The translations under genes were made by a program, and so were the position numbers. Positions 1-64,000 of a DNA stretch of 64,000 bases are shown here, one piece after another (the first letter of the stretch is position 1; every line of letters begins with the position of its first letter). The DNA comes from Desulfoferula mesophila. GTDB lineage: Bacteria > Desulfobacterota > Desulfarculia > Desulfarculales > Desulfarculaceae. Below the pieces are notes generated by a model, which was not told where the DNA came from, made no database searches, and worked only from the letters and a program-made list of their open reading frames with translations. The stretch spans positions 3,673,501 to 3,737,500 of the forward strand of contig NZ_AP028679.1 in assembly GCF_037076455.1 (NCBI RefSeq), in the 5' to 3' direction.

Positions 1-234
1 CAAACAGTGCAACCCATGGGTTGCCCAAGCGCCCGGCCCCGGCCGGGCCCAGGGATGAACCGCCGCGCCCGTCCCCCCGACGCTCTGCGGCCCAACCGAC
101 CCCGCTACCAAGGACCAGGCCCTCCGGCCGGAGCCGGAGGCCTGAGCAACAATCGACCCCGCCGAAAGCGCCGTTCTCCGGTTCAAGGGAAAGCGCCGGA
201 ACGGGGCCTCAGAGACTACCTAGGAGGTTTGGCC
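1..234. other. Leader region upstream of bzdN with GC hairpin
   Basis: No convincing gene is seen here. Bases 121-128 (CCTCCGGC) pair with 133-140 (GCCGGAGG) around a 4-nt loop, giving a strong hairpin about 95 nt upstream of bzdN. No T-run follows, so it could be an attenuator, an mRNA-stabilising element or the end of a gene outside the window. A strong Shine-Dalgarno AGGAGG lies at 222-227. The frame open upstream of 235 is arginine/proline-rich and does not look like protein. Confidence 0.4.
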
Positions 235-1362
235 ATGATCGAAATGTTCGAGGAGTGGTACAAGTCCCGCCACGAATACGCCAAGGAGTGGAAGGACAAA
301 ACCGGCGGAAAAGTGATGGGCTTCTTCTGCACTTATGTGCCCGAGGAAATCCTCTTGGCCGCCAACGTGTTGCCGGTGCGCATTTTGGGCTCCCACGAGC
401 CCCAGAACGTCACCGAGCCCCACATTTTCGGCATGTACTGCCCCTTCTGCCGCGACTGTCTGGCTCAGGGGCTGCTGGGGCGCTACGACTATCTGGACGG
501 CATGATGATCGCCCAGAGCTGCCTGCACATCCGCCAGGCCTTCACGTCCTGGAAAAAGCACATGCCCCCGGAGTTCACCTATTACCTGCCCATGCCCCAT
601 CAGGTGCAGAGCCCCCGCTCCATCCCCTTCCTGCGCTCGGAGTTGGAGACTTTCAAGGGCGCCGTGGAGCAGTGGGTGGGCAAGGAGATCACCGACGCGG
701 ACCTGGACCGGGGCATCGAACTGATGAACGCCTCCCGCCAGGCCATGCGCGATCTCTACGACACCCGCAAAAGCGCCAACTCGCCCATGACCGGCCTGGA
801 GGCCATGTACGCGGCGGCGAGCAATCAATGGATCGACAAGGCCGAGCACACCGCCGCGGTGCGTGAGGCGCTGGCCAAGGAGTTGGTGGGGCGCGACCTG
901 GGCCTGGGGGACAAGACCCGCCTGATGATCCTGGGCTCCGAGGACGACGACACCGCCTTCGTGAACATGGTGGAGGGCTGCGGCTCGGTCATCGTCACCG
1001 ACGACCACTGCACCGGCAGCCGCTATTTCTGGAACCAGGTGGAGCCCGAGGAAGACCGCCTGCTGGCCATCGCCAAGCGCTACATCAACCGTCCCGCCTG
1101 CCCCACCAAGGACTGGCCCCAGCGCACCCGCCTGGAGCACGTGCGCATGCTGGCCCAGGAATGGAACGTGGCCGGGGCCATCATCATCCAGCAGAAGTTC
1201 TGCGACCCCCACGAGTTGGACATCCCCGAGCAGCGCAAGAGCCTGGGCGAAATCGGTGTGCCCACCCTGTTCCTGGAGCTGGACGTCACCGTGCCGGTGG
1301 GGCAATTCAAGATCCGCGTGGAGGCCTTCCTGGAAATGTTGGCCGAAGAGGATCTGTTCTAG
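235..1362 (+). CDS. bzdN: Benzoyl-CoA reductase, bzd-type, subunit N (BcrC/HgdB-like)
   Basis: Catalytic-module subunit of class I, ATP-dependent benzoyl-CoA reductase, which reduces the aromatic ring of benzoyl-CoA to a cyclic diene using ferredoxin electrons. The 375-aa product has the HgdB/BcrC fold signature: an N-terminal MGFFCTYVPEEILLAANVLPVR stretch in two parts (for example CTYVPEEILLAA), then GMYCPFCRDCLAQ with cysteines suited to Fe-S binding. The ATG at 235 is chosen because AGGAGG lies 7 nt upstream. It is first of a co-directional cluster with bzdO, bzdP, bzdQ and a ferredoxin. A 2-hydroxyacyl-CoA dehydratase subunit is the main alternative. The four-subunit arrangement with two distinct ASKHA ATPases and an adjacent ferredoxin favours benzoyl-CoA reductase. 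Confidence 0.85.
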   Translation: MIEMFEEWYKSRHEYAKEWKDKTGGKVMGFFCTYVPEEILLAANVLPVRILGSHEPQNVTEPHIFGMYCPFCRDCLAQGLLGRYDYLDGMMIAQSCLHIRQAFTSWKKHMPPEFTYYLPMPHQVQSPRSIPFLRSELETFKGAVEQWVGKEITDADLDRGIELMNASRQAMRDLYDTRKSANSPMTGLEAMYAAASNQWIDKAEHTAAVREALAKELVGRDLGLGDKTRLMILGSEDDDTAFVNMVEGCGSVIVTDDHCTGSRYFWNQVEPEEDRLLAIAKRYINRPACPTKDWPQRTRLEHVRMLAQEWNVAGAIIIQQKFCDPHELDIPEQRKSLGEIGVPTLFLELDVTVPVGQFKIRVEAFLEMLAEEDLF

Positions 1363-1398
1363 GGACCACACATTGCTGTGTATCGGGAGGTTTTTAAA

Positions 1399-2706
1399 AT
1401 GGCCAATTACCCCACGGAAACCCTGTTGTCTTGGAGCAAAGCCAAGGAGATCAGGGAGACCTATTACAAAAACTACGCCGCCGCCCACGACAAGGGCGGC
1501 ATCCGCTGGGTGGGCGGAGCCTGGACTTTCGACGCGGTGCCCGCCGGGTTGGGGGGCAACGTCTACTCCCTGACCAGTGAGCCCTACGGCGCTTCCTGCG
1601 CCTTTAACAAGGACTTCTCCACCCGGGCCATGGAGGCGGCCGAGACCGCCGGCTACGCCCGGGACCTGTGCGCCTACATGCGCAACTACTGGGGCTCCAT
1701 CCTCATGGACGAGTACGCCTTTGGCGGCCCCTTCCCCAAGCCGGACTTCATCTGGCAGGACCACATCTGCTGCTCCCACGCCAAGTGGTACCAGGTGGTC
1801 AGCGAGTTGGAGGGCGGCATCCCCATGTTCTGCGTGGACGTGGCGGTGGGCCCGGCGGAGCCCTTCGGGACGCTCACCGACTCCAAGATCGACTACGTGA
1901 CCGGGCAGATCCTGGACGGCATCGAGTGGCTGGAAAAGACCACGGGGCGCACCTACGACGACGAGCTGTTCATCGAGGCCTGTTGGAACGACTTCCGCAG
2001 CACCTCCAGGTGGGCCCAGGTCTGCGAGCTGAACAAGGCCGTGCCCGCGCCCCTGGACGAGAAGACCATGTACTCCCTGTACGTGCTGGCCACCCTGCAA
2101 AAGTCCTGGGGCGTGGTGGCCGACTACTATGACGAACTCTACGACGAGGTCAAGGACCGGGTGGAGCGGGGCATCGCCGCGGTGCCCAACGAGCAGGCCC
2201 GGGTGATGAGCGACACCCAGCCGCCCTGGAGCGCCCTGAAGCTGTTCCGTTACCTGGAGCAGTACGGCGTGGTCTCGGTGGGCAGCCTCTACACCTTCGG
2301 CCTGGAGGGCATGTGGGACTTCGACCCCGCCACCGGCGACCTGGTGCCCCGGCCCATGCCCGAGAAAAAACCCACCACCCGCGAGGAAGCCGCCCGCGAG
2401 TTGGTACGCTGGCATCTGCACAAGCCCGAGTACCAGCACTTCTACGACTGCGACTACAAGAGTCAGATGATGGTCGCCATCTGCAAAAACTGGGGCCTCA
2501 GCGGGGTGATGTTGCACTACAACCGCGGCTGCGAGGGCCTGAGCCTGGGCATCGCCGAAAACCGCCTGGCCATTCAGGAAGCCGGTTATCCGGTGATGAC
2601 CTTTGAGGGCAACATGGGCGACGAGCGCGAGTTCGACCTGGGCCGCACCATGCAGCGGGTGGACGCCTTCATGGAAACCCTGGGAGTCAAGAAGGTGGCG
2701 GCCTAG
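1399..2706 (+). CDS. bzdO: Benzoyl-CoA reductase, bzd-type, subunit O (BcrB-like)
   Basis: Second catalytic-module subunit, expected to form a heterodimer with BzdN that binds benzoyl-CoA and an Fe-S cluster. The 435-aa protein has the HgdB/BcrB fold. A cysteine-rich segment [16 protein letters not shown] lies about one third in (near residue 120), and the C-terminal part carries [15 protein letters not shown], the cluster-proximal motif of this family. The ATG at 1399 is preferred over one at 1378 because GGGAGG at 1385-1390 is spaced 8 nt from it. It lies 36 nt after bzdN, so co-transcription and probably stoichiometric expression are expected. Length matches BcrB/BzdO proteins. Confidence 0.87.
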
Positions 2707-2732
2707 GGCCGTACTTTCGGGAGGACAAACCA

Positions 2733-3518
2733 ATGTATACCGCTGGAATCGACGTCGGAGCCAAGACCGTCAAGATCGTGGTGACCCAAGACGGCAAGAT
2801 AGTGGACCGCCAGATAGTGCCCGCCGGGCAGGACGCCCAGGCGGCCATCGAAGAGGCCTGGCAGAGCCTGGACACCCCCATCGCCGACATCGGCCTTATC
2901 GTGGCCACCGGCTCGGGCCGCAAAAGCACCAAACGGGCCCAGGGCTACGTCACCGAGGTGGCCGCCGCGGCCAAGGGGGCCCAGAAGACCGAACCCGAGG
3001 TGCGCACGGTGGTCGACGTGGGCGCCGAGGAGGGCCGGGCCATTCGCATCGACGAGATGGGCAAGTTGGTGGATTTTGCCATCAACGAGAAATGCGCCGC
3101 CGGAGCCGGGGCCTTCACCGAGGCCATGGCCCGGGCCCTGGAGGTGGATCTGCCCACCTTGGCCGCCATGAGCCTCAGGTCCACGGGCAACGTGGCCATG
3201 AACGCCCAGTGCGCCGTGTTCGCCGAGAGCGAGCTGGTCACCCTGGTGCATTCCAACACCCCCAAGGAGGACATGGCCAAGGCCATCCACGACGCGATCA
3301 GCGACCGCATCGTGTCCATGGTGCGCCGGGTGGGCATGGCCGAAAAGGTGATGCTCATCGGCGGCGTGGCCCTGAACGACGGCTTCGTGGCCTCTCTGGC
3401 CAACGACCTGGAAACCTCGGTCATCGTGCCCCAAGATCCCCAGCTGGTGTCCGCCTTCGGGGCCGCCATCCTGGGCGAGGAGGGCAACTACGCCGAGTCC
3501 CTGTCCGAAACCATCTAA
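2733..3518 (+). CDS. bzdP: Benzoyl-CoA reductase, bzd-type, subunit P (ATPase, BadF/BcrA/D family)
   Basis: One of two ASKHA-fold activator subunits that hydrolyse ATP and drive low-potential electrons from a shared [4Fe-4S] cluster into the BzdNO module. The 261-aa sequence begins with phosphate-binding motif GIDVGAKTVKI, contains VATGSGR near residue 60, and has the family cysteines in NEKCAAGAG (near residue 115) and NAQCAVFAESE (near residue 155), which in this family ligate the bridging cluster. The second phosphate/adenosine motif is LIGGVALNDG. GGGAGG at 2719-2724 supports the start. P rather than Q is assigned by length and order and is an inference. Confidence 0.82.
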   Translation: MYTAGIDVGAKTVKIVVTQDGKIVDRQIVPAGQDAQAAIEEAWQSLDTPIADIGLIVATGSGRKSTKRAQGYVTEVAAAAKGAQKTEPEVRTVVDVGAEEGRAIRIDEMGKLVDFAINEKCAAGAGAFTEAMARALEVDLPTLAAMSLRSTGNVAMNAQCAVFAESELVTLVHSNTPKEDMAKAIHDAISDRIVSMVRRVGMAEKVMLIGGVALNDGFVASLANDLETSVIVPQDPQLVSAFGAAILGEEGNYAESLSETI

Positions 3519-3547
3519 TAGCAGGCTTCCCCACGGGAGGATGAAAA

Positions 3548-4420
3548 ATGGCTGAAGAATTTTGGAGATGGACCGAGTCCCGCTGGACCGATCCCGACAT
3601 CGACTGGAGAAAGGGAGACATCATCACCGGCGGAGTGGACGTGGGCTCGGTGAGCTCCCAGGCGGTGGTCTTCGTGGACGGCCGGCTTTACTGCTACGGC
3701 AACACCCGCACCGGCTCCAACAGCCCAGACAGCGCCCACAAGGCCATGGGGCTGGCCATGGAAGACACCGGCATGAGCCTGGATGATTTGCAATACACGG
3801 TGGGCACCGGCTACGGCCGGGTCAACGTGCCCTTCGGCAACCGGGCCATCACGGAGATCGCCTGCCACGCCAGGGGGGCCAACTTCATGTACGGCCCCAC
3901 GGTGAAGACGGTGCTGGACATGGGCGGCCAGGACTGCAAGGCCATCCACTGCGACCCCCGCGGCAAAGTGACCAACTTTTTGATGAACGACAAGTGCGCC
4001 GCCGGGACCGGCCGCGGCATGGAGGTCTTCGCGGACCTGTTGCAGGTGCCCATCACCCGGATCGGCGAGCTGAGCCTCCAGGTGGAGAAGGAGCCTCCCC
4101 CGGTGTCCAGCACCTGCGTGGTGTTCGCCAAGAGCGAGGCCTCCTCCCTGCTGCGCGAGGGCTGGCCCAAGGAGAAGGTCATCGCCGCCTATTGCTCGGC
4201 CATGGCCCACCGGGTGGTCACCCTGCTGGAGCGCATCGGGGTGGAGGAAGACTTCGCCATCACCGGCGGCATCGCCAAGAACGTAGGGGTGGTGGGGCGC
4301 ATCGAAAAGGAGCTGGGCATCACCGCATTGAAGCCCAAGATCGACACCCAGATAGCCGGCGCGGTGGGCGCGGCCCTGTTCGGCGACGCCCTGGTCAAGA
4401 AAGAGCGCAAGAAGGGCTAG
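3548..4420 (+). CDS. bzdQ: Benzoyl-CoA reductase, bzd-type, subunit Q (ATPase, BadF/BcrA/D family)
   Basis: Second ATPase/activator subunit, 290 aa, partner of BzdP. It has an N-terminal extension rich in Trp and Asp (about 25 residues) before the ASKHA motif GGVDVGSVSSQAV, a feature I associate with BzdQ-type rather than BcrA-type subunits. Other visible motifs are GTGYGRVNVPF, DMGGQDCKAI, cluster-ligand segments NDKCAAGTGRG and TCVVFAKSEA, and ITGGIAKNVGVV. GGGAGG at 3535-3540 lies 7 nt before the ATG at 3548; an earlier ATG at 3541 opens only four codons. The downstream ferredoxin starts 6 nt after the stop, so the two are surely co-transcribed. Confidence 0.86.
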   Translation: MAEEFWRWTESRWTDPDIDWRKGDIITGGVDVGSVSSQAVVFVDGRLYCYGNTRTGSNSPDSAHKAMGLAMEDTGMSLDDLQYTVGTGYGRVNVPFGNRAITEIACHARGANFMYGPTVKTVLDMGGQDCKAIHCDPRGKVTNFLMNDKCAAGTGRGMEVFADLLQVPITRIGELSLQVEKEPPPVSSTCVVFAKSEASSLLREGWPKEKVIAAYCSAMAHRVVTLLERIGVEEDFAITGGIAKNVGVVGRIEKELGITALKPKIDTQIAGAVGAALFGDALVKKERKKG

Positions 4421-4426
4421 GAAAGC

Positions 4427-4717
4427 ATGATCGCCAACTACGGCTATAAGGACGGCAGCGGCGATTACTTCATCGCCATCGACACCGACAAATGCGACGG
4501 CTGCGGCGCTTGCGTGCCGGTGTGCCCCGGCGCGGTGTTTATGGTGATGGACGAAGACCCCAACGACCCGATGCGCGAGGAGCCGGTGGCGGTGGTGGCC
4601 GACGATCAACGCAAGAAGATCAAGTACGCCTGCGCCCAGTGCAAACCGGGCGGCGAACGGAGCCCCTTGCCCTGCGTGGAGGCCTGCCCGGTGGATGCCA
4701 TAGCCCACTCCTGGTAG
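4427..4717 (+). CDS. bzdM: 2x[4Fe-4S] ferredoxin of the benzoyl-CoA reductase cluster (BzdM-like)
   Basis: Small (96 aa) dicluster ferredoxin expected to donate low-potential electrons to the BzdNOPQ reductase. Cluster I ligands are in CDGCGACVPVCPG near residues 24-36. Cluster II uses CAQCKPGGE...CVEACPVDA, with a longer-than-classical loop between the second and third cysteines (roughly residues 67-90), as in Chromatium-type and aromatic-pathway ferredoxins. It starts 6 nt after bzdQ with a weak GGA-type ribosome site overlapping the bzdQ stop, suggesting translational coupling. The gene symbol rests on context and cysteine spacing. Confidence 0.8.
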   Translation: MIANYGYKDGSGDYFIAIDTDKCDGCGACVPVCPGAVFMVMDEDPNDPMREEPVAVVADDQRKKIKYACAQCKPGGERSPLPCVEACPVDAIAHSW

Positions 4718-4741
4718 GCCGCGCCCCGGACGACGCTCCCC

Positions 4742-4778
4742 GGGGGGCGGCCGGCTCCGAAGGCCGTCCCCCCTTTTT
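4742..4778 (+). terminator. Rho-independent terminator-like hairpin after bzdM
   Basis: GGGGGGCGGCC (4742-4752) pairs with GGCCGTCCCCCC (4762-4773), with one bulged base, across a 9-nt loop. TTTTT follows at 4774-4778. It lies between the ferredoxin gene and the large reductase gene, so that gene may be expressed at a lower level by read-through or from its own promoter. Confidence 0.75.
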
Positions 4779-4823
4779 ACCTCGCACCTACGCGCGGGGC
4801 CGCGCCGCCCCCTGGGAGGAGCC

Positions 4824-7337
4824 ATGAGCCCGATCAATATTAGCATAGACGGACAGCCGGTGGAGGCCCAGAAAAACGACACCATTCTTGAGGCCGCCCG
4901 CCGGGCCGGAATTTACATCCCCACCATCTGCAACCACCCCGACCTGCCGCCGGGCAAGGGCAAGAAACCGGCTCCGGCGGTGTGGCAGGGCGGCGTCAAA
5001 ATTGAAAACGCCCAGGAGGATGAGCTGGGCGGCTGCGGCCTATGCGTGGTGGAGCTGGCCGGGACGGCCGAGCCCCAACCCGCCTGTAGTACCCCCGTGG
5101 CCGAGGGCATGGTTATAACCACCAGCAGCGAGGCTCTGAACAAGCTGCGCAAGCAAAAGCTCATCCCCATCCTGGCCCGCCATCCCCACGCCTGCCTGGC
5201 CTGCGCCCAGGCGGCGGGCTGCTCGCGCACCCAGTGCTCCTCCAACGTGGCCGAGGCCGAGCGCTGCTGCGAGCAGTTCGGCAACTGCGAGCTGCAAAAG
5301 GTGGTCAACTACCTGGGCATCCACCAGGACACCCCCCGTTGGATTCCCGGCGGCCGGCCCAAGCTCCTGGACGATCCCCTGTACAAACGCGACTACAACC
5401 TGTGCATCGGCTGCACCCGCTGCGTGCGGGCCTGCGAGGACCTGCGCGGGGTGGGGGCTTTGGGCTTCGTATTCGATGAAAACGGCCAGGTGCAGGTGGG
5501 CACCCTGGCCCAGGGCCTGGCCGAGAGCGGCTGCCGCTTTTGCACCGCCTGCGTGGAGGTGTGCCCCACCGGGGCCATCCTGGACCACAAGCTGCCCAGC
5601 GGGGACAAAAGCAAGGCCCTGGTGCCCTGCCGCAGCGCCTGCCCGGCGGAAATCGACGTGCCCGAGTATCTCAGGCTCATCGCCGCCGGGCGGCCGGAGC
5701 AGGCCCTGGCGGTGATCCGCCAACGGGTGCCCCTGCCCGGCGTGCTGGGCCGGGTGTGCGTCCACCCCTGCGAGGACAACTGCCGCCGGGGCTCGCTAAA
5801 CGAGCCCATCAGCATTTGTCTGCTCAAGCGCTACGCCGCCGACCAGGGCAGCGGGGCCTGGAAGGCGCGCCTGGAGCGGCTGCCCGCCACCGGCAAGAAG
5901 GTGGCCGTGGTGGGCGCGGGCCCGGCCGGGCTCAGCGCCGCCTTTTTCCTGGCCCGCAAGGGCCACGCGGTCACCATGCTGGAGGCCGAGGAGCGCCCCG
6001 GCGGCATGCTGCGCTACGGCATCCCCGCCTACCGCCTGCCCCGGGAGGTGCTGGAGTCCGAGATAGGCGACATAGCCGCCCTGGGGGTGGAGATCAACAC
6101 GGGCGTCAAGGTGGAGTCCCTGGAGGAGCTGACGGCCCAGGGCTACGACGCCCTGTTCCTGTCAATGGGAGCCCAGCTTCCGCGGCGCCTTAATATCGAG
6201 GGCGCGGAGCAGCCCTCGGTGCTGTGGGGCCTGGACTTTTTAAAGGCCATCCGCCGGGGCCAAGACCCTCAGGTAGGGCCCAAGGTGGTGGTGGTGGGCG
6301 GCGGCAACGTGGCCATCGACGTGGCCCTGTCCGCCTTGAGGCAGGGAGCCCGAGAGGTGGACCTGGTCTGTCTGGAAAAGCGCGAGGAAATGCCCGCCCA
6401 TCCCTGGGAGGTGGCCCAGGCCGAAGAGGAAGGCGTGCGCGTGCGCAACGCCTGGGGCCCGCTGCGGGTGGCTCCGGACGGCGCGGTCGCCTTCCGCCGC
6501 TGCACGGCCGTGCTCGACCGACAGGGCCGCTTCAACCCCAGCTACGATGACGCCGAGGTCATGGAACTGCCCGCGGACCAGGTGATCATGGCCATCGGCC
6601 AGGCCACGGACCTGGGCCTTCTGGGCGCGGGCGGCGGAGTTGGCGTGGCCCGGGGGCTGATAGCGGCGGACCCCGACACCCTGGCCACGGACGTGGCCGG
6701 GGTGTTCGCCGGGGGCGACGCGGTGGTCATGCCCGGAGCGGTGATCCACGCCATCGCCGCCGGGCGCAGGGCGGCCCGGAGCATGGACGAATACCTGGGC
6801 GGCGACGGGGACATAGACTTCAGCCTGACCCGGCCCGAGCCCCTTAGCCCCCGCCTGGGCCGGGTGGAGGGCTTTGCCTTGCAGCAAAGGGTGGCCCCGG
6901 CCTGGCTGTCCCCGGAGCGGCGCAGCCGGGGCTACGAGGAGACCTGCCAGGGGTTCAACTCCGGGCAAGCCGAGGCCGAGGCCGGGCGCTGCTTGCAGTG
7001 CCAGCTAAGGCTGATGATCAGCCGGGTGCCCGGCCCGCCGGAGCATTTGTTGCCCCTCAACCAAGAGGCGGTAGACGGGGTGCCGGAAAGCGAGGGGGTG
7101 TTCATCCTCTTTGACCCGGAGAAAAACATCCTGGTCATCCAGGGCGCCATGAACCTGCGCGAGGGCCTGAACGAGCGCCTGGAAGGCGGCTCCAGCGCGG
7201 CCTATTTCGAATACGAACCAGACCCCATGTACTCCAAGGCCGAGAGCGAGCGCATCCAGGCCTATCTCCAGCGGCACGGCTCCATGCCGCCGGGCGACGG
7301 CTCCGGCGGCGGGGACGACCTGGACGATCTTTTCTAG
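4824..7337 (+). CDS. bzdV: NAD(P)H-dependent ferredoxin-reducing flavo-Fe-S protein (NuoG-N/GltD-like, BzdV-like)
   Basis: Large 837-aa multidomain electron-transfer protein. In order: an N-terminal [2Fe-2S] ferredoxin fold (C36, C71, C74, C88; an unusually long insert separates the first ligand from CGLC). Then a NuoG-type His/Cys [4Fe-4S] segment (HPHACLACAQAAGC, about 110-155) and a 2x[4Fe-4S] domain (CIGCTRCVRAC near 193 and CRFCTACVEVCP near 235). The rest resembles glutamate synthase small subunit: CRSACPAEIDVPEY near 269, FAD motif VVGAGPAGLSAA near 358, NAD(P) motif VVGGGNVAIDVAL near 487 and CLQCQL near 722. Family knowledge: BzdV-type proteins are proposed to regenerate reduced ferredoxin for benzoyl-CoA reductase. 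GGGAGGA precedes the ATG. An NADH-consuming bifurcating role is possible but not shown. Confidence 0.72.
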   Translation: MSPINISIDGQPVEAQKNDTILEAARRAGIYIPTICNHPDLPPGKGKKPAPAVWQGGVKIENAQEDELGGCGLCVVELAGTAEPQPACSTPVAEGMVITTSSEALNKLRKQKLIPILARHPHACLACAQAAGCSRTQCSSNVAEAERCCEQFGNCELQKVVNYLGIHQDTPRWIPGGRPKLLDDPLYKRDYNLCIGCTRCVRACEDLRGVGALGFVFDENGQVQVGTLAQGLAESGCRFCTACVEVCPTGAILDHKLPSGDKSKALVPCRSACPAEIDVPEYLRLIAAGRPEQALAVIRQRVPLPGVLGRVCVHPCEDNCRRGSLNEPISICLLKRYAADQGSGAWKARLERLPATGKKVAVVGAGPAGLSAAFFLARKGHAVTMLEAEERPGGMLRYGIPAYRLPREVLESEIGDIAALGVEINTGVKVESLEELTAQGYDALFLSMGAQLPRRLNIEGAEQPSVLWGLDFLKAIRRGQDPQVGPKVVVVGGGNVAIDVALSALRQGAREVDLVCLEKREEMPAHPWEVAQAEEEGVRVRNAWGPLRVAPDGAVAFRRCTAVLDRQGRFNPSYDDAEVMELPADQVIMAIGQATDLGLLGAGGGVGVARGLIAADPDTLATDVAGVFAGGDAVVMPGAVIHAIAAGRRAARSMDEYLGGDGDIDFSLTRPEPLSPRLGRVEGFALQQRVAPAWLSPERRSRGYEETCQGFNSGQAEAEAGRCLQCQLRLMISRVPGPPEHLLPLNQEAVDGVPESEGVFILFDPEKNILVIQGAMNLREGLNERLEGGSSAAYFEYEPDPMYSKAESERIQAYLQRHGSMPPGDGSGGGDDLDDLF

Positions 7338-7427
7338 ACGCCCCTGGGGGGCGAGGCTATATTTGCAGCAAGCCGCCGTGGCCCCCGCCCGCGCGAGGGC
7401 GGTCGCAGGCGGCCCAGGAGGATTTCC

Positions 7428-7667
7428 GTGACTTGCGCATCCCAACGAGAGGCCCAGCTTTTGGCAGAGGGCTGGGTCAAACAGTTCATGACCAACGAGC
7501 CCCGTTTGAGCGAGGCCGTGGTCGAATACTCCGCGCTGGGCTTTCAGGTGCATCTGGAGCCGGTGGACCCGGCCGCCTGCGCCGCCCAGGGCGGCTGCAC
7601 CGCCTGCTTCGCCGCGCCCGAGGCGGCGGCCCAGTTCAAGATCATCTACACCCGCCGCCCGAAGTAG
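7428..7667 (+). CDS. Small uncharacterised CxxC protein at the end of the bzd block
   Basis: 79-aa protein started by GTG with a near-perfect AGGAGGA (7416-7422) 5 nt upstream, so translation is well supported. It has a single cysteine near the N-terminus and a short motif CAAQGGCTACF around residues 50-60 that could bind a metal or form a disulfide. There is no signal peptide and no membrane segment. It follows the BzdV-like gene by 90 nt on the same strand, so a link to the reductase cluster is likely by context only. I do not recognise a characterised family. Confidence 0.7.
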   Translation: MTCASQREAQLLAEGWVKQFMTNEPRLSEAVVEYSALGFQVHLEPVDPAACAAQGGCTACFAAPEAAAQFKIIYTRRPK

Positions 7668-7706
7668 AACGACTCCCAGGGGGAGGGTTCACCCGATTCA
7701 CGACGG

Positions 7707-7735
7707 TTGTGTCCCGGCCCCGGCCGAGATATGAT
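7707..7735 (+). promoter_or_regulatory. Candidate sigma70-type promoter abutting the glycosidase start
   Basis: TTGTGT (7707-7712), 17-nt spacer, TATGAT (7730-7735). The -10 matches consensus at 5 of 6 bases. A transcript from it would begin at about 7741-7743, on or just after the ATG of the next gene, which has no Shine-Dalgarno site; leaderless translation is a possible consequence. Confidence 0.45.
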
Positions 7736-7740
7736 TTGCC

Positions 7741-8571
7741 ATGCACCACCGCAAGCTCATAATCCTCGCCGCCTTGGCGCTGTTCCTGCCGGCCTGTCTG
7801 GCCCTCCCGGCCCGGGCCCAGGAAACCGCCGCCCCGCTGAAGTGGCAAACCCTGTCTACCGGCATGGAATTCGTCCTGTGGGACAACCTGACCCCCTCGC
7901 GCAGCGGCAGCTCTCAGGTGGCCCTCCTGCGCATCGACCCAAGGCGCTACGACTTCAAGGTGCTGGCCGCTCCGGAGGGCCAGGAGGGAGAAACCGCCGG
8001 GCGATGGCGGGAGGCCAGCGGGGCCCTGGCCGTGTTCAACGCCGGGCTCTACACCCCCGAGGGGCGTCACCTGGGCTACCTACTGCAAGACGGCAAGGAA
8101 CTGAGCCCCTTGGTGCCCCAGCAGGACGGCCTGTTTTTGGCCGGGCCCCGGGAGACGGAGCTACCCCCCGCCCGCATCATCGACCTGCGCTACACCCCCT
8201 TTGACCCCAAGCTCAACCCCTACCGCCAAGCGGCCCAATCCCTGATGCTGCTGGACCGCTTCGGCATGATCAGGGTGCGCCGCTCGCCCAGGGTGGCCAA
8301 CCGCACCGCCCTGGCCCTGGACGACCAGGGGCGCATCCTGGTGGTGGTGACCGAGGGAGGGCATACCCTGTGGGAGCTGGCCCAAGCGCTCAAAAACAGC
8401 GGCTTGGCCCTGCGGGAAGTCATGACCATGGACGGAGGGGCCGAGTCCCAGCTGGCCGTGGCGGTGGGCGATTTCACCTATGAGCATTACGGGCGGCTCA
8501 GCCCGGCCCCGGACCTGCCCTGGGCCCGCCAGGCCCTGCCCGCGGTTCTGGCCGTATTCAAAAAAAATTAG
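7741..8571 (+). CDS. Exported phosphodiester glycosidase (NAGPA-like) family protein
   Basis: 276-aa protein with a clear Sec signal peptide (basic n-region MHHRK, hydrophobic core to about residue 22, likely cleavage after PARAQ). The mature part shows the NAGPA/phosphodiester-glycosidase fold found in exopolysaccharide and spore/envelope proteins: LRIDPRRYDFKV, VFNAGLYTPEGRHLGYL and the C-terminal TMDGGAESQLAV, corresponding to the family's conserved DGG signature. Likely acts in the periplasm or envelope on a glycosyl-phosphodiester; substrate unknown. No ribosome site is seen before the ATG. It converges on ftsZ. Confidence 0.72.
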   Translation: MHHRKLIILAALALFLPACLALPARAQETAAPLKWQTLSTGMEFVLWDNLTPSRSGSSQVALLRIDPRRYDFKVLAAPEGQEGETAGRWREASGALAVFNAGLYTPEGRHLGYLLQDGKELSPLVPQQDGLFLAGPRETELPPARIIDLRYTPFDPKLNPYRQAAQSLMLLDRFGMIRVRRSPRVANRTALALDDQGRILVVVTEGGHTLWELAQALKNSGLALREVMTMDGGAESQLAVAVGDFTYEHYGRLSPAPDLPWARQALPAVLAVFKKN

Positions 8572-8590
8572 GGGCCAAGCCTAAGGAGGG

Positions 8591-8660
8591 GGCCGCCGGG
8601 ACCGTGGGTGCAGCCCCGGCGGCCATGGGCATGGTGTCCCGGCTTCCATGTAAGAAGCCG
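8591..8660. terminator. Tandem hairpins between convergent genes
   Basis: GGCCGCCGGG (8591-8600) pairs perfectly with CCCGGCGGCC (8615-8624), and CGGCTTC (8640-8646) pairs with GAAGCCG (8654-8660). They lie between the convergent glycosidase and ftsZ genes. Neither is followed by a strong T-run on either strand, so the terminator role rests on position and stem strength. Confidence 0.4.
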
Positions 8661-8705
8661 GAGGTTGGGTCTGGTTAAGACGCGACCGGTTCGGGGTTCC
8701 CCCGC

Positions 8706-9905
8706 CTAGTCGGCCTGGCGGCGCAAAAAGGCCGGCCAGTCCAAATCGCTGCTGTCGCCGCTCATGGGACGCCCCCCCTGGGTTCCGGGGGAGGTAAGAC
8801 CCCGGAGAGACGCGCCGTTGCGCCGATAGGTGCGCACGTTGAGCTCGTCGATCTCGCTGATGTCCATCTCCCGGCTGCCGCCGCCGGCCACGCCGCCGCC
8901 GCCGGCCACGGCCACCCGGCGCACCTCGCGCACTTCCTCGATCTGGCCGATGCCGGTGGCGATCACCGTCACCCGCATGCTCTCGCCCATGGTGGGATCG
9001 ATGACCGTGCCCCAGATGATGTTGGCCTCCTCGTGGGCCGCCTCCTGGATGAAGCTGCTGGCCTCGCTGATCTCGTCGATGGTGATCTCGTCGGTGGCGG
9101 TGATGTTCACCAACACCCCGCGGGCGCCGTCGATGGTGATGTCCTCCAGCAGGGGGTTGTTGATGGCCCGGGTGGCCGCCTGCAGGGCCCGGTCGTCGCC
9201 GCTGGCCTCGCCGGCTCCCATGAGGGCCACGCCCATCTCGCCCATCACCGTGCGCACGTCGGCGAAGTCCAGGTTGATCAGCCCCGGCGTGATGATCAGA
9301 TCGCTGATGCCCCTGACCGCGTAGAGCAGCACCTCGTCGGCCTTTTTGAGCATGTCGTGAAAACGGGCGTTCTTGGGGGCCAGGGAACGCAGTCTGGTGT
9401 TGGGGATCACGATCAAGGTGTCCACCACCTTTTTGAGCTCCTCCACACCCAGCTCCGCCTGCTTGAAGCGGCGCTTGCCCTCGAAATCGAAGGGCTTGGT
9501 GACCACGGCCACCGTGAGGGCGCCCACCTCTTTGGCCACCTCGGCGATTACCGGGGCCCCGCCGGTACCGGTGCCGCCGCCCAGGCCGGCGGTGACGAAG
9601 ACCATGTCGCTGCCCGCGAGCAGCTCCTTGATCTTGTCCCGGTCCTCCAAGGCGGCCTGGCGGCCCACCTCGGGATCGGCCCCGGCGCCCAGGCCCCGGG
9701 TGAGGTTTTGCCCCAGCTGCATGTGCACCCTGGCTTTGCTGTTTTCCAGGGCCTGCAGGTCCGTGTTGGCGGCGATGAATTCCACCCCCTTGAGGCCCGC
9801 GGTGATCATGTTGTTCAGGGCGTTGTTTCCGCCGCCGCCGACTCCCACCACGCGCAACTTGGCGTTGGCGTCGAGGTTGTCTACCATCTGGATTTCCATG
9901 CTCAT
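8706..9905 (-). CDS. ftsZ: Cell division protein FtsZ
   Basis: Tubulin-like GTPase that polymerises into the Z-ring at midcell. The 399-aa protein has the nucleotide-binding loop VGVGGGGNNALNNM, the tubulin signature GLGGGTGTGGAPV, T7-loop region residues, a Gly/Ala-rich linker, and a conserved C-terminal tail DLDWPAFLRRQAD that in the family binds FtsA and other partners. The ATG at 9905 is chosen because GGGGAGG lies 5 nt before it. Longer in-frame starts run back towards the ftsA stop. It is last in the dcw cluster, 23 nt after ftsA. Confidence 0.97.
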   Translation of the reverse strand: MSMEIQMVDNLDANAKLRVVGVGGGGNNALNNMITAGLKGVEFIAANTDLQALENSKARVHMQLGQNLTRGLGAGADPEVGRQAALEDRDKIKELLAGSDMVFVTAGLGGGTGTGGAPVIAEVAKEVGALTVAVVTKPFDFEGKRRFKQAELGVEELKKVVDTLIVIPNTRLRSLAPKNARFHDMLKKADEVLLYAVRGISDLIITPGLINLDFADVRTVMGEMGVALMGAGEASGDDRALQAATRAINNPLLEDITIDGARGVLVNITATDEITIDEISEASSFIQEAAHEEANIIWGTVIDPTMGESMRVTVIATGIGQIEEVREVRRVAVAGGGGVAGGGSREMDISEIDELNVRTYRRNGASLRGLTSPGTQGGRPMSGDSSDLDWPAFLRRQAD

Positions 9906-9928
9906 GTTAACCTCCCCCGTGAGGTTGC

Positions 9929-11151
<1,223 letters not shown>

Positions 11152-11155
<4 letters not shown>

Positions 11156-12042
11156 GCTTTCTCCCGGCCCAGGCGCACCACCACGCGCCGCGAAGATTCC
11201 AGATCGATGAGCCTGGCCCGCTCCAGTTCGCCCCGCTGGTCCAGATCGCCGCGCACCTGCTCCAGGCGGGCCAGGCGGCGGGCGTAATCCTTGAAGCCCA
11301 AGCGCACCACCGGGGTCAGATCGTTGAACAGCAGGCTGATGCCCCACACCCGATCCAGGTGCAGCTCGGCCAGGCGGCCGCCGGGGGCCAAGTCCGAGGC
11401 GGGCAAGAGGCCCAGCAGCCGCCGGGCCGCGGCCATGAGCTCCAGCACCTCGTCGTCGGGCTGGGCCAGGTCGGCCCGGCTGAGCCCGGTGATCACCGGC
11501 AAATCGGGCAGGGCCCGGCGCCGGTGCACCGCGATGGGCCGCAGATCCTGGTCCAGGTAAAACAAGTGGCCTTCCACCAGGGCCATATACGCGGGACGGC
11601 GCTCGCTTACCTGGATGATCACCGTGTCCGGCAAACGGCGCCGCACCTCGGCGGTCTGTACCCAGGGCAGGGCCCGCACCCGCTGGGCGATCTCGCCCAC
11701 CGGCAGGGCCAGCAGGTTGCTGTCGCTGCCCACCTCGGCCGCGCTGAGGATATCCAGGCGGCTGAGGTGGCCGGTGCCCCACACCTCGGCCCGCTGCACG
11801 GCCAGGGCCCGGCTGGTGCTCAGCAGGCTCCAGGTGGCCAGCAAGGCCAGGCTCACCCCCAAAAACACCCCCGTGGCCAGCAGCCCCTGGCGCAACAAGC
11901 CCTTGGCCGCCACGGGCAGAGGCTTCACCTCCTTGACCGCCGGGGCGCGCCGGGCCACCCGCTGGGTGTCCAGGCAGGCCTTCATCGGCTTGGCGCAAAG
12001 GGCGCGGCCGACGCTGCGGCTATGGCTGCGGCGCTTAAACAC
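11152..12042 (-). CDS. ftsQ: Cell division protein FtsQ/DivIB
   Basis: Single-pass inner-membrane division protein linking early and late divisome parts. About 296 aa: a basic cytoplasmic N-terminus (roughly 50 residues), one membrane segment (LLATGVFLGVSLALLATWSL), then a POTRA domain (AEVWGTGHLSRLDI...LPWVQTAEVRRRLPDTVIIQV) and the FtsQ beta domain. A TTG at 12045 and a GTG at 12042 are both in frame. The GTG is preferred because GGAGG at 12049-12053 is 6 nt away from it and only 3 nt from the TTG. The start overlaps the end of murB. Confidence 0.9.
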
Positions 12043-12937
12043 CAACCACCTCCACCTCGGGCTCCAGGCGCACGCTGAAGGCGTCCATGACCTTGAGCAC
12101 CACCGTGTTGATCAGGCTCAAGATGTCGGCCGCGCTGGCCCCGCCTCGGTTCTCGATGAAGTTGGCGTGCACCCGGCTGACCACCGCCCCGCCCACGGCC
12201 AGGCCCTTGAGCCCGGCGGCCTCGATGAGCCGCCCGGCGTGGTCGCCCTCCGGGTTCTTGAAAACGCTGCCCGCGGTGCGCGCCGCCAGGGGCTGGCGCA
12301 GGCGCCGCAGCTGCAACAGGGCCTTGCGGCGGCGCTCCACCTCGGCGGGCATGGTGGGGCTGAGCTTCAGCCTAGCCCCCAGGACCAGGGCTCCGGCGGG
12401 CAAGACCCGGCGGCGGTAGCCCGAGGGCAGATCCTTGCCCGCGGCCTCGATCATCTCGCCGCCGGGCAACAGCAGGCTCACCCCCGAGGTAAGCTCGGCC
12501 ATGTCCCCGCCGTGGGCTCCGGCGTTGGTGGCCACCGCCCCGCCCAGGCTGGCGGGGATGCCCGCGGCCCACTCCAGGCCGGCCAGGCCTTGGCGGGCGA
12601 CCAGGCGCACCGCGCCGGGCAGGGGCGCGCCGCCCCCGGCCAAAAGGGTGTCGCCCTCCAGGGCCAGCTTGCCCAGCTCGCCGCCCAGACGGATCATCAC
12701 GCCGGAAAAGCCCGCGTCGCCCACCAGCAGGTTGGAGCCCCGGCCCAGGGGCTTGTAAGCCAACCCGGCCTCGCCGCAGGCGGCGAGCAGCCAGGCGGCC
12801 TCGGCCGCGCTGTTCACCCGCGCCAGACACCAGGCCGGCCCGCCCACACCCCAGGTGGTGTGGCGGCTCATGGGCTCGTCAAAGCGGGCCCGGGCGCCCA
12901 GCCGGGCCTGGATCAGCTTTTTCAGCTCAACCGACAT
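12035..12937 (-). CDS. murB: UDP-N-acetylenolpyruvoylglucosamine reductase
   Basis: FAD-dependent NADPH enzyme that reduces UDP-GlcNAc-enolpyruvate to UDP-MurNAc in the cytoplasm. 300 aa. FAD-binding segments HTTWGVGGPAW and PLGRGSNLLVGD lie in the N-terminal half, with the catalytic serine in TAGSVFKNPEGD. The C-terminus has GAVVSRVHANFIEN, the usual MurB ending motif. It overlaps the murC stop by 11 nt and ftsQ at its own 3' end, so translation is coupled in the cluster. Length and motifs are typical. Confidence 0.96.
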   Translation of the reverse strand: MSVELKKLIQARLGARARFDEPMSRHTTWGVGGPAWCLARVNSAAEAAWLLAACGEAGLAYKPLGRGSNLLVGDAGFSGVMIRLGGELGKLALEGDTLLAGGGAPLPGAVRLVARQGLAGLEWAAGIPASLGGAVATNAGAHGGDMAELTSGVSLLLPGGEMIEAAGKDLPSGYRRRVLPAGALVLGARLKLSPTMPAEVERRRKALLQLRRLRQPLAARTAGSVFKNPEGDHAGRLIEAAGLKGLAVGGAVVSRVHANFIENRGGASAADILSLINTVVLKVMDAFSVRLEPEVEVVGV

Positions 12938-14303
12938 GGCTTTGCACCAGTTCCTCGCCCAGGCGCCACACGTCGCCCGCGCCCAGGGTGATAAGCACGT
13001 CGCCCGCGCCCAGCATCTTTTCCAGGCGAGTCGCCGCTTCTTGCCGCCCGCCCACGTATTCCACCGAGCGGTGGCCGTGGGAGCGGATGGCCGCGGCCAG
13101 GCCCTCGGCGCTCACCGAGGGGTCTTCGGGCTCCCCGGCCGCGTAGACGTCCAGGACCAAAAGCTCGTCCGCCCCGTAGAAGGCGGTGGCGAAATCCTCG
13201 AACAGGTCGCGCAGGCGGCTGTAGCGGTGGGGCTGATGGGCCACCACCAGGCGGCGGTCCGGCCAGCATTCGCGAGCGGCGGCCAGGGTGGCCTTGATCT
13301 CGGTGGGGTGGTGACCATAGTCGTCCACCACCAGGCAGCCGCCGGGGCCGGTGCCCTTGGCCTCGAAGCGCCGCCCCACTCCCTGGAACTCGGCCAGGGC
13401 CTTTTTGGCCGCCTCCAGCTCCACCCCCAGCTCCAGGGCCACGGCCAGGGCGGCCAAGGCGTTCTGCACGTTGTGGCGGCCCGGCAGGGGCAGTTCCACC
13501 GCCCCGGCGGATTCCCCGCGCACGTAAAGGGTGAATTGGGTGCCCATCCCGTGAGGCCGCGGGTCGCGGGCCTGCACGTCGGCCTGGGAGGAGAGCCCGT
13601 AGGTGACGGTGCGTTTGTTCACCCGGGGGATCAGCCCGGTGAGGCGCTCGTCGTCCAGGCACAGCACCGCCGCGCCGTAGAAAGGCACCTTGTTCATGAA
13701 TTCCACGAAGGCGTCGTCCAGGGCCTGGTCCGAGCCGTAGTGTTCCATGTGCTCGCGGTCCACGTTGGTGACCACCACCACCACCGGGGTCAGGCGGGTG
13801 AAGGAGCCGTCGCTCTCGTCGGCCTCGGCCACCAAAAACTCGCCGGAGCCCAGACGGGCGTTGCTGCCCAGGGCCCCCACCTTGCCCCCCACCACCACGG
13901 TGGGGTCCAGGCCACCGGCGGCCAACAGGGTGGCCACCAGGGAGGTGCAGGTGGTCTTGCCATGGGCCCCGGCCACGGCCACCCCGTACTTGAGGCGCAT
14001 CAGTTCCGAGAGCATCTCGGCCCGGGGGATCACCGGGATGAGGCGCTCGCGGGCCCCCTGCACCTCGGGGTTGTCTTCGTGCACCGCCGAGGAGACCACC
14101 ACCACGTCGGCCCCTTCCACGCAGTCGCGGTGGTGGCCGATCTCCACCCGCGCCCCCAGCTTGGCCAGGCGGCGGGTGGTGTCGCTTTCCTTGAGGTCGC
14201 TGCCGCTCACCTGGTGGCCCAGGTTGATCAGCACCTCGGCGATGCCGCTCATGCCGATGCCCCCGATGCCCACGAAGTGGATGCGCTGGTGCCTCTGATA
14301 CAT
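12927..14303 (-). CDS. murC: UDP-N-acetylmuramate--L-alanine ligase
   Basis: ATP-dependent Mur ligase that adds L-alanine to UDP-MurNAc, the first stem-peptide step. 458 aa. N-terminal Rossmann motif HFVGIGGIGMSGIAEVL, ATP loop VAGAHGKTTCTSLVAT near residue 110, HMEHYGS in the central domain, DDYGHHPTEI and VVAHQPHRYSR in the C-terminal domain, all diagnostic of MurC. The ATG shares one base with the murG stop (TGATG), so translation is coupled. Confidence 0.97.
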   Translation of the reverse strand: MYQRHQRIHFVGIGGIGMSGIAEVLINLGHQVSGSDLKESDTTRRLAKLGARVEIGHHRDCVEGADVVVVSSAVHEDNPEVQGARERLIPVIPRAEMLSELMRLKYGVAVAGAHGKTTCTSLVATLLAAGGLDPTVVVGGKVGALGSNARLGSGEFLVAEADESDGSFTRLTPVVVVVTNVDREHMEHYGSDQALDDAFVEFMNKVPFYGAAVLCLDDERLTGLIPRVNKRTVTYGLSSQADVQARDPRPHGMGTQFTLYVRGESAGAVELPLPGRHNVQNALAALAVALELGVELEAAKKALAEFQGVGRRFEAKGTGPGGCLVVDDYGHHPTEIKATLAAARECWPDRRLVVAHQPHRYSRLRDLFEDFATAFYGADELLVLDVYAAGEPEDPSVSAEGLAAAIRSHGHRSVEYVGGRQEAATRLEKMLGAGDVLITLGAGDVWRLGEELVQSHVG

Positions 14304-15400
14304 CAGGCCGCCTCCTTCATGAGTTGAAGGCAGCGCCCGGCGATGTTCCCGGCCGCCTGGGGCCGGGCCAGTTCCAGGGCCCGGCTCTCCAGGGCCTCGC
14401 GCTGGTCGGCGCGATCCATCATTTCGGCGATGGCGCTCGCCGCCGCCTGGGGGGTTAGCTCGGCGTCAAGAATCATTCGGGCCGCTCCGCCCTCCACCAG
14501 GGCCTGGGCGTTGAGGCGCTGGTGATCGCCCGCCGCAAAGGGATAGGGCACGCAGATCATGGCCCGGCCGGTGGCCAGGCCCTCGGTCACCGTGCCCGCT
14601 CCGGCGCGGCACAGCACCAGGTGGGCGCGGCCGTAGCAGGCCCCCACCTGCTCGAAGAAGGGGGCCACCTCGGCGGCGAAGCCCGCCGCGGCGTAGGCCT
14701 CGCCCACCCACGAGGCGTCGGCCTCGCCGGTCTGGTGGATGAACAACAGGCGCTCCTTGCGCTCGGTCAACAGCTCCAGCGCCCCGGTCACCGCCTGGTT
14801 CAGGCTTCTGGCCCCCTGACTGCCCCCCAGCACCAGCACGGTGAAGCGCCGCGCCGGGTCCTCGCGCTCCACCCCGGCCGCCTGCTGCAACAGCTCCTGG
14901 CGTACCGGGTTGCCCAACAGCTCGCTCTTGCCTCGGGGGAAATACTTTTGGGCGGCGGCAAAGGCCACGAAAACCTTGGCGGCCAGCTTGCCCAGCACCC
15001 GGTTGGTCAGCCCCGGCAGGGCGTTCTGTTCCTGCACCGCCAGGGGCACCCCGCACAGGCGAGCGGCCAGGCCCAGGGGCAGGGCCGCATAGCCCCCCAC
15101 CGCCAGCACCAGGCCGGGACGGCGGCGGCGGATGAGGCCCACGGCCCGCAGCACCGCGCCGGGCACCACGGCCAGGGCGCTCAGGCGCGAGAGCAGGCCC
15201 TTGCCCCGGAAGGCCTTGGCGGGCAGCACCTCCTGGGCATAGCCCGCCTGGGAAAGCACGCGGCTCTCCAAGGGACGCCCGGCGTTGACAAAGGCCAGGG
15301 CCAGGCCCGGACGGGCCGCCAGCAGTTGACCGGCCACGGCCATGCCCGGGAACAGGTGGCCGCCGGTGCCGCCGCCGGCTATGAGCACCGTGGGACTCAA
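14303..15400 (-). CDS. murG: Undecaprenyl-PP-MurNAc-pentapeptide GlcNAc transferase
   Basis: GT28 glycosyltransferase that converts lipid I to lipid II on the inner face of the membrane. 365 aa. N-terminal donor/lipid motif LIAGGGTGGHLFPGMAVA, LVLGGSQGARSLNQ at the domain junction, and FICRAGAGTVTE-like LVLCRAGAGTVTEGLA in the UDP-GlcNAc site, with PYPFAAGDHQ near the C-terminus. The start is a TTG at 15400 overlapping the ftsW stop by 4 nt (TTGA); GGGAGG lies 5 nt upstream. A longer frame exists but reads through ftsW. Confidence 0.95.
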   Translation of the reverse strand: MSPTVLIAGGGTGGHLFPGMAVAGQLLAARPGLALAFVNAGRPLESRVLSQAGYAQEVLPAKAFRGKGLLSRLSALAVVPGAVLRAVGLIRRRRPGLVLAVGGYAALPLGLAARLCGVPLAVQEQNALPGLTNRVLGKLAAKVFVAFAAAQKYFPRGKSELLGNPVRQELLQQAAGVEREDPARRFTVLVLGGSQGARSLNQAVTGALELLTERKERLLFIHQTGEADASWVGEAYAAAGFAAEVAPFFEQVGACYGRAHLVLCRAGAGTVTEGLATGRAMICVPYPFAAGDHQRLNAQALVEGGAARMILDAELTPQAAASAIAEMMDRADQREALESRALELARPQAAGNIAGRCLQLMKEAA

Positions 15401-16545
15401 GCTTTCCTCCCGCTGCCCGCGGCCACGCTGAGCAAGATGCCCACGCAAGCGAAGTTGACCATCAGGGAGCTGCCGCCGTAGCTGATAAAGGGCATGGTCA
15501 GGCCCTTGGTGGGCAACAGGCCCATAACCACCCCGGCGTTGATAAAGGCCTGCAAGCCGATGATCAGGGTGGACCCCATGGCCAGGTAGGTGCCGAACAG
15601 CTCCCGGGCCTCCAGGGCGATCTTCACCCCCCGGATGACCAGCAGCAAGAACAGGCCCAGCACCAACAGCACGCCCCAGAGACCCAGCTCCTCGCCCAGC
15701 ACGCTGAAGATGAAGTCGGTGTGGGGCTCGGGCAGGTAAAAGAGCTTTTGCTTGCCCGCGCCGAGCCCGACTCCCCACAGGCCGCCGGAACCCAGGGCGT
15801 AAAAGCTGTGGATGATCTGGAAACCGGCCCCCCCGGCGTCGTGCCAGGGGTCCAGGAAGGCCAGGATGCGCTTGAGGCGCCAGGGGTAGTGCACCACCAT
15901 CACCCACACCAGGGGCGAGGCCAGGGCCAACAGGCCCAGCAGGTAGCTGAAGCGCGCCCCGGCCACGAAAAGCATCAGGCAGGCCAGGCAGAACAGGATC
16001 ACGCTCATGCCCAGGTCCGGCTCGGCAGCCACGGGCAGGATAAGCAGGAAGGTCACGCCCAGGTGGGGCAGCAGGCCCCGGCTGAAGGTCTTGATCTGCT
16101 CCTGATGGCGCGACAGGGAATGGGCCAGGTAGAGCACCAGGGCCAGCTTGGCCATTTCCGCCGGTTGCAGGGAGAAGGGCCCTAGGCGCAGCCAGCGCAC
16201 CGCGCCGCCCGCCTCGTGGCCCACGCCGGGGATGAGCACCAGGAGCAGGGCGGCCAGAACCCCCAAGAGCACCGGGTAGGTGAAGCGGGCCAGACGGCGA
16301 TAGTCCATCAGCGCGACGACTCCCATGACCACGATGCCCGCGGTAACGTGCAGCAGCTGGGCCTTGAAGAAATAGGCCCCGTCGCTGTAGCGCTGGGCGG
16401 CCAGGGCACTGCCCGCCGAATAGACCATCACCAGGCCCACTCCGGCCAGGGCCAGGGAGGCCAACAGCAGCCAGGGGTCTCCCACCCGGGAGACGGCCTG
16501 CCCGGTGGAGGCGGATTTGGGGGCTTCCAGCACTGCTTCAGCCAT
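15397..16545 (-). CDS. ftsW: Peptidoglycan glycosyltransferase FtsW (SEDS family)
   Basis: Polytopic SEDS protein that polymerises septal peptidoglycan from lipid II together with FtsI. 382 aa with about ten hydrophobic segments. Recognisable SEDS signatures are GGAVRWLRLGPFSLQPAEMAK (in parts, e.g. GPFSLQPAEMAKL), GLGAGKQKLFYLPEPHTDFIF region with LPEPHTDFIF, and the C-terminal PTKGLTMPFISYGGSS. The ATG at 16545 overlaps the murD end by 8 nt. Position between murD and murG is canonical. Confidence 0.96.
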   Translation of the reverse strand: MAEAVLEAPKSASTGQAVSRVGDPWLLLASLALAGVGLVMVYSAGSALAAQRYSDGAYFFKAQLLHVTAGIVVMGVVALMDYRRLARFTYPVLLGVLAALLLVLIPGVGHEAGGAVRWLRLGPFSLQPAEMAKLALVLYLAHSLSRHQEQIKTFSRGLLPHLGVTFLLILPVAAEPDLGMSVILFCLACLMLFVAGARFSYLLGLLALASPLVWVMVVHYPWRLKRILAFLDPWHDAGGAGFQIIHSFYALGSGGLWGVGLGAGKQKLFYLPEPHTDFIFSVLGEELGLWGVLLVLGLFLLLVIRGVKIALEARELFGTYLAMGSTLIIGLQAFINAGVVMGLLPTKGLTMPFISYGGSSLMVNFACVGILLSVAAGSGRKA

Positions 16546-17881
16546 GGATCACCTCCCGCACCAATTCTTGAAAGTGCTCGCCCCGCTGGGCGTAGCCGGT
16601 GTAGGCGTCGAAGCTAGCGCAGCCGGGGCTAAGGAGCACCGCGTGGCCCGGCTTGGCCACCTGGGCCGCTGCCCGCACCGCCGCGGCCAGGTTGGCCACC
16701 GTGAGGTTGGGCGCGAACCCTTCTATCTGGGCCTGGATCTTGGGCCCGGCCTCGCCGAAACAGATCACCTGCGCGGCCCGCTGTCTGAGCAGCGGCCCCA
16801 GGTCGGCGAAGCGCCCGTCCTTGTCGCGCCCGCCCAGCAATAGCACCACCGGCCCCTCGAGCGCCTCCAGGGCGGCGGCCACCGCCCCCACGTTGGTGCC
16901 CTTGCTGTCGTCGTAATAGCGCACCCCGTCCTTTTCCCCCACCAGGGCCAGGCGGTGGCCCAACACCTGATAGGCGGCCAGGGCTCTTTCCATGGCCTCG
17001 GCCCCGGCCCCGCAGGCCAGGGCGGCCAGGCAGGCGGCCAGGCAGTTGAGGCGGTTGAAGCCGATGGCCAGATGTCCGTCGGGCAGCTTTACCCGCAGGG
17101 GGCCTTGGCCCACGTCCAGCACCAACTCCTCGCCCTCCAGCCAGCCGCCGGGCCGCTGGGGTCCGGCCGCGCCGTAGCCCCACGCCAGGGCCGGGGCGGC
17201 CGCGCGGCGCGACCACACCTGGGGATCGTCGGCGCACAGCACGGCCACGTCGCCGTCGGCCTGGTTACTGAACAGGCGCATCTTGCTGTCGGCGTAGGCC
17301 GCGAAATTCGGGTAGCGGTCCTGGTGGTCCGGAGTGATGTTGAGCACCACCCCCACCCTGGGCCGCAGCAGCTCCATGGTGTCGGTCTGGAAGGAGCTGA
17401 CCTCGGCGACCAGCCAGTCGGCCGCCGCGCTCTCGGCGGCCATGTCGCACACCGGGCGGCCCAGGTTGCCTCCCACCAGGGTCTGGAACCCGGCCTGGGC
17501 CAGGATGTCGCCCACCAGGGTGGTCACGGTGCTCTTGCCGTTGGTGCCGGTGATCATCACCGTGGGGCACCCGGTGAAGCGCCAGCCCAGCTCCAGCTCA
17601 CCGATGACCTGGGCTCCGGCGGCGCGGGCCCGCTCTATCTCGGGCAGGCGGTGGTCCACTCCGGGGCTGAGCACGATGAGCTCGGCCCAGGCGAAGTCCT
17701 CGGCCCGGTGGCCGCCCAGGCTGAGCGCCACTCCGGCTCCGGCCAGCTCGGCGGCCGCCGGGGGGGCGGGGTTTTGGTCGGTGGCGCGCACCAGGGCGCC
17801 CTGGGCCAGGCACAAGAGGGCCGCCGCCCGGCCGCTCACGCCCAGGCCCACCACCAGGACCTTTTTGCCCCTTAGCTCCAC
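16538..17881 (-). CDS. murD: UDP-N-acetylmuramoylalanine--D-glutamate ligase
   Basis: ATP-dependent Mur ligase adding D-glutamate to UDP-MurNAc-L-Ala. 447 aa. N-terminal KVLVVGLGVSGRAAA, ATP loop MITGTNGKSTVTTLVG near residue 115, NITPDHQDRYP, and C-terminal YYDDSKGTNVGAV with LLGGRDKDGRF. The GTG at 17881 is chosen because GAGG (17887-17890, straddling the mraY stop) lies 5 nt upstream; upstream in-frame codons lie inside mraY. Only 2 nt separate it from mraY. Confidence 0.94.
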   Translation of the reverse strand: MELRGKKVLVVGLGVSGRAAALLCLAQGALVRATDQNPAPPAAAELAGAGVALSLGGHRAEDFAWAELIVLSPGVDHRLPEIERARAAGAQVIGELELGWRFTGCPTVMITGTNGKSTVTTLVGDILAQAGFQTLVGGNLGRPVCDMAAESAAADWLVAEVSSFQTDTMELLRPRVGVVLNITPDHQDRYPNFAAYADSKMRLFSNQADGDVAVLCADDPQVWSRRAAAPALAWGYGAAGPQRPGGWLEGEELVLDVGQGPLRVKLPDGHLAIGFNRLNCLAACLAALACGAGAEAMERALAAYQVLGHRLALVGEKDGVRYYDDSKGTNVGAVAAALEALEGPVVLLLGGRDKDGRFADLGPLLRQRAAQVICFGEAGPKIQAQIEGFAPNLTVANLAAAVRAAAQVAKPGHAVLLSPGCASFDAYTGYAQRGEHFQELVREVIHG

Positions 17882-17883
17882 CG

Positions 17884-18966
17884 CTACCTCAGCTTCAGGG
17901 TGCTCATGGCCACCAGGGCCAGCACCACGGATATGATCCAGAAACGCACGATCACCTTGGGCTCGGCCCAGCCCTTGAGCTCGAAGTGATGGTGCAGGGG
18001 GGCCATGCGGAAGATGCGCTTGCCCCCGGTCATCTTGAAAAAGCCCACCTGCAAAATGACGCTCAGGGCCTCCACCACGAACAACCCGCCCACCAGGGCC
18101 AGGAGGATTTCGTGCTTGGTGCACACGGCGGTGATGCCCAAGGCCCCGCCCAAAGACAACGAGCCGGTGTCGCCCATGAAGATCTGGGCGGGATAGGCGT
18201 TGTACCAGAGGAAGCCCATCACCGCGCCCACCACCGCGCCGCAGAACACGGCCAGTTCGCCCGCTCCCGGTACGTGCAGGATCTGCAGATAGCTGGCGGC
18301 CTTGGCGTTGCCGGTGAGGTAGCTCAACACCAGGTAGGTGGCCGCCGCGATGAGCACCGGACCGGCGGCCAGGCCGTCCAGCCCATCGGTGAGGTTAACC
18401 GCGTTGGCGGTGCCCACCAGGATGAACATGGCCAGGGGGATGTAGCCCCAGCCCAGGTCCGGCAGGACCAGCTTGAAAAAGGGCACGGAAAGCTTGGTGC
18501 TGTAGCCGGGGTGCAGGTACAGGGCCGTGGCCACCGCCAGGGCCACCAGGGCCAAGAGCAGGAACTTGGTCTTGGCGCTCAGCCCGCCCTCGTTGGCCTT
18601 CTTCACCTTCTTCAGGTAGTCGTCCATGAAGCCGATCAGGCCGTAGCATAAGGTCACCCCCATGGCCATCCAGAGGTAGAAGTTGCCCAGGTCGCCCCAC
18701 AGGAGCAGGGAGACGGTCATGGCGAACAGGATCAGCGCCCCGCCCATGGTGGGGGTGCCCGCCTTGGCCTTGTGGCTCTCGGGTCCCAGCTCGCGGATGT
18801 ACTGGCCCACCTGCAGCTGGTGCAGCTTGTGGATCACCCAGGGTCCCATGAGCCAGGCGATGAGCAACGCGGTCACCGCCGCGTAGATGGTGCGGAAGGT
18901 GATGTAGCGGAATACGTTGAACGCCCCGATGTAGTCGGCCAGGGGCACCAGGAGGTGGTACAGCAT
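17884..18966 (-). CDS. mraY: Phospho-N-acetylmuramoyl-pentapeptide-transferase
   Basis: Integral membrane enzyme that transfers phospho-MurNAc-pentapeptide to undecaprenyl phosphate, making lipid I. 360 aa, about ten membrane segments. Catalytic Asp-rich motifs are visible: GFMDDYLKK near residue 115, [10 protein letters not shown] near residue 190 and [12 protein letters not shown] near residue 265, plus the family's HHHFELKGW near the C-terminus. The first base of its ATG is the last base of the murF stop (TAATG). Confidence 0.97.
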
Positions 18967-20363
18967 TAGTGCCCCCCTCCCGTTTCGCCGCCCAGACGCG
19001 CCACCACCCGCTCCATGCCCATGGAGCGCGATCCCTTTATCAGCACCAGGTCCCGCTCGTTCACCAGTTGTTCAATCTCCTGAAGAAGCTCGTCCATGGT
19101 CGCGAAGCTCATGGTCTGGGCGGGGGACAGCCCCGCCTCGCGGGCCCCCAGGGCCACCTGTTCGGCCTGCTCGCCCAACGCCGCCACCAGGCGGCAACCG
19201 GCCTGGGCGGCCAACCGCCCCATGTCGCGGTGCATCCGGGCGGCGAACTCGCCCAGTTCCTTCATGTCGCCCAACACCAGCACCATGGGCCGTCCCTGGG
19301 CCATCTCCCGGGCCGCACCGAGCCCGGCGGCCACCGAGAGCGGGTTGGCGTTGTAGGTGTCGTCCAAAAGCGCCGGGCCGCCCGGAGCGCCGGTCAGGGC
19401 CAGGCGGCCGGGCACCGGGGCAAAGGCCTCCAGCCCGGCGGCCACCGCGTCGATGCCCTGGCCCAGGGCGTGGGCCGTGGCCGCGGCGGCCAAGGCGTTC
19501 ATCACGTTGTGCTCCCCCGGCGCGGCCAGGCGCACCGGGGCCGTTTCTCCGGCCAAGTTCAACACAAAACTCTGGTGCGTTCCCTGGGGTGCCATATCTT
19601 GGGCCCGCACCTCGGCCGCGCTTTGGATGCCGAAGCTCACCACCCGGCAGGGCAGGCTGGCCGCGAAGGGGGCCAGCAGGGGATCGTCCAGGTTGACCAC
19701 CGCCGTGGCCGCCGGGCTCAGGCCCATGAACAGCTCGGCCTTGGCCGCCGCGATGGCTTCCAGGGAGCCCAGCCTGCCGATGTGGGCCGGGCCCACGTTG
19801 GTTATCACCCCGGCCTCGGGGGCGGCGATCTCAGTGAGGCGGGCGATCTCGCCCGGCGCGTTCATGCCCATCTCCGCCACGCAGGCGCTGTGGGTGTCCC
19901 TGAGGCCCAGCAGGGTTAGCGGCAGGCCGATGAGGTTGTTGAAGTTGCCCTTGGTGGCCAGCACACGGTGACGCCGGCTCAGGATGGCCGCCAGCATCTC
20001 CTTGGTGGTGGTCTTGCCGTTGCTGCCGGTGATGGCCGCCACCAGGGCGCTGTGCTCCCGCCGCCAGGCCCCGGCCAGGTCGCCCAGGGCCTTCAGGGTG
20101 TCGTCCACCTCCAGCAGGCAGCCGGCTTCGCCCTGGGGCAGGGGGGCTCCCGGGCGGCACAAGGCGGCCGCGGCCCCGGCCGCGAAGGCCTGCGCCACGA
20201 AATCGTTGCCGTCGAAGTTGGGGCCGCTCAGGGCCACGAACAACTGGCCCTCGACAATGGTGCGGGTGTCGGTGCTCACCCCGGTGAAGGGCGCGGCGGG
20301 GCACTGGCCCCGCGCCTGGGCGCCGGTGGCCTGGAGCACGAAGGCGGCGTCAAGCACCGGCAT
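18966..20363 (-). CDS. murF: UDP-N-acetylmuramoyl-tripeptide--D-alanyl-D-alanine ligase
   Basis: Adds D-Ala-D-Ala to the UDP-MurNAc-tripeptide, finishing the cytoplasmic precursor. 465 aa. Motifs: [18 protein letters not shown] at the N-terminal domain, ATP loop [16 protein letters not shown] near residue 110, [12 protein letters not shown], and [15 protein letters not shown] in the C-terminal part. The ATG at 20363 lies inside the end of murE (14-nt overlap). No ddl gene is present in this cluster, so the D-Ala-D-Ala supplier must be elsewhere. Confidence 0.96.
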
Positions 20364-21894
20364 GGTTGGCCTCCCCTTCGTGCCGCCGTCCCAGGGCCGC
20401 CAGGGCCTGCTCCCGGTCGTCGAAGTGGCGCCGCTCCCGGCCCACAATCTGATAGTCTTCGTGCCCCTTGCCCGCGATGAGCACCACGTCCTGGGGACCG
20501 GCGGCGGCCACCGCCAGCTCGATGGCCGCGGCCCGGCTGGGCTCGCTGACGTAGGCCGGGCCTTCGGTGTCCAGATCCCGCACCAGCCGCGATCCGGTGG
20601 CCGTGAGCCCCTGCTCCACCATGGCCATGACGGCCAGGGGGTCCTCGGAGCGGGGGTTGTCGCTGGTCAGCACCGCCAGGTCGGCCCCGATGCCCACCGC
20701 CCGGCCCATGAGGGGACGCTTGCCCTGGTCGCGGTCGCCGCCCGCCCCGAACACGCAGATGAGGCGGCCGGGAGTCAGGGGCCGGAGCGCGGCCAGCACG
20801 CTGGCCAGGGCCTGGTCGGTGTGGGCGTAGTCCACGAACACGCTGGGATCGCCGGGCGCGCCGACCACCCGCTGCAGGCGGCCGGGCACTCCCGGGACCG
20901 CGTCCAGGGCCCGCTGAATCTCGGCGGGCTCGAAGTCCAGGGCCAGGCCCACCGCCGTGGCGGCCAGGGCGTTTTGCAGGTTGTACAGCCCCACCAGGGG
21001 GGTGGACATCTCAAAAGACCCGGCGGGCCAGTCCACCAGGCAGCGGCCGCCGCTGAGCTTGAGCACCGGCGAAATCCCGCGCACCCGGGCCGCCTGGGAA
21101 AAGCCGTAGGTCAGGGTGCGCAAGTGCAGGCCGGTGGCCTCGCCCGCCAAGTGGGAACCCTTGGGGTCGTCGGCGCAGATCACCGCCGCCGGATCCTTGC
21201 CCTGGCGCTTGGCCTGGGGCAGGAGCTGGTTGAATAGGCGGCGCTTGGCCTGGAAATAGGCATCCATGTCGCCGTGGTAGTCCAGGTGGTCCCGCGTCAG
21301 GTTGGTGAACACCGCCGCGTCGAAGCGGCAGCCCGCCGCCCGGTGCTGCTCCAGGGCGTGGCTGCTCACCTCCATGACCACGCCCTTGACGCCGGCGCCC
21401 AGCATCTCGGCCAACAGCGCCTGCAAATCCACCGACTCGGGGGTGGTCATGGACGAGGCGCGGCGTTTGCCGGGATAGCGCTGCTCCACGGTGCCCAAAA
21501 GCCCGGCCGGGCCGCGCTGGGCCAGCAGGGACTCCACCAAATAACTCACCGTGGTCTTGCCGTTGGTGCCGGTTACCCCCACCAGGCAGAGGTGTCGGCT
21601 GGGCCTGGCGTAAAAGCGGTCGGCCATCATGGCCAGGGCCAGGCGGCTGTCGGGCACCTGAATCTGGGCCAGGGCCACCTCGGCCGGGCGCTGTACCAGG
21701 GCGGCCAGGGCGCCTTGCTTGGCGGCCATCTCCAAATAGGCGTGGCCGTCGGAGGCCGCCCCGGCGAGGGCGGCGAACACCTGGCCCGGCCCCGCCCGGC
21801 GCGAATCGTAGACTAGGCCGCGCACGTCCTCGGCCGGCAGGTCGCCGATTATCGCTTGCACCTCCAGGCCCCGCAGCAGGTCGTCCAGGCGCAT
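20350..21894 (-). CDS. murE: UDP-MurNAc-L-Ala-D-Glu--2,6-diaminopimelate ligase
   Basis: Adds the third stem-peptide residue. 514 aa. Motifs: VYDSRRAGPGQVFAAL, ATP loop GVTGTNGKTTVSYLVE near residue 110, NLTRDHLDYHGDM, and DNPRSEDP in the C-terminal domain. In this family DNPR marks meso-diaminopimelate rather than lysine as the substrate, so the envelope is of the Gram-negative type. The ATG shares one base with the ftsI stop (TGATG). Confidence 0.96.
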   Translation of the reverse strand: MRLDDLLRGLEVQAIIGDLPAEDVRGLVYDSRRAGPGQVFAALAGAASDGHAYLEMAAKQGALAALVQRPAEVALAQIQVPDSRLALAMMADRFYARPSRHLCLVGVTGTNGKTTVSYLVESLLAQRGPAGLLGTVEQRYPGKRRASSMTTPESVDLQALLAEMLGAGVKGVVMEVSSHALEQHRAAGCRFDAAVFTNLTRDHLDYHGDMDAYFQAKRRLFNQLLPQAKRQGKDPAAVICADDPKGSHLAGEATGLHLRTLTYGFSQAARVRGISPVLKLSGGRCLVDWPAGSFEMSTPLVGLYNLQNALAATAVGLALDFEPAEIQRALDAVPGVPGRLQRVVGAPGDPSVFVDYAHTDQALASVLAALRPLTPGRLICVFGAGGDRDQGKRPLMGRAVGIGADLAVLTSDNPRSEDPLAVMAMVEQGLTATGSRLVRDLDTEGPAYVSEPSRAAAIELAVAAAGPQDVVLIAGKGHEDYQIVGRERRHFDDREQALAALGRRHEGEANHAGA

Positions 21895-23876
21895 CAGGCA
21901 CCTCCCCGGCTGGGCGGCGTAAGCTGCACCCTGAGACCCTGCCCCGGCTTGAGCGGCGTGCCCGGCGCCGGCGTCTGGGAGCTGACCCGGCCCCATCCCG
22001 TGGCCTGCACCGGCAGGTTGCGGCTGCCGGCCAAGGCCAGCACCTGGCGCAGGGTCAGGCCGGCGAGGTCGGGCACCAGGCCCTCGGCCACCGCCCGGGC
22101 CAGCTCCTGGGCCGGGGCGGGGCGCGCCGGCGGCGCGTCCGCGGCCCGCGCCTGGATCAGCGGCGGGTTCTCCGGAGCCCGGTGCACCCCCAGGGCCTTC
22201 ATGGCGGCCTTGGCCATGGCCACCCAGGCGGGCCCGGCCACGGTGCCCCCGTAGTGGCGGCCCTTAGGAGTGTCGATGACCACCAGGATCACCGCCTGGG
22301 GATCGTCGGCGGGCAGGTAGCCCACGAAGCTGGACATGTACTCGCTGTGGGAATAGCCGCCCTCGGGCTTCACCTTCTGGGCGGTGCCGGTCTTGCCCGC
22401 CACCTTGAAGGGAGGCACCTGGATGCTCGAGCCGGTGCCGCCGGGCTCGGTGACCATCTGCATCATCCGGCCCAGCAGGCGGGCCTCGGCGGAACTGAGC
22501 ACCCGGCGCACCGCCTGAGGCTGGGCCTCCGAAACCAAAATGCCCGAGCCGTCCACGACGGCCTTGACCACGTAGGGCCGCATCAGCACGCCGCCGTTGG
22601 CGATGGCCCCCACCGCCGCGGTCAGCTGCAGGGCGGTGATGGCCACCCCCTGGCCAAAGGCGATGTTGGCCAGCTCCACCGGCTTCCAGTTGCGGGCCGG
22701 GCGCAGGATGCCCCGCGACTCGCCGGGCAGGTCCACCCCGGTGGGCTGGCCGAAGCCGAAGGCCTTGAGGGTTTTCTGGAGCCGCTGGGGCCCCAGCTCG
22801 ATGGCCACCTTGGCCGCGCCGATGTTGGAGGAGAACTTGACGATCTCCCCCAGGTTCAGCTCACCGTGGGGATGGGTGTCGTGGATGGTGCGCCCGCCCA
22901 CCCGCCAGGAGCCGTTCTCGCAGTCGAAGCGCTGCTCCATGTTGATGCGCCCCGAATCCAGGGCGGCAGCGGCCATGAACAGCTTGAAGGTGCTGCCCGG
23001 CTCGTAGGGGTCGGTGACGCAGCGGTTGCGATAGGTGTCGCGGGGGTAGTCCTGGTACACGTTGGGGTTGAAGGCCGGCAGCGAGGCCATGGCCAGGATC
23101 TCGCCGGTGGCCGGGCTCAGGACGATGGCCTGGCCGCCCACGGCCTTCCAGCGCTTGACGGTGGCGGCCAGAATCTTCTCCACCTGGTACTGCAGGGACT
23201 TGTCGATGGTGAGGATCAGGTCGCGCCCCCGGGACAACGGACCGGTGGTTGACCCAGACAGCTGGAAGGTGCGGCCCAGGGCGTCGCGGGCCCGGGTGAC
23301 GGTGTGCTCCTTGCCCCGAAGCACCTGGTCGTAGCCCCGCTCCAGGCCTTCCAGGCCCTTGGCGTCCAGCCCGGCGAAGCCCAACAGGTGGCAGGCCAGG
23401 TTGGTGTAGGGATAAAAGCGGCGCGGCTCCTGGACCAGGCCCACCGACTTCAGCTCCAGGGCCTTGACCGCCTGGGCCTGCTGGGGGTCCACCCGGCGCT
23501 CCAGCCACACGAAGTGGCGCTTGCCCTCCATGCGCTTGATCACCGGCTTGGCCTCCACCCCCAGGGCCTTGGCCAGGCGCAGTCCCTCGCGCCGGGGGTC
23601 TTCAACCGCCACCGGCCGGACGTAAACGCTGTCGGTCTCCAGGCTCAACGCCAGCTCCACCTGGTTGCGGTCGTAGATGATTCCCCGGTTGGGGGCGATC
23701 TCCACCTCGCGCACGATCTCCCGCTGGGCCCTCTGGTTCAGGGGATCGCTCTGCAAGACCTGCAGGTCCACCGCCCGCCCGGTCAGCAGGGCGAACACCA
23801 GGACAAAGACGCCGCCCAGCGCCCACAGGCGCGTGCGCACCCAGCGGCGGAAATCCTTGGGTTGGCGCACGCTCAC
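21894..23876 (-). CDS. ftsI: Septal penicillin-binding protein (FtsI/PBP3-type) with a C-terminal PASTA domain
   Basis: Class B PBP that cross-links septal peptidoglycan with FtsW. 660 aa: short cytoplasmic N-terminus, one membrane anchor (LGGVFVLVFALLTGRAVDL), a PBP dimer domain, then the transpeptidase domain with STFK (near 294), SSN (near 347) and KTGTAQ (near 494). The last 65 or so residues form one PASTA domain (VPDLAGLTLRQVLALAGSRN...), unlike E. coli FtsI but common in Desulfobacterota and Firmicutes relatives. It overlaps ftsL by 4 nt. Confidence 0.94.
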   Translation of the reverse strand: MSVRQPKDFRRWVRTRLWALGGVFVLVFALLTGRAVDLQVLQSDPLNQRAQREIVREVEIAPNRGIIYDRNQVELALSLETDSVYVRPVAVEDPRREGLRLAKALGVEAKPVIKRMEGKRHFVWLERRVDPQQAQAVKALELKSVGLVQEPRRFYPYTNLACHLLGFAGLDAKGLEGLERGYDQVLRGKEHTVTRARDALGRTFQLSGSTTGPLSRGRDLILTIDKSLQYQVEKILAATVKRWKAVGGQAIVLSPATGEILAMASLPAFNPNVYQDYPRDTYRNRCVTDPYEPGSTFKLFMAAAALDSGRINMEQRFDCENGSWRVGGRTIHDTHPHGELNLGEIVKFSSNIGAAKVAIELGPQRLQKTLKAFGFGQPTGVDLPGESRGILRPARNWKPVELANIAFGQGVAITALQLTAAVGAIANGGVLMRPYVVKAVVDGSGILVSEAQPQAVRRVLSSAEARLLGRMMQMVTEPGGTGSSIQVPPFKVAGKTGTAQKVKPEGGYSHSEYMSSFVGYLPADDPQAVILVVIDTPKGRHYGGTVAGPAWVAMAKAAMKALGVHRAPENPPLIQARAADAPPARPAPAQELARAVAEGLVPDLAGLTLRQVLALAGSRNLPVQATGWGRVSSQTPAPGTPLKPGQGLRVQLTPPSRGGA

Positions 23877-24190
23877 GGCAGCACCCGCACCCTCTCAGGC
23901 GGCACTGGGGCCAGGCCCAGGCGGGCGCCCGCCTGTTCCAGGCGTTCGGGGGAGCGCAGGTTGTTCAGCTCCACCCGCAGGCGGCGGCCCATCTCCACCA
24001 TCTCCACCCGGTTCTGGCGCGCCTGGCTGATCTGGTAGGAAATGCTCAGCCCCTTGATCCCGGTGTAGAGATAAAACAAGGCGCACCCGATGACGAGGGC
24101 CAGCACGATCAGCCCTTGCCGCAGGCTTATCGCCACGCCGGACACCTGCAGGGCGGGGCGGCGGTTGGCGGCTCGCACGCTCACGTTCAT
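23873..24190 (-). CDS. ftsL: Cell division protein FtsL-like
   Basis: 105-aa bitopic protein: short basic N-terminus, one membrane segment (LIVLALVIGCALFYLYTGI, about residues 27-45), then a periplasmic coiled-coil-like stretch (YQISQARQNRVEMVEMGRR) and a short C-terminal region with LNNLRSPERLEQAGARLGL, the usual FtsL ending. It would scaffold FtsQ/FtsB and FtsI. FtsL proteins are poorly conserved, so the call rests on architecture and position between rsmH and ftsI. It has 4-nt overlaps at both ends. Confidence 0.88.
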   Translation of the reverse strand: MNVSVRAANRRPALQVSGVAISLRQGLIVLALVIGCALFYLYTGIKGLSISYQISQARQNRVEMVEMGRRLRVELNNLRSPERLEQAGARLGLAPVPPERVRVLP

Positions 24191-25131
24191 GCCGCCGCCT
24201 CCGTGCGCACCGCCGCCCTCAGCCGGGCGGAACGGGCCCTGGGGTTCAAGGCCACCTCGGCCTCGCCGGGACGGCCCAGCTTGCCCAGGGGCTTGAACAG
24301 AGGGAGGCGGCCGCAGGCGCAAACCGGCAGGTCCGGCGGGCAGGTGCAGGGATTGGCCCAGGCGGCGATGGCCTTTTTTACCCGGCGGTCCTCCAAGCTG
24401 TGATAGCTCAGCACGGCCAGGCGGCCTCCCGGCCTGAGCAGGCGGGGAGCCTGCTCCAGAAAGCGCTCCAGCATGCCCAGCTCGTCGTTCACCGCCAAGC
24501 GCAAGGCCTGAAACACCTGGGTGGCCGGGTGCAGGCGGCGCTTGCGGCGTTCGGCCATGGGCATGGCCCCCTCTACCACCTCGGCCAGGCGGCCGGTGGT
24601 GGCGATGGGCTCCTTGGCGCGCTCGCGCACAATGGCCCTGGCCACGCGCCTAGCCAGGGGCTCCTCGCCCAGGCGCTTGAACAGCGAAGCCAGCTCCTCC
24701 TCGCTCGAGGAAGCCACCAGCTCGGCCGCGCCGGGTCCGTGGGCGCCCATGCGCATGTCCAGGGGTTCGTCGCGGCGGAAGGAAAAGCCCCGGCCCTCTT
24801 CGTCCAGTTGCATGGAGCTTAGCCCCAGGTCCAGCAGCACGCCGTCGGCCAGGCCCGCGCCCAGGGCCGTCAGCTCCCGCTCCAGGTTGTCGAAGGTAGC
24901 CTGCACCAGCTTTATCCGTCCGCTGAAATTCTTTAGCCGCCGCCCGGCCAGCTCCAGAGCCCTGGGGTCGCGGTCCAGGCCCAGCAGACGCCCGTCCGGC
25001 GCGCTGGCCGCCAAGACCTCGGCGGCGTGTCCGCCCGCGCCCAGGGTGCCGTCCAGGTACAGCCCTGCCGGCCGCGGGGCCAAGGACTCAACCACCTCGG
25101 CCAGCATCACCGGCCGATGGTGCCCTGCCAT
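24187..25131 (-). CDS. rsmH: 16S rRNA (cytosine(1402)-N(4))-methyltransferase
   Basis: SAM-dependent methyltransferase (MraW) acting on C1402 of 16S rRNA in the ribosomal P site. 314 aa. Motifs: HHRPVMLAEVVESL at the N-terminus, SAM motif YLDGTLGAGGHAAEVL, DGVLLDLGLSSMQLDEEGRGF, and LAVLSYHSLEDRRVK near the C-terminus. It starts 3 nt after mraZ and overlaps ftsL by 4 nt, so it belongs to the dcw operon. Confidence 0.96.
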   Translation of the reverse strand: MAGHHRPVMLAEVVESLAPRPAGLYLDGTLGAGGHAAEVLAASAPDGRLLGLDRDPRALELAGRRLKNFSGRIKLVQATFDNLERELTALGAGLADGVLLDLGLSSMQLDEEGRGFSFRRDEPLDMRMGAHGPGAAELVASSSEEELASLFKRLGEEPLARRVARAIVRERAKEPIATTGRLAEVVEGAMPMAERRKRRLHPATQVFQALRLAVNDELGMLERFLEQAPRLLRPGGRLAVLSYHSLEDRRVKKAIAAWANPCTCPPDLPVCACGRLPLFKPLGKLGRPGEAEVALNPRARSARLRAAVRTEAAA

Positions 25132-25134
25132 GGC

Positions 25135-25578
25135 TTAAATTCCCAGCTCAGCCATGAAGGAACTGAGGTCGCCGAAATTCTCTTGAATGCGGGAGCGCTC
25201 CTCGTACCAGCGGTCCTTGTTCCAGAGCTCGAAATTGCTCTGCATGCCCACCAGCAAGATCTGACCGTCCAGGTCGGCCAGCTCGCGCAGCGCAGGAGGT
25301 ATGAGGACGCGGCCCTGCTTGTCCAGGGTGCTTTCGGTGGCGCCGCTGATAAAGTAGCGGCGAAAGGCCAGAACGCGCGGATCCACCTGGGACTGGCGGC
25401 CGATCTTGTCGGCTATGGCCCGCCATTCCCCATAGGGATAGGCCACCAGGCACCGGTCGCTGGTGGTGATCACCACCCGCTCCTCGCCGTGCTTTTCATT
25501 GAGCACCTCGCGGAAGCGGGCGGGCACCGCGACCCTGCCCTTGGCGTCGATGTTATGCGCCGACCAACCCGTAAACAC
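25135..25578 (-). CDS. mraZ: Transcriptional regulator MraZ
   Basis: 147-aa DNA-binding protein with two AbrB-like halves, each with the MraZ core: NIDAKGRVAVPARFRE near residues 9-24 and STLDKQGRVLIPPALRE near 84-100. In the family it forms ring oligomers and represses its own operon. The GTG at 25578 is chosen because it gives the normal short N-terminus (VFTG before NIDAKGR) and has AGGAG about 6 nt upstream; the frame stays open further upstream through the operator. First gene of the dcw cluster. Confidence 0.94.
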   Translation of the reverse strand: MFTGWSAHNIDAKGRVAVPARFREVLNEKHGEERVVITTSDRCLVAYPYGEWRAIADKIGRQSQVDPRVLAFRRYFISGATESTLDKQGRVLIPPALRELADLDGQILLVGMQSNFELWNKDRWYEERSRIQENFGDLSSFMAELGI

Positions 25579-25601
25579 CTTGGCTCCTTTGGGGGGACTT
25601 A

Positions 25602-25636
25602 CCCACGATTCCCCACCATTACCCACTTGGAACCAC
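25602..25636 (-). promoter_or_regulatory. MraZ operator: GTGGG boxes at 10-bp spacing
   Basis: On the minus strand GTGGG occurs at 25622-25626, 25612-25616 and 25602-25606, each separated by exactly 5 nt. A degenerate fourth box (GTGGT) lies in register at 25632-25636. Direct GTGGG repeats every 10 bp are the established MraZ binding pattern. They lie 24-58 nt before the mraZ start and overlap the -10 box, fitting autorepression. Confidence 0.88.
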
Positions 25637-25664
25637 ATTACCCAAGCGAGCCAACGCATGTCAA
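25635..25664 (-). promoter_or_regulatory. Candidate promoter of the dcw cluster
   Basis: Minus-strand TTGACA (25659-25664) is a perfect -35 box, followed after 18 nt by TAATGT (25635-25640). The predicted start would lie in the MraZ boxes, so bound MraZ would block initiation. Confidence 0.6.
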
Positions 25665-26147
25665 GAAATAAACAAGAAAAATCTGGGCTTTCACCCGATA
25701 AGCGAGGGGCGGGCACAAGCCTACCGCCGGGGTAGGCCCGCGAGGAGCCGACGCCCCGAGGGCACGCTACTTTGCCCTTAATCAAGGCCTGCGATTAAAA
25801 GGCGTTTCGTAGCCTCAAACAAGGCCTGAAACGGCGGCGCTGCCGGCGCCCCATGGATGGTGGGGATTGGTGGGTGGAGACCTTGGCAAAGCCACAAGGG
25901 AACAGCAACGGGCCCTAGGGCGCATAATTATCTTTCACCTACAACGGGCTAGGGAAGCAGGGTCGCGAAGATAGGACATTTTTACAACAATGCATATTGA
26001 CGCCCGATAATTCGTGGTGTTATCCTGCATTTGTTTTAAGTACGCGTTGGCGTGCAGTTTTCGGGCGGCAACCACTTTGGCTGGCCCCCTGTCCGCCGAA
26101 AACGGGCTCAAAAGCGCTCTCAACGCCAATGGCCTGATAGGCAAGGA
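25665..26147. other. Non-coding divergent region between mraZ and the HU-like gene
   Basis: No supported gene in about 480 bases. It is less GC-rich than its flanks. TTAATC (25778-25783) and GATTAA (25793-25798) form a small inverted repeat. A stretch around 25970-26045 is A/T-rich and may hold the promoter of the HU-like gene. A 69-codon minus-strand frame at 25935-26144 has no family signature or good ribosome site. Confidence 0.4.
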
Positions 26148-26170
26148 CGCCTTCCCAAAGTGGGAAGGCG
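26148..26170 (+). other. Perfect 10-bp hairpin in the HU-like gene leader
   Basis: CGCCTTCCCA (26148-26157) and TGGGAAGGCG (26161-26170) form a perfect 10-bp stem with an AAG loop, ending 41 nt before the ATG. No T-run follows. It could be a symmetric protein-binding operator, an mRNA stability element or an autoregulatory structure. Confidence 0.55.
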
Positions 26171-26211
26171 ACTGGGGATAGAGTCAAACCTCAAAGGACC
26201 GAGGAGGAGGC

Positions 26212-26511
26212 ATGGCTAAGAAACCTGCCACCAAGGCGGACATGATCGACAAGATCGCCAAGGACGCCGCCATTTCTAAAGTCGCCGCCAAAAAAGCCCT
26301 GGAATCCATCGTCGATTTCGCCGTCAAAGAGGTGAAGGTGGGACGCCCATTCCGGGTAGCCGGTCTGGGAACCTTCATGCAGAAAAAGAGCAAGGCGCGC
26401 AAGGGCGTGAACCCGGCCACGGGCGAGCCCATCAAGATCAAGGCTAGCAAGCGCATGGTCTTCAAGCCAAGCTCCGCGGTGAAGCTGCTTCTCAATCCCA
26501 AGAAGAAGTAA
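26212..26511 (+). CDS. HU family DNA-binding protein
   Basis: 99-aa nucleoid-associated histone-like protein. The HU fold is visible: N-terminal helices (KADMIDKIAKDAAISKVAAKKAL), then the core AVKEVKVGRPFRVAGLGTF and the DNA-contact arm ARKGVNPATGEPIKI, in which the conserved Pro that intercalates into DNA is present. The C-terminus KASKRMVFKPSSAVKLLLNPKKK is lysine-rich. GAGGAGGAGG directly precedes the ATG, suggesting strong translation. It is monocistronic, with its own terminator. HU and IHF subunits cannot be separated with certainty. Confidence 0.92.
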   Translation: MAKKPATKADMIDKIAKDAAISKVAAKKALESIVDFAVKEVKVGRPFRVAGLGTFMQKKSKARKGVNPATGEPIKIKASKRMVFKPSSAVKLLLNPKKK

Positions 26512-26538
26512 GCTCCACCAGGCGCTAACGCCAAACAA

Positions 26539-26589
26539 GGCTATCCGGCCGGGACGCCTCGGCGCCGGGACCGGATAAGCCAGCTTTTT
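26539..26589 (+). terminator. Rho-independent terminator of the HU-like gene
   Basis: GGCTATCCGG (26539-26548) pairs with CCGGATAAGCC (26571-26581), one bulge, with a second GC-rich inner hairpin between. TTTTT follows at 26585-26589. Confidence 0.75.
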
Positions 26590-26732
26590 ACGGGCTCGAA
26601 GCTTAGCGTCCAGAAGGCGATGTCCGCTGGTGCGGACCGATGGCGATCAGGCGACGGATCGTGGCCGTTGTCAACGCGCGTAAACCTTCTGTGGCCCAGT
26701 GGATGTCTGTTTAAAGGTATTGGCGGCACGCC

Positions 26733-27245
26733 GTGACTTCCCCAACCGACCTGATAACCGGCAGGCCCCTGTCACCCAGTGACGACGAGCCGGTGCGCCA
26801 AGCCACCGAGGCTCGGCTGCTGGCCATGGGCTATTTATCCCAAGACATCCGCGTGGACGCCGCCCGCACCCTGGGCACGGAGTACGCCTCCCTGCGCGTG
26901 GTGGCCGACCTTTTGGTGCACAGCGGAGACCGGCCCGCCATGCTCCTGCGTTGCGCCCGGGGCTCGCTGGTCACCCGGGAAAAAGAGGCCCTGGCCGCCG
27001 CCCGTCTCATCACCCCCCACATGACCCCCCTGACCGTGGTGACCAACGGCGAGGACGCCGAGATTTTGGAAACCTACAACGGCGAGGTGTTGGCCCAGGG
27101 CCTGGCGGGCATACCCTACCCCGAGCAATTGGCGCGGATGTTGGCCAAGCGGCCCCTGCGCAAACCGACCCGCCACGAGACCACCCAAGCTGCCCGGGTC
27201 TACGCCGCCTACGGCGGCTTCCACTGCGAGGCCTATTGCCGCTGA
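26733..27245 (+). CDS. Type I restriction HsdR N-terminal domain-like protein
   Basis: 170-aa protein started by GTG. It resembles the stand-alone HsdR-N-like (HSDR_N_2) nuclease-fold proteins common in Desulfobacterota. The N-terminal part has a helical VRQATEARLLAMGYLSQDIRVDA segment (seen in two parts); a central region holds RVVADLLVHSGDRPAMLLRCARGS, where D and the later R/C positions resemble the PD-(D/E)xK core; and TPLTVVTNGEDAEILETYNGE follows. No helicase or methylase gene is near, so it is not a restriction system by itself. The C-terminus ends in GFHCEAYCR, with two cysteines. Function unknown; nuclease activity is inference. Confidence 0.6.
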   Translation: MTSPTDLITGRPLSPSDDEPVRQATEARLLAMGYLSQDIRVDAARTLGTEYASLRVVADLLVHSGDRPAMLLRCARGSLVTREKEALAAARLITPHMTPLTVVTNGEDAEILETYNGEVLAQGLAGIPYPEQLARMLAKRPLRKPTRHETTQAARVYAAYGGFHCEAYCR

Positions 27246-27691
27246 GCAAGCCGGCGATCCAGCCCGTCGCCCCCAGCCGCTACCCGGAGTTGCTGGCGGT
27301 CTGGGAGGCCTCGGTGCGCGCCACCCACAACTTTTTGAGTGAGGCGGACATCGCCGCGCTGAAGCCGCTCATCCTGGAGCGCTATTTCGCCGCCGTTGAT
27401 TTGCGCTGCGCGGTGGCGGAAGACGGCCGCGTGCTGGGCTTCGTGGGCATGGCCAAGGGTAAAATCGAGATGCTGTTCATCGCTCCCGAGCACCGGGGCC
27501 GGGGAATCGGAACCCTTCTGGCCCGGCACGCCATAGAGCGGCACGGCGTCACCAAGGTGGACGTGAACGAGCAGAATCCCCAGGCGCTGGGTTTTTATCA
27601 TAGCCTGGGCTTCAGGACCGTGGGCCGCTCGGCCACCGACGGCCAGGGCCGCCCCTTCCCCTTGCTGCACCTGGAACTAGGCCAGGCCTAG
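27236..27691 (+). CDS. GNAT family N-acetyltransferase (YjaB-like)
   Basis: About 151 aa. Acetyl-CoA-dependent acetyltransferase fold: VWEASVRATHNFLSEADI at the N-terminus, IEMLFIAPEHRGRGIGTLLARHA (the R-G-x-G-x-G CoA site is HRGRGIG), and VDVNEQNPQALGFYHSLGF with GRPFPLLHLEL at the end. This pattern matches the YjaB-type subgroup. The start is most likely the TTG at 27236, overlapping the previous gene by 10 nt with GAGG 4 nt upstream; no ATG is available. Substrate unknown. It converges on, and overlaps by 4 nt, the next minus-strand gene. Confidence 0.78.
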   Translation: MPLSKPAIQPVAPSRYPELLAVWEASVRATHNFLSEADIAALKPLILERYFAAVDLRCAVAEDGRVLGFVGMAKGKIEMLFIAPEHRGRGIGTLLARHAIERHGVTKVDVNEQNPQALGFYHSLGFRTVGRSATDGQGRPFPLLHLELGQA

Positions 27692-28386
27692 GCCCGGCGC
27701 AGGGTCTTTTGCCCCCAAGGACAGGCCGCGCTACAGATGCCGCAGATGTGGCCGTCGTGGAAATGGCGGTAATGGGTCTTTTTGAAGGCATCGCAGGCGG
27801 CCGGGTCCAGGATCGCCTCCCGCGCCAGGCCCGGGTGCCAGGCGTGGCCCTTCAGCGCTCCGGCCGGGCAGGCCTCCACGCAGGCGCTGCAGGCGCCGCA
27901 ATAGCTCTTTTCCAGCGGCTCGTCCGGGGCTAGCGGCGCGTCGGTCAAGACCGTGCCCAGGCGCAGCCAGGGGCCCAGGCGGCGGTTGATCAGTTGGCAG
28001 TTCTTGCCCACCCAACCCAGGCCCGCCCGGGTGGCCGCCGTCTTGTGGGGAAAGTCGCCCCGGATGTTCACCGGATCGCTACGCACCGAGGCGGGCACCG
28101 CCCAGGCCCCCTGCCCCTCGTCCAGCAGCAGGTCTTGCAACTCGCCGCAGATGCGGTTGAGCCTTTGGTTGGTGGCTTCGTAGAGCTCGGTGTAGGTCTG
28201 GTTGGGCCCTTGGCGGATGGAAGCCATGACCCCGGGCTCCATGGACAGGGCCAGGGACACGGCGCGAGGATAGTCGCCCAGCCGGGCGGGCACCAAGCCG
28301 CTCAGGTCGGCCACCCCCCATAGCGCCACCCCGTGTTGCCGCAAAAGTTGCTCCACTTTTTCTCGCAGCCCTGTGTCGTCCTGCAT
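27688..28386 (-). CDS. QueG-like 4Fe-4S double-cluster protein
   Basis: 232-aa iron-sulfur protein. The C-terminal half carries an epoxyqueuosine-reductase-like double [4Fe-4S] region: CGACSACVEACPAGAL and later HICGICSAACPWGQ. The N-terminal half has PRAVSLALSMEP and KTAATRAGLGWVGKNCQLI, which correspond to conserved QueG segments. Genuine QueG is about 350-380 aa with a C-terminal HEAT-like part; this protein is much shorter and lacks it. It is better called a QueG-related Fe-S/corrinoid-type oxidoreductase of unknown substrate. The ATG at 28386 is the first plausible start. Confidence 0.7.
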   Translation of the reverse strand: MQDDTGLREKVEQLLRQHGVALWGVADLSGLVPARLGDYPRAVSLALSMEPGVMASIRQGPNQTYTELYEATNQRLNRICGELQDLLLDEGQGAWAVPASVRSDPVNIRGDFPHKTAATRAGLGWVGKNCQLINRRLGPWLRLGTVLTDAPLAPDEPLEKSYCGACSACVEACPAGALKGHAWHPGLAREAILDPAACDAFKKTHYRHFHDGHICGICSAACPWGQKTLRRA

Positions 28387-28500
28387 GGTCGCGCCTTTCG
28401 TCCTCGAGGTGCTTCTATTGTAGCAGCGACGGGCGGTTGCTTTCCTTGACCGGCTCGAACCACTGGGGTAGATTAGCCTTTTCTTGGAGAGCCCGCAGCC

Positions 28501-29424
28501 ATGGAGTTCATGGAGTTTAGCGGAAAACAGGCCGCCCAAAGCCCCGAGGCCCTGCGCCTGGCCGGGGAGGCCCCCTGGATTATGGGCTGGCCGCCGTCCG
28601 CGGACGAGCGCGTGCTGGCTGACCGGGATTTTTCCTGGTTGGCCGCCTGGCACCCCCTGGCCTTTGACAGCGAGGTGTTCGGCCTGGCCCTGGGCCAGAT
28701 ATCCTGCCTGGCCCACCGCGCTCCTTGGCCGGAGGCCGACTCCCTGGCCCGGGGCGCGGTCTTTTTGGGAGAGCTGGCCGCCCGCGCCCGGGGGGCGGGC
28801 CTGGCGGGGCTGTTCGCCAGGGTGGCGGAAAAGGACTTTTTGGGCGCCCAGGCCCTGGAGGCCGCCGGAGCCAGGCTCATGGACGCCAGCGTGGTCTGGG
28901 AGGCCGATCTGGACGCGCTGGCCGCGACCCCTGCCCCGCCCGGCGGGTTCGAGCTACGCGCCGCCGCCCCGGAAGATGCCCCCGCCCTGGAAGCGCTGGC
29001 CGCCGGGGCCTTTTGCGACCTGGCGGCCTATGCCGACCGTTTCTCCTTGGACCCACGCCTGGGCCACGGTTGCGGCGAGCTCTACCGCCGCTGGATGGCC
29101 AACAGTTTGAGCGGCGCGCAGGCGGACCAGGTGCTGGTGTTGACCGCCGAAAAAAAGCCGGTGGGCTTCATCACCCTGAAAAAAGGGCAAAGCGGTGAGC
29201 CGGGCTGGGTGGCGCTCAATGCCGTGTCGCCGGATATGCGGGGCCGGGGGCTGTATAATACTTTACTGGCCCATGGGCTGGCCTGGTTGGCCGGACAGGG
29301 TGCATCGTGCGCGCGGGTGCGCACCAAATTCAGCCAGCGCGCGGTCATTCGCGCCTGGAGCCGCCTGGGGGCCCGTCCCCTGGCCGGGGATTTCACCTTC
29401 CACCTCTGGTTGGACGATTTTTAG
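28501..29424 (+). CDS. GNAT family acyltransferase (amino-sugar acetyltransferase-like)
   Basis: 307-aa two-part protein. The N-terminal half (HPLAFDSEVFGLALGQISCL) resembles the N-domain of dTDP-amino-sugar acetyltransferases (WecD/RffC type). The C-terminal half is a GNAT domain with FELRAAAPEDAPALEALA, GFITLKKGQ and the CoA-binding AVSPDMRGRGLYNTLL. It precedes a sugar-nucleotide epimerase by 11 nt, so a joint role in a modified surface sugar is plausible. ATG codons at 28501 and 28510 are both possible. Confidence 0.72.
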   Translation: MEFMEFSGKQAAQSPEALRLAGEAPWIMGWPPSADERVLADRDFSWLAAWHPLAFDSEVFGLALGQISCLAHRAPWPEADSLARGAVFLGELAARARGAGLAGLFARVAEKDFLGAQALEAAGARLMDASVVWEADLDALAATPAPPGGFELRAAAPEDAPALEALAAGAFCDLAAYADRFSLDPRLGHGCGELYRRWMANSLSGAQADQVLVLTAEKKPVGFITLKKGQSGEPGWVALNAVSPDMRGRGLYNTLLAHGLAWLAGQGASCARVRTKFSQRAVIRAWSRLGARPLAGDFTFHLWLDDF

Positions 29425-29435
29425 GAGCTTATAAA

Positions 29436-30395
29436 ATGGCGCGAGTCTTGGTAACCGGCGGAGCCGGCTCCATCGGGTCTTATATTTGCGAAGTGTTGGT
29501 GCAGCGGGGCCACGAAGTGGTGGCCCTGGACAACGGCCCCTCCCGCAAGGTGGAGCACCTGTTCGACTCCGGGCGCTTCAAGTTCGTGCAGGACTCGGTG
29601 CTGTCCAAAGAGGTGGTGGAACACCTGGTAAGCCAGACGGACATAGTCATCCACCTGGCGGCCATCGCCGACCCCAAGCGCTACGTCACCGAGCCGCTGA
29701 ACGTGCTCAACGTGAACCTCAAAGGCACCCTGCATCTGCTGGAGGCCGCGGCCCGGGGTCGCAAGAAGTTCGTCTTCGCCTCCACCAGCGAGGTGTTGGG
29801 CCGCAACCCCGACGTGCCCTGGGACGAAGAAGCCGACCGGGTTTTGGGGCCGCCCTCCATCAACCGCTGGTGCTACTCCACCGGCAAGGCCCTGGTGGAG
29901 CACTATCTCTACGCCTACGGCCAGCAGGAAGGCCTGCCCTTCGTCATCATGCGCTTTTTCAACGTCTACGGCCCCCGCTGCGACGACCTGGGCCAGGGCC
30001 GGGTGATCCCCATCTTCCTGGAGCGCTTCTTGAGCGGCGAGCCGGTGGTCATCCACGGCGACGGCCGGCAGACCCGCTGCTTCACCTTTATCGAGGACAC
30101 CGCCCAGGCGGTGGTGGAGCTTTCCCTCAACGACGCGGCCCTGGGGCAGTGCTTCAACGTGGGCAGCGACGTGGAGACCTCCATCCTGGAACTGGCCCAG
30201 ACCATGAAACAGGTGGGCGGCTTTGACAACGAACTGATCTTCAAGCCCCACCTGGAGGTGTTCGGGCCCTCCTACGAGGACATCCCCCGGCGCATCCCCA
30301 AGGTGGAGCGCATCGCCAAAGTGATCGGCTGGAAGGCCACCACTCCCCTGGAGGAAGGCCTCGGCCGCACCATCGAGTTCTACCGCAAGCCCTAA
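29436..30395 (+). CDS. NAD-dependent nucleotide-sugar epimerase/dehydratase
   Basis: 319-aa extended short-chain dehydrogenase. NAD motif VLVTGGAGSIGSYI at the N-terminus, DIVIHLAAIADP, catalytic Ser in FASTSEVLG and catalytic Tyr/Lys in YSTGK near residue 150, then MRFFNVYGPRCDD and GDGRQTRCFTFIED, typical of UDP-glucose 4-epimerase and UDP-glucuronate decarboxylase relatives. TAGGAG overlaps the upstream stop and supports the ATG at 29436. The C-terminus (IPKVERIAKVIGWKATTPLEEGL) fits this family. The exact sugar cannot be read from sequence. Confidence 0.82.
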   Translation: MARVLVTGGAGSIGSYICEVLVQRGHEVVALDNGPSRKVEHLFDSGRFKFVQDSVLSKEVVEHLVSQTDIVIHLAAIADPKRYVTEPLNVLNVNLKGTLHLLEAAARGRKKFVFASTSEVLGRNPDVPWDEEADRVLGPPSINRWCYSTGKALVEHYLYAYGQQEGLPFVIMRFFNVYGPRCDDLGQGRVIPIFLERFLSGEPVVIHGDGRQTRCFTFIEDTAQAVVELSLNDAALGQCFNVGSDVETSILELAQTMKQVGGFDNELIFKPHLEVFGPSYEDIPRRIPKVERIAKVIGWKATTPLEEGLGRTIEFYRKP

Positions 30396-30409
30396 ACGAG
30401 GGAGACCCG

Positions 30410-31006
30410 ATGCTCGATTGCAAAGGATTGGCTTGTCCGCAGCCGGTGATGCGGGCCAAGGAGCTTTTGGAAAAAGAGGCTCCGGACAGCCTGGAGGTGC
30501 TGGTGGACAACCAGGCCGCCGGACAGAACGTGCAGCGTTTCCTGCAGTCCCAGGGCTATGAAGCCGAGGTGACGGCCCAGGGCGCCGACTTCCTTATCAC
30601 CGGACGCCGCGACCCCGGCCGCGAGGTCCAGGCCCCGCCGCCCGATGTGTACACCTGCTCCACCGAGGACGCGCGCATCCTGGTGTTCGTGCGCACCGAC
30701 ACCCTGGGGCGCGGCGATGACAAGCTTGGCGCGGGCCTGATGAAGAACTTCCTGCTCACCCTCAAGGAGATGGGCCCCTCCCTGTGGCGCATCCTCTTTT
30801 TGAACGGCGGCGTGAAGCTGTGCTGCGAAGGCTCCGAGAGCCTGCCCGCCCTGCAGGAGTTGGCGGGCAGCGGGGTCAGCATCCTGGTCTGCGGCACCTG
30901 CCTGGACTTCTACGGGCTGCTGGAGCAAAAGAAGGTGGGCGAGACCACCAACATGCTCGACATCGTCACCTCCCTGCAGGTGGCCGGCAAGGTAATCACG
31001 GTCTAG
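30410..31006 (+). CDS. yedF: Selenium metabolism sulfurtransferase-like protein YedF
   Basis: 198 aa with the two-domain layout of the selenium-associated YedF family. A TusA-like N-domain has its active cysteine in DCKGLACPQPVMRAKELL. After a linker (ITGRRDPGREVQ) comes a DsrE-like C-domain with VKLCCEGSES and LVCGTCLDFYGL, which may form a persulfide or perselenide relay. This fusion is known to track with selenophosphate use. selD and a Sec-type LysR gene lie 22 kb downstream in the same window, which supports the call. It is 14 nt after the epimerase gene, probably in the same transcript. Confidence 0.87.
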   Translation: MLDCKGLACPQPVMRAKELLEKEAPDSLEVLVDNQAAGQNVQRFLQSQGYEAEVTAQGADFLITGRRDPGREVQAPPPDVYTCSTEDARILVFVRTDTLGRGDDKLGAGLMKNFLLTLKEMGPSLWRILFLNGGVKLCCEGSESLPALQELAGSGVSILVCGTCLDFYGLLEQKKVGETTNMLDIVTSLQVAGKVITV

Positions 31007-31213
31007 CCGTACCCTTCCCTTCCCCGGCGCATAAGCCGTCTGTTTACGTTTTAAAACATAGTAAAAATCAATAAATAAAGTCCATTCCAATAGGTCTGGC
31101 AAAATGCTGTCATGCCTAGTGGGATTAAGAGTTTTGAAAGAAAGAAATGGCTGACGTCTAGTGGCCCAAAACAGGCTGGCGGGCCGATGCGTTAGCTGGT
31201 TGGCTCACCGGTA

Positions 31214-31323
31214 CAGCCAGGGAGTGTAAGGCAAGGCTTTCGGCAAGCGAAAGCCGGAGGCGTGGCAAAAGCTACTTCGAGGCTTGAGCGCCACCGGCAA
31301 CGCAGCCTGGCGACTCCTGGCTG
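31214..31323. repeat. Structured 110-nt intergenic element with imperfect terminal inverted repeats
   Basis: CAGCCAGGGAGT (31214-31225) and ACTCCTGGCTG (31313-31323) are inverted repeats with one extra G. Between them GGCTTTCG (31235-31242) and CGAAAGCC (31248-31255) form a perfect 8-bp hairpin. A second hairpin pairs GTGGC (31262-31266) with GCCAC (31290-31294), with AAGC/GCTT inside. The three-stem fold lies between the convergent yedF and methyltransferase genes. It may be a REP/MITE-type repeat, a small RNA, or a shared terminator region. No transposase is nearby. The rest of 31007-31347 is A/T-rich near 31040-31140 and holds no supported gene. Confidence 0.5.
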
Positions 31324-31347
31324 AAATGGGCGGCCGGACCAGACCGG

Positions 31348-32361
31348 TTAGGGCTTGAACCCTCTGACCAGCGAGGCGGGCGAGCCCTCGCGGGTGGGGC
31401 CCTCGTAGGAGCAGCCGGTGAGCCCGGCCTGGGTCATGAAGCCGCAGATGTCGGCCGCGGTGTAGCCCTGGCCCTCCTCGGTGTTCACCAGCATGTTCAA
31501 GGAGAACAGGGCGGGCCAGGCGTGGGCGGGCGTCTCGGTGTCCACCACGAACTCCTGCACCCACAGCGCGCCGCCGGGCTTCAGGGCCGAGGCCGCCTTG
31601 GCCACCAGCTTGGCGCACTCGCCGGGGCCTTCGCCGTGCAGCACCTGGCTCAACCACACCACGTCGTAGGGGCCGCCCACGTCGTTCTCCTCGTAGTCCC
31701 CGGCGATGAAGCGCACCTCGCCGCCCCGGGGGTGGCGGGCCGCCTCTTCCCGGAAAAAGGGCTCGGCGCCCGGCAGGTCGAAGACCGTGGAGGCCAGGCC
31801 GGGGGTTTCATCGGCAAAGGTGAGCGCGTAGACGCCGGGGCCGCCGGCCAGGTCCAACAGGCTCTGCCCGGCGGCCAGCCCCAGGCGGGCGGCCAGGCCC
31901 GTGGCCTGCTGGCGGGCGATGTCGCGCATGGCCCGGTAGAAGTGGGCCCGGCCGGGGGGGGCCGCCTCGGCCTGGTCGGGCGCGGGGCGCTCCACCGGTT
32001 TGCCGGTGCGGATGCTCTCGGCCAAATGGGACCACACCGGCATGAGGTCGGCCATGTGCAAGACCATGTTGTTCATGCTGCGGGGGGCGCCCGGGTCGAG
32101 CAGGGTTTCCAGGCCGGGTGCCAGGGCGTAGGCCTCGCCCCGCTTCACGGCCAGTTCCAGGGCGTGCAGGGCGATCATGAGCATGCGGGTGGCCCGAAGA
32201 TCCAGGCCCAGGGCGGCGGCGGCCTCCTCGGGAGTGGCGGGGCCCTGGGTGGCCAAACGGGCGGCCAGCCCGGTGCGCACCGCCGCGTGCAGCGCGGCCG
32301 AGGCCCAAAAGGCGTGGGCCAGGCCGGATACGTCTTGGGGCTTCCACTGCTTGGGGCTCAT
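31348..32361 (-). CDS. SAM-dependent methyltransferase, O-methyltransferase (acetylserotonin type) family
   Basis: 337 aa. The N-terminal part is a winged-helix dimerisation domain (HAFWASAALHAAVRTGLAARL; RATRMLMIALHAL). The C-terminal part is a class I methyltransferase with SAM motif LLDLAGGPGVYAL near residue 170, acidic strand FDLPGAEPF, GDYEENDVGGPYDVVWLSQVLH, and ALKPGGALWVQEF. This is the plant-type/bacteriochlorophyll-type O- or C-methyltransferase layout. Substrate is unknown. It starts 23 nt downstream of the DUF401 transporter's stop and is probably co-transcribed with it. Confidence 0.8.
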   Translation of the reverse strand: MSPKQWKPQDVSGLAHAFWASAALHAAVRTGLAARLATQGPATPEEAAAALGLDLRATRMLMIALHALELAVKRGEAYALAPGLETLLDPGAPRSMNNMVLHMADLMPVWSHLAESIRTGKPVERPAPDQAEAAPPGRAHFYRAMRDIARQQATGLAARLGLAAGQSLLDLAGGPGVYALTFADETPGLASTVFDLPGAEPFFREEAARHPRGGEVRFIAGDYEENDVGGPYDVVWLSQVLHGEGPGECAKLVAKAASALKPGGALWVQEFVVDTETPAHAWPALFSLNMLVNTEEGQGYTAADICGFMTQAGLTGCSYEGPTREGSPASLVRGFKP

Positions 32362-32384
32362 GGCCGCTCCTTATCTCGGGATGG

Positions 32385-33686
32385 TCAGGACAAGATCAAA
32401 TACCAGATCACCAGGCCCACGGTGTTAAGCGCCAGGGGTCCATAGAGATAAGGATAGCAAGAGGTCAGGGTGCATTTGAAGTAGTCGCGCGAAAGCAAAA
32501 AGCACAGGTGCAGCGGCGAGAGCATCATGCCGAAGAAGCCGCAGACAAAGGCCAGGCCGCCGTGGGCCAGATACGCCAGGTCGCCCAGGCCCATGCCGGC
32601 CAGCAGGGGCACCACCAGGGGCATGCTGGCCCCCACATAGCCCACCGCGATGCCGGTTACCACCCCACTGACAAAGGGAAGCAGGCAGATCATGGCCAGG
32701 GTGGGGATGCCGTAGGCCTTCATCTCCTGCTGGATGGCCCCCACCGCGCCCGAGGACTTCATGAGCCCTTGGAAAATCATGATGCCGGCGATGAGCACCA
32801 TCATCATCAGCACGTCGCGGCGGCCGAAGGTGGCCAGCACTTGCAACGGACCGATGCGGTTGGCTATGGCCGCCGCGATGAGCGCCCCGGCCAGGCCCAC
32901 GATGAGGGCGGTGCCCTCGGGCCAGGGCGGGCCGCCCTCTCCCCACAGGGCTCCCAGGCCGGTGACCACCACCACCACCGCGATCATCACCAAGATGGGA
33001 GCGCACTCGATGATAAACTCGCGCACCGAGCCCACGCCGGGATTTTCCTCGGCGGGCGGGTCGGGCAGGCGGCGCAGCAGGAACCACACTCCGCCGCCCA
33101 AATGCACCGCGGCCAAGGGCAGCATCACCAGCATGAAGGCCAGGGTGTCCACTCCCAGCAGCGAGACCACCAGGATGAAGCCGGGATACATGGGCCACCA
33201 GTACTCACCGTGGTGGCGGAACCAATAGTTCACCGCGGCCAGCAGCGAGCCATTGGCCTCCCCGTCCGGGCTGGCCTGGCAGGAGGCCTCCACCATGGGG
33301 GCGGAGAACAGGGCTCCGCCGGGCATGGGCAACAGGCCGATGATGGCCGGCATAACCGCCGCCGTGGCCTTGGGCGAGTGCACCAGGCGGCTGAAGGAGC
33401 CCACGATGCGCTCCAGTTGGCCGCCCTCTTTCATCAGGTGGCTGAGCACCAGCATGAAGGCCACGGCCAGGGCCAGGCGCAGGCTCACCGGCGAGACCAT
33501 GGCCTGCACCGCTTCGGAGGCCACAGTCATGGGGCCGTGGCCCATCCACAGGCCCAGCAGCAGACCTCCGCCGGCAATGCAATAGCCCAAGTTGATCTTG
33601 AAACGGCTGGTAGTGACCACCAAGACAAAAATAATCAGCACTTTGACCAGGGATGGCCAAAGCAAGGGGTTGAGAATTTCGTTCAC
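32385..33686 (-). CDS. DUF401 family integral membrane transporter-like protein
   Basis: 433 aa, hydrophobic with about 10-12 membrane segments. It matches the DUF401 family (related to GntP/CitMHS-type carriers): AVMPAIIGLLPMPGGALFSAPMVE near residue 115, YWFRHHGEYWWPMYPG, and GFFGMMLSPLHLCFLLSRDYF near the C-terminus. The GTG at 33686 overlaps the stop of the upstream MAF gene by 4 nt (GTGA), so translation is coupled. Substrate unknown; the family call is from the motif pattern. Confidence 0.78.
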   Translation of the reverse strand: MNEILNPLLWPSLVKVLIIFVLVVTTSRFKINLGYCIAGGGLLLGLWMGHGPMTVASEAVQAMVSPVSLRLALAVAFMLVLSHLMKEGGQLERIVGSFSRLVHSPKATAAVMPAIIGLLPMPGGALFSAPMVEASCQASPDGEANGSLLAAVNYWFRHHGEYWWPMYPGFILVVSLLGVDTLAFMLVMLPLAAVHLGGGVWFLLRRLPDPPAEENPGVGSVREFIIECAPILVMIAVVVVVTGLGALWGEGGPPWPEGTALIVGLAGALIAAAIANRIGPLQVLATFGRRDVLMMMVLIAGIMIFQGLMKSSGAVGAIQQEMKAYGIPTLAMICLLPFVSGVVTGIAVGYVGASMPLVVPLLAGMGLGDLAYLAHGGLAFVCGFFGMMLSPLHLCFLLSRDYFKCTLTSCYPYLYGPLALNTVGLVIWYLILS

Positions 33687-35443
33687 GTTAAAATTGCCTC
33701 TTGATGCCCCGTGGATTTGGCGAAGCGCTCCAGGACGCGGTCGTCGTTGTCGCGCCGCGCCTGGGCCAGGGTGTTCATTTCCTCGGCGGTGCGTCTGAGC
33801 CCGGCGGCCAACTCCCCGGCCCGGCCCTCCAGCTCGGCCAGGCACAGGCGCAACTGGTCGCAACACTCGCCGATGCCCACGCTGTGCACGTGGGATTGGC
33901 ACATGAGATGATGGCGCCTCCGGAAGGAGCGCACCAGGCAGCCGTCCAAGAAGGCGGCCAGCATGGAATCGGCGGCGGCCTGCTCCGCCAGGGCCAGGAA
34001 AAGGGCCTCGGCCGCGTAGAGCCATTGCCCGGCCCGCTGGCTGCACAGCTCCTGGTAGTCGGCCAGGGGGGCCGCCGCCCGCTGCCACAGGCGGGTGGCC
34101 GCGGTGGAGGCCCGGTTCAGGCCCCGGGCGTAATGCTCCAGGGCGTCGGCGCTTAGCCAGCGCTCCTGGCGCAGCAGCGCCGCCTGCACCGGCTGGCCCG
34201 GACCGCCCAGCAACGGCAGCATCTCCGCCAAGGAGGCGTAGGTGGTCCCCGGCAGACCCAGGCCGTTCCGGCTGGTGTTGATGGCCGACACCCCCTGACG
34301 GGCCAGCACCCGCCCCAGGGCGCAGGCCCCGGCGGCTTGGTGCAGCGTGGCCTTCACCGTGCCGCCGTCCATGTCCGGCATCATCAGCTCACCCTGGGGA
34401 TCGCTGAGATCCGCGCCCACCAGGATGAGGGGATGGCAACCGGCCACCAGGGCCACCTCGGCCAGTCGGCCCAGGGTGTGCTGTTGGGGGCTCAGGGCTT
34501 CGGCCAGGGGAGCCAAAGGCCCCAAGGCGGTGCCCCTGGGCCCCAGGCACAAGAAAACCGGGCCTGGATGGGCCCGGATGGTGGGGGCGTGGGCCACCTC
34601 CTCGGCGATGAGGGGGGTGCGCGCCAGCACGGGATGGCTGTAGGCGAACAAGGGGCCCAGGGCCGGGCTGGCCAGGCCCACCCCGCTGGGGACGATGCCC
34701 GCCTCGGCCACCCGGGGCAGGGCCCGATCGGAGCAGAAAAACGCCGCCCCTCCCAGATTGCCCGCCAAATGCTCCAAGGCTTCGGGCAGGGAGTCGCCGT
34801 CCAGGGCCAGCACCGCCGGCCGCCCGATGAGCGAACCGGGCAGGGCCGGGGCCTGGGCCGCGAAGGCGGCGTGCACCAGGTTGGCCACCAGGTTGGCCCC
34901 GGACTGCATCTCCCAATCCAGGGCCAGATCGCGGGCCCTGAGGGCGTGGCCCAACACCCGGTAAAGGCGGGCCCTGGCCCTGCTGGCCTCCGACTCGGGG
35001 CCGGCGTGCAGGTGCACCATTTCCATCTGGCCGGTGAGGCTGAGCTGGGGATTGCGGCTCAGGGCCTCTTCCAGATCGGCCTCGGCCGGGGCCAGAAGCA
35101 CCAGTTCCTCCCGGCCCAGGGGAAGGCTCAGATCGTGGCGTCCCAGGGCGGCCAGCAAAAGCTCGGCCCTGGGTTGCAGGCAAAAAACCTGGTGCCCGGA
35201 GGGCATGCGCTCCAAGAGCAGGGCCACCTCGTCCAACAGTCCGCCGCCCACCACCAGGGTTATGCCCCCGGGGCGGGGCCGCAGGCGGCTGAGCCCTTCG
35301 TTTTCCCCGGCCTCAACCTCGGCCACCGGCGCGCCGGCGGTGGCGCCGCTGCGCTCCAGCCAGGCGGCCACCTCGGGCGACACCATGGACACCACTTCCA
35401 GGTTGCGGCGGTAAAGTTCTGGGGAGAAGGGATCGACCGGCAC
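33683..35443 (-). CDS. MAF/DUF115-like glycosyltransferase-family protein
   Basis: 586 aa, resembling motility-associated-factor (DUF115, MptE-like) proteins that modify flagellins. The N-terminal part has FSPELYRRNLEVVSMVSPEV and a Rossmann-like GGITLVVGGGLLDEVALLLERM segment. The central region has GRPAVLALDGDSLPEALEHL, AFFCSDRALPRVAEAGIVPSG and VALVAGCHPLILVGADLSDP. The usual GPS motif of active MAF enzymes appears replaced by LDGDS, so activity is uncertain. A helical C-terminal region (about 150 residues) follows. The GTG start has GAGG 9 nt upstream. No flagellar genes are in this window. Confidence 0.6.
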   Translation of the reverse strand: MPVDPFSPELYRRNLEVVSMVSPEVAAWLERSGATAGAPVAEVEAGENEGLSRLRPRPGGITLVVGGGLLDEVALLLERMPSGHQVFCLQPRAELLLAALGRHDLSLPLGREELVLLAPAEADLEEALSRNPQLSLTGQMEMVHLHAGPESEASRARARLYRVLGHALRARDLALDWEMQSGANLVANLVHAAFAAQAPALPGSLIGRPAVLALDGDSLPEALEHLAGNLGGAAFFCSDRALPRVAEAGIVPSGVGLASPALGPLFAYSHPVLARTPLIAEEVAHAPTIRAHPGPVFLCLGPRGTALGPLAPLAEALSPQQHTLGRLAEVALVAGCHPLILVGADLSDPQGELMMPDMDGGTVKATLHQAAGACALGRVLARQGVSAINTSRNGLGLPGTTYASLAEMLPLLGGPGQPVQAALLRQERWLSADALEHYARGLNRASTAATRLWQRAAAPLADYQELCSQRAGQWLYAAEALFLALAEQAAADSMLAAFLDGCLVRSFRRRHHLMCQSHVHSVGIGECCDQLRLCLAELEGRAGELAAGLRRTAEEMNTLAQARRDNDDRVLERFAKSTGHQEAILT

Positions 35444-35494
35444 TGGATCTATCCTCGATGAGGGCTGGTTGCTTAGAGTTCGTTGAGCAGAATT

Positions 35495-36235
35495 TTATCG
35501 GTGAGTCGAGGGGTTTGCAACCTTTGCCCCCTGCCGGGCGGCCGAGCCGGGAACCTCTTGCAAGCGCCCCCCCACGAAGCGCAAGAGCACCGGGCCGGCC
35601 GGGGTGAGATATACGTAGTGCTGCTCGTCGTTGATGTAGTTGACCATGAAGGATCGCTGGGGCTTGCCCCAGGCCAACTCGGCCCACCACAGGTTGTCGC
35701 CCTTTTCCAGGCGGCCCGAGGCCAGGCGGCGCTTGAGCCCGGTGGGCAGGTTGGCCGTTTGCAGGCGGGCCAGACGGGACGCGTGCAGCGCGGCCGGGCC
35801 GGGAACCAGGGCCGCGTCCTCGGAGGGTATCCAGGCCAGGGCCTTGAGCCCCACCCTCCCCTGAGCGCCCACCTGGGGCGGCTCCGGCCCCAGGACGGCC
35901 GCGAGGGGCACCCACCAGGGTCCGGGCAGGGCCTCGGGTTCGAACAGCCACAGCTCGGGCCAGCCGGGCCGGGCGAGGCGGGCCAGCCAGCGCCCGGTCA
36001 CCGCCCGGCCGCCGGGCCCCAGGGAGGCGGCCACAAAGCCGCCCGGTTCCGGGCGCACGCAGGTCCAGGCTTCCAGGGCCGGGGCGACCAGGGGCGCGCC
36101 GCCCTGCACATTGCGCAACTGGGCGGGCGCTAGCAACACCACGGCCCGAACCGGGGGCGTCTGCCCCCCGGCAACGGCCGCGGCGGCCAGGCCCAGTATC
36201 AGGGCCCAAGCCGCCGCCGCAAGTGCGCGCCGCAA
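35495..36235 (-). CDS. Uncharacterised exported protein
   Basis: About 246 aa from a TTG at 36235, immediately after the SH3-anchor gene (8-nt gap). The N-terminus RRALAAAAWALILGLAAAAVAGGQ is a signal peptide. The mature protein is rich in Leu, Pro, Trp and Gly with no motif I recognise; the segment SFMVNYINDEQHYVYLTPAGP near residue 210 looks best conserved. Gene order suggests an envelope role with the SH3-anchor protein. The start is uncertain because no clear ribosome site is seen. Earlier in-frame codons read into the upstream gene. Confidence 0.55.
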   Translation of the reverse strand: MRRALAAAAWALILGLAAAAVAGGQTPPVRAVVLLAPAQLRNVQGGAPLVAPALEAWTCVRPEPGGFVAASLGPGGRAVTGRWLARLARPGWPELWLFEPEALPGPWWVPLAAVLGPEPPQVGAQGRVGLKALAWIPSEDAALVPGPAALHASRLARLQTANLPTGLKRRLASGRLEKGDNLWWAELAWGKPQRSFMVNYINDEQHYVYLTPAGPVLLRFVGGRLQEVPGSAARQGAKVANPSTHR

Positions 36236-36243
36236 TGGCCGGC

Positions 36244-36891
36244 CTAGTATATGGAGGAGTTCCAGCGCTTCTTGCGCCGGTGTAGGGCCAGGCCCATGAG
36301 CCAGCCGATGATCAGCACCCCGGCCCCGGCCAGGAACCATTTGAGGTTGCTGGAAAACTTGAGGGATTTGTTTTCCACCACCAGCTCGGTGTTTTGGGCG
36401 CTCTGGGCATCGAACTGGGCCTGCAGCTTCTGGTGGCGGTCCTTGAGGGCCATTACGTCGGCCGCGTCGGTGGAAAGCTTGTCGTAGCGGGCTTGCAGCT
36501 CGGCCAGCTTGGCCTGGGTGTCGGCCAGATCCTTCTTGAGGGTCTGGTTTTCCTGCTGCATCTGCTCCAGGCGGTTGGCCTGATCCTTGTTGGCCGGGTC
36601 CAGCTCGGCCAGGCGCAGCTTGGCCGGCCTCTCCTTTTGCATGAACCGGGTCAGGACCCAGCCCTCCTTGCCGTCGGCCAGGCGCACCTGAGTCCAGCCA
36701 TCGGGATTGGAGCCCAACATGGCCATCTTGTCCCCGGTCTCGGCCATGGCGATGACCTTGTTGCCGGTGCTGGGGCCCGAGCGCACCGTGATGCGAAGCT
36801 GGTCGGTCACATAAACGGTCTCTTGGGCCAGGGCGGGGGCCGCGGCCAGCAGCACAGCAAGAACAATCGCTGTAACTATACGATAAATCAT
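36244..36891 (-). CDS. SH3-domain membrane-anchored protein (TIGR04211/YgiM-like)
   Basis: 215 aa: signal peptide (RIVTAIVLAVLLAAAPALAQ), a bacterial SH3 domain (VYVTDQLRITVRSGPS...EGWVLTRFM, residues about 25-85), a long coiled coil (NRLEQMQQENQTLKKDLADTQ and onward, about 105-175) and a C-terminal membrane anchor (FLAGAGVLIIGWLMGLAL) with a basic tail. This is the YgiM/TIGR04211 layout of proteobacteria, thought to sit in the periplasm facing the cell wall. The ATG at 36891 has GGAGG 9 nt upstream; a TTG at 36900 abuts that site and is rejected. Confidence 0.83.
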   Translation of the reverse strand: MIYRIVTAIVLAVLLAAAPALAQETVYVTDQLRITVRSGPSTGNKVIAMAETGDKMAMLGSNPDGWTQVRLADGKEGWVLTRFMQKERPAKLRLAELDPANKDQANRLEQMQQENQTLKKDLADTQAKLAELQARYDKLSTDAADVMALKDRHQKLQAQFDAQSAQNTELVVENKSLKFSSNLKWFLAGAGVLIIGWLMGLALHRRKKRWNSSIY

Positions 36892-36924
36892 TATTATCAA
36901 CCTCCGTGCGCTTAGGCTCCCCTG

Positions 36925-36953
36925 AACTTAACAAACTGCCGTGATGCTGTCAA
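36925..36953 (-). promoter_or_regulatory. Candidate promoter for the SH3-anchor gene
   Basis: Minus-strand TTGACA (36948-36953), 17-nt spacer, TAAGTT (36925-36930). The -35 is perfect and the -10 is weak. It lies 34 nt upstream of the ATG. Confidence 0.5.
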
Positions 36954-37199
36954 CGAGGACGCCGGACGCGCTGGAACCACCGGAAAAGCCAAGATTTTTC
37001 CACACAGCCCGGCGGCGGCCCACCCTGGCCGCTCCTAAGCGCCGCGCCGGACAAAGCGGCAATCGGGCCACGAGGCCGAGCCCCCCGGGTCCCTCCCGCT
37101 GTGTTCCAGACTACACCTCCGGCGGGCCCTTGGTCAGCCAAATCCATGGCAAGGGGCATGGGGACAGTGAATTTGCTTGGCCCCCGCTGCAAACCTTTC
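36954..37199. other. Divergent intergenic region with no supported gene
   Basis: The 448-nt gap between the SH3-anchor gene and hbd holds the two outward-facing promoter candidates and no convincing coding frame. The middle part is GC-rich and featureless to my reading. Confidence 0.4.
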
Positions 37200-37227
37200 T
37201 GGACATCCGTGCTCAAATCGCTATGAT
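37200..37227 (+). promoter_or_regulatory. Candidate promoter for hbd
   Basis: TGGACA (37200-37205), 16-nt spacer, TATGAT (37222-37227); each box matches consensus at 5 of 6 bases. It would leave a leader of about 105 nt before the hbd ATG. Confidence 0.55.
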
Positions 37228-37339
37228 GTAGCTGTAAAGTAAGACCCAGGTGGGCCTCACGGGTTCTGGGGTGACTCGCCCTGGCCCGCCTTTGGTTTGC
37301 GCCTTCGGCTACAGCCTAAAAAATTCAAGAGGAGGAACC

Positions 37340-38203
37340 ATGAGCGAAATCAAAACCATCGGAGTGGTGGGCGCGGGCACCATGGGCAACGGCATCGCCC
37401 AGTTGGCCGCCCAGAGCGGGGCCCAGGTGATCATGCGCGACATCAAGGACGAGTTCGTCGAGCGCGGCCTGAAGTCCATCGACAAGTTCCTGTCCAAGGG
37501 CGTGGAGCGGGGCAAGGTGACCCCCGAGCAAAAGGCCGAGGTGTTGGGCCGCATCAAGGGCACCACCGACATGGCCGACCTGGCCCCCGTGGACTTCATC
37601 ATCGAGGCGGTGATCGAGGACCTGGCCCTCAAGAAAAGCGTCTACGGCGAGTTGGACGAGGTATGCCGCCCCGAGGTGATCCTGGCCACCAACACCAGCT
37701 CCATGAGCGTGACCCTCATCGCCGCGGCCACCAAGCGCCCGCAGCAGGTGGTGGGCATGCACTTCTTCAACCCCGCCCAGATCATGCGCCTGGTGGAGGT
37801 GATCCGCGGCTATGCCACCAGCGACGAGACCGTGGCCGTCACCGCCGCCCTGGCCCAGAAGATGGGCAAGGAGACGGTGGAAGTCAAGGTGGACAGCCCC
37901 GGCTTCATCGTCAACCGCCTGATGATCCCCCACATGGTGGAGGCGGCCCGCATGCTACAAGAGGGCGTGGCCACCCGCGAGGACATCGACAAGGCCATCA
38001 AGCTGGGCCTCAACTATCCCATGGGCCCTTTCGAGCTGATGGACTTCACCGGCATCGACATCTGCAAGTTCGTGGCCGACTACTTCGCCTTGGAGTTGAA
38101 CAAGGAGATGAAGTGGGACGTGCCCACCAACATGAAGAACCAGGTGCGCGCCGGACACCTGGGCCGCAAGAGCGGCAAGGGCTGGTACGACTACTCCAAG
38201 TAG
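37340..38203 (+). CDS. hbd: 3-hydroxybutyryl-CoA (3-hydroxyacyl-CoA) dehydrogenase
   Basis: NAD(P)-dependent enzyme interconverting 3-hydroxyacyl-CoA and 3-oxoacyl-CoA in beta-oxidation or butyrate-type pathways. 287 aa, the single-domain-pair length of Hbd. Motifs: IGVVGAGTMGNGIAQLAA, DFIIEAVIEDLALK, the catalytic His in VVGMHFFNPAQIMRLVEVI, SPGFIVNRLMIPHM, and GLNYPMGPFELMDFTGID. GAGGAGGA lies just before the ATG. It is monocistronic with its own promoter candidate and terminator. A link to the benzoyl-CoA/fatty-acid pathway is inferred. Confidence 0.93.
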   Translation: MSEIKTIGVVGAGTMGNGIAQLAAQSGAQVIMRDIKDEFVERGLKSIDKFLSKGVERGKVTPEQKAEVLGRIKGTTDMADLAPVDFIIEAVIEDLALKKSVYGELDEVCRPEVILATNTSSMSVTLIAAATKRPQQVVGMHFFNPAQIMRLVEVIRGYATSDETVAVTAALAQKMGKETVEVKVDSPGFIVNRLMIPHMVEAARMLQEGVATREDIDKAIKLGLNYPMGPFELMDFTGIDICKFVADYFALELNKEMKWDVPTNMKNQVRAGHLGRKSGKGWYDYSK

Positions 38204-38227
38204 CCCGCCCTGTCCAAAAACGTCAAA

Positions 38228-38261
38228 GCCCCCGCCCGGAAATCGGGCGGGGGCTTTTTTT
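38228..38261 (+). terminator. Strong Rho-independent terminator of hbd
   Basis: GCCCCCGCCCG (38228-38238), loop GAAAT, CGGGCGGGGGC (38244-38254), then seven T (38255-38261). It is a perfect 11-bp stem. Convergent transcription of the following minus-strand operon ends just beyond it. Confidence 0.93.
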
Positions 38262-38274
38262 GGGGCCGAGGCAG

Positions 38275-39120
38275 CTAGGCGGCGGTGGCCAGTATCGCGA
38301 ACTGCTCGGACTGGGGGTCATAGGCATCCCCGGCCACGCTGCCCAGGGTCTCTTGCAGCTCGAAGCGCTCGGCGGACAGCTCGCTTTTAAGATCCTCGGG
38401 CGTGAAGTGCTGCAGCCAGTTGAAGATCTCCCGGCGCTCGCCGGGCGCCACGATGGTGTATTTGTCCAGGGCCAACCTTTGTGGCTCGTACAGGAAGGTG
38501 TTCTGGAAGACGTAGTGGGGCTCCCGGGCCCAGAAGCCCTCGCCCGGACAAAACTCGTAGCCCGCGGATTGGCCCAGGCCCTGGAAGCGCGTCACGGAAA
38601 ACACGTCCAGCAGCAACGCCCCGTCGGGCCTGAGCAGGCTATGGAAAACCTTGAGCAGCTTGGCCCGCTGCACCGGGCTCAGGGCGCAGAAGTCGCAGTA
38701 GATGAGCAGGGCCAGGTCATAGCCCTCCTCGCCCGCGAACTCCAGGTAGTTTTGGCAGCGGTAGTCGATGTCCAGGCCCTGGGCCCGGGCCCGCTCCCGG
38801 GCGTAGGCGATGGAGCCAGGCGAGAAGTCCACGCCCATGACCGCCGCGCCGGTGGCGGCCAGGCCCTGGGCGTAGAGCCCCGGCCCGCAGCCGAAGTCGG
38901 CCACCCGCTTGCCCGGGCCCAGCTCGAAGCGCCGGCCGATCCAGGCCACCGCCCGGTCGATGAACGCGCCGGGGCGCGAGGCGGCCTCGCTGGCGTCATC
39001 CAGATGCGCGGACAGCATTTGGCCGGACACCCAGGGGTCGGTCCAGAGCTGGGCGGCGGTGTAGCGCTCCCAGGGGGCGGGGCGGCGATTGATCTCTTGC
39101 AGGCCCTCAAAATCGAGCAT
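38275..39120 (-). CDS. Class I SAM-dependent methyltransferase
   Basis: 281 aa. SAM motif RVADFGCGPGLYAQGLA near residue 72, acidic GVDFSPGSIAYARERA, and YDLALLIYCDFCALSP with LLRPDGALLLDVFS further on. The C-terminal half (FWAREPHYVFQNTFLYEP; EIFNWLQHFTPEDL) is like that of many uncharacterised small-molecule methyltransferases. Last gene of a three-gene minus-strand operon, 3 nt after the isochorismatase gene. Substrate unknown. Confidence 0.78.
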   Translation of the reverse strand: MLDFEGLQEINRRPAPWERYTAAQLWTDPWVSGQMLSAHLDDASEAASRPGAFIDRAVAWIGRRFELGPGKRVADFGCGPGLYAQGLAATGAAVMGVDFSPGSIAYARERARAQGLDIDYRCQNYLEFAGEEGYDLALLIYCDFCALSPVQRAKLLKVFHSLLRPDGALLLDVFSVTRFQGLGQSAGYEFCPGEGFWAREPHYVFQNTFLYEPQRLALDKYTIVAPGERREIFNWLQHFTPEDLKSELSAERFELQETLGSVAGDAYDPQSEQFAILATAA

Positions 39121-39123
39121 GGC

Positions 39124-39678
39124 TCACTCGCTCAGCAGCTCGTCCACCGTCTGCACGGTGAGCAAGGGGCGCAGGGGGCTCTTGCGGTAGAGGTCCAGGC
39201 ACTCGGCGTGGGCCTGGTCGCTGGTGGCGGTGGTGGCGTCCTCCACCATCACCGCGTAGAAATCGTGGCACACCGCGTCCAAAGCGGTGGTGAGCACGCA
39301 GTAGGGGGTCATCAGGCCGCAGGCGGCCACCCGCTCCACCCCCCACAGCCGCAGGGTCTGGTCCAGGTCGGTCTTGAAAAAAGCGCTCATGCGCCGCTTG
39401 GGCAGCCAGGTGTCCTGGGGTTCGCGGGTCAGCAGGCCGCTGACCTCGGCCCCCTCGGTGCCCCGCAGGCTGTGGTCCTTCATGCGCCCGCGAAAAAGGT
39501 AGTCTCCCGGTAGGAAGCTGTCGGTGGCGAAGATCACCGGCCAGCCCTTGGCCCGGGCCCCGGCGGTGAGGCGGTTTACCAGAGGCACGATGGCCTGGCC
39601 CCGCTGGGCGATGCCGGCGTGCCGGCTGCTCTCCAGGTTGTCCTTGACCATGTCCACCACCACCACCGCGGTTTTCAT
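39124..39678 (-). CDS. Isochorismatase family cysteine hydrolase
   Basis: 184 aa, with the catalytic triad of the family visible: Asp in VVVVDMVKDNL (residue 9), Lys near 97 in WLPKRRMSAFFKTDLDQ, and Cys in VAACGLMTPYCVLTTALDA near residue 127. Such enzymes hydrolyse isochorismate, nicotinamide or other amides; no specific substrate is readable. Its start overlaps the TIM-barrel gene's stop by 4 nt, so the two are coupled. Confidence 0.82.
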   Translation of the reverse strand: MKTAVVVVDMVKDNLESSRHAGIAQRGQAIVPLVNRLTAGARAKGWPVIFATDSFLPGDYLFRGRMKDHSLRGTEGAEVSGLLTREPQDTWLPKRRMSAFFKTDLDQTLRLWGVERVAACGLMTPYCVLTTALDAVCHDFYAVMVEDATTATSDQAHAECLDLYRKSPLRPLLTVQTVDELLSE

Positions 39679-40655
39679 GCCGAAGCCTCCTTGGTCCGAT
39701 GGTTATCGACCTGGGCGAAAAGCCCGGCCAGCAGCGCCGCGCCCTCGCGCATCTGTTCGGCCTCGGCCCCGGCGGCCACCTCCAGCACCTTGACCGGCGC
39801 GTGGCCCAGGGCCGCGCACAGGGCGGGCCAATCCATGTCCCCGGCACCAGGGGCCTGATGATCGTCGTGGCCCTGGGCGTCGTGCAGATGGCAGCCCACC
39901 AGGCCGGGCCCCATGGCCTCCAGCCAGTCCGAGGCCGCCTGCATCCCGGCCCGCTCCTGCACCCAGGCGTGGCCGCAGTCGTACCACAAGCCCAGGGGGG
40001 CTCCGGCGAAGCGCTTCAAGAGCAGGGTCAGCTCGTCAAAAGTGGGCACCTGGTAGGCGTGGTAGCGGTTTTCCAGGCCCAGGGCCACCCCCAGGGGCCC
40101 GGCCCGCTCGGCCAGACGCTCCAGGGAAAAACACACCGCGTCCAGGTGGCGGGGGGCGTACAGCGCCCGCTTCTTGAGATGCTGGGCCAGCTCCGGGGTC
40201 GTCTCCCCCGCGTCGGCCGCCCGGCGGATCACCCCCTTGTCGGCCGCCTCGCTCACCTCGCCCAGATGCAGCACCACCGCCGCGGCCTCCAGGTCGCTGG
40301 CCAGCTCCATGGTCCGGATGGTGTATTCCACCGCCCGCTCGCGCTCCTCGCGCTCCGGGGAGGCCAGGTTATATAGGTCGCCGCTGGCCTTTTCCCGGGG
40401 GACCCCCACGGGCAGGGGCGCGTAGTTGTGCACGCTGGACACCCCCCAGCCCCGCGTCTTGAACTCGGGCAGCAGGCGATCCACCACCTCGCCGGGCAGA
40501 CGGTATTCCAGCTCCAACAGATCCAGGTCGAGGCGATCCAACATAGACAGGATGGCCGCCGCCTCGGGGCCGGGGCCGTGAGGGGCGGCCTCCAGGGCCC
40601 GGGCCTTGGCCCAGACCGTGGAGACGGACAAACGGTTGCTGAATTGCTGATTCAC
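39675..40655 (-). CDS. Sugar phosphate isomerase/epimerase-like TIM-barrel protein
   Basis: About 326 aa, xylose-isomerase-like TIM barrel (AP endonuclease 2 superfamily). Metal-binding positions are visible in AAAVVLHLGEVSE, GVALGLENRYHAY (Glu), LGLWYDCGHAW (Asp, His) and VGCHLHDAQGHDDHQAPGAGDMDW (His, Asp). The GTG at 40655 gives the normal N-terminus (NQQFSNRLSVSTVWA); no strong ribosome site is seen, so the start is moderate. First gene of the operon with the isochorismatase and methyltransferase. Function beyond the fold is unknown. Confidence 0.72.
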   Translation of the reverse strand: MNQQFSNRLSVSTVWAKARALEAAPHGPGPEAAAILSMLDRLDLDLLELEYRLPGEVVDRLLPEFKTRGWGVSSVHNYAPLPVGVPREKASGDLYNLASPEREERERAVEYTIRTMELASDLEAAAVVLHLGEVSEAADKGVIRRAADAGETTPELAQHLKKRALYAPRHLDAVCFSLERLAERAGPLGVALGLENRYHAYQVPTFDELTLLLKRFAGAPLGLWYDCGHAWVQERAGMQAASDWLEAMGPGLVGCHLHDAQGHDDHQAPGAGDMDWPALCAALGHAPVKVLEVAAGAEAEQMREGAALLAGLFAQVDNHRTKEASA

Positions 40656-40799
40656 GACAGAGCCCAACTTGGCCGATACGCGAGGCCGAGGGAGGCGCGG
40701 GCAGGGGCGCTCCGGTCTCGAGGTTGTGTTTGCTTGGCGCAACGCTCTCGGCCGCCGAGCGGGGTCTCCCCTGCCCGGCGGCCCGGCGGCTTTACCTTG

Positions 40800-40829
40800 A
40801 TTTTAGCACCCTGCGGGCCCCATCCCCAA
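40800..40829 (-). promoter_or_regulatory. Candidate promoter of the TIM-barrel operon
   Basis: Minus-strand TTGGGG (40824-40829), 18-nt spacer, TAAAAT (40800-40805). The -10 matches 5 of 6. A GC-rich leader of about 140 nt would follow. Confidence 0.4.
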
Positions 40830-40863
40830 GCCAAGGGACCCCTACATTGCGTTTACGGCGCGG

Positions 40864-42066
40864 TTACGGCTCCACGTAACCGGGGGTCTTGCAGGCGGTC
40901 TTCTGGTAGGTGGCCCAGAAGGGGCTCATGGCCCTGAGGCGCTCGATGATCCCCGGCATGTGCTCCAAAACATGGTCCACGTCCGCCTCGGTGTTGTACA
41001 CGCTCAGCGAGAATCGGATGGAGCCGTGGGCCGCCGTGAAAGGCACGCCCATGGCCCGGAGCACATGGCTGGGCTCCAGGGAGCCGGAGGTGCAGGCGCT
41101 GCCGCTGCTGGCGCAGATGCCCAGGGACGACAGGTGCAACAGGATGGACTCGCCCTCCACGTACTCGAAGCTCACCGAGCTGGTGTTGGGCAGGCGGCGA
41201 TCCGGGTCGCCGTTGACCATGGTGGCCTCGATCTCGAGCAGCCCCGCCTCCAGGCGGTCCCGAAGGGCCTTGACCTTGCTGTTTTCCTCGTCCATGCGAA
41301 CGCGGGCCAGCTCGGCCGCCTTGCCCATGCCGATGATGTAGGGCACGTTCTCGGTGCCCGCCCGCCGGCCGTGCTCCTGGTGGCCGCCCTTGATGAAGGG
41401 CACGAAGGGGGTTCCCTTGCGGATGTAGAGCACCCCGATGCCCTTGGGGGCGTGCAGCTTGTGGCCCGACAGGGCCAGCATGCTGATGGCGCTGCCCGCC
41501 AGGTCGATGGGCACCTTGCCCACCGCCTGGACCGCGTCGGTATGGAACAGCACCCCCTTGGCCGCGCAGATCTCGGCGATCTCGGGCACCGGGAAAATCA
41601 CCCCGGTCTCGTTGTTGGCCCACATCACGCTGACCAGGGCGGTGTCCTCGCGGATGGCCTCGGCCACCGCCTCCAGGTCCAGGTTGCCCTGGCGGTCCAC
41701 CTTGAGGAAGGTGACCTCATAGCCCTGGGCGGCCAGGTTCTGGCAGGTGTTGAGTACCGCCGGGTGCTCCACCCGGGTGGTGACGATGTGGCGCTTGCCC
41801 GGCTGGCTGGCCAGGGCGCTGTTCAGGGCGGTGTTGTCGCTTTCGGTGCCGCAGGAGGTGAAGACGATCTCCTCGGGCGAGGCCCCCAAAAGCTGGGCCA
41901 CCTGGACCCGCGCCGCGTCCACCTTGGCGCCCACCTGTCCGCCGAAGTTATGCATGGAGCTGGGGTTGCCGTAGTACTCGCCGAAAAAAGGCAGCATGGC
42001 CGCCACCACCTCGGGAGCCGCCTGGGTGGTGGCGTTGTTGTCCATGTAGACCACGCGCTCGCTCAC
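40864..42066 (-). CDS. nifS: Cysteine desulfurase NifS
   Basis: PLP enzyme that mobilises sulfur from cysteine for Fe-S cluster assembly on NifU. 400 aa. VVYMDNNATTQAAPEVV at the N-terminus, VMWANNETGVIFPVPEI, PLP lysine in LALSGHKLHAPKGIGVLY near residue 205, GGHQEHGRRAGTENV, and the catalytic loop cysteine in CASSGSACTSGSLEPSHVL near 330 (NifS/IscS-type long loop). The GTG at 42066 overlaps the nifU stop by 4 nt; GGAGGTGA is 7 nt upstream. In many non-fixing anaerobes this pair serves general Fe-S assembly. Confidence 0.94.
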   Translation of the reverse strand: MSERVVYMDNNATTQAAPEVVAAMLPFFGEYYGNPSSMHNFGGQVGAKVDAARVQVAQLLGASPEEIVFTSCGTESDNTALNSALASQPGKRHIVTTRVEHPAVLNTCQNLAAQGYEVTFLKVDRQGNLDLEAVAEAIREDTALVSVMWANNETGVIFPVPEIAEICAAKGVLFHTDAVQAVGKVPIDLAGSAISMLALSGHKLHAPKGIGVLYIRKGTPFVPFIKGGHQEHGRRAGTENVPYIIGMGKAAELARVRMDEENSKVKALRDRLEAGLLEIEATMVNGDPDRRLPNTSSVSFEYVEGESILLHLSSLGICASSGSACTSGSLEPSHVLRAMGVPFTAAHGSIRFSLSVYNTEADVDHVLEHMPGIIERLRAMSPFWATYQKTACKTPGYVEP

Positions 42067-42917
42067 GGCTTCACCTCCTCCACCTCCAGGTCCTCGCTGA
42101 CGAACTCCCGGAGCTTGCTCTGCACGAACTGGCCCAGGGTGGCCTGGCTGGCCGCGCAGGAGGAGCAGCGCCCCCGAAGGGAGACCATCACCTTGTCGCC
42201 GTCGATGTCGATGAGCTCGATGTCGCCGCCGTCGGCTTTGAGCGCCGGGCGCACCTCGCGCTCCAGGGTCTCCTCGATGAGCTTCATCTTCTGGATGTTG
42301 GTGAGCTTCTTTTTCTTGGCCGCCGGAGGTGTAACCTCCACCGGTTGCTGGGGCGCGGTGTTCCACAGGCGGTCCAGGATTTCCTGGATCTTTTCCTGGC
42401 AGTCGCCGCAGCCGCCGCCCGCCTTGGTGAAGTTGGTGATCTCCTCCACCGTGTGCAGGTCGTTGTTCAAGGCCACCTTCTCGATTTCCTTGTCCGTGAC
42501 CCCGAAGCACTGGCACACCACCTCGCCCTCGGCGCTGGGCAGGGGCTCCAGGCCCTTGTAGTTGCGAATGGCCGCCTGCAGGGCCTCCTCGCCCATCACC
42601 GAGCAGTGCATCTTTTCCTTGGGCAGGCCGCCCAGGAACTCGGCGATGTCCTTGTTGGTGAGCTTTTCGGCCTCCTCCAGGGTCATGCCCTTGACCATCT
42701 CGGTAAGGGCGCTGCTGGAGGCGATGGCGCTGGCGCAGCCGAAGGTCTGGAACTTGGCGTCGGCGATGCGGCCCTGCTCGTCCAGCTTGAAGGTGAGCTT
42801 GAGGGCGTCGCCGCAAGCCAGGCTGCCCACCTCGCCCACTCCGTCGGCGTCGGGTATCTCGCCCACGTTGACCGGCTCGGTGAAGTACTTTTTAACCTTG
42901 TCCGTGTATTCCCACAT
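42063..42917 (-). CDS. nifU: Fe-S cluster scaffold protein NifU (three-domain)
   Basis: Scaffold on which Fe-S clusters are assembled with NifS. The 284-aa protein has all three NifU domains. The IscU-like N-domain has cysteines in GSLACGDALKL, FQTFGCASAIASSSAL and EKMHCSVMGEEAL. The central Bfd-like [2Fe-2S] domain has VVCQCFGV and GGGCGDCQEKI. The C-terminal NifU/NfuA domain carries GRCSSCAASQATL. Its presence with the methylmalonyl-CoA epimerase gene 22 nt upstream suggests one transcript. Confidence 0.95.
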   Translation of the reverse strand: MWEYTDKVKKYFTEPVNVGEIPDADGVGEVGSLACGDALKLTFKLDEQGRIADAKFQTFGCASAIASSSALTEMVKGMTLEEAEKLTNKDIAEFLGGLPKEKMHCSVMGEEALQAAIRNYKGLEPLPSAEGEVVCQCFGVTDKEIEKVALNNDLHTVEEITNFTKAGGGCGDCQEKIQEILDRLWNTAPQQPVEVTPPAAKKKKLTNIQKMKLIEETLEREVRPALKADGGDIELIDIDGDKVMVSLRGRCSSCAASQATLGQFVQSKLREFVSEDLEVEEVKP

Positions 42918-42939
42918 GTCTTGGTCTCCAAACGACCGA

Positions 42940-43350
42940 TTAGTGGTGGTCCTGGGGGTACTCCACCAGCTCGATGAGAACCCCGTGGGTGGCTTTGGGA
43001 TGCAAGAACACCACCCGGCTGCCGTGGGCGCCGGGGCGGGCCTCGTCGCTGGTCAAGGGAACCCCCTTGGCCTTCAACTCGGCCACCGCCTGGTCGACGT
43101 CGTCCACCTCGAAAGCCAGGTGGTGGATGCCTTCGCCCTTTTTATCGATATATTTGCTCATCACCCCCTCGGGGGTGGTGCTCATCACCAACTCGATGTT
43201 GGTCTCCCCCACCGGGAGGAAACCGGTCCTCAGCTCGCCCACCGCGTCGGTGGAGGTCAGCTCCAGGGGGAGCATCTCGGTGTAGACCTTCTGCACCTCG
43301 TCCACGTCCTTGACCGCCACGCCGATATGGGCCAACCTTTTGACTTTCAT
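42940..43350 (-). CDS. mce: Methylmalonyl-CoA epimerase
   Basis: 136-aa vicinal-oxygen-chelate enzyme interconverting (R)- and (S)-methylmalonyl-CoA, for propionyl-CoA or odd-chain fatty-acid metabolism. Metal ligands are visible in RLAHIGVAVKD (His), NIELVMSTTP (Glu), GIHHLAFEVDD (His) and GVLIELVEY (Glu). The ATG at 43350 begins at MKVKRLAHIG, the usual N-terminus. First gene before nifU-nifS. No mutase subunit is in this window. Confidence 0.9.
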   Translation of the reverse strand: MKVKRLAHIGVAVKDVDEVQKVYTEMLPLELTSTDAVGELRTGFLPVGETNIELVMSTTPEGVMSKYIDKKGEGIHHLAFEVDDVDQAVAELKAKGVPLTSDEARPGAHGSRVVFLHPKATHGVLIELVEYPQDHH

Positions 43351-43522
43351 CGCACACCCCTCGCACGCGGGCAGTCGCGCCCGCAAAAAACGCCAAATTT
43401 TATTAATACAACTATCTAATCATATTAGTGTCTGCAAGGCACGGGCGCAAGTTTTCCCTAGTGCTCCAGGGGCTGTAAGCCCCGTCTGAATCCGGGATTG
43501 GGACGCCGGGACCGGGACCGGC

Positions 43523-44335
43523 CTAAGCGGCGGGCGCGACGCCCACTCCCTTGAAAAAGGTGTAGAGAAAGCTGCCCTGGGCGGTGGCGGTCTGGTGGAG
43601 TTGGGCGATGCCCTCCGCCCACTCCTCGGGGCTCATCATGCCCTCGGCCAGGGCCGCCTCGCGCACCCCCTCCACCATGGGGATGATGGTGCGTCTGACG
43701 AAGCCCTCCACCCAGGCGGGGCGCGAGTCGTCGCAGTACACCGCTCGGGGGCCCACCCGCACCTGCTCCGCGCCCGCCTGGACCATGAGGGGGTAGAGCC
43801 GCCGCCCGATGAGCGAGTCGCCCCCCAGGGCGGCCTGGGCGTCGATGAGACATTGCCAGGCCCGGCGGGCCAGAGCGCCGTCGGGGTGGAAATAGCAGGA
43901 GCCGTGGTCGCCCTCGATGACCGTGACGCTGCCGCCGGGCTTGACCAGGCGCATCAGCCCGGCCAGGGCCTCCACCGGGCGGGTGAGGTGCTCCAGCACG
44001 AAACACACGAACAGGTGGTCGAAACTGGCCGGAGCGAAGGGGGCGTCGTAGAGATCGCCGCGCACGAACTCCAGGTTTTCCCAGCCGCGCTCGGCGGCCT
44101 GGGCCTCGGCCTGGGCCAGGGATTCGGACGAGATGTCCAGGCAGGTGAAGCGGGCCTCCGGGCTGCCCTCCACCAGAAAGCGGGTCTGGGAGCCCACCCC
44201 GCAGCCCGCCTCCAACACCTTGGCCCCGGCCGGATAGCGGGTGCCCTCGTGCAGAAGCTCGGCCAGGGTGCCCGCCTGGTCGCCCAGGCGCCGGGCCTCG
44301 CGGGTGGTGTAGCCGTGTACGTAGGGATCGGACAT
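43523..44335 (-). CDS. Class I SAM-dependent methyltransferase
   Basis: 270 aa. SAM motif KVLEAGCGVGSQTRFL near residue 40, acidic FTCLDISSESLAQAEAQA, RGDLYDAPFAPASFDHLFVCFV and LMRLVKPGGSVTVIEGD. The C-terminal part (SFLYTFFKGVGVAP) closes the fold. It lies 3 nt after the membrane methyltransferase-like gene and is co-transcribed with it. The region 43390-43450 after its stop is A/T-rich and probably holds the promoter of mce-nifU-nifS. Substrate unknown. Confidence 0.8.
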   Translation of the reverse strand: MSDPYVHGYTTREARRLGDQAGTLAELLHEGTRYPAGAKVLEAGCGVGSQTRFLVEGSPEARFTCLDISSESLAQAEAQAAERGWENLEFVRGDLYDAPFAPASFDHLFVCFVLEHLTRPVEALAGLMRLVKPGGSVTVIEGDHGSCYFHPDGALARRAWQCLIDAQAALGGDSLIGRRLYPLMVQAGAEQVRVGPRAVYCDDSRPAWVEGFVRRTIIPMVEGVREAALAEGMMSPEEWAEGIAQLHQTATAQGSFLYTFFKGVGVAPAA

Positions 44336-44338
44336 ACC

Positions 44339-44956
44339 TTATCCTCGCGACTTGAATAATGGCACCAAGCCCACCCGCCTAGCGTAGGCCCGGTACTCAT
44401 CGCCGAACTGGTGACGCAAACGGACCTCCTCGTGCCAGGTGCCCAGAGCGATATAGGCGGTGAGGATCAGGGAAATGACCACGTCCGGCCAGCCGTGTAG
44501 GCCCCGGAACCACACCACCAAAAAGGCGGCCACGTGCATGGGGTGGCGCATGTGGGCATAGGCCCCGTTGGTGATCAGGCGGTGGACCTCCGGCTTGGGG
44601 TCAAAGGCGGCCTTCATGCCCACCAGGTCGAACCCGCCGTTGGAAAAATCGTAGGAGGCCCACATGAGCAGACCCAGGGCCGCGGCCCAAACCAGCGCCT
44701 GCAACCCCACCCAGAAGCCGGGCCACCACACGGGGAAAATGGCCCCCAAATAGATGGAATACTTGAGCACCGGGAAGATGCTCGCCAGGGAGAAAACCGA
44801 ATAGGCCAGACGGTATTTGGGGGGGCTAAGGCGCAGGAGCCGCTCCAGCCCGGCCCGCAGGCGGCGCTCCAGGAGCAGGCTGTGCACGGCGCACCAGGCG
44901 GCCCAGGCCAGGGCCAGAATCAACATGTCATCGGCCGACGGGCTGGCGGGGGGCAA
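44339..44956 (-). CDS. Isoprenylcysteine/phospholipid methyltransferase-like integral membrane protein
   Basis: 205 aa with four to five membrane segments. The C-terminal part has the ICMT/PEMT signature: ITNGAYAHMRHPMHVAAFLV (His-Pro after an Arg) and EEVRLRHQFGDEYRAYARRVG, which form the SAM site in this family. Likely methylates a lipid or lipid-linked group at the membrane; substrate unknown. The TTG at 44956 is chosen because GGAGG lies about 6 nt upstream; a downstream ATG would remove ten residues. Confidence 0.75.
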   Translation of the reverse strand: MPPASPSADDMLILALAWAAWCAVHSLLLERRLRAGLERLLRLSPPKYRLAYSVFSLASIFPVLKYSIYLGAIFPVWWPGFWVGLQALVWAAALGLLMWASYDFSNGGFDLVGMKAAFDPKPEVHRLITNGAYAHMRHPMHVAAFLVVWFRGLHGWPDVVISLILTAYIALGTWHEEVRLRHQFGDEYRAYARRVGLVPLFKSRG

Positions 44957-45030
44957 AGGGTTCCTCCAAATGGTAAAGGTACTTTTCCAAGCTAAGTCCC
45001 CCGCCCGCCGGGGTCAAGCGGTCCGGCGCA

Positions 45031-45059
45031 TTGACTGACGGGGCATATGGCCGTAGGAT
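45031..45059 (+). promoter_or_regulatory. Candidate promoter for purB
   Basis: TTGACT (45031-45036), 17-nt spacer, TAGGAT (45054-45059): 5 of 6 and 4 of 6 matches at optimal spacing, with a leader of about 45 nt before the purB ATG. Confidence 0.6.
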
Positions 45060-45109
45060 GAACCTGAATCCGGGGGGGCTCCCCACAACTCGACACCAAG
45101 GTCTGAGCA

Positions 45110-46417
45110 ATGATCGCACGTTACACCCTGCCCGAGATGGGCCGCATATGGACCGACGAGAACCGCTACGCCAAGTGGCTGGCGGTGGAACTGGCCGCCT
45201 GCCGGGCCTGGAACAAGCTGGGACGCATCCCCGACGAGGCCCTGGGCGAGATCGAGGCCAAGGCCGCCTTCGAGGTGGCGCGGGTGGAGGAGATCGAGGC
45301 CGAAACCCGCCACGACGTCATCGCCTTTTTAACCAACGTGGCCGAGTACGTGGGCCCCTCCAGCCGCTACATCCATCTGGGGCTCACCTCCAGCGATGTG
45401 TTGGACACCGCCTACGCCCTTTTGATCAAGGAATCCGGCGAGCTGCTCCTGGCCGCCATGGACCGGCTGCTGGCCGCGCTCAAGACCAGGGCCCTGGAGC
45501 ACAAATACACCATCCAGATGGGCCGCTCCCACGGCATCCACGCCGAGCCGGTGACTTTCGGGCTCAAGCTGGTGGGCTTTTACGCCGAGTTCGCCCGCGA
45601 CCGCCAGCGCCTGGAGCAGGCCATCAGGGCGGCGGCCCGGGGCAAGATCAGCGGGGCGGTGGGCACCTACGCCAACGTGACCCCCGAGGTGGAAAAGATG
45701 GTCATGGACGAGCTGGGGCTCGCCCCGGCGGTGGCTTCCACCCAGGTGGTGGCCCGCGACGGCCTGGCCGAATATTTCTGCACCCTGGCCATCATCGGCG
45801 GGAGCATCGAGCGCCTGGCCGTGGAGATCCGCCACTTGCAGCGCACCGAGGTGTTGGAGGCCGAGGAGGCCTTTGCCAAGGGCCAGAAGGGCTCCAGCGC
45901 CATGCCCCACAAGCGCAACCCCATCGGCAGCGAGAACCTCTCTGGCCAGGTGCGCCTGCTCAGGGGCTACGCCCTGGCCTCGCTGGAAAACATGGCCCTG
46001 TGGCACGAGCGCGACATCAGCCACTCCTCGGTGGAGCGCACCATCGGCCCGGACGCCGACATTTTGACCCACTACAGCCTGCACCGCATGGCGGGCATGA
46101 TCGAGCGCCTGACCGTGTACCCCGACAACATGCTGCGCAACCTGAACCTCACCGGCGGGTTGATCCACTCCCAGCAGGTGCTGCTGGCCCTGGCCCAGAG
46201 CGGGCTGAGCCGCGAGGACGCCTACCGCCTGGTGCAAAAGCACGCCATGGCCACCTGGGCCGATGGCGGCAGCTTCCGCGAGCGGCTGGAAAACGACCCC
46301 GAGGTGATCCAGGGACTGGGCGACAAGGCCTCCGAGATACTGGACGGCTTGTTCGATCCGCAGGCCCACTTGAAGCAGGTGGACTTTATTTTTCAGCAAA
46401 TCCTGGGTAGGGACTAG
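45110..46417 (+). CDS. purB: Adenylosuccinate lyase
   Basis: Purine-pathway enzyme that releases fumarate from SAICAR and from adenylosuccinate. 435 aa, normal for the bacterial/archaeal PurB type. Motifs: [17 protein letters not shown] at the N-terminus, THHDVIAF-equivalent [23 protein letters not shown], catalytic-base region [14 protein letters not shown], and the fumarase-superfamily signature [18 protein letters not shown] near residue 262. A modest AAGG precedes the ATG. The lipoprotein gene follows on the same strand. Confidence 0.96.
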
Positions 46418-46461
46418 CCCGAACGCCTGGGAGGTAAATTTTGGCAAAGGAGAAAAGGCCC

Positions 46462-47100
46462 ATGCTAGCGGCGCGCGCGGCGGCGGTGATTATGGCCCTG
46501 GCCCTTCTGGCCTCGGTTGGCTGCTCCACGGTCCAGGAGGCCTACAACGAATACGACCCCCGGCCCCGCCCGGCCGACGCGGCCTTTGCCAAGGTGCTGG
46601 AAAAGTATCTGGTGGAGGGCTCCATCCACCACGGAGCGGCCACCGAGATGCTGGCCCAGGTGGTGCCGGCCAACTGGGAGGTGCGGGTGGCCTGGGTGGA
46701 TCGGCGGGCAGAGGCCTTCGCCTGGAGGCCGGAGCAAAAGGCCAAGGATCTGGCCGACCAAAAGGCCGAGTACCAAAAATTCAACACCGTCCTGGCCAGC
46801 GTGTTCGTGCCCGACAAGAAGTGGAACAACCTGGACGAGAACGACACCAACTGGCGGGTCTATCTGATCAACGCCAAGGGAGAGCGGGTGGAGCCGGTGG
46901 ACGTGCGCCAGATCAAAAAGCGCACCGCCATCCACGGAGCCATCTATCCCTTCTGGGGCCCCTGGAGCCGGCTGTATCTACTCAAATTCCCCATCAACGA
47001 CGCCCAGGGCAAGCCGTTTTTAGCGCCGGGCGAAAAAGAGGCCACCCTCCTGGTGACCGGCGCGCCGGGCCAAGAGAGCTTCAAGTTGGTGATGCGCTAG
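46462..47100 (+). CDS. Uncharacterised lipoprotein
   Basis: 212 aa from the ATG at 46462 (AAAGGAG 9 nt upstream). A TTG at 46441 with GGGAGG 6 nt upstream is an alternative adding seven residues. The N-terminus is a lipoprotein signal peptide with lipobox SVGC. The mature part has WEVRVAWVDRRAEAF, KFNTVLASVFVPDKKWNNL and a beta-rich end (WSRLYLLKFPINDAQGKPF) resembling Ig-like or lipocalin-type periplasmic proteins, but I do not recognise the family. Its stop is 13 nt from that of the convergent cyclase gene. Confidence 0.72.
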   Translation: MLAARAAAVIMALALLASVGCSTVQEAYNEYDPRPRPADAAFAKVLEKYLVEGSIHHGAATEMLAQVVPANWEVRVAWVDRRAEAFAWRPEQKAKDLADQKAEYQKFNTVLASVFVPDKKWNNLDENDTNWRVYLINAKGERVEPVDVRQIKKRTAIHGAIYPFWGPWSRLYLLKFPINDAQGKPFLAPGEKEATLLVTGAPGQESFKLVMR

Positions 47101-47113
47101 AGGCCGGGATGTC

Positions 47114-49651
47114 TTAGTTTTTCGGGGTGAGCATATGCGAGCCCCGAGGCAGGACGTCGATGCCGCCCTCCCGCAGGTCGGCGGCCACCAGATTGCGGCC
47201 CGCCTGTTTGGCCGCGTAAAGCGCGTTGTCCGCCCGCCCCACCGCCTCTTGGGGCGATTCGTCCGGCCCCAGGGTGGCCACCCCCACGCTGACCGTCAGC
47301 CGGACTTTTTCGCGTTGCCCGTCCCGCTCGGAATCTTCGTCCCCCGGCCAAAAATCCAGACGGGCCACTTCGGCGCGCAGGCGCTCGGCCACCACCAGGG
47401 CCTCGCTCATGGTGCTGCGCGGCAGGAGCACCGCGAACTCCTCTCCGCCGTAGCGGCAGGGCAGGTCCATTTCCCGCACGCAGCGCCGCAGGGCCTGGGC
47501 GAAACGGACCAGGGCCCGGTCGCCGGCCAGGTGGCCGAATCGGTCGTTGTAGGTTTTGAAAAAGTCGATGTCCACCATGAGGACGGAAAATGAGTGGCCA
47601 TAGCGGTTGCCGGTCTGCATCTCCCGGGGCAGGGTTGCGTAAAAAAACCGCTGGTTGTAAAGGCCGGTTAGGCTGTCGGTGACCGACAGGCGCCTGAGCT
47701 CCTGCTCCAGGTGGCGCTTGTCCGAAAGGTCCACCAGGGTTTCCACCGCCCGCAGGATGTTTCCCTCCGAGTCTCGAATGGGCGCGGCCAGAAAGTATAG
47801 CTGGCGGCCATCGGGCTTCAGCTTGGGGAAGAAGCCCTCCCCTTCCAGCCCGCCGTCCACCAAGGTGGATTTTTTTACCGAAATATCCATGTATTCGTTG
47901 CGGGACTTGCCGGTCTGGCTCTCCACTTCAATCTCGTCCAGCACCAAGTCCGCCAGCACCGAGCGGGGGGTCAGGTAAAATGGCTCCCATTGGCGGTTGG
48001 TGCCCACCATGTCCGCCGCGCGGTAACCGGTGATGCCCTCCATGGCCCGGTTCCAGTGAACCACCTTGTGATCACGGTCCAAAACCATGACCGGCGTGGG
48101 CAGGCCCTGCAGGGTGTTTTCCACCATCTGCTGGCCGCGCTTGAGCTCCTGCTCCAAAAGTATGTGCTCGGTGATATCGGTGGCGATGCCCTCCAGGGCC
48201 AGGGGCTTGTCCAGCTCGTCGCGCAACAAAATGGACTTTTCCCGCAGCCAGCGCACCCTCCCCTCGGCATCGACAATCATGAACTCCAACTCGGTCACGG
48301 GAGAGCTCCGCCCATTCATGGCCTCCCTGAAGTGGGCCCTCACCATATCGCGGTGCCGGGGGTGCACCACCTTTAGCAGGGAGGGGTCGTTGCGCATGAT
48401 TTGCCGCACGCTGTAGCCGGTTATGTCCTGGGCCGCCGAGCTGATGTAATCAAAGCAGTCACGATCGAGGGAATAGCGGTAGATCATGTCCGGCGCGTTG
48501 TCCACCAGGCGGCGATAGCGGGCCTCGCTTTCGTGCAGGGCCATCTGGTCGGCGCGCAGCTGGGTGACGTCGCGCATCAGGCCGAAGCGGGCCTGGCCCT
48601 TGTCGGCCCAGGTGGCGGTGATGAGCGCCTCGAAGTTGGACCCGCCCAGGCGGCGCATGGTGGCCGGGAAATCCTGCACATAGCCCTGGGTCTCCAGGGA
48701 GTTGAGGTAAAGCTGTCCCTCCTCGGGGTCGGCGAATAGAAGGCCCACGCATTCCCGGCCCAGCAACTCCTCGCGCCGCTTGGCCCCGAACATGTTGAGC
48801 AGGGCCGAGTTCACGCTGTGCAAACGCCCTTGCTCGTCCACGATAAAGGCGCCGTCCTTGGTCTGGCTGAACAGTTCTTGAAAGCGATGTTGCTCTTGAC
48901 GAGCCTTCAGCACCATGTCCTTGGCCGATTTGGTCAGGCTGGCCAGGGCCACCGACAGGCGGCCCAGCTCATCGGAGCGCTCCAGGGCGGCCGGAGGCAC
49001 CAATCCCTGAGCGGCCTTTTCCGCTTCCTGGGTCAGCAGGCGCAGGGGCCGGGTCAGGAACCTGCGACTCCACCACAGGGCGGTCAGGGTGACGGCGACG
49101 GCCACCAGCAGGGCGGTCAACAGGAACAGGGGCCATTGGCCAAGGTTGGCCGGGGCCTCGCGGGCAGAGGCCACCGCCAGCACCCAATCGCTGCCGGACA
49201 GGCGCTCATAGGTCAAGCTCACGGCTCTGCCGCCGCGCCCCGTCAGCTCGAGCATTCCCTGGTCGAAACCAGCAATTTGTTTGAGGACCGCCGGGGGAGG
49301 CAGCAGGTCTCTATCCCCGATGGGGACGCCGGCCAACTCGCCCCGAGAGTCGACGGCGAAGATCAGCAGAGCCTCGTCGGCGTGGTGGGCGGTAACGAGA
49401 GCTTTATTGAGCTCGGCCAGGATCTTGTCGGGGTCGGGGGGGGAGCCGCCGGATCGGTTGGCCAGAGCCACCATTTGCCCCATGTGGGAAGCCAAATGGG
49501 GCCCGGGGTAGTTTTGGGTACTGTGATGAAAGAACCATTGGTGCACCCCGGCGATCAACAAAAAGCAGGCCGCCGTAGCCAGCACCAGTACTCCCGCCAG
49601 CTTGGCTCCCACCGAATCGCGCCATGGATTTTTTGGGTGTTTGTCCGCCAA
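47114..49651 (-). CDS. Membrane diguanylate cyclase with HAMP and PAS domains
   Basis: 845-aa signalling protein. A first membrane segment (LAGVLVLATAACFLLIAGVH), a periplasmic sensor region to about residue 165, a second segment (PLFLLTALLVAVAVTLTALWW), HAMP (about 195-245), three PAS-type domains (about 255-640) and a GGDEF domain whose active site is GGEEF. The inhibitory I-site RxxD is present as REMD five residues before GGEEF, so product inhibition by c-di-GMP is expected. There is no EAL domain. The TTG at 49651 has GGAG 5 nt upstream. The ligand is unknown. Confidence 0.9.
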   Translation of the reverse strand: MADKHPKNPWRDSVGAKLAGVLVLATAACFLLIAGVHQWFFHHSTQNYPGPHLASHMGQMVALANRSGGSPPDPDKILAELNKALVTAHHADEALLIFAVDSRGELAGVPIGDRDLLPPPAVLKQIAGFDQGMLELTGRGGRAVSLTYERLSGSDWVLAVASAREAPANLGQWPLFLLTALLVAVAVTLTALWWSRRFLTRPLRLLTQEAEKAAQGLVPPAALERSDELGRLSVALASLTKSAKDMVLKARQEQHRFQELFSQTKDGAFIVDEQGRLHSVNSALLNMFGAKRREELLGRECVGLLFADPEEGQLYLNSLETQGYVQDFPATMRRLGGSNFEALITATWADKGQARFGLMRDVTQLRADQMALHESEARYRRLVDNAPDMIYRYSLDRDCFDYISSAAQDITGYSVRQIMRNDPSLLKVVHPRHRDMVRAHFREAMNGRSSPVTELEFMIVDAEGRVRWLREKSILLRDELDKPLALEGIATDITEHILLEQELKRGQQMVENTLQGLPTPVMVLDRDHKVVHWNRAMEGITGYRAADMVGTNRQWEPFYLTPRSVLADLVLDEIEVESQTGKSRNEYMDISVKKSTLVDGGLEGEGFFPKLKPDGRQLYFLAAPIRDSEGNILRAVETLVDLSDKRHLEQELRRLSVTDSLTGLYNQRFFYATLPREMQTGNRYGHSFSVLMVDIDFFKTYNDRFGHLAGDRALVRFAQALRRCVREMDLPCRYGGEEFAVLLPRSTMSEALVVAERLRAEVARLDFWPGDEDSERDGQREKVRLTVSVGVATLGPDESPQEAVGRADNALYAAKQAGRNLVAADLREGGIDVLPRGSHMLTPKN

Positions 49652-49865
49652 GTAAGCTCCGCACTCCCCGCCACCAAGCGCGCTCTAAATTGACACCTTA
49701 AGCCGAGCCATTTAGGATACTTTCTAAGGTCGGAAAGTTGGGAGCTCTTGCCATATTGGGATTCAAACTTATTCCGACCTGCCTCCCATTGATTACCATA
49801 ATGGCACCGGCCCACGGGCGTCAAGCGCCCCCCGAAGCCGAGTAACCAAAGGCAAGGAGCCTAAC

Positions 49866-50189
49866 ATGCTAGAAACCGTAAAAAACCTGATGTTGGCTGG
49901 TCTGGGGGCCGCGGTGCTCACCAAGGAAAAAGCCATGCATTTGATGCATGAGGCCGTGGAAAAGGGCGAACTGAGCGCCGCCGAGGCGGAAAAGCTGGCC
50001 GAGGAGGTGGTGGCCGAATCCAAGCGTCAGGCCCAGGCCATGGGCGACAAGCTGAGCGAGGCGGCCCGCGAGGCGGCCATGAACCTGAACCTGGCCTCCA
50101 AGGAAGAGGTGGAGGCCCTGAGCGAACGGGTGGCCCGGTTGGAAAAGGAGCTGGCCGAACACAAGGCCGACGCGGGATCAGAGTCCTAG
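49866..50189 (+). CDS. Phasin-like (PhaI/PhaF-type) helical protein
   Basis: 107 aa, almost entirely helical and charged, with heptads in the C-terminal half (EEVEALSERVARLEKELAEHK). The N-terminus KNLMLAGLGAAVLTKEKAMHLM resembles short phasin-family proteins associated with polyhydroxyalkanoate granules. It is 3 nt before the UbiB-family gene, an arrangement I recall from other Desulfobacterota. PHA binding is inference; a general membrane-associated or scaffold role for the kinase is equally possible. Confidence 0.7.
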   Translation: MLETVKNLMLAGLGAAVLTKEKAMHLMHEAVEKGELSAAEAEKLAEEVVAESKRQAQAMGDKLSEAAREAAMNLNLASKEEVEALSERVARLEKELAEHKADAGSES

Positions 50190-50192
50190 TCC

Positions 50193-51863
50193 ATGCTGGA
50201 CACCATTCGCAACCTGGGCCGGGTGACCGAGTTGGCCATGGTGCTGGTGCGCCATGGTTTCGCCGACTTGGTGGACCGCTTGGGCCTGCCCGGCACCCGC
50301 GGCGTGGGCGCCCGCAGCGGCGGCGAAAAGCTGGCCGGACGCTACAGCGCCTACGCCAGGCTGCGCATGGTGGCCGAGCAGATGGGCCCCACCTTCGTCA
50401 AGCTGGGCCAACTGCTCTCCCAGCGCCCGGACCTGTTGCCCAAGGAGTTCGTGCTGGAGCTTTCCAAGCTCCGGGACCAGGTTACCCCCATTCCCTTTTC
50501 CGACGTCAAGGCCCAGGTGGAGCGTTCCCTGGGCAAGCCCATCGCCGAGGTGTTCAGCAGCTTTGACGAGAAATGCCTGGCCAGCGCCTCCCTGGCCCAG
50601 GTGCACCGGGCGGTGCGCGCCGACGACGGCCGCGAGGTGGCGGTCAAGGTGCGCAAGCCGGATATCATGCGCACCATAGAGGCCGACATGGAGCTCTTGA
50701 TGGTCCTGGCCAAGCTGGCCGACAAGGAGCTGGAGGCGGCGGCCAACTACGACCTGCCCGCCCTGGTGGCCGAGATGGAGCGTTCCATGCGCCAGGAGCT
50801 GGATTTCACTCTGGAAGCGCGCCACATGCGCACCGCACAGTCCCAGCTTTCGCCGGGCATAGACGTGATCATCCCCCAACCCCACCTGGACCTGACCCGG
50901 CCCGGCCTGCTGACCATGGAGCTGATCCAGGGCCAGAGCCCGCACCAGGCCCAGCTCAAGCCGGAGGAAGGCAAAAAGCTGGCCACCGACCTGGTGCGCC
51001 TGATGATGGACCAGGTTCTCCTGCACGGCTTTTTCCACGGCGATCCCCACCAGGGCAACATGCTCATCACCCGCGACGCCAAGGGCCGCCCCCGGCTGGC
51101 CATGCTGGACTGGGGCCTGGCCGGCCGCCTGAGCGACGACGACCGCTACGTGCTGTGCGATCTGTTGATGGCCACCCTGGGGCGCGACGCCAAGGCGGTG
51201 ATCAAGGCCTGGGTGGAGATGCGGGTGGTGCCCCAGACCTATGAGGACCCCACCCTGGAGCGGGACGTGGCCGATCTTTTGGAGATGGTCAACTCCCAGG
51301 GCGAACCGGTGACCACCGCCACGGTGATCCTGGAGATGATGGAGATCATGCGCCAGCACAAGCTCATGGTGCCCATGCAATACGCCCTGGCCGACAAGGC
51401 CCTGCTGGAGATGGAGGGGGTGGCCCGCTCGCTGGACCCCCAGTTCCGCCCCGTGGAGGCGGCCCGGCCCTTTGTGTGGCGGCTATACCTGGAACGCTGG
51501 CGGCCGGACGCCATGGCCAAGCGTTTTTTGAGCCACCTGAGCGACGCCTTGCGCCTGGTGCAAAACCTGCCCCGCCGGCTGGAAAACCTGGTGAGCCAAT
51601 TGGAACGGGGCGAATTGTCCCTCCAGCTCAAGCACGAAGGCCTGGTTCCCCTGACCAAGGCGGTGCAGGAAGGGGCCAGCCGGGTCACCGTGGGCCTCGT
51701 CGTGGCCGCGCTCATCGTGGGCAGTTCCATGATCATCACCACCGGCGTGGAGCCCAAGCTGTTCGGCCTGCCCGCCCTGGGGGTGGCGGGCTATCTGATC
51801 AGCGGGGTCATCGGACTTTGGCTGGTGTGGTCCATCATCCGATCCCGGGGAGGACGCTTCTAA
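50193..51863 (+). CDS. ABC1/UbiB (AarF) family atypical kinase
   Basis: 556-aa protein-kinase-like protein. Family hallmarks: KxGQ motif FVKLGQLLSQRPDLLP, Ala-rich loop CLASASLAQVHRA (in place of the Gly-rich loop), Lys in VAVKVRKPD, ExD-type EADMELL, catalytic loop GFFHGDPHQGNML and metal motif LDWGLAGRLS. The C-terminus has two hydrophobic segments (VGLVVAALIVGSSMIITTG and LISGVIGLWLVWSII), anchoring it to the membrane. In other bacteria UbiB supports ubiquinone synthesis; here a quinone or lipid role is inferred. Confidence 0.9.
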   Translation: MLDTIRNLGRVTELAMVLVRHGFADLVDRLGLPGTRGVGARSGGEKLAGRYSAYARLRMVAEQMGPTFVKLGQLLSQRPDLLPKEFVLELSKLRDQVTPIPFSDVKAQVERSLGKPIAEVFSSFDEKCLASASLAQVHRAVRADDGREVAVKVRKPDIMRTIEADMELLMVLAKLADKELEAAANYDLPALVAEMERSMRQELDFTLEARHMRTAQSQLSPGIDVIIPQPHLDLTRPGLLTMELIQGQSPHQAQLKPEEGKKLATDLVRLMMDQVLLHGFFHGDPHQGNMLITRDAKGRPRLAMLDWGLAGRLSDDDRYVLCDLLMATLGRDAKAVIKAWVEMRVVPQTYEDPTLERDVADLLEMVNSQGEPVTTATVILEMMEIMRQHKLMVPMQYALADKALLEMEGVARSLDPQFRPVEAARPFVWRLYLERWRPDAMAKRFLSHLSDALRLVQNLPRRLENLVSQLERGELSLQLKHEGLVPLTKAVQEGASRVTVGLVVAALIVGSSMIITTGVEPKLFGLPALGVAGYLISGVIGLWLVWSIIRSRGGRF

Positions 51864-51952
51864 ACCGCGCCCCCGGCCCGCTGGATCGCCACGCCTTCGG
51901 ACGCCCCCCAAAGCCCTGAAATTTGGCTCCCGTGCCACCGATCCGCTATGTC

Positions 51953-51981
51953 TTGACCCTCTTGGTCCTGCCTGCTATCCT
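51953..51981 (+). promoter_or_regulatory. Candidate promoter of the selenium operon
   Basis: TTGACC (51953-51958), 17-nt spacer, TATCCT (51976-51981), with a leader of about 45 nt before the LysR gene. The -35 matches 5 of 6 and the -10 matches 4 of 6. Confidence 0.55.
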
Positions 51982-52032
51982 TGGCGAAACCTATATCTGC
52001 CCAAGATTTTATCAATACAAAGGGTAGGCATT

Positions 52033-52926
52033 ATGGATCTGCGCCGGTTGCAAGTTTTTGCAAAAGTATATGAAAAACGTAGCTTTTCTCGCGCCGCCGA
52101 AGAAGTTTATCTGAGCCAGCCCACGGTCAGTGGGCACATCAAGAGCCTGGAAGAGGAGCTGGGGGTGCAGCTCTTTGACCGCTTGGGCAGGGAGATACTT
52201 CCCACCAAGGCTGCCGAGTTGCTCTACGTGCACGCCCGCGACATCCTTTTGCGGGTGGAGGACGCCCAGCACTCGGTGGACGCCTTTCTGGGGCGTTTGC
52301 GCGGCGATCTGGTGGTGGGAGGCTCCACCATTCCCGGACAATACGTGCTGCCTGGTTTCATCGGGCGCTTTCGCATGCTCCACCCCGAGGTGCGCATAAC
52401 CCTGCACATCGGCGACACCCGCCAGGTGGTCGATTCCGTGCTGGCCGGCACCTTGGAGGCCGGAGTGGTGGGCGCGGTGGTGGAGGAGGAGCGCCTGGCC
52501 TACAGCCCGCTCATGGAGGACGAACTGGCCTTGGCCGGCTGGCCGGGCCATCCCTTTGGCGACTCCCTGGACACGGCGGAGCTCAAGAGGGCCCCGCTGG
52601 TGTTCCGCGAGCCGGGCAGCGGCACCCGCATGTTCCTCTCCAAGGCCTTGCGCAAGGCGGGGGTGGACCCGGTTGACATGAACATCGTGGCCCAGATGGG
52701 CTCCACCATGGCCGTGCTCAACGCGGTGCGCGCCCAGGTGGGCCTGGGGTTTTTGAGCCGCCGGGCCATGGTGGAGGACTTGGAAGCGGGCAAGGTGGTG
52801 GAAGTGGGCCTGCCGGGCATTAAGCTCAAACGCCAGTTCTACCTGGTCACCCGCAAGAAGCGCACTCATTCGCCCGCTTCCCAGGCCTTCATGTCCCTGT
52901 GCATGACCGGACTGGAAGAAGGCTAG
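52033..52926 (+). CDS. LysR family transcriptional regulator, selenium-metabolism associated
   Basis: 297 aa. N-terminal winged HTH (MDLRRLQVFAKVYEKRSFSR, then AAEEVYLSQPTVSGHIKSLE) and a C-terminal effector domain (DLVVGGSTIPGQYVLPGFI onward). The wording of the effector domain and the position directly before an HAD-like gene and selD match the Sec-associated LysR group of Desulfobacterota. It is probably co-transcribed with selD (4-nt and 42-nt gaps) and may control it; the inducer is unknown. Confidence 0.85.
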   Translation: MDLRRLQVFAKVYEKRSFSRAAEEVYLSQPTVSGHIKSLEEELGVQLFDRLGREILPTKAAELLYVHARDILLRVEDAQHSVDAFLGRLRGDLVVGGSTIPGQYVLPGFIGRFRMLHPEVRITLHIGDTRQVVDSVLAGTLEAGVVGAVVEEERLAYSPLMEDELALAGWPGHPFGDSLDTAELKRAPLVFREPGSGTRMFLSKALRKAGVDPVDMNIVAQMGSTMAVLNAVRAQVGLGFLSRRAMVEDLEAGKVVEVGLPGIKLKRQFYLVTRKKRTHSPASQAFMSLCMTGLEEG

Positions 52927-52929
52927 CCC

Positions 52930-53400
52930 GTGCCCTTGGTGGTGGAGGTGCCGGGGTGGCGCCGCCTGGAGCTGGGGCACCTGGTGCTGGACCTCAACGG
53001 CACCCTGGCCCTGGACGGGGCCTTGATTTCCGGCGTGGATGCGCTGGTGCGCTCCCTTGGCGAGCGACTGGCCTGTCATCTGGTCACCGCCGACACCTTC
53101 GGCACCGCCAAGGATCTTTTCGGGCCTTCGGTCCGGGTGGCCCGCATAACTTCCGGCCGGGAAGGCGAACAAAAACGGGATATAGTTGAAGCGCTGGGGG
53201 CGCAAGGGGTGGTGGCCCTGGGCAACGGGGCCAATGACGCCCTTATGCTGGCCGCTGCCGCCCTGGGTATCGCGGTGTTGGGCCCCGAGGGGGCCGCGCC
53301 CGCGGCCCTCACCGCCGCCGACGTGGTCTGCGCCGGCCCGCTGGAGGCCCTGGGGCTCTTGACCAACCCCGACCGCCTGCGGGCTACTCTGCGCCGCTAA
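52930..53400 (+). CDS. HAD-like (soluble P-type ATPase-like) protein
   Basis: 156 aa, GTG start 3 nt after the LysR stop. HAD motif I is LVLDLNGTLALDG, in which the usual second Asp (DxD) is Asn, as in the COG4087-type soluble P-type-ATPase-like proteins. Later segments are HLVTADTFGTA (motif II region), EQKRDIVEALG (Lys motif III) and VALGNGANDALML (motif IV). Phosphatase activity may therefore be altered. Its place between the Sec-type LysR and selD suggests a role in selenium metabolism, which is inference. Confidence 0.78.
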   Translation: MPLVVEVPGWRRLELGHLVLDLNGTLALDGALISGVDALVRSLGERLACHLVTADTFGTAKDLFGPSVRVARITSGREGEQKRDIVEALGAQGVVALGNGANDALMLAAAALGIAVLGPEGAAPAALTAADVVCAGPLEALGLLTNPDRLRATLRR

Positions 53401-53442
53401 ACCGACGGCGGCGGCTGGCGCAGCCGTCATCCGGGAGAGATC

Positions 53443-54486
53443 ATGGCAGACGAAATCAAACTGGCCGAAAAAGCCCGCGCCGCCGGTTGAGCGGCCAAGA
53501 TAGGTCCGGGCGACCTGGCCAACATCCTCCAGGGCCTGCCCCTGGAGAGCCATCCCGATCTGTTGGTGGGCCTGGGCACCGCCGACGACGCCGGAGTGTT
53601 TCGTCTGACCGACGAGATCGCCCTGATCCAGACCCTGGATTTCTTCACCCCCATCGTCAACGACCCCTACCTGTTTGGCCGCATCGCCGCGGTCAACGCC
53701 CTGAGCGACGTCTACGCCATGGGCGGGCGGCCGCTGACCGCCATGAACATCTGCTGCTTTCCGGTCAAGGACCTGCCGGTGGAGACCTTCCGGGAGATAC
53801 TGCGCGGGGGCATGGACGCGGTGCACGAGGCCGGGGCGGTGTTGGCCGGGGGCCACTCGGTGGAGGACCCGGAGCTCAAATACGGACTCAGCGTGACCGG
53901 GGTGGTGCACCCCCAAAAGATCGTGACCAACTCCGGGCTCAAGGCCGGGCAGGCCTTGGTGCTCACCAAGCCCCTGGGCACCGGGGTGATCGCCACCGCC
54001 CTCAAGGCCGGGCTGGCCTCGCCCGCCGCCCTGGAGCAGGCCGTCGCGGTGATGACCGCGCTCAACGCCCCGGCCGCCGAGGTGATGGCCGCATGCGGGG
54101 TGAGCGGGGCCACGGACATCACCGGCTTCGGGCTCATGGGCCACGCCCTGGAGCTGGCCCAGGGCTCGGGGGTGGGGGTGGAGATCGAGGCGGCCCGGGT
54201 GCCCTTCATTCCCGAGGCCTATGACATGGCCTCCATGGGCCTGGTGCCCCTGGGCAGCCACGCCAACAAGAACTTCTGCGCCTCAAAGGTAATAACCAGG
54301 GGCGAGGCCCAGGAAATCACCCTGGACCTGTTGGCCGACGCCCAGACCTCCGGGGGCATGCTCATGGGCCTGGACCCGGACCAGGTGGAGCGGGCCCTGG
54401 CCCTGCTGGCCGAGCGCGGCATCGTCGGCGCGGTGGTGGGGCGGACCGTGGCCGAGAACCCAGGCACCATCACCGTGGTTTTTTAG
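53443..54486 (+). CDS. selD: Selenide, water dikinase SelD, selenocysteine-containing (TGA read as Sec)
   Basis: Makes selenophosphate from selenide and ATP for selenocysteine and selenouridine synthesis. 347 aa with one in-frame TGA at 53488-53490 (codon 16), in the active-site context AAG-U-AAKIGPGD, exactly where SelD proteins have Cys or Sec. The rest of the frame is intact and typical: GTADDAGVF, TLDFFTPIVNDPYLFGRIAA, NALSDVYAMGG, AGGHSVEDPELKYG, ITGFGLMGHALE and DAQTSGGML. The ATG at 53443 has GGGAG 7 nt upstream. Starting after the TGA would lose the catalytic loop. A SECIS-like hairpin follows the TGA. Confidence 0.93.
53488..53520 (+). promoter_or_regulatory. Sec codon and bacterial SECIS-like hairpin in selD
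   Basis: After TGA (53488-53490), GGCC (53493-53496) pairs with GGCC (53517-53520) and AGGTC (53502-53506) pairs with GACCT (53512-53516), with a 5-nt bulge AAGAT and loop CGGGC. The loop starts 16 nt after the TGA and has G at its second position, fitting the bacterial SECIS pattern. Confidence 0.78.
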
Positions 54487-54685
54487 CTTTTGTCGGCTGA
54501 GGTTGGCCAAGCTTTCGCCGCTTGCGAGGCGCCTGTAAATGGCGGTCCAAAAGCGAGACGATTTTAGTGGCGGTTGAAAACCGTGACACATTGATTCAGT
54601 TTTCTTCAGGTGTTTTGGTGCGATGGAGGCCATGGTGGCTTCCAGGCCAGGACTCTCTGGAGGAGCGGAAGGGGTGTACACGGAC

Positions 54686-56185
54686 ATGGATCAATGGGCC
54701 CGGATCAGACTTGAGTTGCGCGATGGCCAGGCGAGCAAGCGCGAGTTAATGCGTAGAGAGGGCATCCATTGGGATACCCTGCAAAAGATTCAGAATTTTC
54801 CCGAGCCTCCCGGATACCGGCTCAGCACCCCCCGAGCCAAGCCCAAGCTTGGCCCCTACCTTGAGTTGATCGCCCGGATCATAAAAGAGGACAAAAAGGT
54901 TCCCAAGAAGCAAAGGCACACGGCCACGCGCATATATCACCGCATCAAGGAGGCGGGTTATCAGGGCAAGTACACCCAGGTAAAGGAGGCGGTGCGCGCA
55001 ATCAAGCGCGTGAGCCAGGAGGTGTACATGCCCCTGGTCCATCGTCCCGGCGAGGCGCAGGTGGACTTTGGCTATGCCCTGGCCAAGGTTTCCGGGGAGC
55101 TTCGCAAGATAGCGCTTTTTATCATGGCCTTGCCGTACTCCGATGCCTTTTTCGTGGCGGCCTTCGACAAGGAGTGCAGCGAGAGCTACTGGGAAGGGCA
55201 TGCCAGGGCGTTCGAGTTTTTCGGTGGGGTGCCCCACCGGATCAGTTACGACAATAGCAAGGTCCTGGTTTCCAAGATCATAGGGCCTCATGAGCGCAAG
55301 CTGACCGATGGTTTTCTCAAGCTGCAGAGCCATTACCTTTTTCGGGAGCATTTTTGTCGGGTGCGGCGTCCAAACGAGAAGGGCGTGGTGGAAGGGGTGG
55401 TCAAGTACGCCCGGCAGAATTTTTTGGTGCCAGTGCCCCAGGTGAAGGACCTGGCCGAGCTCAATGCCATGCTTTTAAGGCAGTGCCGCGACGACATGAA
55501 GCGCCGTTTGCGTGGCAAGGGCGGTAGCAAGGCCGAGGTTTTGCAGGAAGACCAGACAGCCTTTGTCCCCCTGCCTCCCTCCCGCTTCGATGCCTGCCGC
55601 AAACAGCCTACCCGGGCCAATTCATTGTCCCTGGTCCGCTTCGACGACAATGACTACTCGGTGCCGGTGGCTTGTGCCCACCATGAAATTGTGGCCAAGG
55701 GCTATGTGGATCGGGTGGTGCTCTGCCACCATGACGTGGTGGTGGCCCGCCACTCCCGATCCTGGGGCAAGGAAGGGGTGTTTTTCGACTACCGGCATTA
55801 TCTGCCCTTGCTGGAGCGCAAGCCTGGCTCCCTGGACCACGCCCGCCCCCTGGCTGACCTAGATCTGTCTGAGTGCTTTGAGGTCTTGAGGCGGCGGCTG
55901 GTGGCCGGGGAAGACATGCCTGGCCAGGGCACCCGTAAATACATAAAGGTCCTACGTTTGCTGGAGGACCACTCCATGGCCAGACTGAAGCGGGCGGTGG
56001 AGCAGGCATTGTACGCGGGAGCCTATGCCCCGGAGGCCATTGTCCACCTGCTGGAGCCGCCATCATCAGGGCCCGCGGCCACCTTCCTGCTGGACGGTCG
56101 TGAGCACCTGGGCCGAGTGAGCGTGGCCGGGCCCGATATCACAGTCTATGACTCCCTCCTCGCGCAGGGAGGGGCGCTGTCATGA
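54686..56185 (+). CDS. istA: IS21 family transposase IstA
   Basis: About 499 aa from the ATG at 54686, which gives the normal IstA N-terminus (DQWARIRLELRDGQASK). A longer ATG at 54623 and a GTG at 54674 are in frame. An N-terminal HTH region (REGIHWDTLQKIQN) precedes a DDE integrase core with Asp in QVDFGYALAKVSG, Asp in RISYDNSKVL and Glu in NEKGVVEGVVKYAR. A basic C-terminal domain follows (YSVPVACAHHEIVAKG). It overlaps istB by 4 nt. Confidence 0.95.
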   Translation: MDQWARIRLELRDGQASKRELMRREGIHWDTLQKIQNFPEPPGYRLSTPRAKPKLGPYLELIARIIKEDKKVPKKQRHTATRIYHRIKEAGYQGKYTQVKEAVRAIKRVSQEVYMPLVHRPGEAQVDFGYALAKVSGELRKIALFIMALPYSDAFFVAAFDKECSESYWEGHARAFEFFGGVPHRISYDNSKVLVSKIIGPHERKLTDGFLKLQSHYLFREHFCRVRRPNEKGVVEGVVKYARQNFLVPVPQVKDLAELNAMLLRQCRDDMKRRLRGKGGSKAEVLQEDQTAFVPLPPSRFDACRKQPTRANSLSLVRFDDNDYSVPVACAHHEIVAKGYVDRVVLCHHDVVVARHSRSWGKEGVFFDYRHYLPLLERKPGSLDHARPLADLDLSECFEVLRRRLVAGEDMPGQGTRKYIKVLRLLEDHSMARLKRAVEQALYAGAYAPEAIVHLLEPPSSGPAATFLLDGREHLGRVSVAGPDITVYDSLLAQGGALS

Positions 56186-56958
56186 AGGACCAGGACAAAC
56201 CCACCGTGCTCTTGGAGTACCACCTCAAAAAGCTGAAGCTGCCCACCATTCTCCGGGAATACGCGGCCATGGCCAAGGTCTGCAGCCAAGACCGCTCCGA
56301 TTACATGACCTACCTGCTGCGCCTGACCGAGCGGGAGCTTCTGGACCGCGAGAAGCGGGCAGCCGAAAGGCGCATCAAGCAAGCCGCCTTTCCGGTGATC
56401 AAGACCATGGACACCTTTGATTTCAAGGCACAGCCCTCCATCAATCAGCAGTTGGTCAGGGAGCTGATGAGGGGCGAGTACATCGCCAAAAAGGAAAACG
56501 TGCTCCTGATCGGAAACTCCGGCACCGGCAAGACCCACCTGGCCAGCGCCATGGCCTTTGCGGCCTGCGCCCAGGGAAGCAAGGTGAAATTCTACAGCGC
56601 CACCGCCCTGGTCACAGAGCTCATGGAATGCCGCGAGGAAAGACGTCTGCAACGCCTGCAGAAACAGCTCCAGCGCCTACACCTGCTGGTCATCGATGAA
56701 CTGGGCTATGTGCCCTTCTCCAAGATAGGCGCTCAAATGCTATTCGAGGTGGTGGGTAGGGCATATGAACAACAAAGCCTCATGATCACCACCAATCTCC
56801 CTTTCCAGCAATGGACGGAGGTCTTCGGCTCCGAAAGACTCACCGGTGCACTGCTGGACAGACTGACCCATAGGTGCCACATCATCGAGGCCAATGGAGA
56901 AAGCTACCGGCTCCGCCAAGCCAAAAGACGATCCCAGGCAAAGCCCAAAACCAACTAA
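56182..56958 (+). CDS. istB: IS21 family helper ATPase IstB
   Basis: 258-aa AAA+ ATPase, DnaA/DnaC-like, that assists IstA in target choice. Walker A LIGNSGTGKTHLASAM near residue 112, Walker B LLVIDELGYVPF near 172, sensor-like MITTNLPFQQW, and arginine-rich GALLDRLTHRCHII. The N-terminal helical part (LLEYHLKKLKLPTILREY) is typical of IstB. The ATG overlaps the istA stop, so translation is coupled. Confidence 0.96.
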   Translation: MKDQDKPTVLLEYHLKKLKLPTILREYAAMAKVCSQDRSDYMTYLLRLTERELLDREKRAAERRIKQAAFPVIKTMDTFDFKAQPSINQQLVRELMRGEYIAKKENVLLIGNSGTGKTHLASAMAFAACAQGSKVKFYSATALVTELMECREERRLQRLQKQLQRLHLLVIDELGYVPFSKIGAQMLFEVVGRAYEQQSLMITTNLPFQQWTEVFGSERLTGALLDRLTHRCHIIEANGESYRLRQAKRRSQAKPKTN

Positions 56959-57084
56959 GGCAAGATCATGATTGACAGCATGAACAACAGGACTATATCT
57001 CTAAAACAAGTGTCACGGTTTTAGACCGCCAACTGTCCCGCACTTACTCCGCCATTCACAGCGCCGCGAAAAAAGGCCTGGAAA

Positions 57085-57290
57085 GTATGAAGGCGATCTG
57101 AAGCGGGCCCATCCTCGTGCGCCGCTGCGATGGGGCCGGGAGCCTCGGTCATGCGCCGCGTCGGGGCCGCCGATCTTGTAGCGGCCCAGCCACTCTAGGC
57201 GGTGCTCCGACTTACCCCCAGGGCCTCGGCCACCTCCCGGACGCTTTTACCTTGCTTTAAACTCCTGGCCCAATCATGGCTCGCCCCGGA
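57085..57290 (-). pseudogene. Decayed IS481/Tn-type transposase N-terminal fragment
   Basis: On the minus strand the stretch reads SLKQGKSVREVAEALGVSRST, a helix-turn-helix, then after a frame change EHRLEWLGRYKIGGPDAAHD and RGSRPHRS, the pattern of the N-terminal part of IS481-type transposases (HTH, WxxRYxxxG, DRSSRPHRS). A stop codon and at least one frameshift break it, and the catalytic domain is absent. It lies just beyond the IS21 right end and could be an older insertion target. Confidence 0.55.
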
Positions 57291-57326
57291 GAACGACCCC
57301 TTGGGCAGCTAGGCCAGGAATCCCGG

Positions 57327-57854
57327 CTACCAGTCCAGGCTGAACTCCCCCAGATATTTCTCCAGGGCCTGGCGCGCTTCGGGCTCCAGCTCGGGGCAAT
57401 CGCTTGCCCCCACCGCCCCCTGCACGGCCAGGGTGGCGAATACCAGGCAGGTGGGGCGGCCGCAACGGCCGCAGCCCGCCTTGTTGGGCAGCAGCTTGAG
57501 CACCGCCAAAGGCTGGGGCGCGGGGGCGCAGCGGGTGGAGGGCTCGATGTTGGCGCGGTCATCCCAGGCGTGGTTGATCTCGCGTTGCAGCCAGTCCAGG
57601 ATCTTGTCGGCCTGGGCCTCGTCGCTCAGCGAATTGATGGCGATGCGGTCGTGGTGCACCGTGATGAGCCGGCCGTGCACTTTGAAGGTGACCGCCGGGG
57701 GATCGGTCTGATAGGAATGGCCACCCAGGTGGGCGTTGAGATAAGGCAGGGCCTGGCCCACGTCCTGGTCCAAATGGGCCACGCAGTGCAGCGACTCGAA
57801 GCCGGGGTTGCACTCCGGGCGAAAGATGCGCTTTTGCCAGCTTTTGAGTAACAC
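57327..57854 (-). CDS. Fe-S domain protein (4Fe-4S, CxxC type)
   Basis: 175 aa from a GTG at 57854 (GGAGG 5 nt upstream). The N-terminal two thirds have AHLDQDVGQALPYLNAHLGG and VTFKVHGRLITVHHDRIAI, as in uncharacterised redox proteins of Desulfobacterota. The C-terminal part is a putative [4Fe-4S] domain: LLPNKAGCGRCGRPTCLVFA and a later DCPEL cysteine, the four-cysteine pattern of the PF04060-type cluster. Electron transfer is the likely role; partner unknown. Confidence 0.75.
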   Translation of the reverse strand: MLLKSWQKRIFRPECNPGFESLHCVAHLDQDVGQALPYLNAHLGGHSYQTDPPAVTFKVHGRLITVHHDRIAINSLSDEAQADKILDWLQREINHAWDDRANIEPSTRCAPAPQPLAVLKLLPNKAGCGRCGRPTCLVFATLAVQGAVGASDCPELEPEARQALEKYLGEFSLDW

Positions 57855-57888
57855 TACCGCCTCCGGCCCGGGCTTCGGCCGGGCTGGG

Positions 57889-58338
57889 CTATTCCCGGGC
57901 CCTGGTGCGCACCACCAGGCAGGCGCAAGGGGCCCGGCGGCTCACCCGCTCGGCGGTGGAGCCCAACAGCACCAGCCCCACCCCGCTGAGGCCCTCGGCT
58001 CCCAGCACCACCAAATCGGCCCGGGACTCCTTAAGCTCGTCCAGTATCTCTATGCTGGGCATGCCCCGCCTAAGGCGCACCTGGGCCGGGTAGCCGCCGG
58101 TCTGCTCCAGGTAACGCTCGCGCATTTCCTGGCCCAGGCGCTGTTTGAGCTCGTCCTTGCTCAGGCGGCGGGCGGAGCGGGGGCTTTCGCCGGGCACCGC
58201 CGGAGCCCCGGAGTGCACCACGTGCAGCAGGCTAAGTTGGGCCTGGTTGTCCCTGGCCAGCCCCAAGGCGGTGTCAAAGGCCTCCGTGGAGTGCTCGCTG
58301 AAGTCCAGGCAGCAGACGATGTGGCGGTACAGGCTCAA
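57889..58338 (-). CDS. Universal stress protein (UspA family)
   Basis: 149 aa with the UspA fold: HIVCCLDFSEHSTEAFDTAL at the N-terminus, LSLLHVVHSG, and the nucleotide-binding pattern LVVLGAEGLSGVGLVLLGSTAERV (in parts; G-x2-G-x9-G-S/T type) near the C-terminus. It most likely binds ATP. The start is a TTG at 58338 immediately after the TetR stop, so the two are co-transcribed and the pair may form a small stress unit. Confidence 0.85.
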   Translation of the reverse strand: MSLYRHIVCCLDFSEHSTEAFDTALGLARDNQAQLSLLHVVHSGAPAVPGESPRSARRLSKDELKQRLGQEMRERYLEQTGGYPAQVRLRRGMPSIEILDELKESRADLVVLGAEGLSGVGLVLLGSTAERVSRRAPCACLVVRTRARE

Positions 58339-58947
58339 TTAAGGCCTGACCATGGCCGCGAACAGGTCCTGCTGGCGGGCCAGGAAGGTGTCAAAGGCCA
58401 GCTCCCGCTTCTTGAAGTGCCAGCGCTTGAGGGCCCAGCTATGCCCGGCCATGACCATGTCATAGGCGGCCAGGTCGGTGTCCAGCACCCGGAACTCGCC
58501 GGAGGCCACGCCGTCGTCCAAAATGGCCTTGAACACCTCCACCACGTCGCGCTCCAGTTGCATGATGCGCTTGCGGCCGGTCTTGTCCAGGGTGAGCGAG
58601 TCGCGGTAGACCAGGGTCACCTTGGCCGCGTCGGTCTCCACCACCCGGTAGAACTGGGAAATCGCCTCCAGCAGGCGGTCCAAGGCCGGCGCCCCTTCCA
58701 CCACGCTGGTCATCACTCCCTTGCTGAATTTGGCCTGCAGGCGCTCCATGATCAGCAGCATGATGTCCGAAGGCTTCTTGACGAACTGATAGGCCACCGG
58801 CACGCTGAGGCCCGAGGCCTCGGCGATCTCCTCCACCGTGGCCGAGCGCCCCTTCTTTTCATAGAGCCGGGCCGCCGCCTCGGCCACGCGGTCGCGCATC
58901 TGCTCCAAATCCTGATCGCCGCCCTTGGTCACAGGCTTTTCTTCCAT
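58339..58947 (-). CDS. TetR family transcriptional regulator
   Basis: 202 aa. N-terminal TetR HTH: AAARLYEKKGRSATVEEIAEA then SGLSVPVAYQFVKKPSDI, followed by a helical ligand-binding domain (LLEAISQFYRVVETDAAKVTL). The YRDSLTLDKTGRKRIMQLER segment looks like the fatty-acid/acyl-CoA-responsive FadR-type TetR group, a weak inference. GAGGAGG precedes the ATG. It is followed by the universal stress protein and Fe-S protein genes. Confidence 0.88.
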   Translation of the reverse strand: MEEKPVTKGGDQDLEQMRDRVAEAAARLYEKKGRSATVEEIAEASGLSVPVAYQFVKKPSDIMLLIMERLQAKFSKGVMTSVVEGAPALDRLLEAISQFYRVVETDAAKVTLVYRDSLTLDKTGRKRIMQLERDVVEVFKAILDDGVASGEFRVLDTDLAAYDMVMAGHSWALKRWHFKKRELAFDTFLARQQDLFAAMVRP

Positions 58948-59022
58948 TATCTACGCCTCCTCTAGGGACAAGGGACCTTCTGACCCCAATTATAATCCTT
59001 AACCACCGGCGCGCGGGAGGTT

Positions 59023-59256
59023 TTAGGCCTCGGCCAGCAGGTGTTTCAAGCGCTCCGGCCCCAAACCGCTCTCCCTGGCGATGGCCGACAGGGTGCCCTT
59101 GGCCATCTCGCGGTGCTCGGGCACCGTAAGCCGGCGGTGGGGAGCCAGGACGCGCCTTAACACCACGTGGCTGCCCTTTTGGTGGCTGGGCTCAAAGCCC
59201 GCCCGGACCAGGGCCCTGATGAGCTCCTTGCCCGAAACACTGGGCCAGCCGCTCAT
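59023..59256 (-). CDS. hicA: HicA family mRNA interferase toxin
   Basis: 77 aa with the dsRBD-like HicA fold: SVSGKELIRALVRAGFEPSHQ and the catalytic histidine in KGSHVVLRR, followed by LTVPEHREMAKGTLSAIAR. In the family it cleaves mRNA when free of HicB. The ATG overlaps the hicB stop by 4 nt. The gene order is hicB-hicA, the reverse of the most common order. Confidence 0.88.
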   Translation of the reverse strand: MSGWPSVSGKELIRALVRAGFEPSHQKGSHVVLRRVLAPHRRLTVPEHREMAKGTLSAIARESGLGPERLKHLLAEA

Positions 59257-59459
59257 TGAGCGCCCTCCCCGCCCAGGCAATCGGCCAGGCTTTCGCCGTG
59301 CTTGGCCAGGCACTCCCCAAAGGCGGCCATGGCCTCGGCCAGGTTGGCCCGGGCCGCCGCCTCGCTGGCTCCCTGGCTGATGCAGCCGGGCAGGCCGGGG
59401 CAGCAGGCCACCCACATCCCGTCTTCGTCCTGTTCCAACACCAAGGGCAAGTCGTGCAT
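59253..59459 (-). CDS. hicB: HicB family antitoxin
   Basis: 68 aa with the HicB partial RNase H fold: LVLEQDEDGMWVACCPGLPGC, then SEAAARANLAEAMAAFGECL. There is no C-terminal DNA-binding domain in so short a form, so repression by this protein alone is doubtful. GAGG is 6 nt before the ATG at 59459. It precedes hicA with a 4-nt overlap. Confidence 0.84.
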   Translation of the reverse strand: MHDLPLVLEQDEDGMWVACCPGLPGCISQGASEAAARANLAEAMAAFGECLAKHGESLADCLGGEGAQ

Positions 59460-59467
59460 CGCGCACC

Positions 59468-59803
59468 TCAGGGCGACAAAAAGACCTGGTCCCCGAAACT
59501 TTCCTTCAGCTCCCGCCCCAGGCTTTCGGCCTGCTCCGGGCCTTCGAACTCCACCATCAGCTCGCCCCCCTCGCCCACCACCAGACGGCCGAAGCGCTCC
59601 ACCACCGGTTGCACCTCGCTGGGCTCCACGGTCCACCAGCCCCGGGTGCGCCGCAACAGCTCGGGGCCCTTGAGGCGGCGCGGGGTCACCAGGTCGATGT
59701 CGCGAAACCAGGCCTCCCAGCCGATCTGGGCCGGGGCCTTGAGCACCGGGCTCACCGGGTCGTGGTAGATGCGGCAGCGTCCGAACAGGCGATAGCGTAT
59801 CAT
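59468..59803 (-). CDS. Uncharacterised protein upstream of hicBA
   Basis: 111 aa, soluble, mixed alpha/beta. RYRLFGRCRIYHDPVSPVLKA and later WWTVEPSEVQPVVERFGRLVV give strands that may form a ferredoxin-like or Lrp-type fold, but no family is recognised. It overlaps the upstream gene by 4 nt and ends 8 nt before hicB, so it is in the same transcript. Confidence 0.6.
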   Translation of the reverse strand: MIRYRLFGRCRIYHDPVSPVLKAPAQIGWEAWFRDIDLVTPRRLKGPELLRRTRGWWTVEPSEVQPVVERFGRLVVGEGGELMVEFEGPEQAESLGRELKESFGDQVFLSP

Positions 59804-60138
59804 GGGGCCGCCTCCGTGAGCACCCGCGCCAGGGCCGGGTCAACGGGCAGGGCTCCGGTGGGCACCGCGCGGCCCGCCTCGGTCAAGACCCGCCCCAGGG
59901 CCAGCAGATAGAGCCGGGCGGCCTGCTCCGGCCCGCTCACCAGGCCCTGGGAGGCGGCACGGGGCCAAGCCGCCTCGAAGAGCCGCCGGGCCCGCTCCCG
60001 CCAGGGGCGCAACTCGGGCTCCCAGAGAGAGATGCCCAGGCGGGCCAGCAGGTCGGCCTGGGCCGCCTCCAGGGCCGCGAATACCCCGCGCATGGCCCGC
60101 ACCCCGGGGTCGTGGCCAAAGGTGTCCGGTTGGTTCAT
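59800..60138 (-). CDS. Uncharacterised helical protein
   Basis: 112 aa, almost wholly helical and rich in Ala, Leu and Arg (FAALEAAQADLLARLGISLW; AARLYLLALGRVLTEAGRAV). No signal peptide, membrane segment or motif is seen. The ATG at 60138 overlaps the glycosyltransferase stop by 4 nt, and its own stop overlaps the next gene. Function unknown. Confidence 0.58.
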   Translation of the reverse strand: MNQPDTFGHDPGVRAMRGVFAALEAAQADLLARLGISLWEPELRPWRERARRLFEAAWPRAASQGLVSGPEQAARLYLLALGRVLTEAGRAVPTGALPVDPALARVLTEAAP

Positions 60139-61307
60139 GCCGTAGGCAACTCCCCGGCCTCCCGGTAGATTTCCCCCAAACGCCTCATCAAATCTTCCCG
60201 CCGCAAATTCTCGGCCACCCAGGCCCGCCCCGCCCGGCCCATGCGCCGGGCCTCCTCCGGCTGGGCGGCCAGGCGGTCGGCCGCCCGGGCCAGGGCCGCC
60301 GGGTCGCCGGGGGGCACCAAAAAACCGTGCTCACCGTCCAGGAGCCATTCCGGCACTCCGCCCACCGCCGTGCCCACCACGGGCACTCCGCGAGCCAGGG
60401 CCTCCAGGCCCACGATACCCCAGGGCTCCGCCCATAGGCTGGGCAGCCACAGGCTCAGCGCCCCGGCCAAAAGCTGATTCATCCTAGCACGATCGGCCCA
60501 GCCGTCAAAGGAGAGCCTACCCTGGGAAAGCATGGCCGCCCGGGCCAACTCCCCGGCCAGGGGGCCGTCGCCCGCGATGCGCAACGGCGCGCCATGCCTG
60601 AACATTTTCGTGGCCTCCAGGGCCTGGCCCACCCCCTTGCGCCCCACCAGACGCCCGGCCAGCAGGTGATGGCGCCGGGGTGCCCCGGGCAAGGCCGGGG
60701 GCAGGTCCACCGGCGGGGGCAACACCCGCACCCGCTCCGGCTCCACCCCGGCCAGGGTCAGTTCGCGGGCCATGTAGCGGCTGAGCACCAGGATGCGGCC
60801 CATGCCCCGCAGGGCGTCCAGGCGGCGGCGGGTGAGGGCCAGCATGCGCCGCCCGTAGTCGGGCTGCTCGAAGCAGGCCAGGCAGGCCCGGCCCAGGGGC
60901 GCGCTACACAGGCGGTCGTCCGGGGTCAGCTTGCCCCGGCCGGGGCAGAACATGCGGTGGTCCTGCACGGTCATCACCGTGGGCGCGGACGAAGCGGCCA
61001 GTTCCAACAGCGCCGGGTCCATGAGGTTGTGCAGATGGATGAGATCGGGCCGGAACTCGGCGATGACCGCGGCTAAACCCCGGCAAGCGGCGGCCTCGCC
61101 CCGCTTTCGCAGGCCCCGGCGGGCTAGGCCCTTTACCCGTAGCCAGGGGCCGATCAGCTCTTGCTCGGCCACCGGCAACGAGCCGTCGTCAAAGCCCACC
61201 GCCAACAAGGTCTGGTGGGCCCCCTGCTGGTGCTTGAGCAGGCTTATGAGGTGGCGCTCCGCCCCGCCCCGGGCGGAGAGGCGTTCATGTAGGTGCAGCA
61301 GCCGCAT
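60135..61307 (-). CDS. Glycosyltransferase family 4 protein
   Basis: 390-aa GT-B glycosyltransferase. N-terminal RLLHLHERLSARGGAERHL is the acceptor-domain glycine loop of GT4 enzymes; LIHLHNLMDPALLELAAS and MTVQDHRMFCPGRG follow. The donor domain has HHLLAGRLVGRKGVGQALEA and the EX7E signature in EPWGIVGLEALARGVPVVGT. Likely adds a sugar to a surface polysaccharide or glycolipid. First gene of a transcript continuing through two unknown genes into hicBA. Confidence 0.86.
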   Translation of the reverse strand: MRLLHLHERLSARGGAERHLISLLKHQQGAHQTLLAVGFDDGSLPVAEQELIGPWLRVKGLARRGLRKRGEAAACRGLAAVIAEFRPDLIHLHNLMDPALLELAASSAPTVMTVQDHRMFCPGRGKLTPDDRLCSAPLGRACLACFEQPDYGRRMLALTRRRLDALRGMGRILVLSRYMARELTLAGVEPERVRVLPPPVDLPPALPGAPRRHHLLAGRLVGRKGVGQALEATKMFRHGAPLRIAGDGPLAGELARAAMLSQGRLSFDGWADRARMNQLLAGALSLWLPSLWAEPWGIVGLEALARGVPVVGTAVGGVPEWLLDGEHGFLVPPGDPAALARAADRLAAQPEEARRMGRAGRAWVAENLRREDLMRRLGEIYREAGELPTA

Positions 61308-61354
61308 GGTCCCCGGCGGTCTCCCATGGCCGTCTAAGCATGAAATTACGAACC

Positions 61355-61384
61355 CTTATACCTCGTATCCCCCCCGCGGTACAA
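61355..61384 (-). promoter_or_regulatory. Candidate promoter of the glycosyltransferase-hicBA unit
   Basis: Minus-strand TTGTAC (61379-61384), 18-nt spacer, TATAAG (61355-61360), the -10 matching 5 of 6. It lies 48 nt upstream of the glycosyltransferase ATG. Confidence 0.5.
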
Positions 61385-61505
61385 GCCTTACAAAATTGTG
61401 AAAATCCCCCTGAAGGAAATACATGTCATCTCCTCAGCAATGGCAAGCAGTTAGGTGTCTATTGATACTGGTTACTGCTGTTTTTCAAAAACTCGAATTT
61501 GGGGG

Positions 61506-61535
61506 TTGACTCCACCATATGTTGTGGGTCAAGAT
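61506..61535 (+). promoter_or_regulatory. Candidate nrdD promoter with NrdR-box-like palindrome
   Basis: TTGACT (61506-61511) is followed by CCACCATATGTTGTGG (61512-61527), which matches the 16-bp NrdR box at 12 positions, and a weak -10 near 61530-61535. A box between -35 and -10 would allow repression by NrdR. Only one box was found, whereas NrdR usually uses two. Confidence 0.5.
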
Positions 61536-61775
61536 AAGTCCCGTACAAGATAGCGGGTGCGTGGCGGCTTTTTGGGAGTCGCCGAATTTCGGGAGGAACG
61601 GTTGAGGCAAGCGGGTGAAAAAACCGGAAAAGGCCGACCGGCTCTCGAAGCGGGCCCCATGGACGATATGCGCGCGAAGGACCGGGTCAGAATAGCACTG
61701 TCCCGCGCCCTCGGCAAACCCCAGTTCCGGGCGGTCCGCTAGTCATTGCTGGCCCCTGACGGCAGGAGAGAACAG
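61536..61775 (+). other. Long nrdD leader with hairpins and a possible 61-codon ORF
   Basis: About 240 nt of leader. GGCGGC/GTCGCC (61563-61583, one G-U pair) can form a hairpin, followed by CCGAATTTCGG. A frame from GTG 61557 to TAG 61742 encodes a basic 61-aa peptide (ending LSRALGKPQFRAVR) without recognisable homology. Its stop is 33 nt before the nrdD ATG. It may be a leader peptide, a structured regulator, or nothing. Confidence 0.35.
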
Positions 61776-63917
61776 ATGGCCGAGCTAAAGGTAGTTGAAG
61801 GCAGCAAAAAGGATCCCATCCTCAGCTCCGAGACCACCGACATGGCCCTTTTTGTGCGCACCAGCGCCGAGGAGATGGACTCCTGGGACCGGGCGCGCAT
61901 CGAGGACGCCCTGATCCGGGAAACCCAGCTTGACGACATCACCGCCAAGGAAATCGCCGCCGAGGTGGAAGAGCAGATCGCGGCGGCGGGCATCAAGATG
62001 GTCACCGCCCCCCTGATTCGTGAGTTGGTCAACACCAAGCTCATCGAGCGCGGCCTGGAAGAGGAGCGCCTGCAACACACCCGTTTGGGCGTGCCCCTGT
62101 ACGACGTGGACAACATGCTGCGCCTGCCCAACAAGGAGAACGCCAACGTTCCCCACGGGCCCGAGGCCACCAACCTCACCCTGGCCGAGAGCATCAAGAA
62201 GGAATACGCCCTGATCAGCGTGTTCGGCCAGGACGTGGGCGACGCCCACATGCGCGGCGATCTGCACCTGCACGACTTGGGCTTCGTGGACCGGCCCTAC
62301 TGCTCCGGCCAGAGCCTGGAATACATCAAGAAGTACGGGCTGAACCTGCCGGCCAGCCTGGCCCTGGCCAAGCCGGCCAAGCACCCCGAGGTGCTCTTGG
62401 CCCACATGGTCAAGTTCGCCGCCGCCCTGCAATCCAACTTCGCCGGGGCCATCGGCTGGGACGCGGTGAACCTGTTCTTCGCGCCCTACCTGGAAGGCCT
62501 GAGCGACAAGGCGGTCAAGCAGCTGGCCCAGATCCTCATCTTCGAGTTCAGCCAGCAGGCCGTGGCCCGCGGCGGCCAGGCCATCTTCACCGACATCAAC
62601 CTGTACTGGGAAGTGCCCAAGCACTTCGAGGACGTGCCGGCCATCGGGCCCAACGGCGAATACACCGGCAAGACCTACTCCGAGTACGAAAAAGAGGCCC
62701 AGCGCTTCGTGTGGAAGCTCTTCGAGGTCTACAAGGAGGGCGACGGCGCCGGCCGCCCCTTCTTCTTCCCCAAGCCCCTGGTGCACATCACCGAGAAGTT
62801 CTTCCAGACCGAAGGCCACATGGACTTCCTGCACCACATCTGCGACGTGGCCGCCGACAAGGGCAACACCTACTTCGTCTTCGACCGGGGCGAGACCGCC
62901 AAGATATCGGAGTGCTGCCGCCTTTCCTTCAAGCTGGAAAAGAGCGACATCGACGACGCCAAGACCCCCTGGAAGATGCGCTACAGCGCCCTGCAGAACG
63001 TGACCATCAACCTGCCGCGCATCGCCTACGAGGCGGCCGGCGACGACACCAAGCTGTTCCAGATTCTGCGGCAGCGGGTCAAGCTGGCGGCCAAGGCCCA
63101 CATAGAAAAGAAACGTTTTATCGAGCGCTTGCTCAGCTTCGGCAACCAGGGGCCCCTGGCCCTGCTGGCCATGCAGCTCGACGGCCAGCCCTACCTCAGG
63201 ATGCACCGGGTCACCTACCTCATCGGCATGGTGGGGCTCAACGAGATGGTGGTGGAGCACCTGGGCCAGGAGCTGCACGATTCCGAGGAGGCCATGAAGT
63301 TCGGCCTCAAGGTCATCGCCCAGATGAAGTACCTGTGCGACGAATACGCCGAGCGCGAGGGCATGCGCTTCGTGCTGGAGCAAACTCCGGCCGAGTCCAC
63401 CGCCTACCGCTTCGCCAAGCTGGATCTGAAGAACTTCCCGGAAAAGGCCAAGCACGCGGTCAAGGGCGATCTGTTCACCGGCGAGGTGTACTACACCAAC
63501 TCCACCCTGTTCAACGTGGGCTCCCACACCAACCCCATCGAGCGGGTCAAGCTGGAAGGCCGCTTCCACCCCCTGATCGAGGCCGGGGCCATCACCCACG
63601 TGTGGCTGGGCGAGCAGCGCCCCTCCAAGGAGTCCATGGCCAACTTCGTCATCAAGATCTTCCGGGAGACCAAGAACGACCAGGTGGCCTTCAGCCCCGA
63701 GTTCTCCTGCTGCAACAACTGCCAGAAGAACCACCGGGGCCTGCTGGACACCTGCCCCAACTGCGGCAGCGACAAGATGGACCACATCACCCGCATCACC
63801 GGCTACTTCACCAGGGTATCCTCCTGGAACAAGGGCAAGCTGGGCGAGCTTCGGGACCGCTGGCGCAACCAGGGCTTCTTCAGCGCCCCGCCCCAGGACG
63901 AGGCCAAGGTCGGTTAG
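61776..63917 (+). CDS. nrdD: Anaerobic ribonucleoside-triphosphate reductase
   Basis: Glycyl-radical enzyme (class III RNR) reducing ribonucleotides to deoxyribonucleotides without oxygen. 713 aa. An N-terminal ATP-cone region (LKVVEGSKKDPILSSETTDM; RIEDALIRETQLDDITAKEI) is followed by the barrel with HLHDLGFVDRPYCSGQSL and NFAGAIGWDAVNLFFAPYL. The zinc site is CCNNCQKNHRGLL...CPNCGS near residue 655, and the radical glycine is in ITRITGYFTRVSSW near the C-terminus. The ATG at 61776 has AGGAG 7 nt upstream. An activase gene probably follows. Confidence 0.96.
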   Translation: MAELKVVEGSKKDPILSSETTDMALFVRTSAEEMDSWDRARIEDALIRETQLDDITAKEIAAEVEEQIAAAGIKMVTAPLIRELVNTKLIERGLEEERLQHTRLGVPLYDVDNMLRLPNKENANVPHGPEATNLTLAESIKKEYALISVFGQDVGDAHMRGDLHLHDLGFVDRPYCSGQSLEYIKKYGLNLPASLALAKPAKHPEVLLAHMVKFAAALQSNFAGAIGWDAVNLFFAPYLEGLSDKAVKQLAQILIFEFSQQAVARGGQAIFTDINLYWEVPKHFEDVPAIGPNGEYTGKTYSEYEKEAQRFVWKLFEVYKEGDGAGRPFFFPKPLVHITEKFFQTEGHMDFLHHICDVAADKGNTYFVFDRGETAKISECCRLSFKLEKSDIDDAKTPWKMRYSALQNVTINLPRIAYEAAGDDTKLFQILRQRVKLAAKAHIEKKRFIERLLSFGNQGPLALLAMQLDGQPYLRMHRVTYLIGMVGLNEMVVEHLGQELHDSEEAMKFGLKVIAQMKYLCDEYAEREGMRFVLEQTPAESTAYRFAKLDLKNFPEKAKHAVKGDLFTGEVYYTNSTLFNVGSHTNPIERVKLEGRFHPLIEAGAITHVWLGEQRPSKESMANFVIKIFRETKNDQVAFSPEFSCCNNCQKNHRGLLDTCPNCGSDKMDHITRITGYFTRVSSWNKGKLGELRDRWRNQGFFSAPPQDEAKVG

Positions 63918-63932
63918 TTAGTTTGGGATAGG

Positions 63933-63967
63933 CCGGGGGGCGCTTTTGGGTCAAAAGGGCCCCCCGG
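63933..63967 (+). other. Hairpin between nrdD and the next gene
   Basis: CCGGGGGG (63933-63940) pairs with CCCCCCGG (63960-63967), with an inner CTTTT/AAAAG stem. No T-run follows, so a processing or stability role, setting nrdD against the next gene, is more likely than full termination. Confidence 0.5.
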
Positions 63968-63996
63968 ACCCCGCAGTAAACTTTAAAGGAAGCTTG

Positions 63997-64000
63997 ATGA
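63997..64000 (+). other. Probable start of the next gene, cut by the window edge
   Basis: AAAGGA (63986-63991) lies 5 nt before ATG at 63997, with only one codon visible. By gene order an NrdG-type activase is expected, but no residues can be read. Confidence 0.35.

What the first reader, a model, noticed from the sequence alone, without database searches (positions are those of the whole stretch)
4742..7337. Composite NuoG-N/GltD-type reductase behind a terminator in the bzd block
The protein joins a [2Fe-2S] domain with a long insert, a His/Cys cluster, two [4Fe-4S] clusters and an FAD/NAD(P) glutamate-synthase-like module. It sits after a strong hairpin with T-run, so it may be made in lower amounts than the reductase. 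The number of clusters would suit coupling of NAD(P)H oxidation to low-potential ferredoxin reduction, perhaps with another partner.
Basis: partly seen in the sequence, partly recalled or inferred. Interest (0 to 1): 0.5.

Follow-up and report, generated by a model that had tools for sequence, protein, structure and literature searches.

The report
Electron-feeding protein for benzoyl-CoA reductases
This gene makes a large iron-sulfur flavoprotein that most likely supplies strongly reducing electrons to the enzymes that break down aromatic rings without oxygen; it carries an unexpected extra domain shaped like a DNA-cutting enzyme but lacking its key residue, and relatives of it sit beside both unrelated kinds of ring-reducing enzyme.

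Summary
Window 4824-7337(+) encodes an 837-aa NuoG-N/GltD fusion directly behind bzdNOPQM, the place of BzdV, elsewhere annotated "putative NADPH:ferredoxin oxidoreductase". In 66 of 80 loci, from bacteria and archaea, bzd genes lie within 6.5 kb upstream. Yet relatives also stand beside bam genes of the unrelated class II reductase (L071, L124, L126, L188), and two genomes with bamB keep bzdP-bzdQ-bzdV without bzdNO. Best reading: an electron-entry protein for benzoyl-CoA dearomatisation, probably not bifurcating by itself. The hairpin is real, but 17/200 shuffles fold as well and its T-run is lost in a congener.

The parts
4824..7337 (+). bzdV-type reductase, 837 aa (stop included in the coordinates)
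   Evidence: ORF; Pfam; relatives in 80 loci, some truncated or frame-broken
4824..5120 (+). [2Fe-2S] domain (C36, C71, C74, C88) with an insert between C36 and C71
   Evidence: Fer2_4; four Cys invariant 68/68
5181..5288 (+). His/Cys cluster region: H120, C124, C127, C155 (NuoG-like) interrupted by an insert with four extra invariant Cys (C133, C138, C148, C149)
   Evidence: 68/68 invariant; assignment of ligands to clusters is inference from the NuoG motif (recalled)
5376..5579 (+). two [4Fe-4S] clusters, ferredoxin-like (C194-C204, C237-C247)
   Evidence: Fer4_Nqo3/Fer4_7; 68/68 invariant
5625..5846 (+). GltD-type N-terminal Fe-S domain (Fer4_20): C269, C273, C312, C316, C320 and K335 (5826-5828)
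   Evidence: K335 aligns without gap to StnC K170; 68/68
5895..6764 (+). FAD/NAD(P)-binding module; nucleotide-specificity motif CLE (residues 516-518, 6369-6377)
   Evidence: Pyr_redox_2; motif
6990..7001 (+). C723-x2-C726 after the FAD module, probably completing one [4Fe-4S] cluster with C269 and C320
   Evidence: 68/68 invariant; pairing is inference
7035..7334 (+). C-terminal GIY-YIG-like domain (DUF7508 relative), acidic LF end
4742..4778 (+). hairpin (11-bp stem, 9-nt loop) followed by C and T5 between bzdM and bzdV
   Evidence: stem but not T-run kept in L054
235..1362 (+). bzdN (catalytic subunit)
   Evidence: TIGR03190 483.8 bits, cut-off 453.8; start codon at 235 chosen here
1378..2706 (+). 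bzdO (catalytic subunit)
   Evidence: TIGR03191 638 bits, cut-off 448.6; true start may be later
2733..3518 (+). bzdP-like ATPase subunit
   Evidence: TIGR00241 205.6 bits, cut-off 125.4
3548..4420 (+). bzdQ (ATPase subunit)
   Evidence: TIGR03192 444.8 bits, cut-off 380.2
4427..4717 (+). bzdM, 2x[4Fe-4S] ferredoxin
   Evidence: its neighbour cluster has members in 43 loci, 39 at position -1 to bzdV
7428..7667 (+). 79-aa protein of unknown function, conserved downstream of bzdV
   Evidence: tblastn match of 30 bits or more in 32 of 80 loci; no Pfam family at E<=0.1

Best explanation
The protein is a BzdV-type pyridine-nucleotide dehydrogenase that feeds electrons into benzoyl-CoA dearomatisation. 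Shown here: domain anatomy, invariant ligands, gene association with class I (bzd) and, less often, class II (bam) benzoyl-CoA reductases, and a GIY-YIG-like C-terminal domain without the nuclease Arg. Inferred mechanism: NAD(P)H (NADH more likely for this sequence) reduces the FAD of the GltD module; electrons leave singly through the Lys-ligated [4Fe-4S] cluster (K335 site), the second GltD cluster, and the ferredoxin-like and NuoG-like clusters. They pass to the small ferredoxin BzdM, or directly to the activase BzdPQ where no bzdM lies between, and then with ATP to BzdNO. The protein alone is probably not bifurcating; the drop to ferredoxin potential must come from elsewhere: a HydBC/BamGH-type or HdrA-type module, a very reduced nucleotide pool, or the ATP-driven step itself. 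The GIY-YIG-like domain is probably a docking or oligomerisation domain, not a nuclease.
For: Association: 66 of 80 loci with bzd genes within 6.5 kb upstream on the same strand, 43 with all of N, O, P, Q, M (in all but L122 the nearest bzd match starts within about 1.3 kb), in Desulfobacterota, Chloroflexota, Zixibacteria, Asgard archaea, Bathyarchaeota, Thermoplasmata, Planctomycetota, Bacillota and others (titles). In the own genus and family the gene mostly follows bzd: full length in G302 (bzdO over cut-off); no full-length match in 7 relatives without bzdO over cut-off (G053, G196, G340, G015, G089, G118, G146); G172 is an exception (bzdPQ-bzdV, no bzdO over cut-off). Class II link: bamBCDEF beside the gene in L124, L126, L188, and bamC-G-H-I - bzdM - bzdV in L071 (L188 BamB and BamC match the solved G. 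metallireducens proteins at 1042.8 and 276.9 bits). Reduced ferredoxin is the reported donor of class I and the putative donor of class II (PMC11971306, passages; PMC12096430, passages). Fold: best solved matches are the large subunits of NfnABC and StnABC. K335 = StnC K170, 68/68. bzdQ is followed by bzdV without bzdM between in L060, L186, L187.
Against: No biochemistry of any member was found in the papers I could search. Only 1 of 80 loci has NuoE/NuoF-type genes in the sequence held (L071) and 2 of 80 have HdrA/MvhD (L124, L126), so a dedicated bifurcating partner is not general, though many contigs are short. An NADH-linked CLE protein coupled to an NADH-linked NuoF module (as in L071, itself CLE) would have no driving force, so either the cofactor call or that partner model is wrong for such members. 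Two genomes with bzdO over cut-off lack a full-length homologue (G315, G023; G023's bzd contig ends inside bzdQ). Seven loci with at least 2.9 kb upstream have no bzd gene there. A second bzd-like operon of G132 (L061) has no bzdV beside it.
Confidence: 0.6

Rival explanations
1. It is itself an electron-bifurcating NAD(P)H:ferredoxin oxidoreductase of the NfnB kind, with the NuoG-like half as one branch.
For: GltD fold close to NfnB (5jca_L, 4ylf_B); R404, which aligns with StnC R239 and so with the N5 arginine of NfnB (PMC10482914, section 9), is kept in 65 of 68, though StnC has it too; many clusters.
Against: The cluster next to FAD has Lys in 68/68 where NfnB has Glu (PMC10482914 section 9); that paper describes the StnC FAD as non-bifurcating. 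NfnA-like partner genes were not searched for.
Confidence: 0.12
2. It runs in the opposite direction: it oxidises surplus reduced ferredoxin to make NAD(P)H during growth on aromatics.
For: Thermodynamically downhill without ATP or partner (general knowledge); the nearest own-genome paralogue (L005, 46-48% over the GltD part) sits before a 2-oxoacid:acceptor oxidoreductase pair, an enzyme whose relatives reduce NAD(P)+ (recalled).
Against: Position behind the ring-reductase genes and their ferredoxin in most loci suggests supply, not drain; this is inference.
Confidence: 0.15
3. It is a structural or regulatory subunit whose GIY-YIG-like domain binds nucleic acid, coupling redox state to gene expression or repair.
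For: GIY-YIG fold; plant Grx-S16 is a fusion of such a domain with a redox protein (2lwf; the fusion is recalled).
Against: Catalytic Arg absent in 80/80, second-motif Tyr in only 16/80; the end is acidic (DDLF in 60/80); the rest of the protein is a complete electron-transfer chain.
Confidence: 0.05

Closest known systems
BzdV of Aromatoleum/Azoarcus sp. CIB (annotated putative NADPH:ferredoxin oxidoreductase)
   Same: name and operon role; gene in a bzd cluster with ferredoxin bzdM (PMC5658619, PMC5736913, PMC8163825, passages)
StnC of Sporomusa ovata StnABC / large subunits of NfnABC (8oh5_C, 9bov_A, 9n5u_A)
   Same: [2Fe-2S]-like start, GltD module with Lys at the FAD-proximal cluster, NuoG-like clusters
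   Different: in these the GltD module is inserted between the [2Fe-2S] part and the 4Fe-4S part and StnC ends in an Fdh-like domain (PMC10482914); here GltD comes after both and is followed by a GIY-YIG-like domain; YRR replaced by CLE; four extra Cys
NfnB / GltD / DPD FAD-NADPH module
   Same: fold, Fer4_20 domain, dinucleotide motifs
   Different: Lys instead of the Glu ligand of NfnB; CLE instead of YRR
GIY-YIG domains of UvrC and plant Grx-S16
   Same: fold (Z 8.4-10.7), sequence profile (hhalign probability 96.7 over 46 columns)
   Different: nuclease Arg lost in 80/80; acidic C-terminus
BamGHI / HoxEFU modules of class II benzoyl-CoA reductase and hydrogenases
   Same: NuoG-like small subunit BamI resembles the N-terminal third (22-31% identity)
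   Different: separate small subunits without GltD module

Membership tests
BzdV (reductase of bzd clusters) | gene in a bzdNOPQ(M) cluster | tested here: met
   window; 66 of 80 homologous loci
BzdV (reductase of bzd clusters) | sequence orthology to the Aromatoleum BzdV | not tested
   that sequence was not at hand; original paper not held
BzdV (reductase of bzd clusters) | NADPH:ferredoxin oxidoreductase activity | not testable with these tools
   no assay; motif YRR absent in this sequence
StnC-type subunit | Lys ligand at the FAD-proximal [4Fe-4S] cluster | tested here: met
   K335 = K170, 68/68
StnC-type subunit | GltD module inserted within the NuoG-like domain, Fdh-like C-terminus | tested here: not met
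   domain orders
StnC-type subunit | HydBC-like (NuoE/NuoF) partner genes alongside | tested here: inconclusive
   1 of 80 loci (L071); own genome has such genes elsewhere (L184)
NfnB (bifurcating) | Glu ligand at the FAD-proximal cluster | tested here: not met
   Lys in 68/68
NfnB (bifurcating) | NfnA partner subunit | not tested
   no search made
NuoG N-terminal module | [2Fe-2S] Cys4, His-Cys3 [4Fe-4S], two ferredoxin-like [4Fe-4S] | tested here: met
   (motif spacing recalled); the His-Cys3 region carries an extra insert and its Pfam match is below cut-off
GIY-YIG superfamily (C-terminal domain) | fold | tested here: met
   VIA Z 10.7 (2lwf), 10.1 (1yd6), 9.2 (1ycz)
GIY-YIG superfamily (C-terminal domain) | sequence profile similarity | tested here: met
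   hhalign to UvrC-like set 96.7, E 3.4e-10 over 46 columns; PF24348 in 80/80 at E<=0.1, this window's own at 21.8 bits (cut-off 26), PF01541 in 4/80
GIY-YIG nuclease | catalytic Arg and YIG Tyr | tested here: not met
   Arg 0/80, Tyr 16/80 at the hhalign-aligned columns
Intrinsic terminator (4742-4778) | stable hairpin followed by U-run, beyond chance, conserved | tested here: inconclusive
   17/200 shuffles as stable; T-run not kept in congener

The most novel reading that the evidence does not exclude
BzdV with BzdM is a class-independent electron-entry unit for anaerobic ring reduction, serving both the ATP-dependent class I and the tungsten class II reductases. In genomes that keep bzdP-bzdQ-bzdV without bzdNO but have bamB, BzdPQ is an ATP-driven booster that lowers the potential of electrons for the class II enzyme or another acceptor; the GIY-YIG-like domain is the repurposed docking part that lets one reductase serve unrelated acceptors.
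Probability: 0.12. Interest if true: 0.75.

Novelty: new variant of a known kind. Interest (0 to 1): 0.5.

Why it matters
Where strict anaerobes get the very low-potential electrons for breaking aromatic rings is an open question for both reductase classes. One conserved protein, found beside both classes and in bacteria and archaea, makes the question testable by expression and assay of one or two genes. The GIY-YIG-like domain would be an unusual case of a nuclease fold fixed in an electron-transfer enzyme, and the CLE motif predicts NADH where the annotation says NADPH.

Tried and rejected
Bifurcation by the protein itself was considered and rated low because of the Lys ligand. A dedicated NuoEF partner as a general rule was rejected: 1 of 80 loci. 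An exclusive link to class I was rejected after bam genes were found beside the gene in four loci. The C-terminal domain as an active nuclease was rejected. Whether invariant E807 is the nuclease metal-binding Glu could not be settled: the profile alignment stops before it. With the tail alone, phmmer against the PDB gave 2lwf at E 0.03 behind a 22-residue match to 8fje_A (E 3e-5) that I did not follow. Rows at Z 4.4 or less were ignored as weak. A link of CLE/YRR with gene context was looked for by eye and not found: YRR members lie beside bzd, bam and fhs/clpC-like genes alike. PF24348 found only bzdV in the own genome, below cut-off. Literature: three papers for BzdV with benzoyl-CoA reductase, two off-topic ones for GIY-YIG with glutamate synthase, oxidoreductase and domain, none for DUF7508; no passage I saw describes the C-terminal domain, but most subscription papers are not held. 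Having both reductase classes in one genome is not new: it is reported for Desulfotomaculum gibsoniae (PMC4148979, passages) and, as bzdNOPQ-like and bam clusters, for NaphS2 (PMC2988823, passages).

Limits: the 80 loci are the best 80 of 151 relatives found with two peptide patterns from the His/Cys region, so close homologues are over-represented and homologues without the pattern are missed; by their equal contig lengths L104 and L105 look like one contig in two records; L067 and L091 look like the same genomes as G302 and G058. A3 (68 rows) is the window, 65 of the 80 loci, L055 and L060; left out were six broken or truncated ones (L094, L113, L114, L123, L129, L146) and nine others for brevity (L084, L086, L090, L103, L105, L112, L120, L132, L139). 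A4 (80 rows) is the window, 77 of the 80 loci (without L094, L105, L114), L055 and L060; tblastn found the tail in all 80 loci. Gene calls by longest ORF were misleading in GC-rich loci and were replaced by tblastn for the counts (against 47, 96). In one search a locus counted if any bzd protein matched above set bit scores; L069, L071 and L122 counted through the ferredoxin alone. Cluster ligands and the electron path are read from sequence; model coordinates could not be inspected.
Full report
Observation. It follows bzdN, bzdO, a bzdP-like gene, bzdQ and a ferredoxin gene. The hairpin at 4742-4772 followed by C and T5 exists; its energy is matched by 17 of 200 shuffles, and in a congener (G302, L054) the stem is kept but the T-run is not. 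In L055 the 23-nt gap holds no hairpin, and in L052 the gap folds no better than shuffles. A terminator is possible, not shown.

Homologues. A scan of named genomes gave 151 relatives, of which the best 80 were kept. tblastn with the window's bzd proteins found bzd genes within 6.5 kb upstream on the same strand in 66 of 80; 43 have N, O, P, Q and M; 7 have under 1 kb of upstream sequence; 7 have at least 2.9 kb and no bzd gene there. Of these last 7, two (L124, L126) have bzdN about 10 kb downstream, the genome of L077 has bzdO elsewhere over the cut-off, and four Chloroflexota (L116, L134, L135, L139) have only weaker bzdO relatives in their genomes, best 185 to 360 bits. In L116, L134 and L135 the gene stands between folD/fhs-like genes and a clpC-like gene, L139 has the fhs-like and clpC-like genes, and L144, whose contig starts 554 bases before, has the clpC-like gene (names read from sequence, not from a family search). 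The record titles span Desulfobacterota, Chloroflexota, Zixibacteria, Asgard archaea, Bathyarchaeota, Thermoplasmata, Planctomycetota, Aminicenantes, Gemmatimonadota and Bacillota. In the window's own phylum, ten of 395 genomes had bzdO at 390 bits or more, seven over the cut-off; a full-length or partial homologue or its C-terminal domain was found in eight (G000, G058, G302, G279, G132, G003, G194, G198), but no full-length one in G315 and G023 (G023's bzd contig ends inside bzdQ).

Class II link. In L124, L126 and L188 the gene lies beside bamB, bamC, bamD, bamE and bamF; in L071 the order is bamC, bamG, bamH, bamI, bzdM, bzdV. L188 is outside the 80; L071 is one of the 66, through bzdM. 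BamB and BamC of L188 match the solved Geobacter metallireducens proteins at 1042.8 and 276.9 bits, and the L124 BamB fragment at 715.4 bits. The names bamD to bamI rest on gene order, on NCBIfam hits to HdrA, HdrC-like, VhuD, NuoE, NuoF and HoxU families and on published descriptions (PMC12016498, passages). The window's own genome also has bamB to bamF at about C1:1.945-1.953 Mb, so it has both reductase classes, as reported for two other sulfate reducers. Two genomes, G172 (same family) and G273, keep bzdP, bzdQ and bzdV in a row without bzdN, bzdO or bzdM beside them and with no bzdO over the cut-off in the assembly, yet have bamB; both also have bamC to bamF, and G172 bamG to bamI. G172 has the same ftsZ-side neighbourhood as the window (judged by eye from translations).

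Cofactors. In the 68 aligned sequences 26 Cys, H120 and K335 never vary. Four of these Cys (133, 138, 148, 149) sit in an insert inside the NuoG-like His/Cys motif (canonical spacing recalled); the alignments to the StnC-type chains resume at residue 149 or 143 after it. C269, C320, C723, C726 and C273, C312, C316, K335 fit the two clusters of GltD-type modules (inference); K335 aligns with K170 of StnC, whose FAD is described as non-bifurcating, and NfnB has Glu there (PMC10482914, section 9 read). The residues that end the second strand of the nucleotide domain are CLE (49), CVE (3), SLE (3) or CME (1) in 56 and YRR in 12 of 68; the five related solved chains whose alignments I saw have YRR, and of these I saw NADPH binding at this site described only for StnC. 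That an acidic residue there favours NADH is general knowledge of Rossmann folds (recalled), not tested. A published extract assay for the related class I enzyme of culture N47 worked best with NADH (PMC12016498, passages), which would fit, but whether its thnG oxidoreductase is a BzdV was not tested.

Structure. The AlphaFold model of the whole protein has mean pLDDT 90.6, with the extra-Cys stretch lower (61 to 80); the closest solved structures are the large subunits of NfnABC and StnABC. These have the GltD module between the [2Fe-2S] part and the 4Fe-4S part, here it follows both, so the fusion is different. Residues 738-837 were modelled alone (pLDDT 75.8): the best matches are the N-terminal domain of plant Grx-S16 (Z 10.7, rmsd 2.5 over 90) and the GIY-YIG domain of UvrC (Z 10.1 to 8.4); the first eleven rows are GIY-YIG proteins by title or recall. 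Sequence agrees: hhalign to UvrC-like domains 96.7, DUF7508 in 80 of 80 tails at E<=0.1; DUF7508 also matches the three UvrC or GIY-YIG proteins scanned, one of them above its cut-off. In a scan of 297 genomes of the phylum with a model of the domain, 22 had a match; the ten strong hits are seven ORFs of 820-877 aa of the bzdV kind and three shorter ones (567, 402, 142 aa), and of thirteen weak hits three were confirmed as GIY-YIG by Pfam or lie in such a set and most others look like UvrC by eye (scanned with Pfam were L158, L163 and L164). The nuclease Arg is absent in 80 of 80 and the YIG Tyr present in 16 of 80, so it is probably not a nuclease. Every tail keeps G758 and E807, and 60 of 80 end in DDLF; a docking role is inference.

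Mechanism. NAD(P)H to FAD to a chain of clusters to BzdM, then BzdPQ with ATP, then BzdNO is the simplest reading; only the anatomy and the gene links are shown. Ferredoxin reduction by NADH is uphill, so a partner or a strongly reduced pool is needed. L071 (BamGH) and L124/L126 (HdrA, MvhD) show candidate partners in 3 of 80 loci; the others show none in the sequence held. Direct transfer from BzdV to BzdPQ is suggested by L060, L186 and L187, where bzdQ is followed by bzdV without a ferredoxin gene between.

Verdict. Ordinary in being the expected reductase of a bzd operon; less ordinary in its fused nuclease-fold domain, extra cysteines, altered nucleotide motif and its presence beside both reductase classes. 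Known by name; no characterisation was found in the papers seen.

Noticed in passing
window 7428-7667: A 79-aa protein of unknown family follows bzdV; relatives occur in 32 of 80 bzdV loci, mostly just downstream.
   Followed up: partly
G000 C1:1940000-1959900 (L195): The window's genome also carries bamBCDEF, i.e. the class II benzoyl-CoA reductase.
   Followed up: partly
L187 (G172) and L186 (G273): bzdP-bzdQ-bzdV without bzdN, bzdO or bzdM beside them, in genomes that have bamB.
   Followed up: partly
G000 C1:752000-764000 (L198): The nearest paralogue of the GltD part (L005) precedes a 2-oxoacid:acceptor oxidoreductase alpha/beta pair and lies near a double-cubane-cluster reductase gene.
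   Followed up: partly
G000 C1:307068-312605 (L184): NuoE, HydB-like NuoF, HoxU/BamI-like and HdrA-like genes in a row, a possible separate bifurcating module.
   Followed up: partly
L116, L134, L135, L139, L144: In some Chloroflexota the bzdV homologue stands beside fhs/folD-like or clpC-like genes; the four scored (not L139) have the YRR motif.
   Followed up: no
Pfam PF24348 (DUF7508): DUF7508 matches GIY-YIG domains of UvrC-like proteins (one of three above its cut-off), so it appears to belong to the GIY-YIG superfamily.
   Followed up: partly
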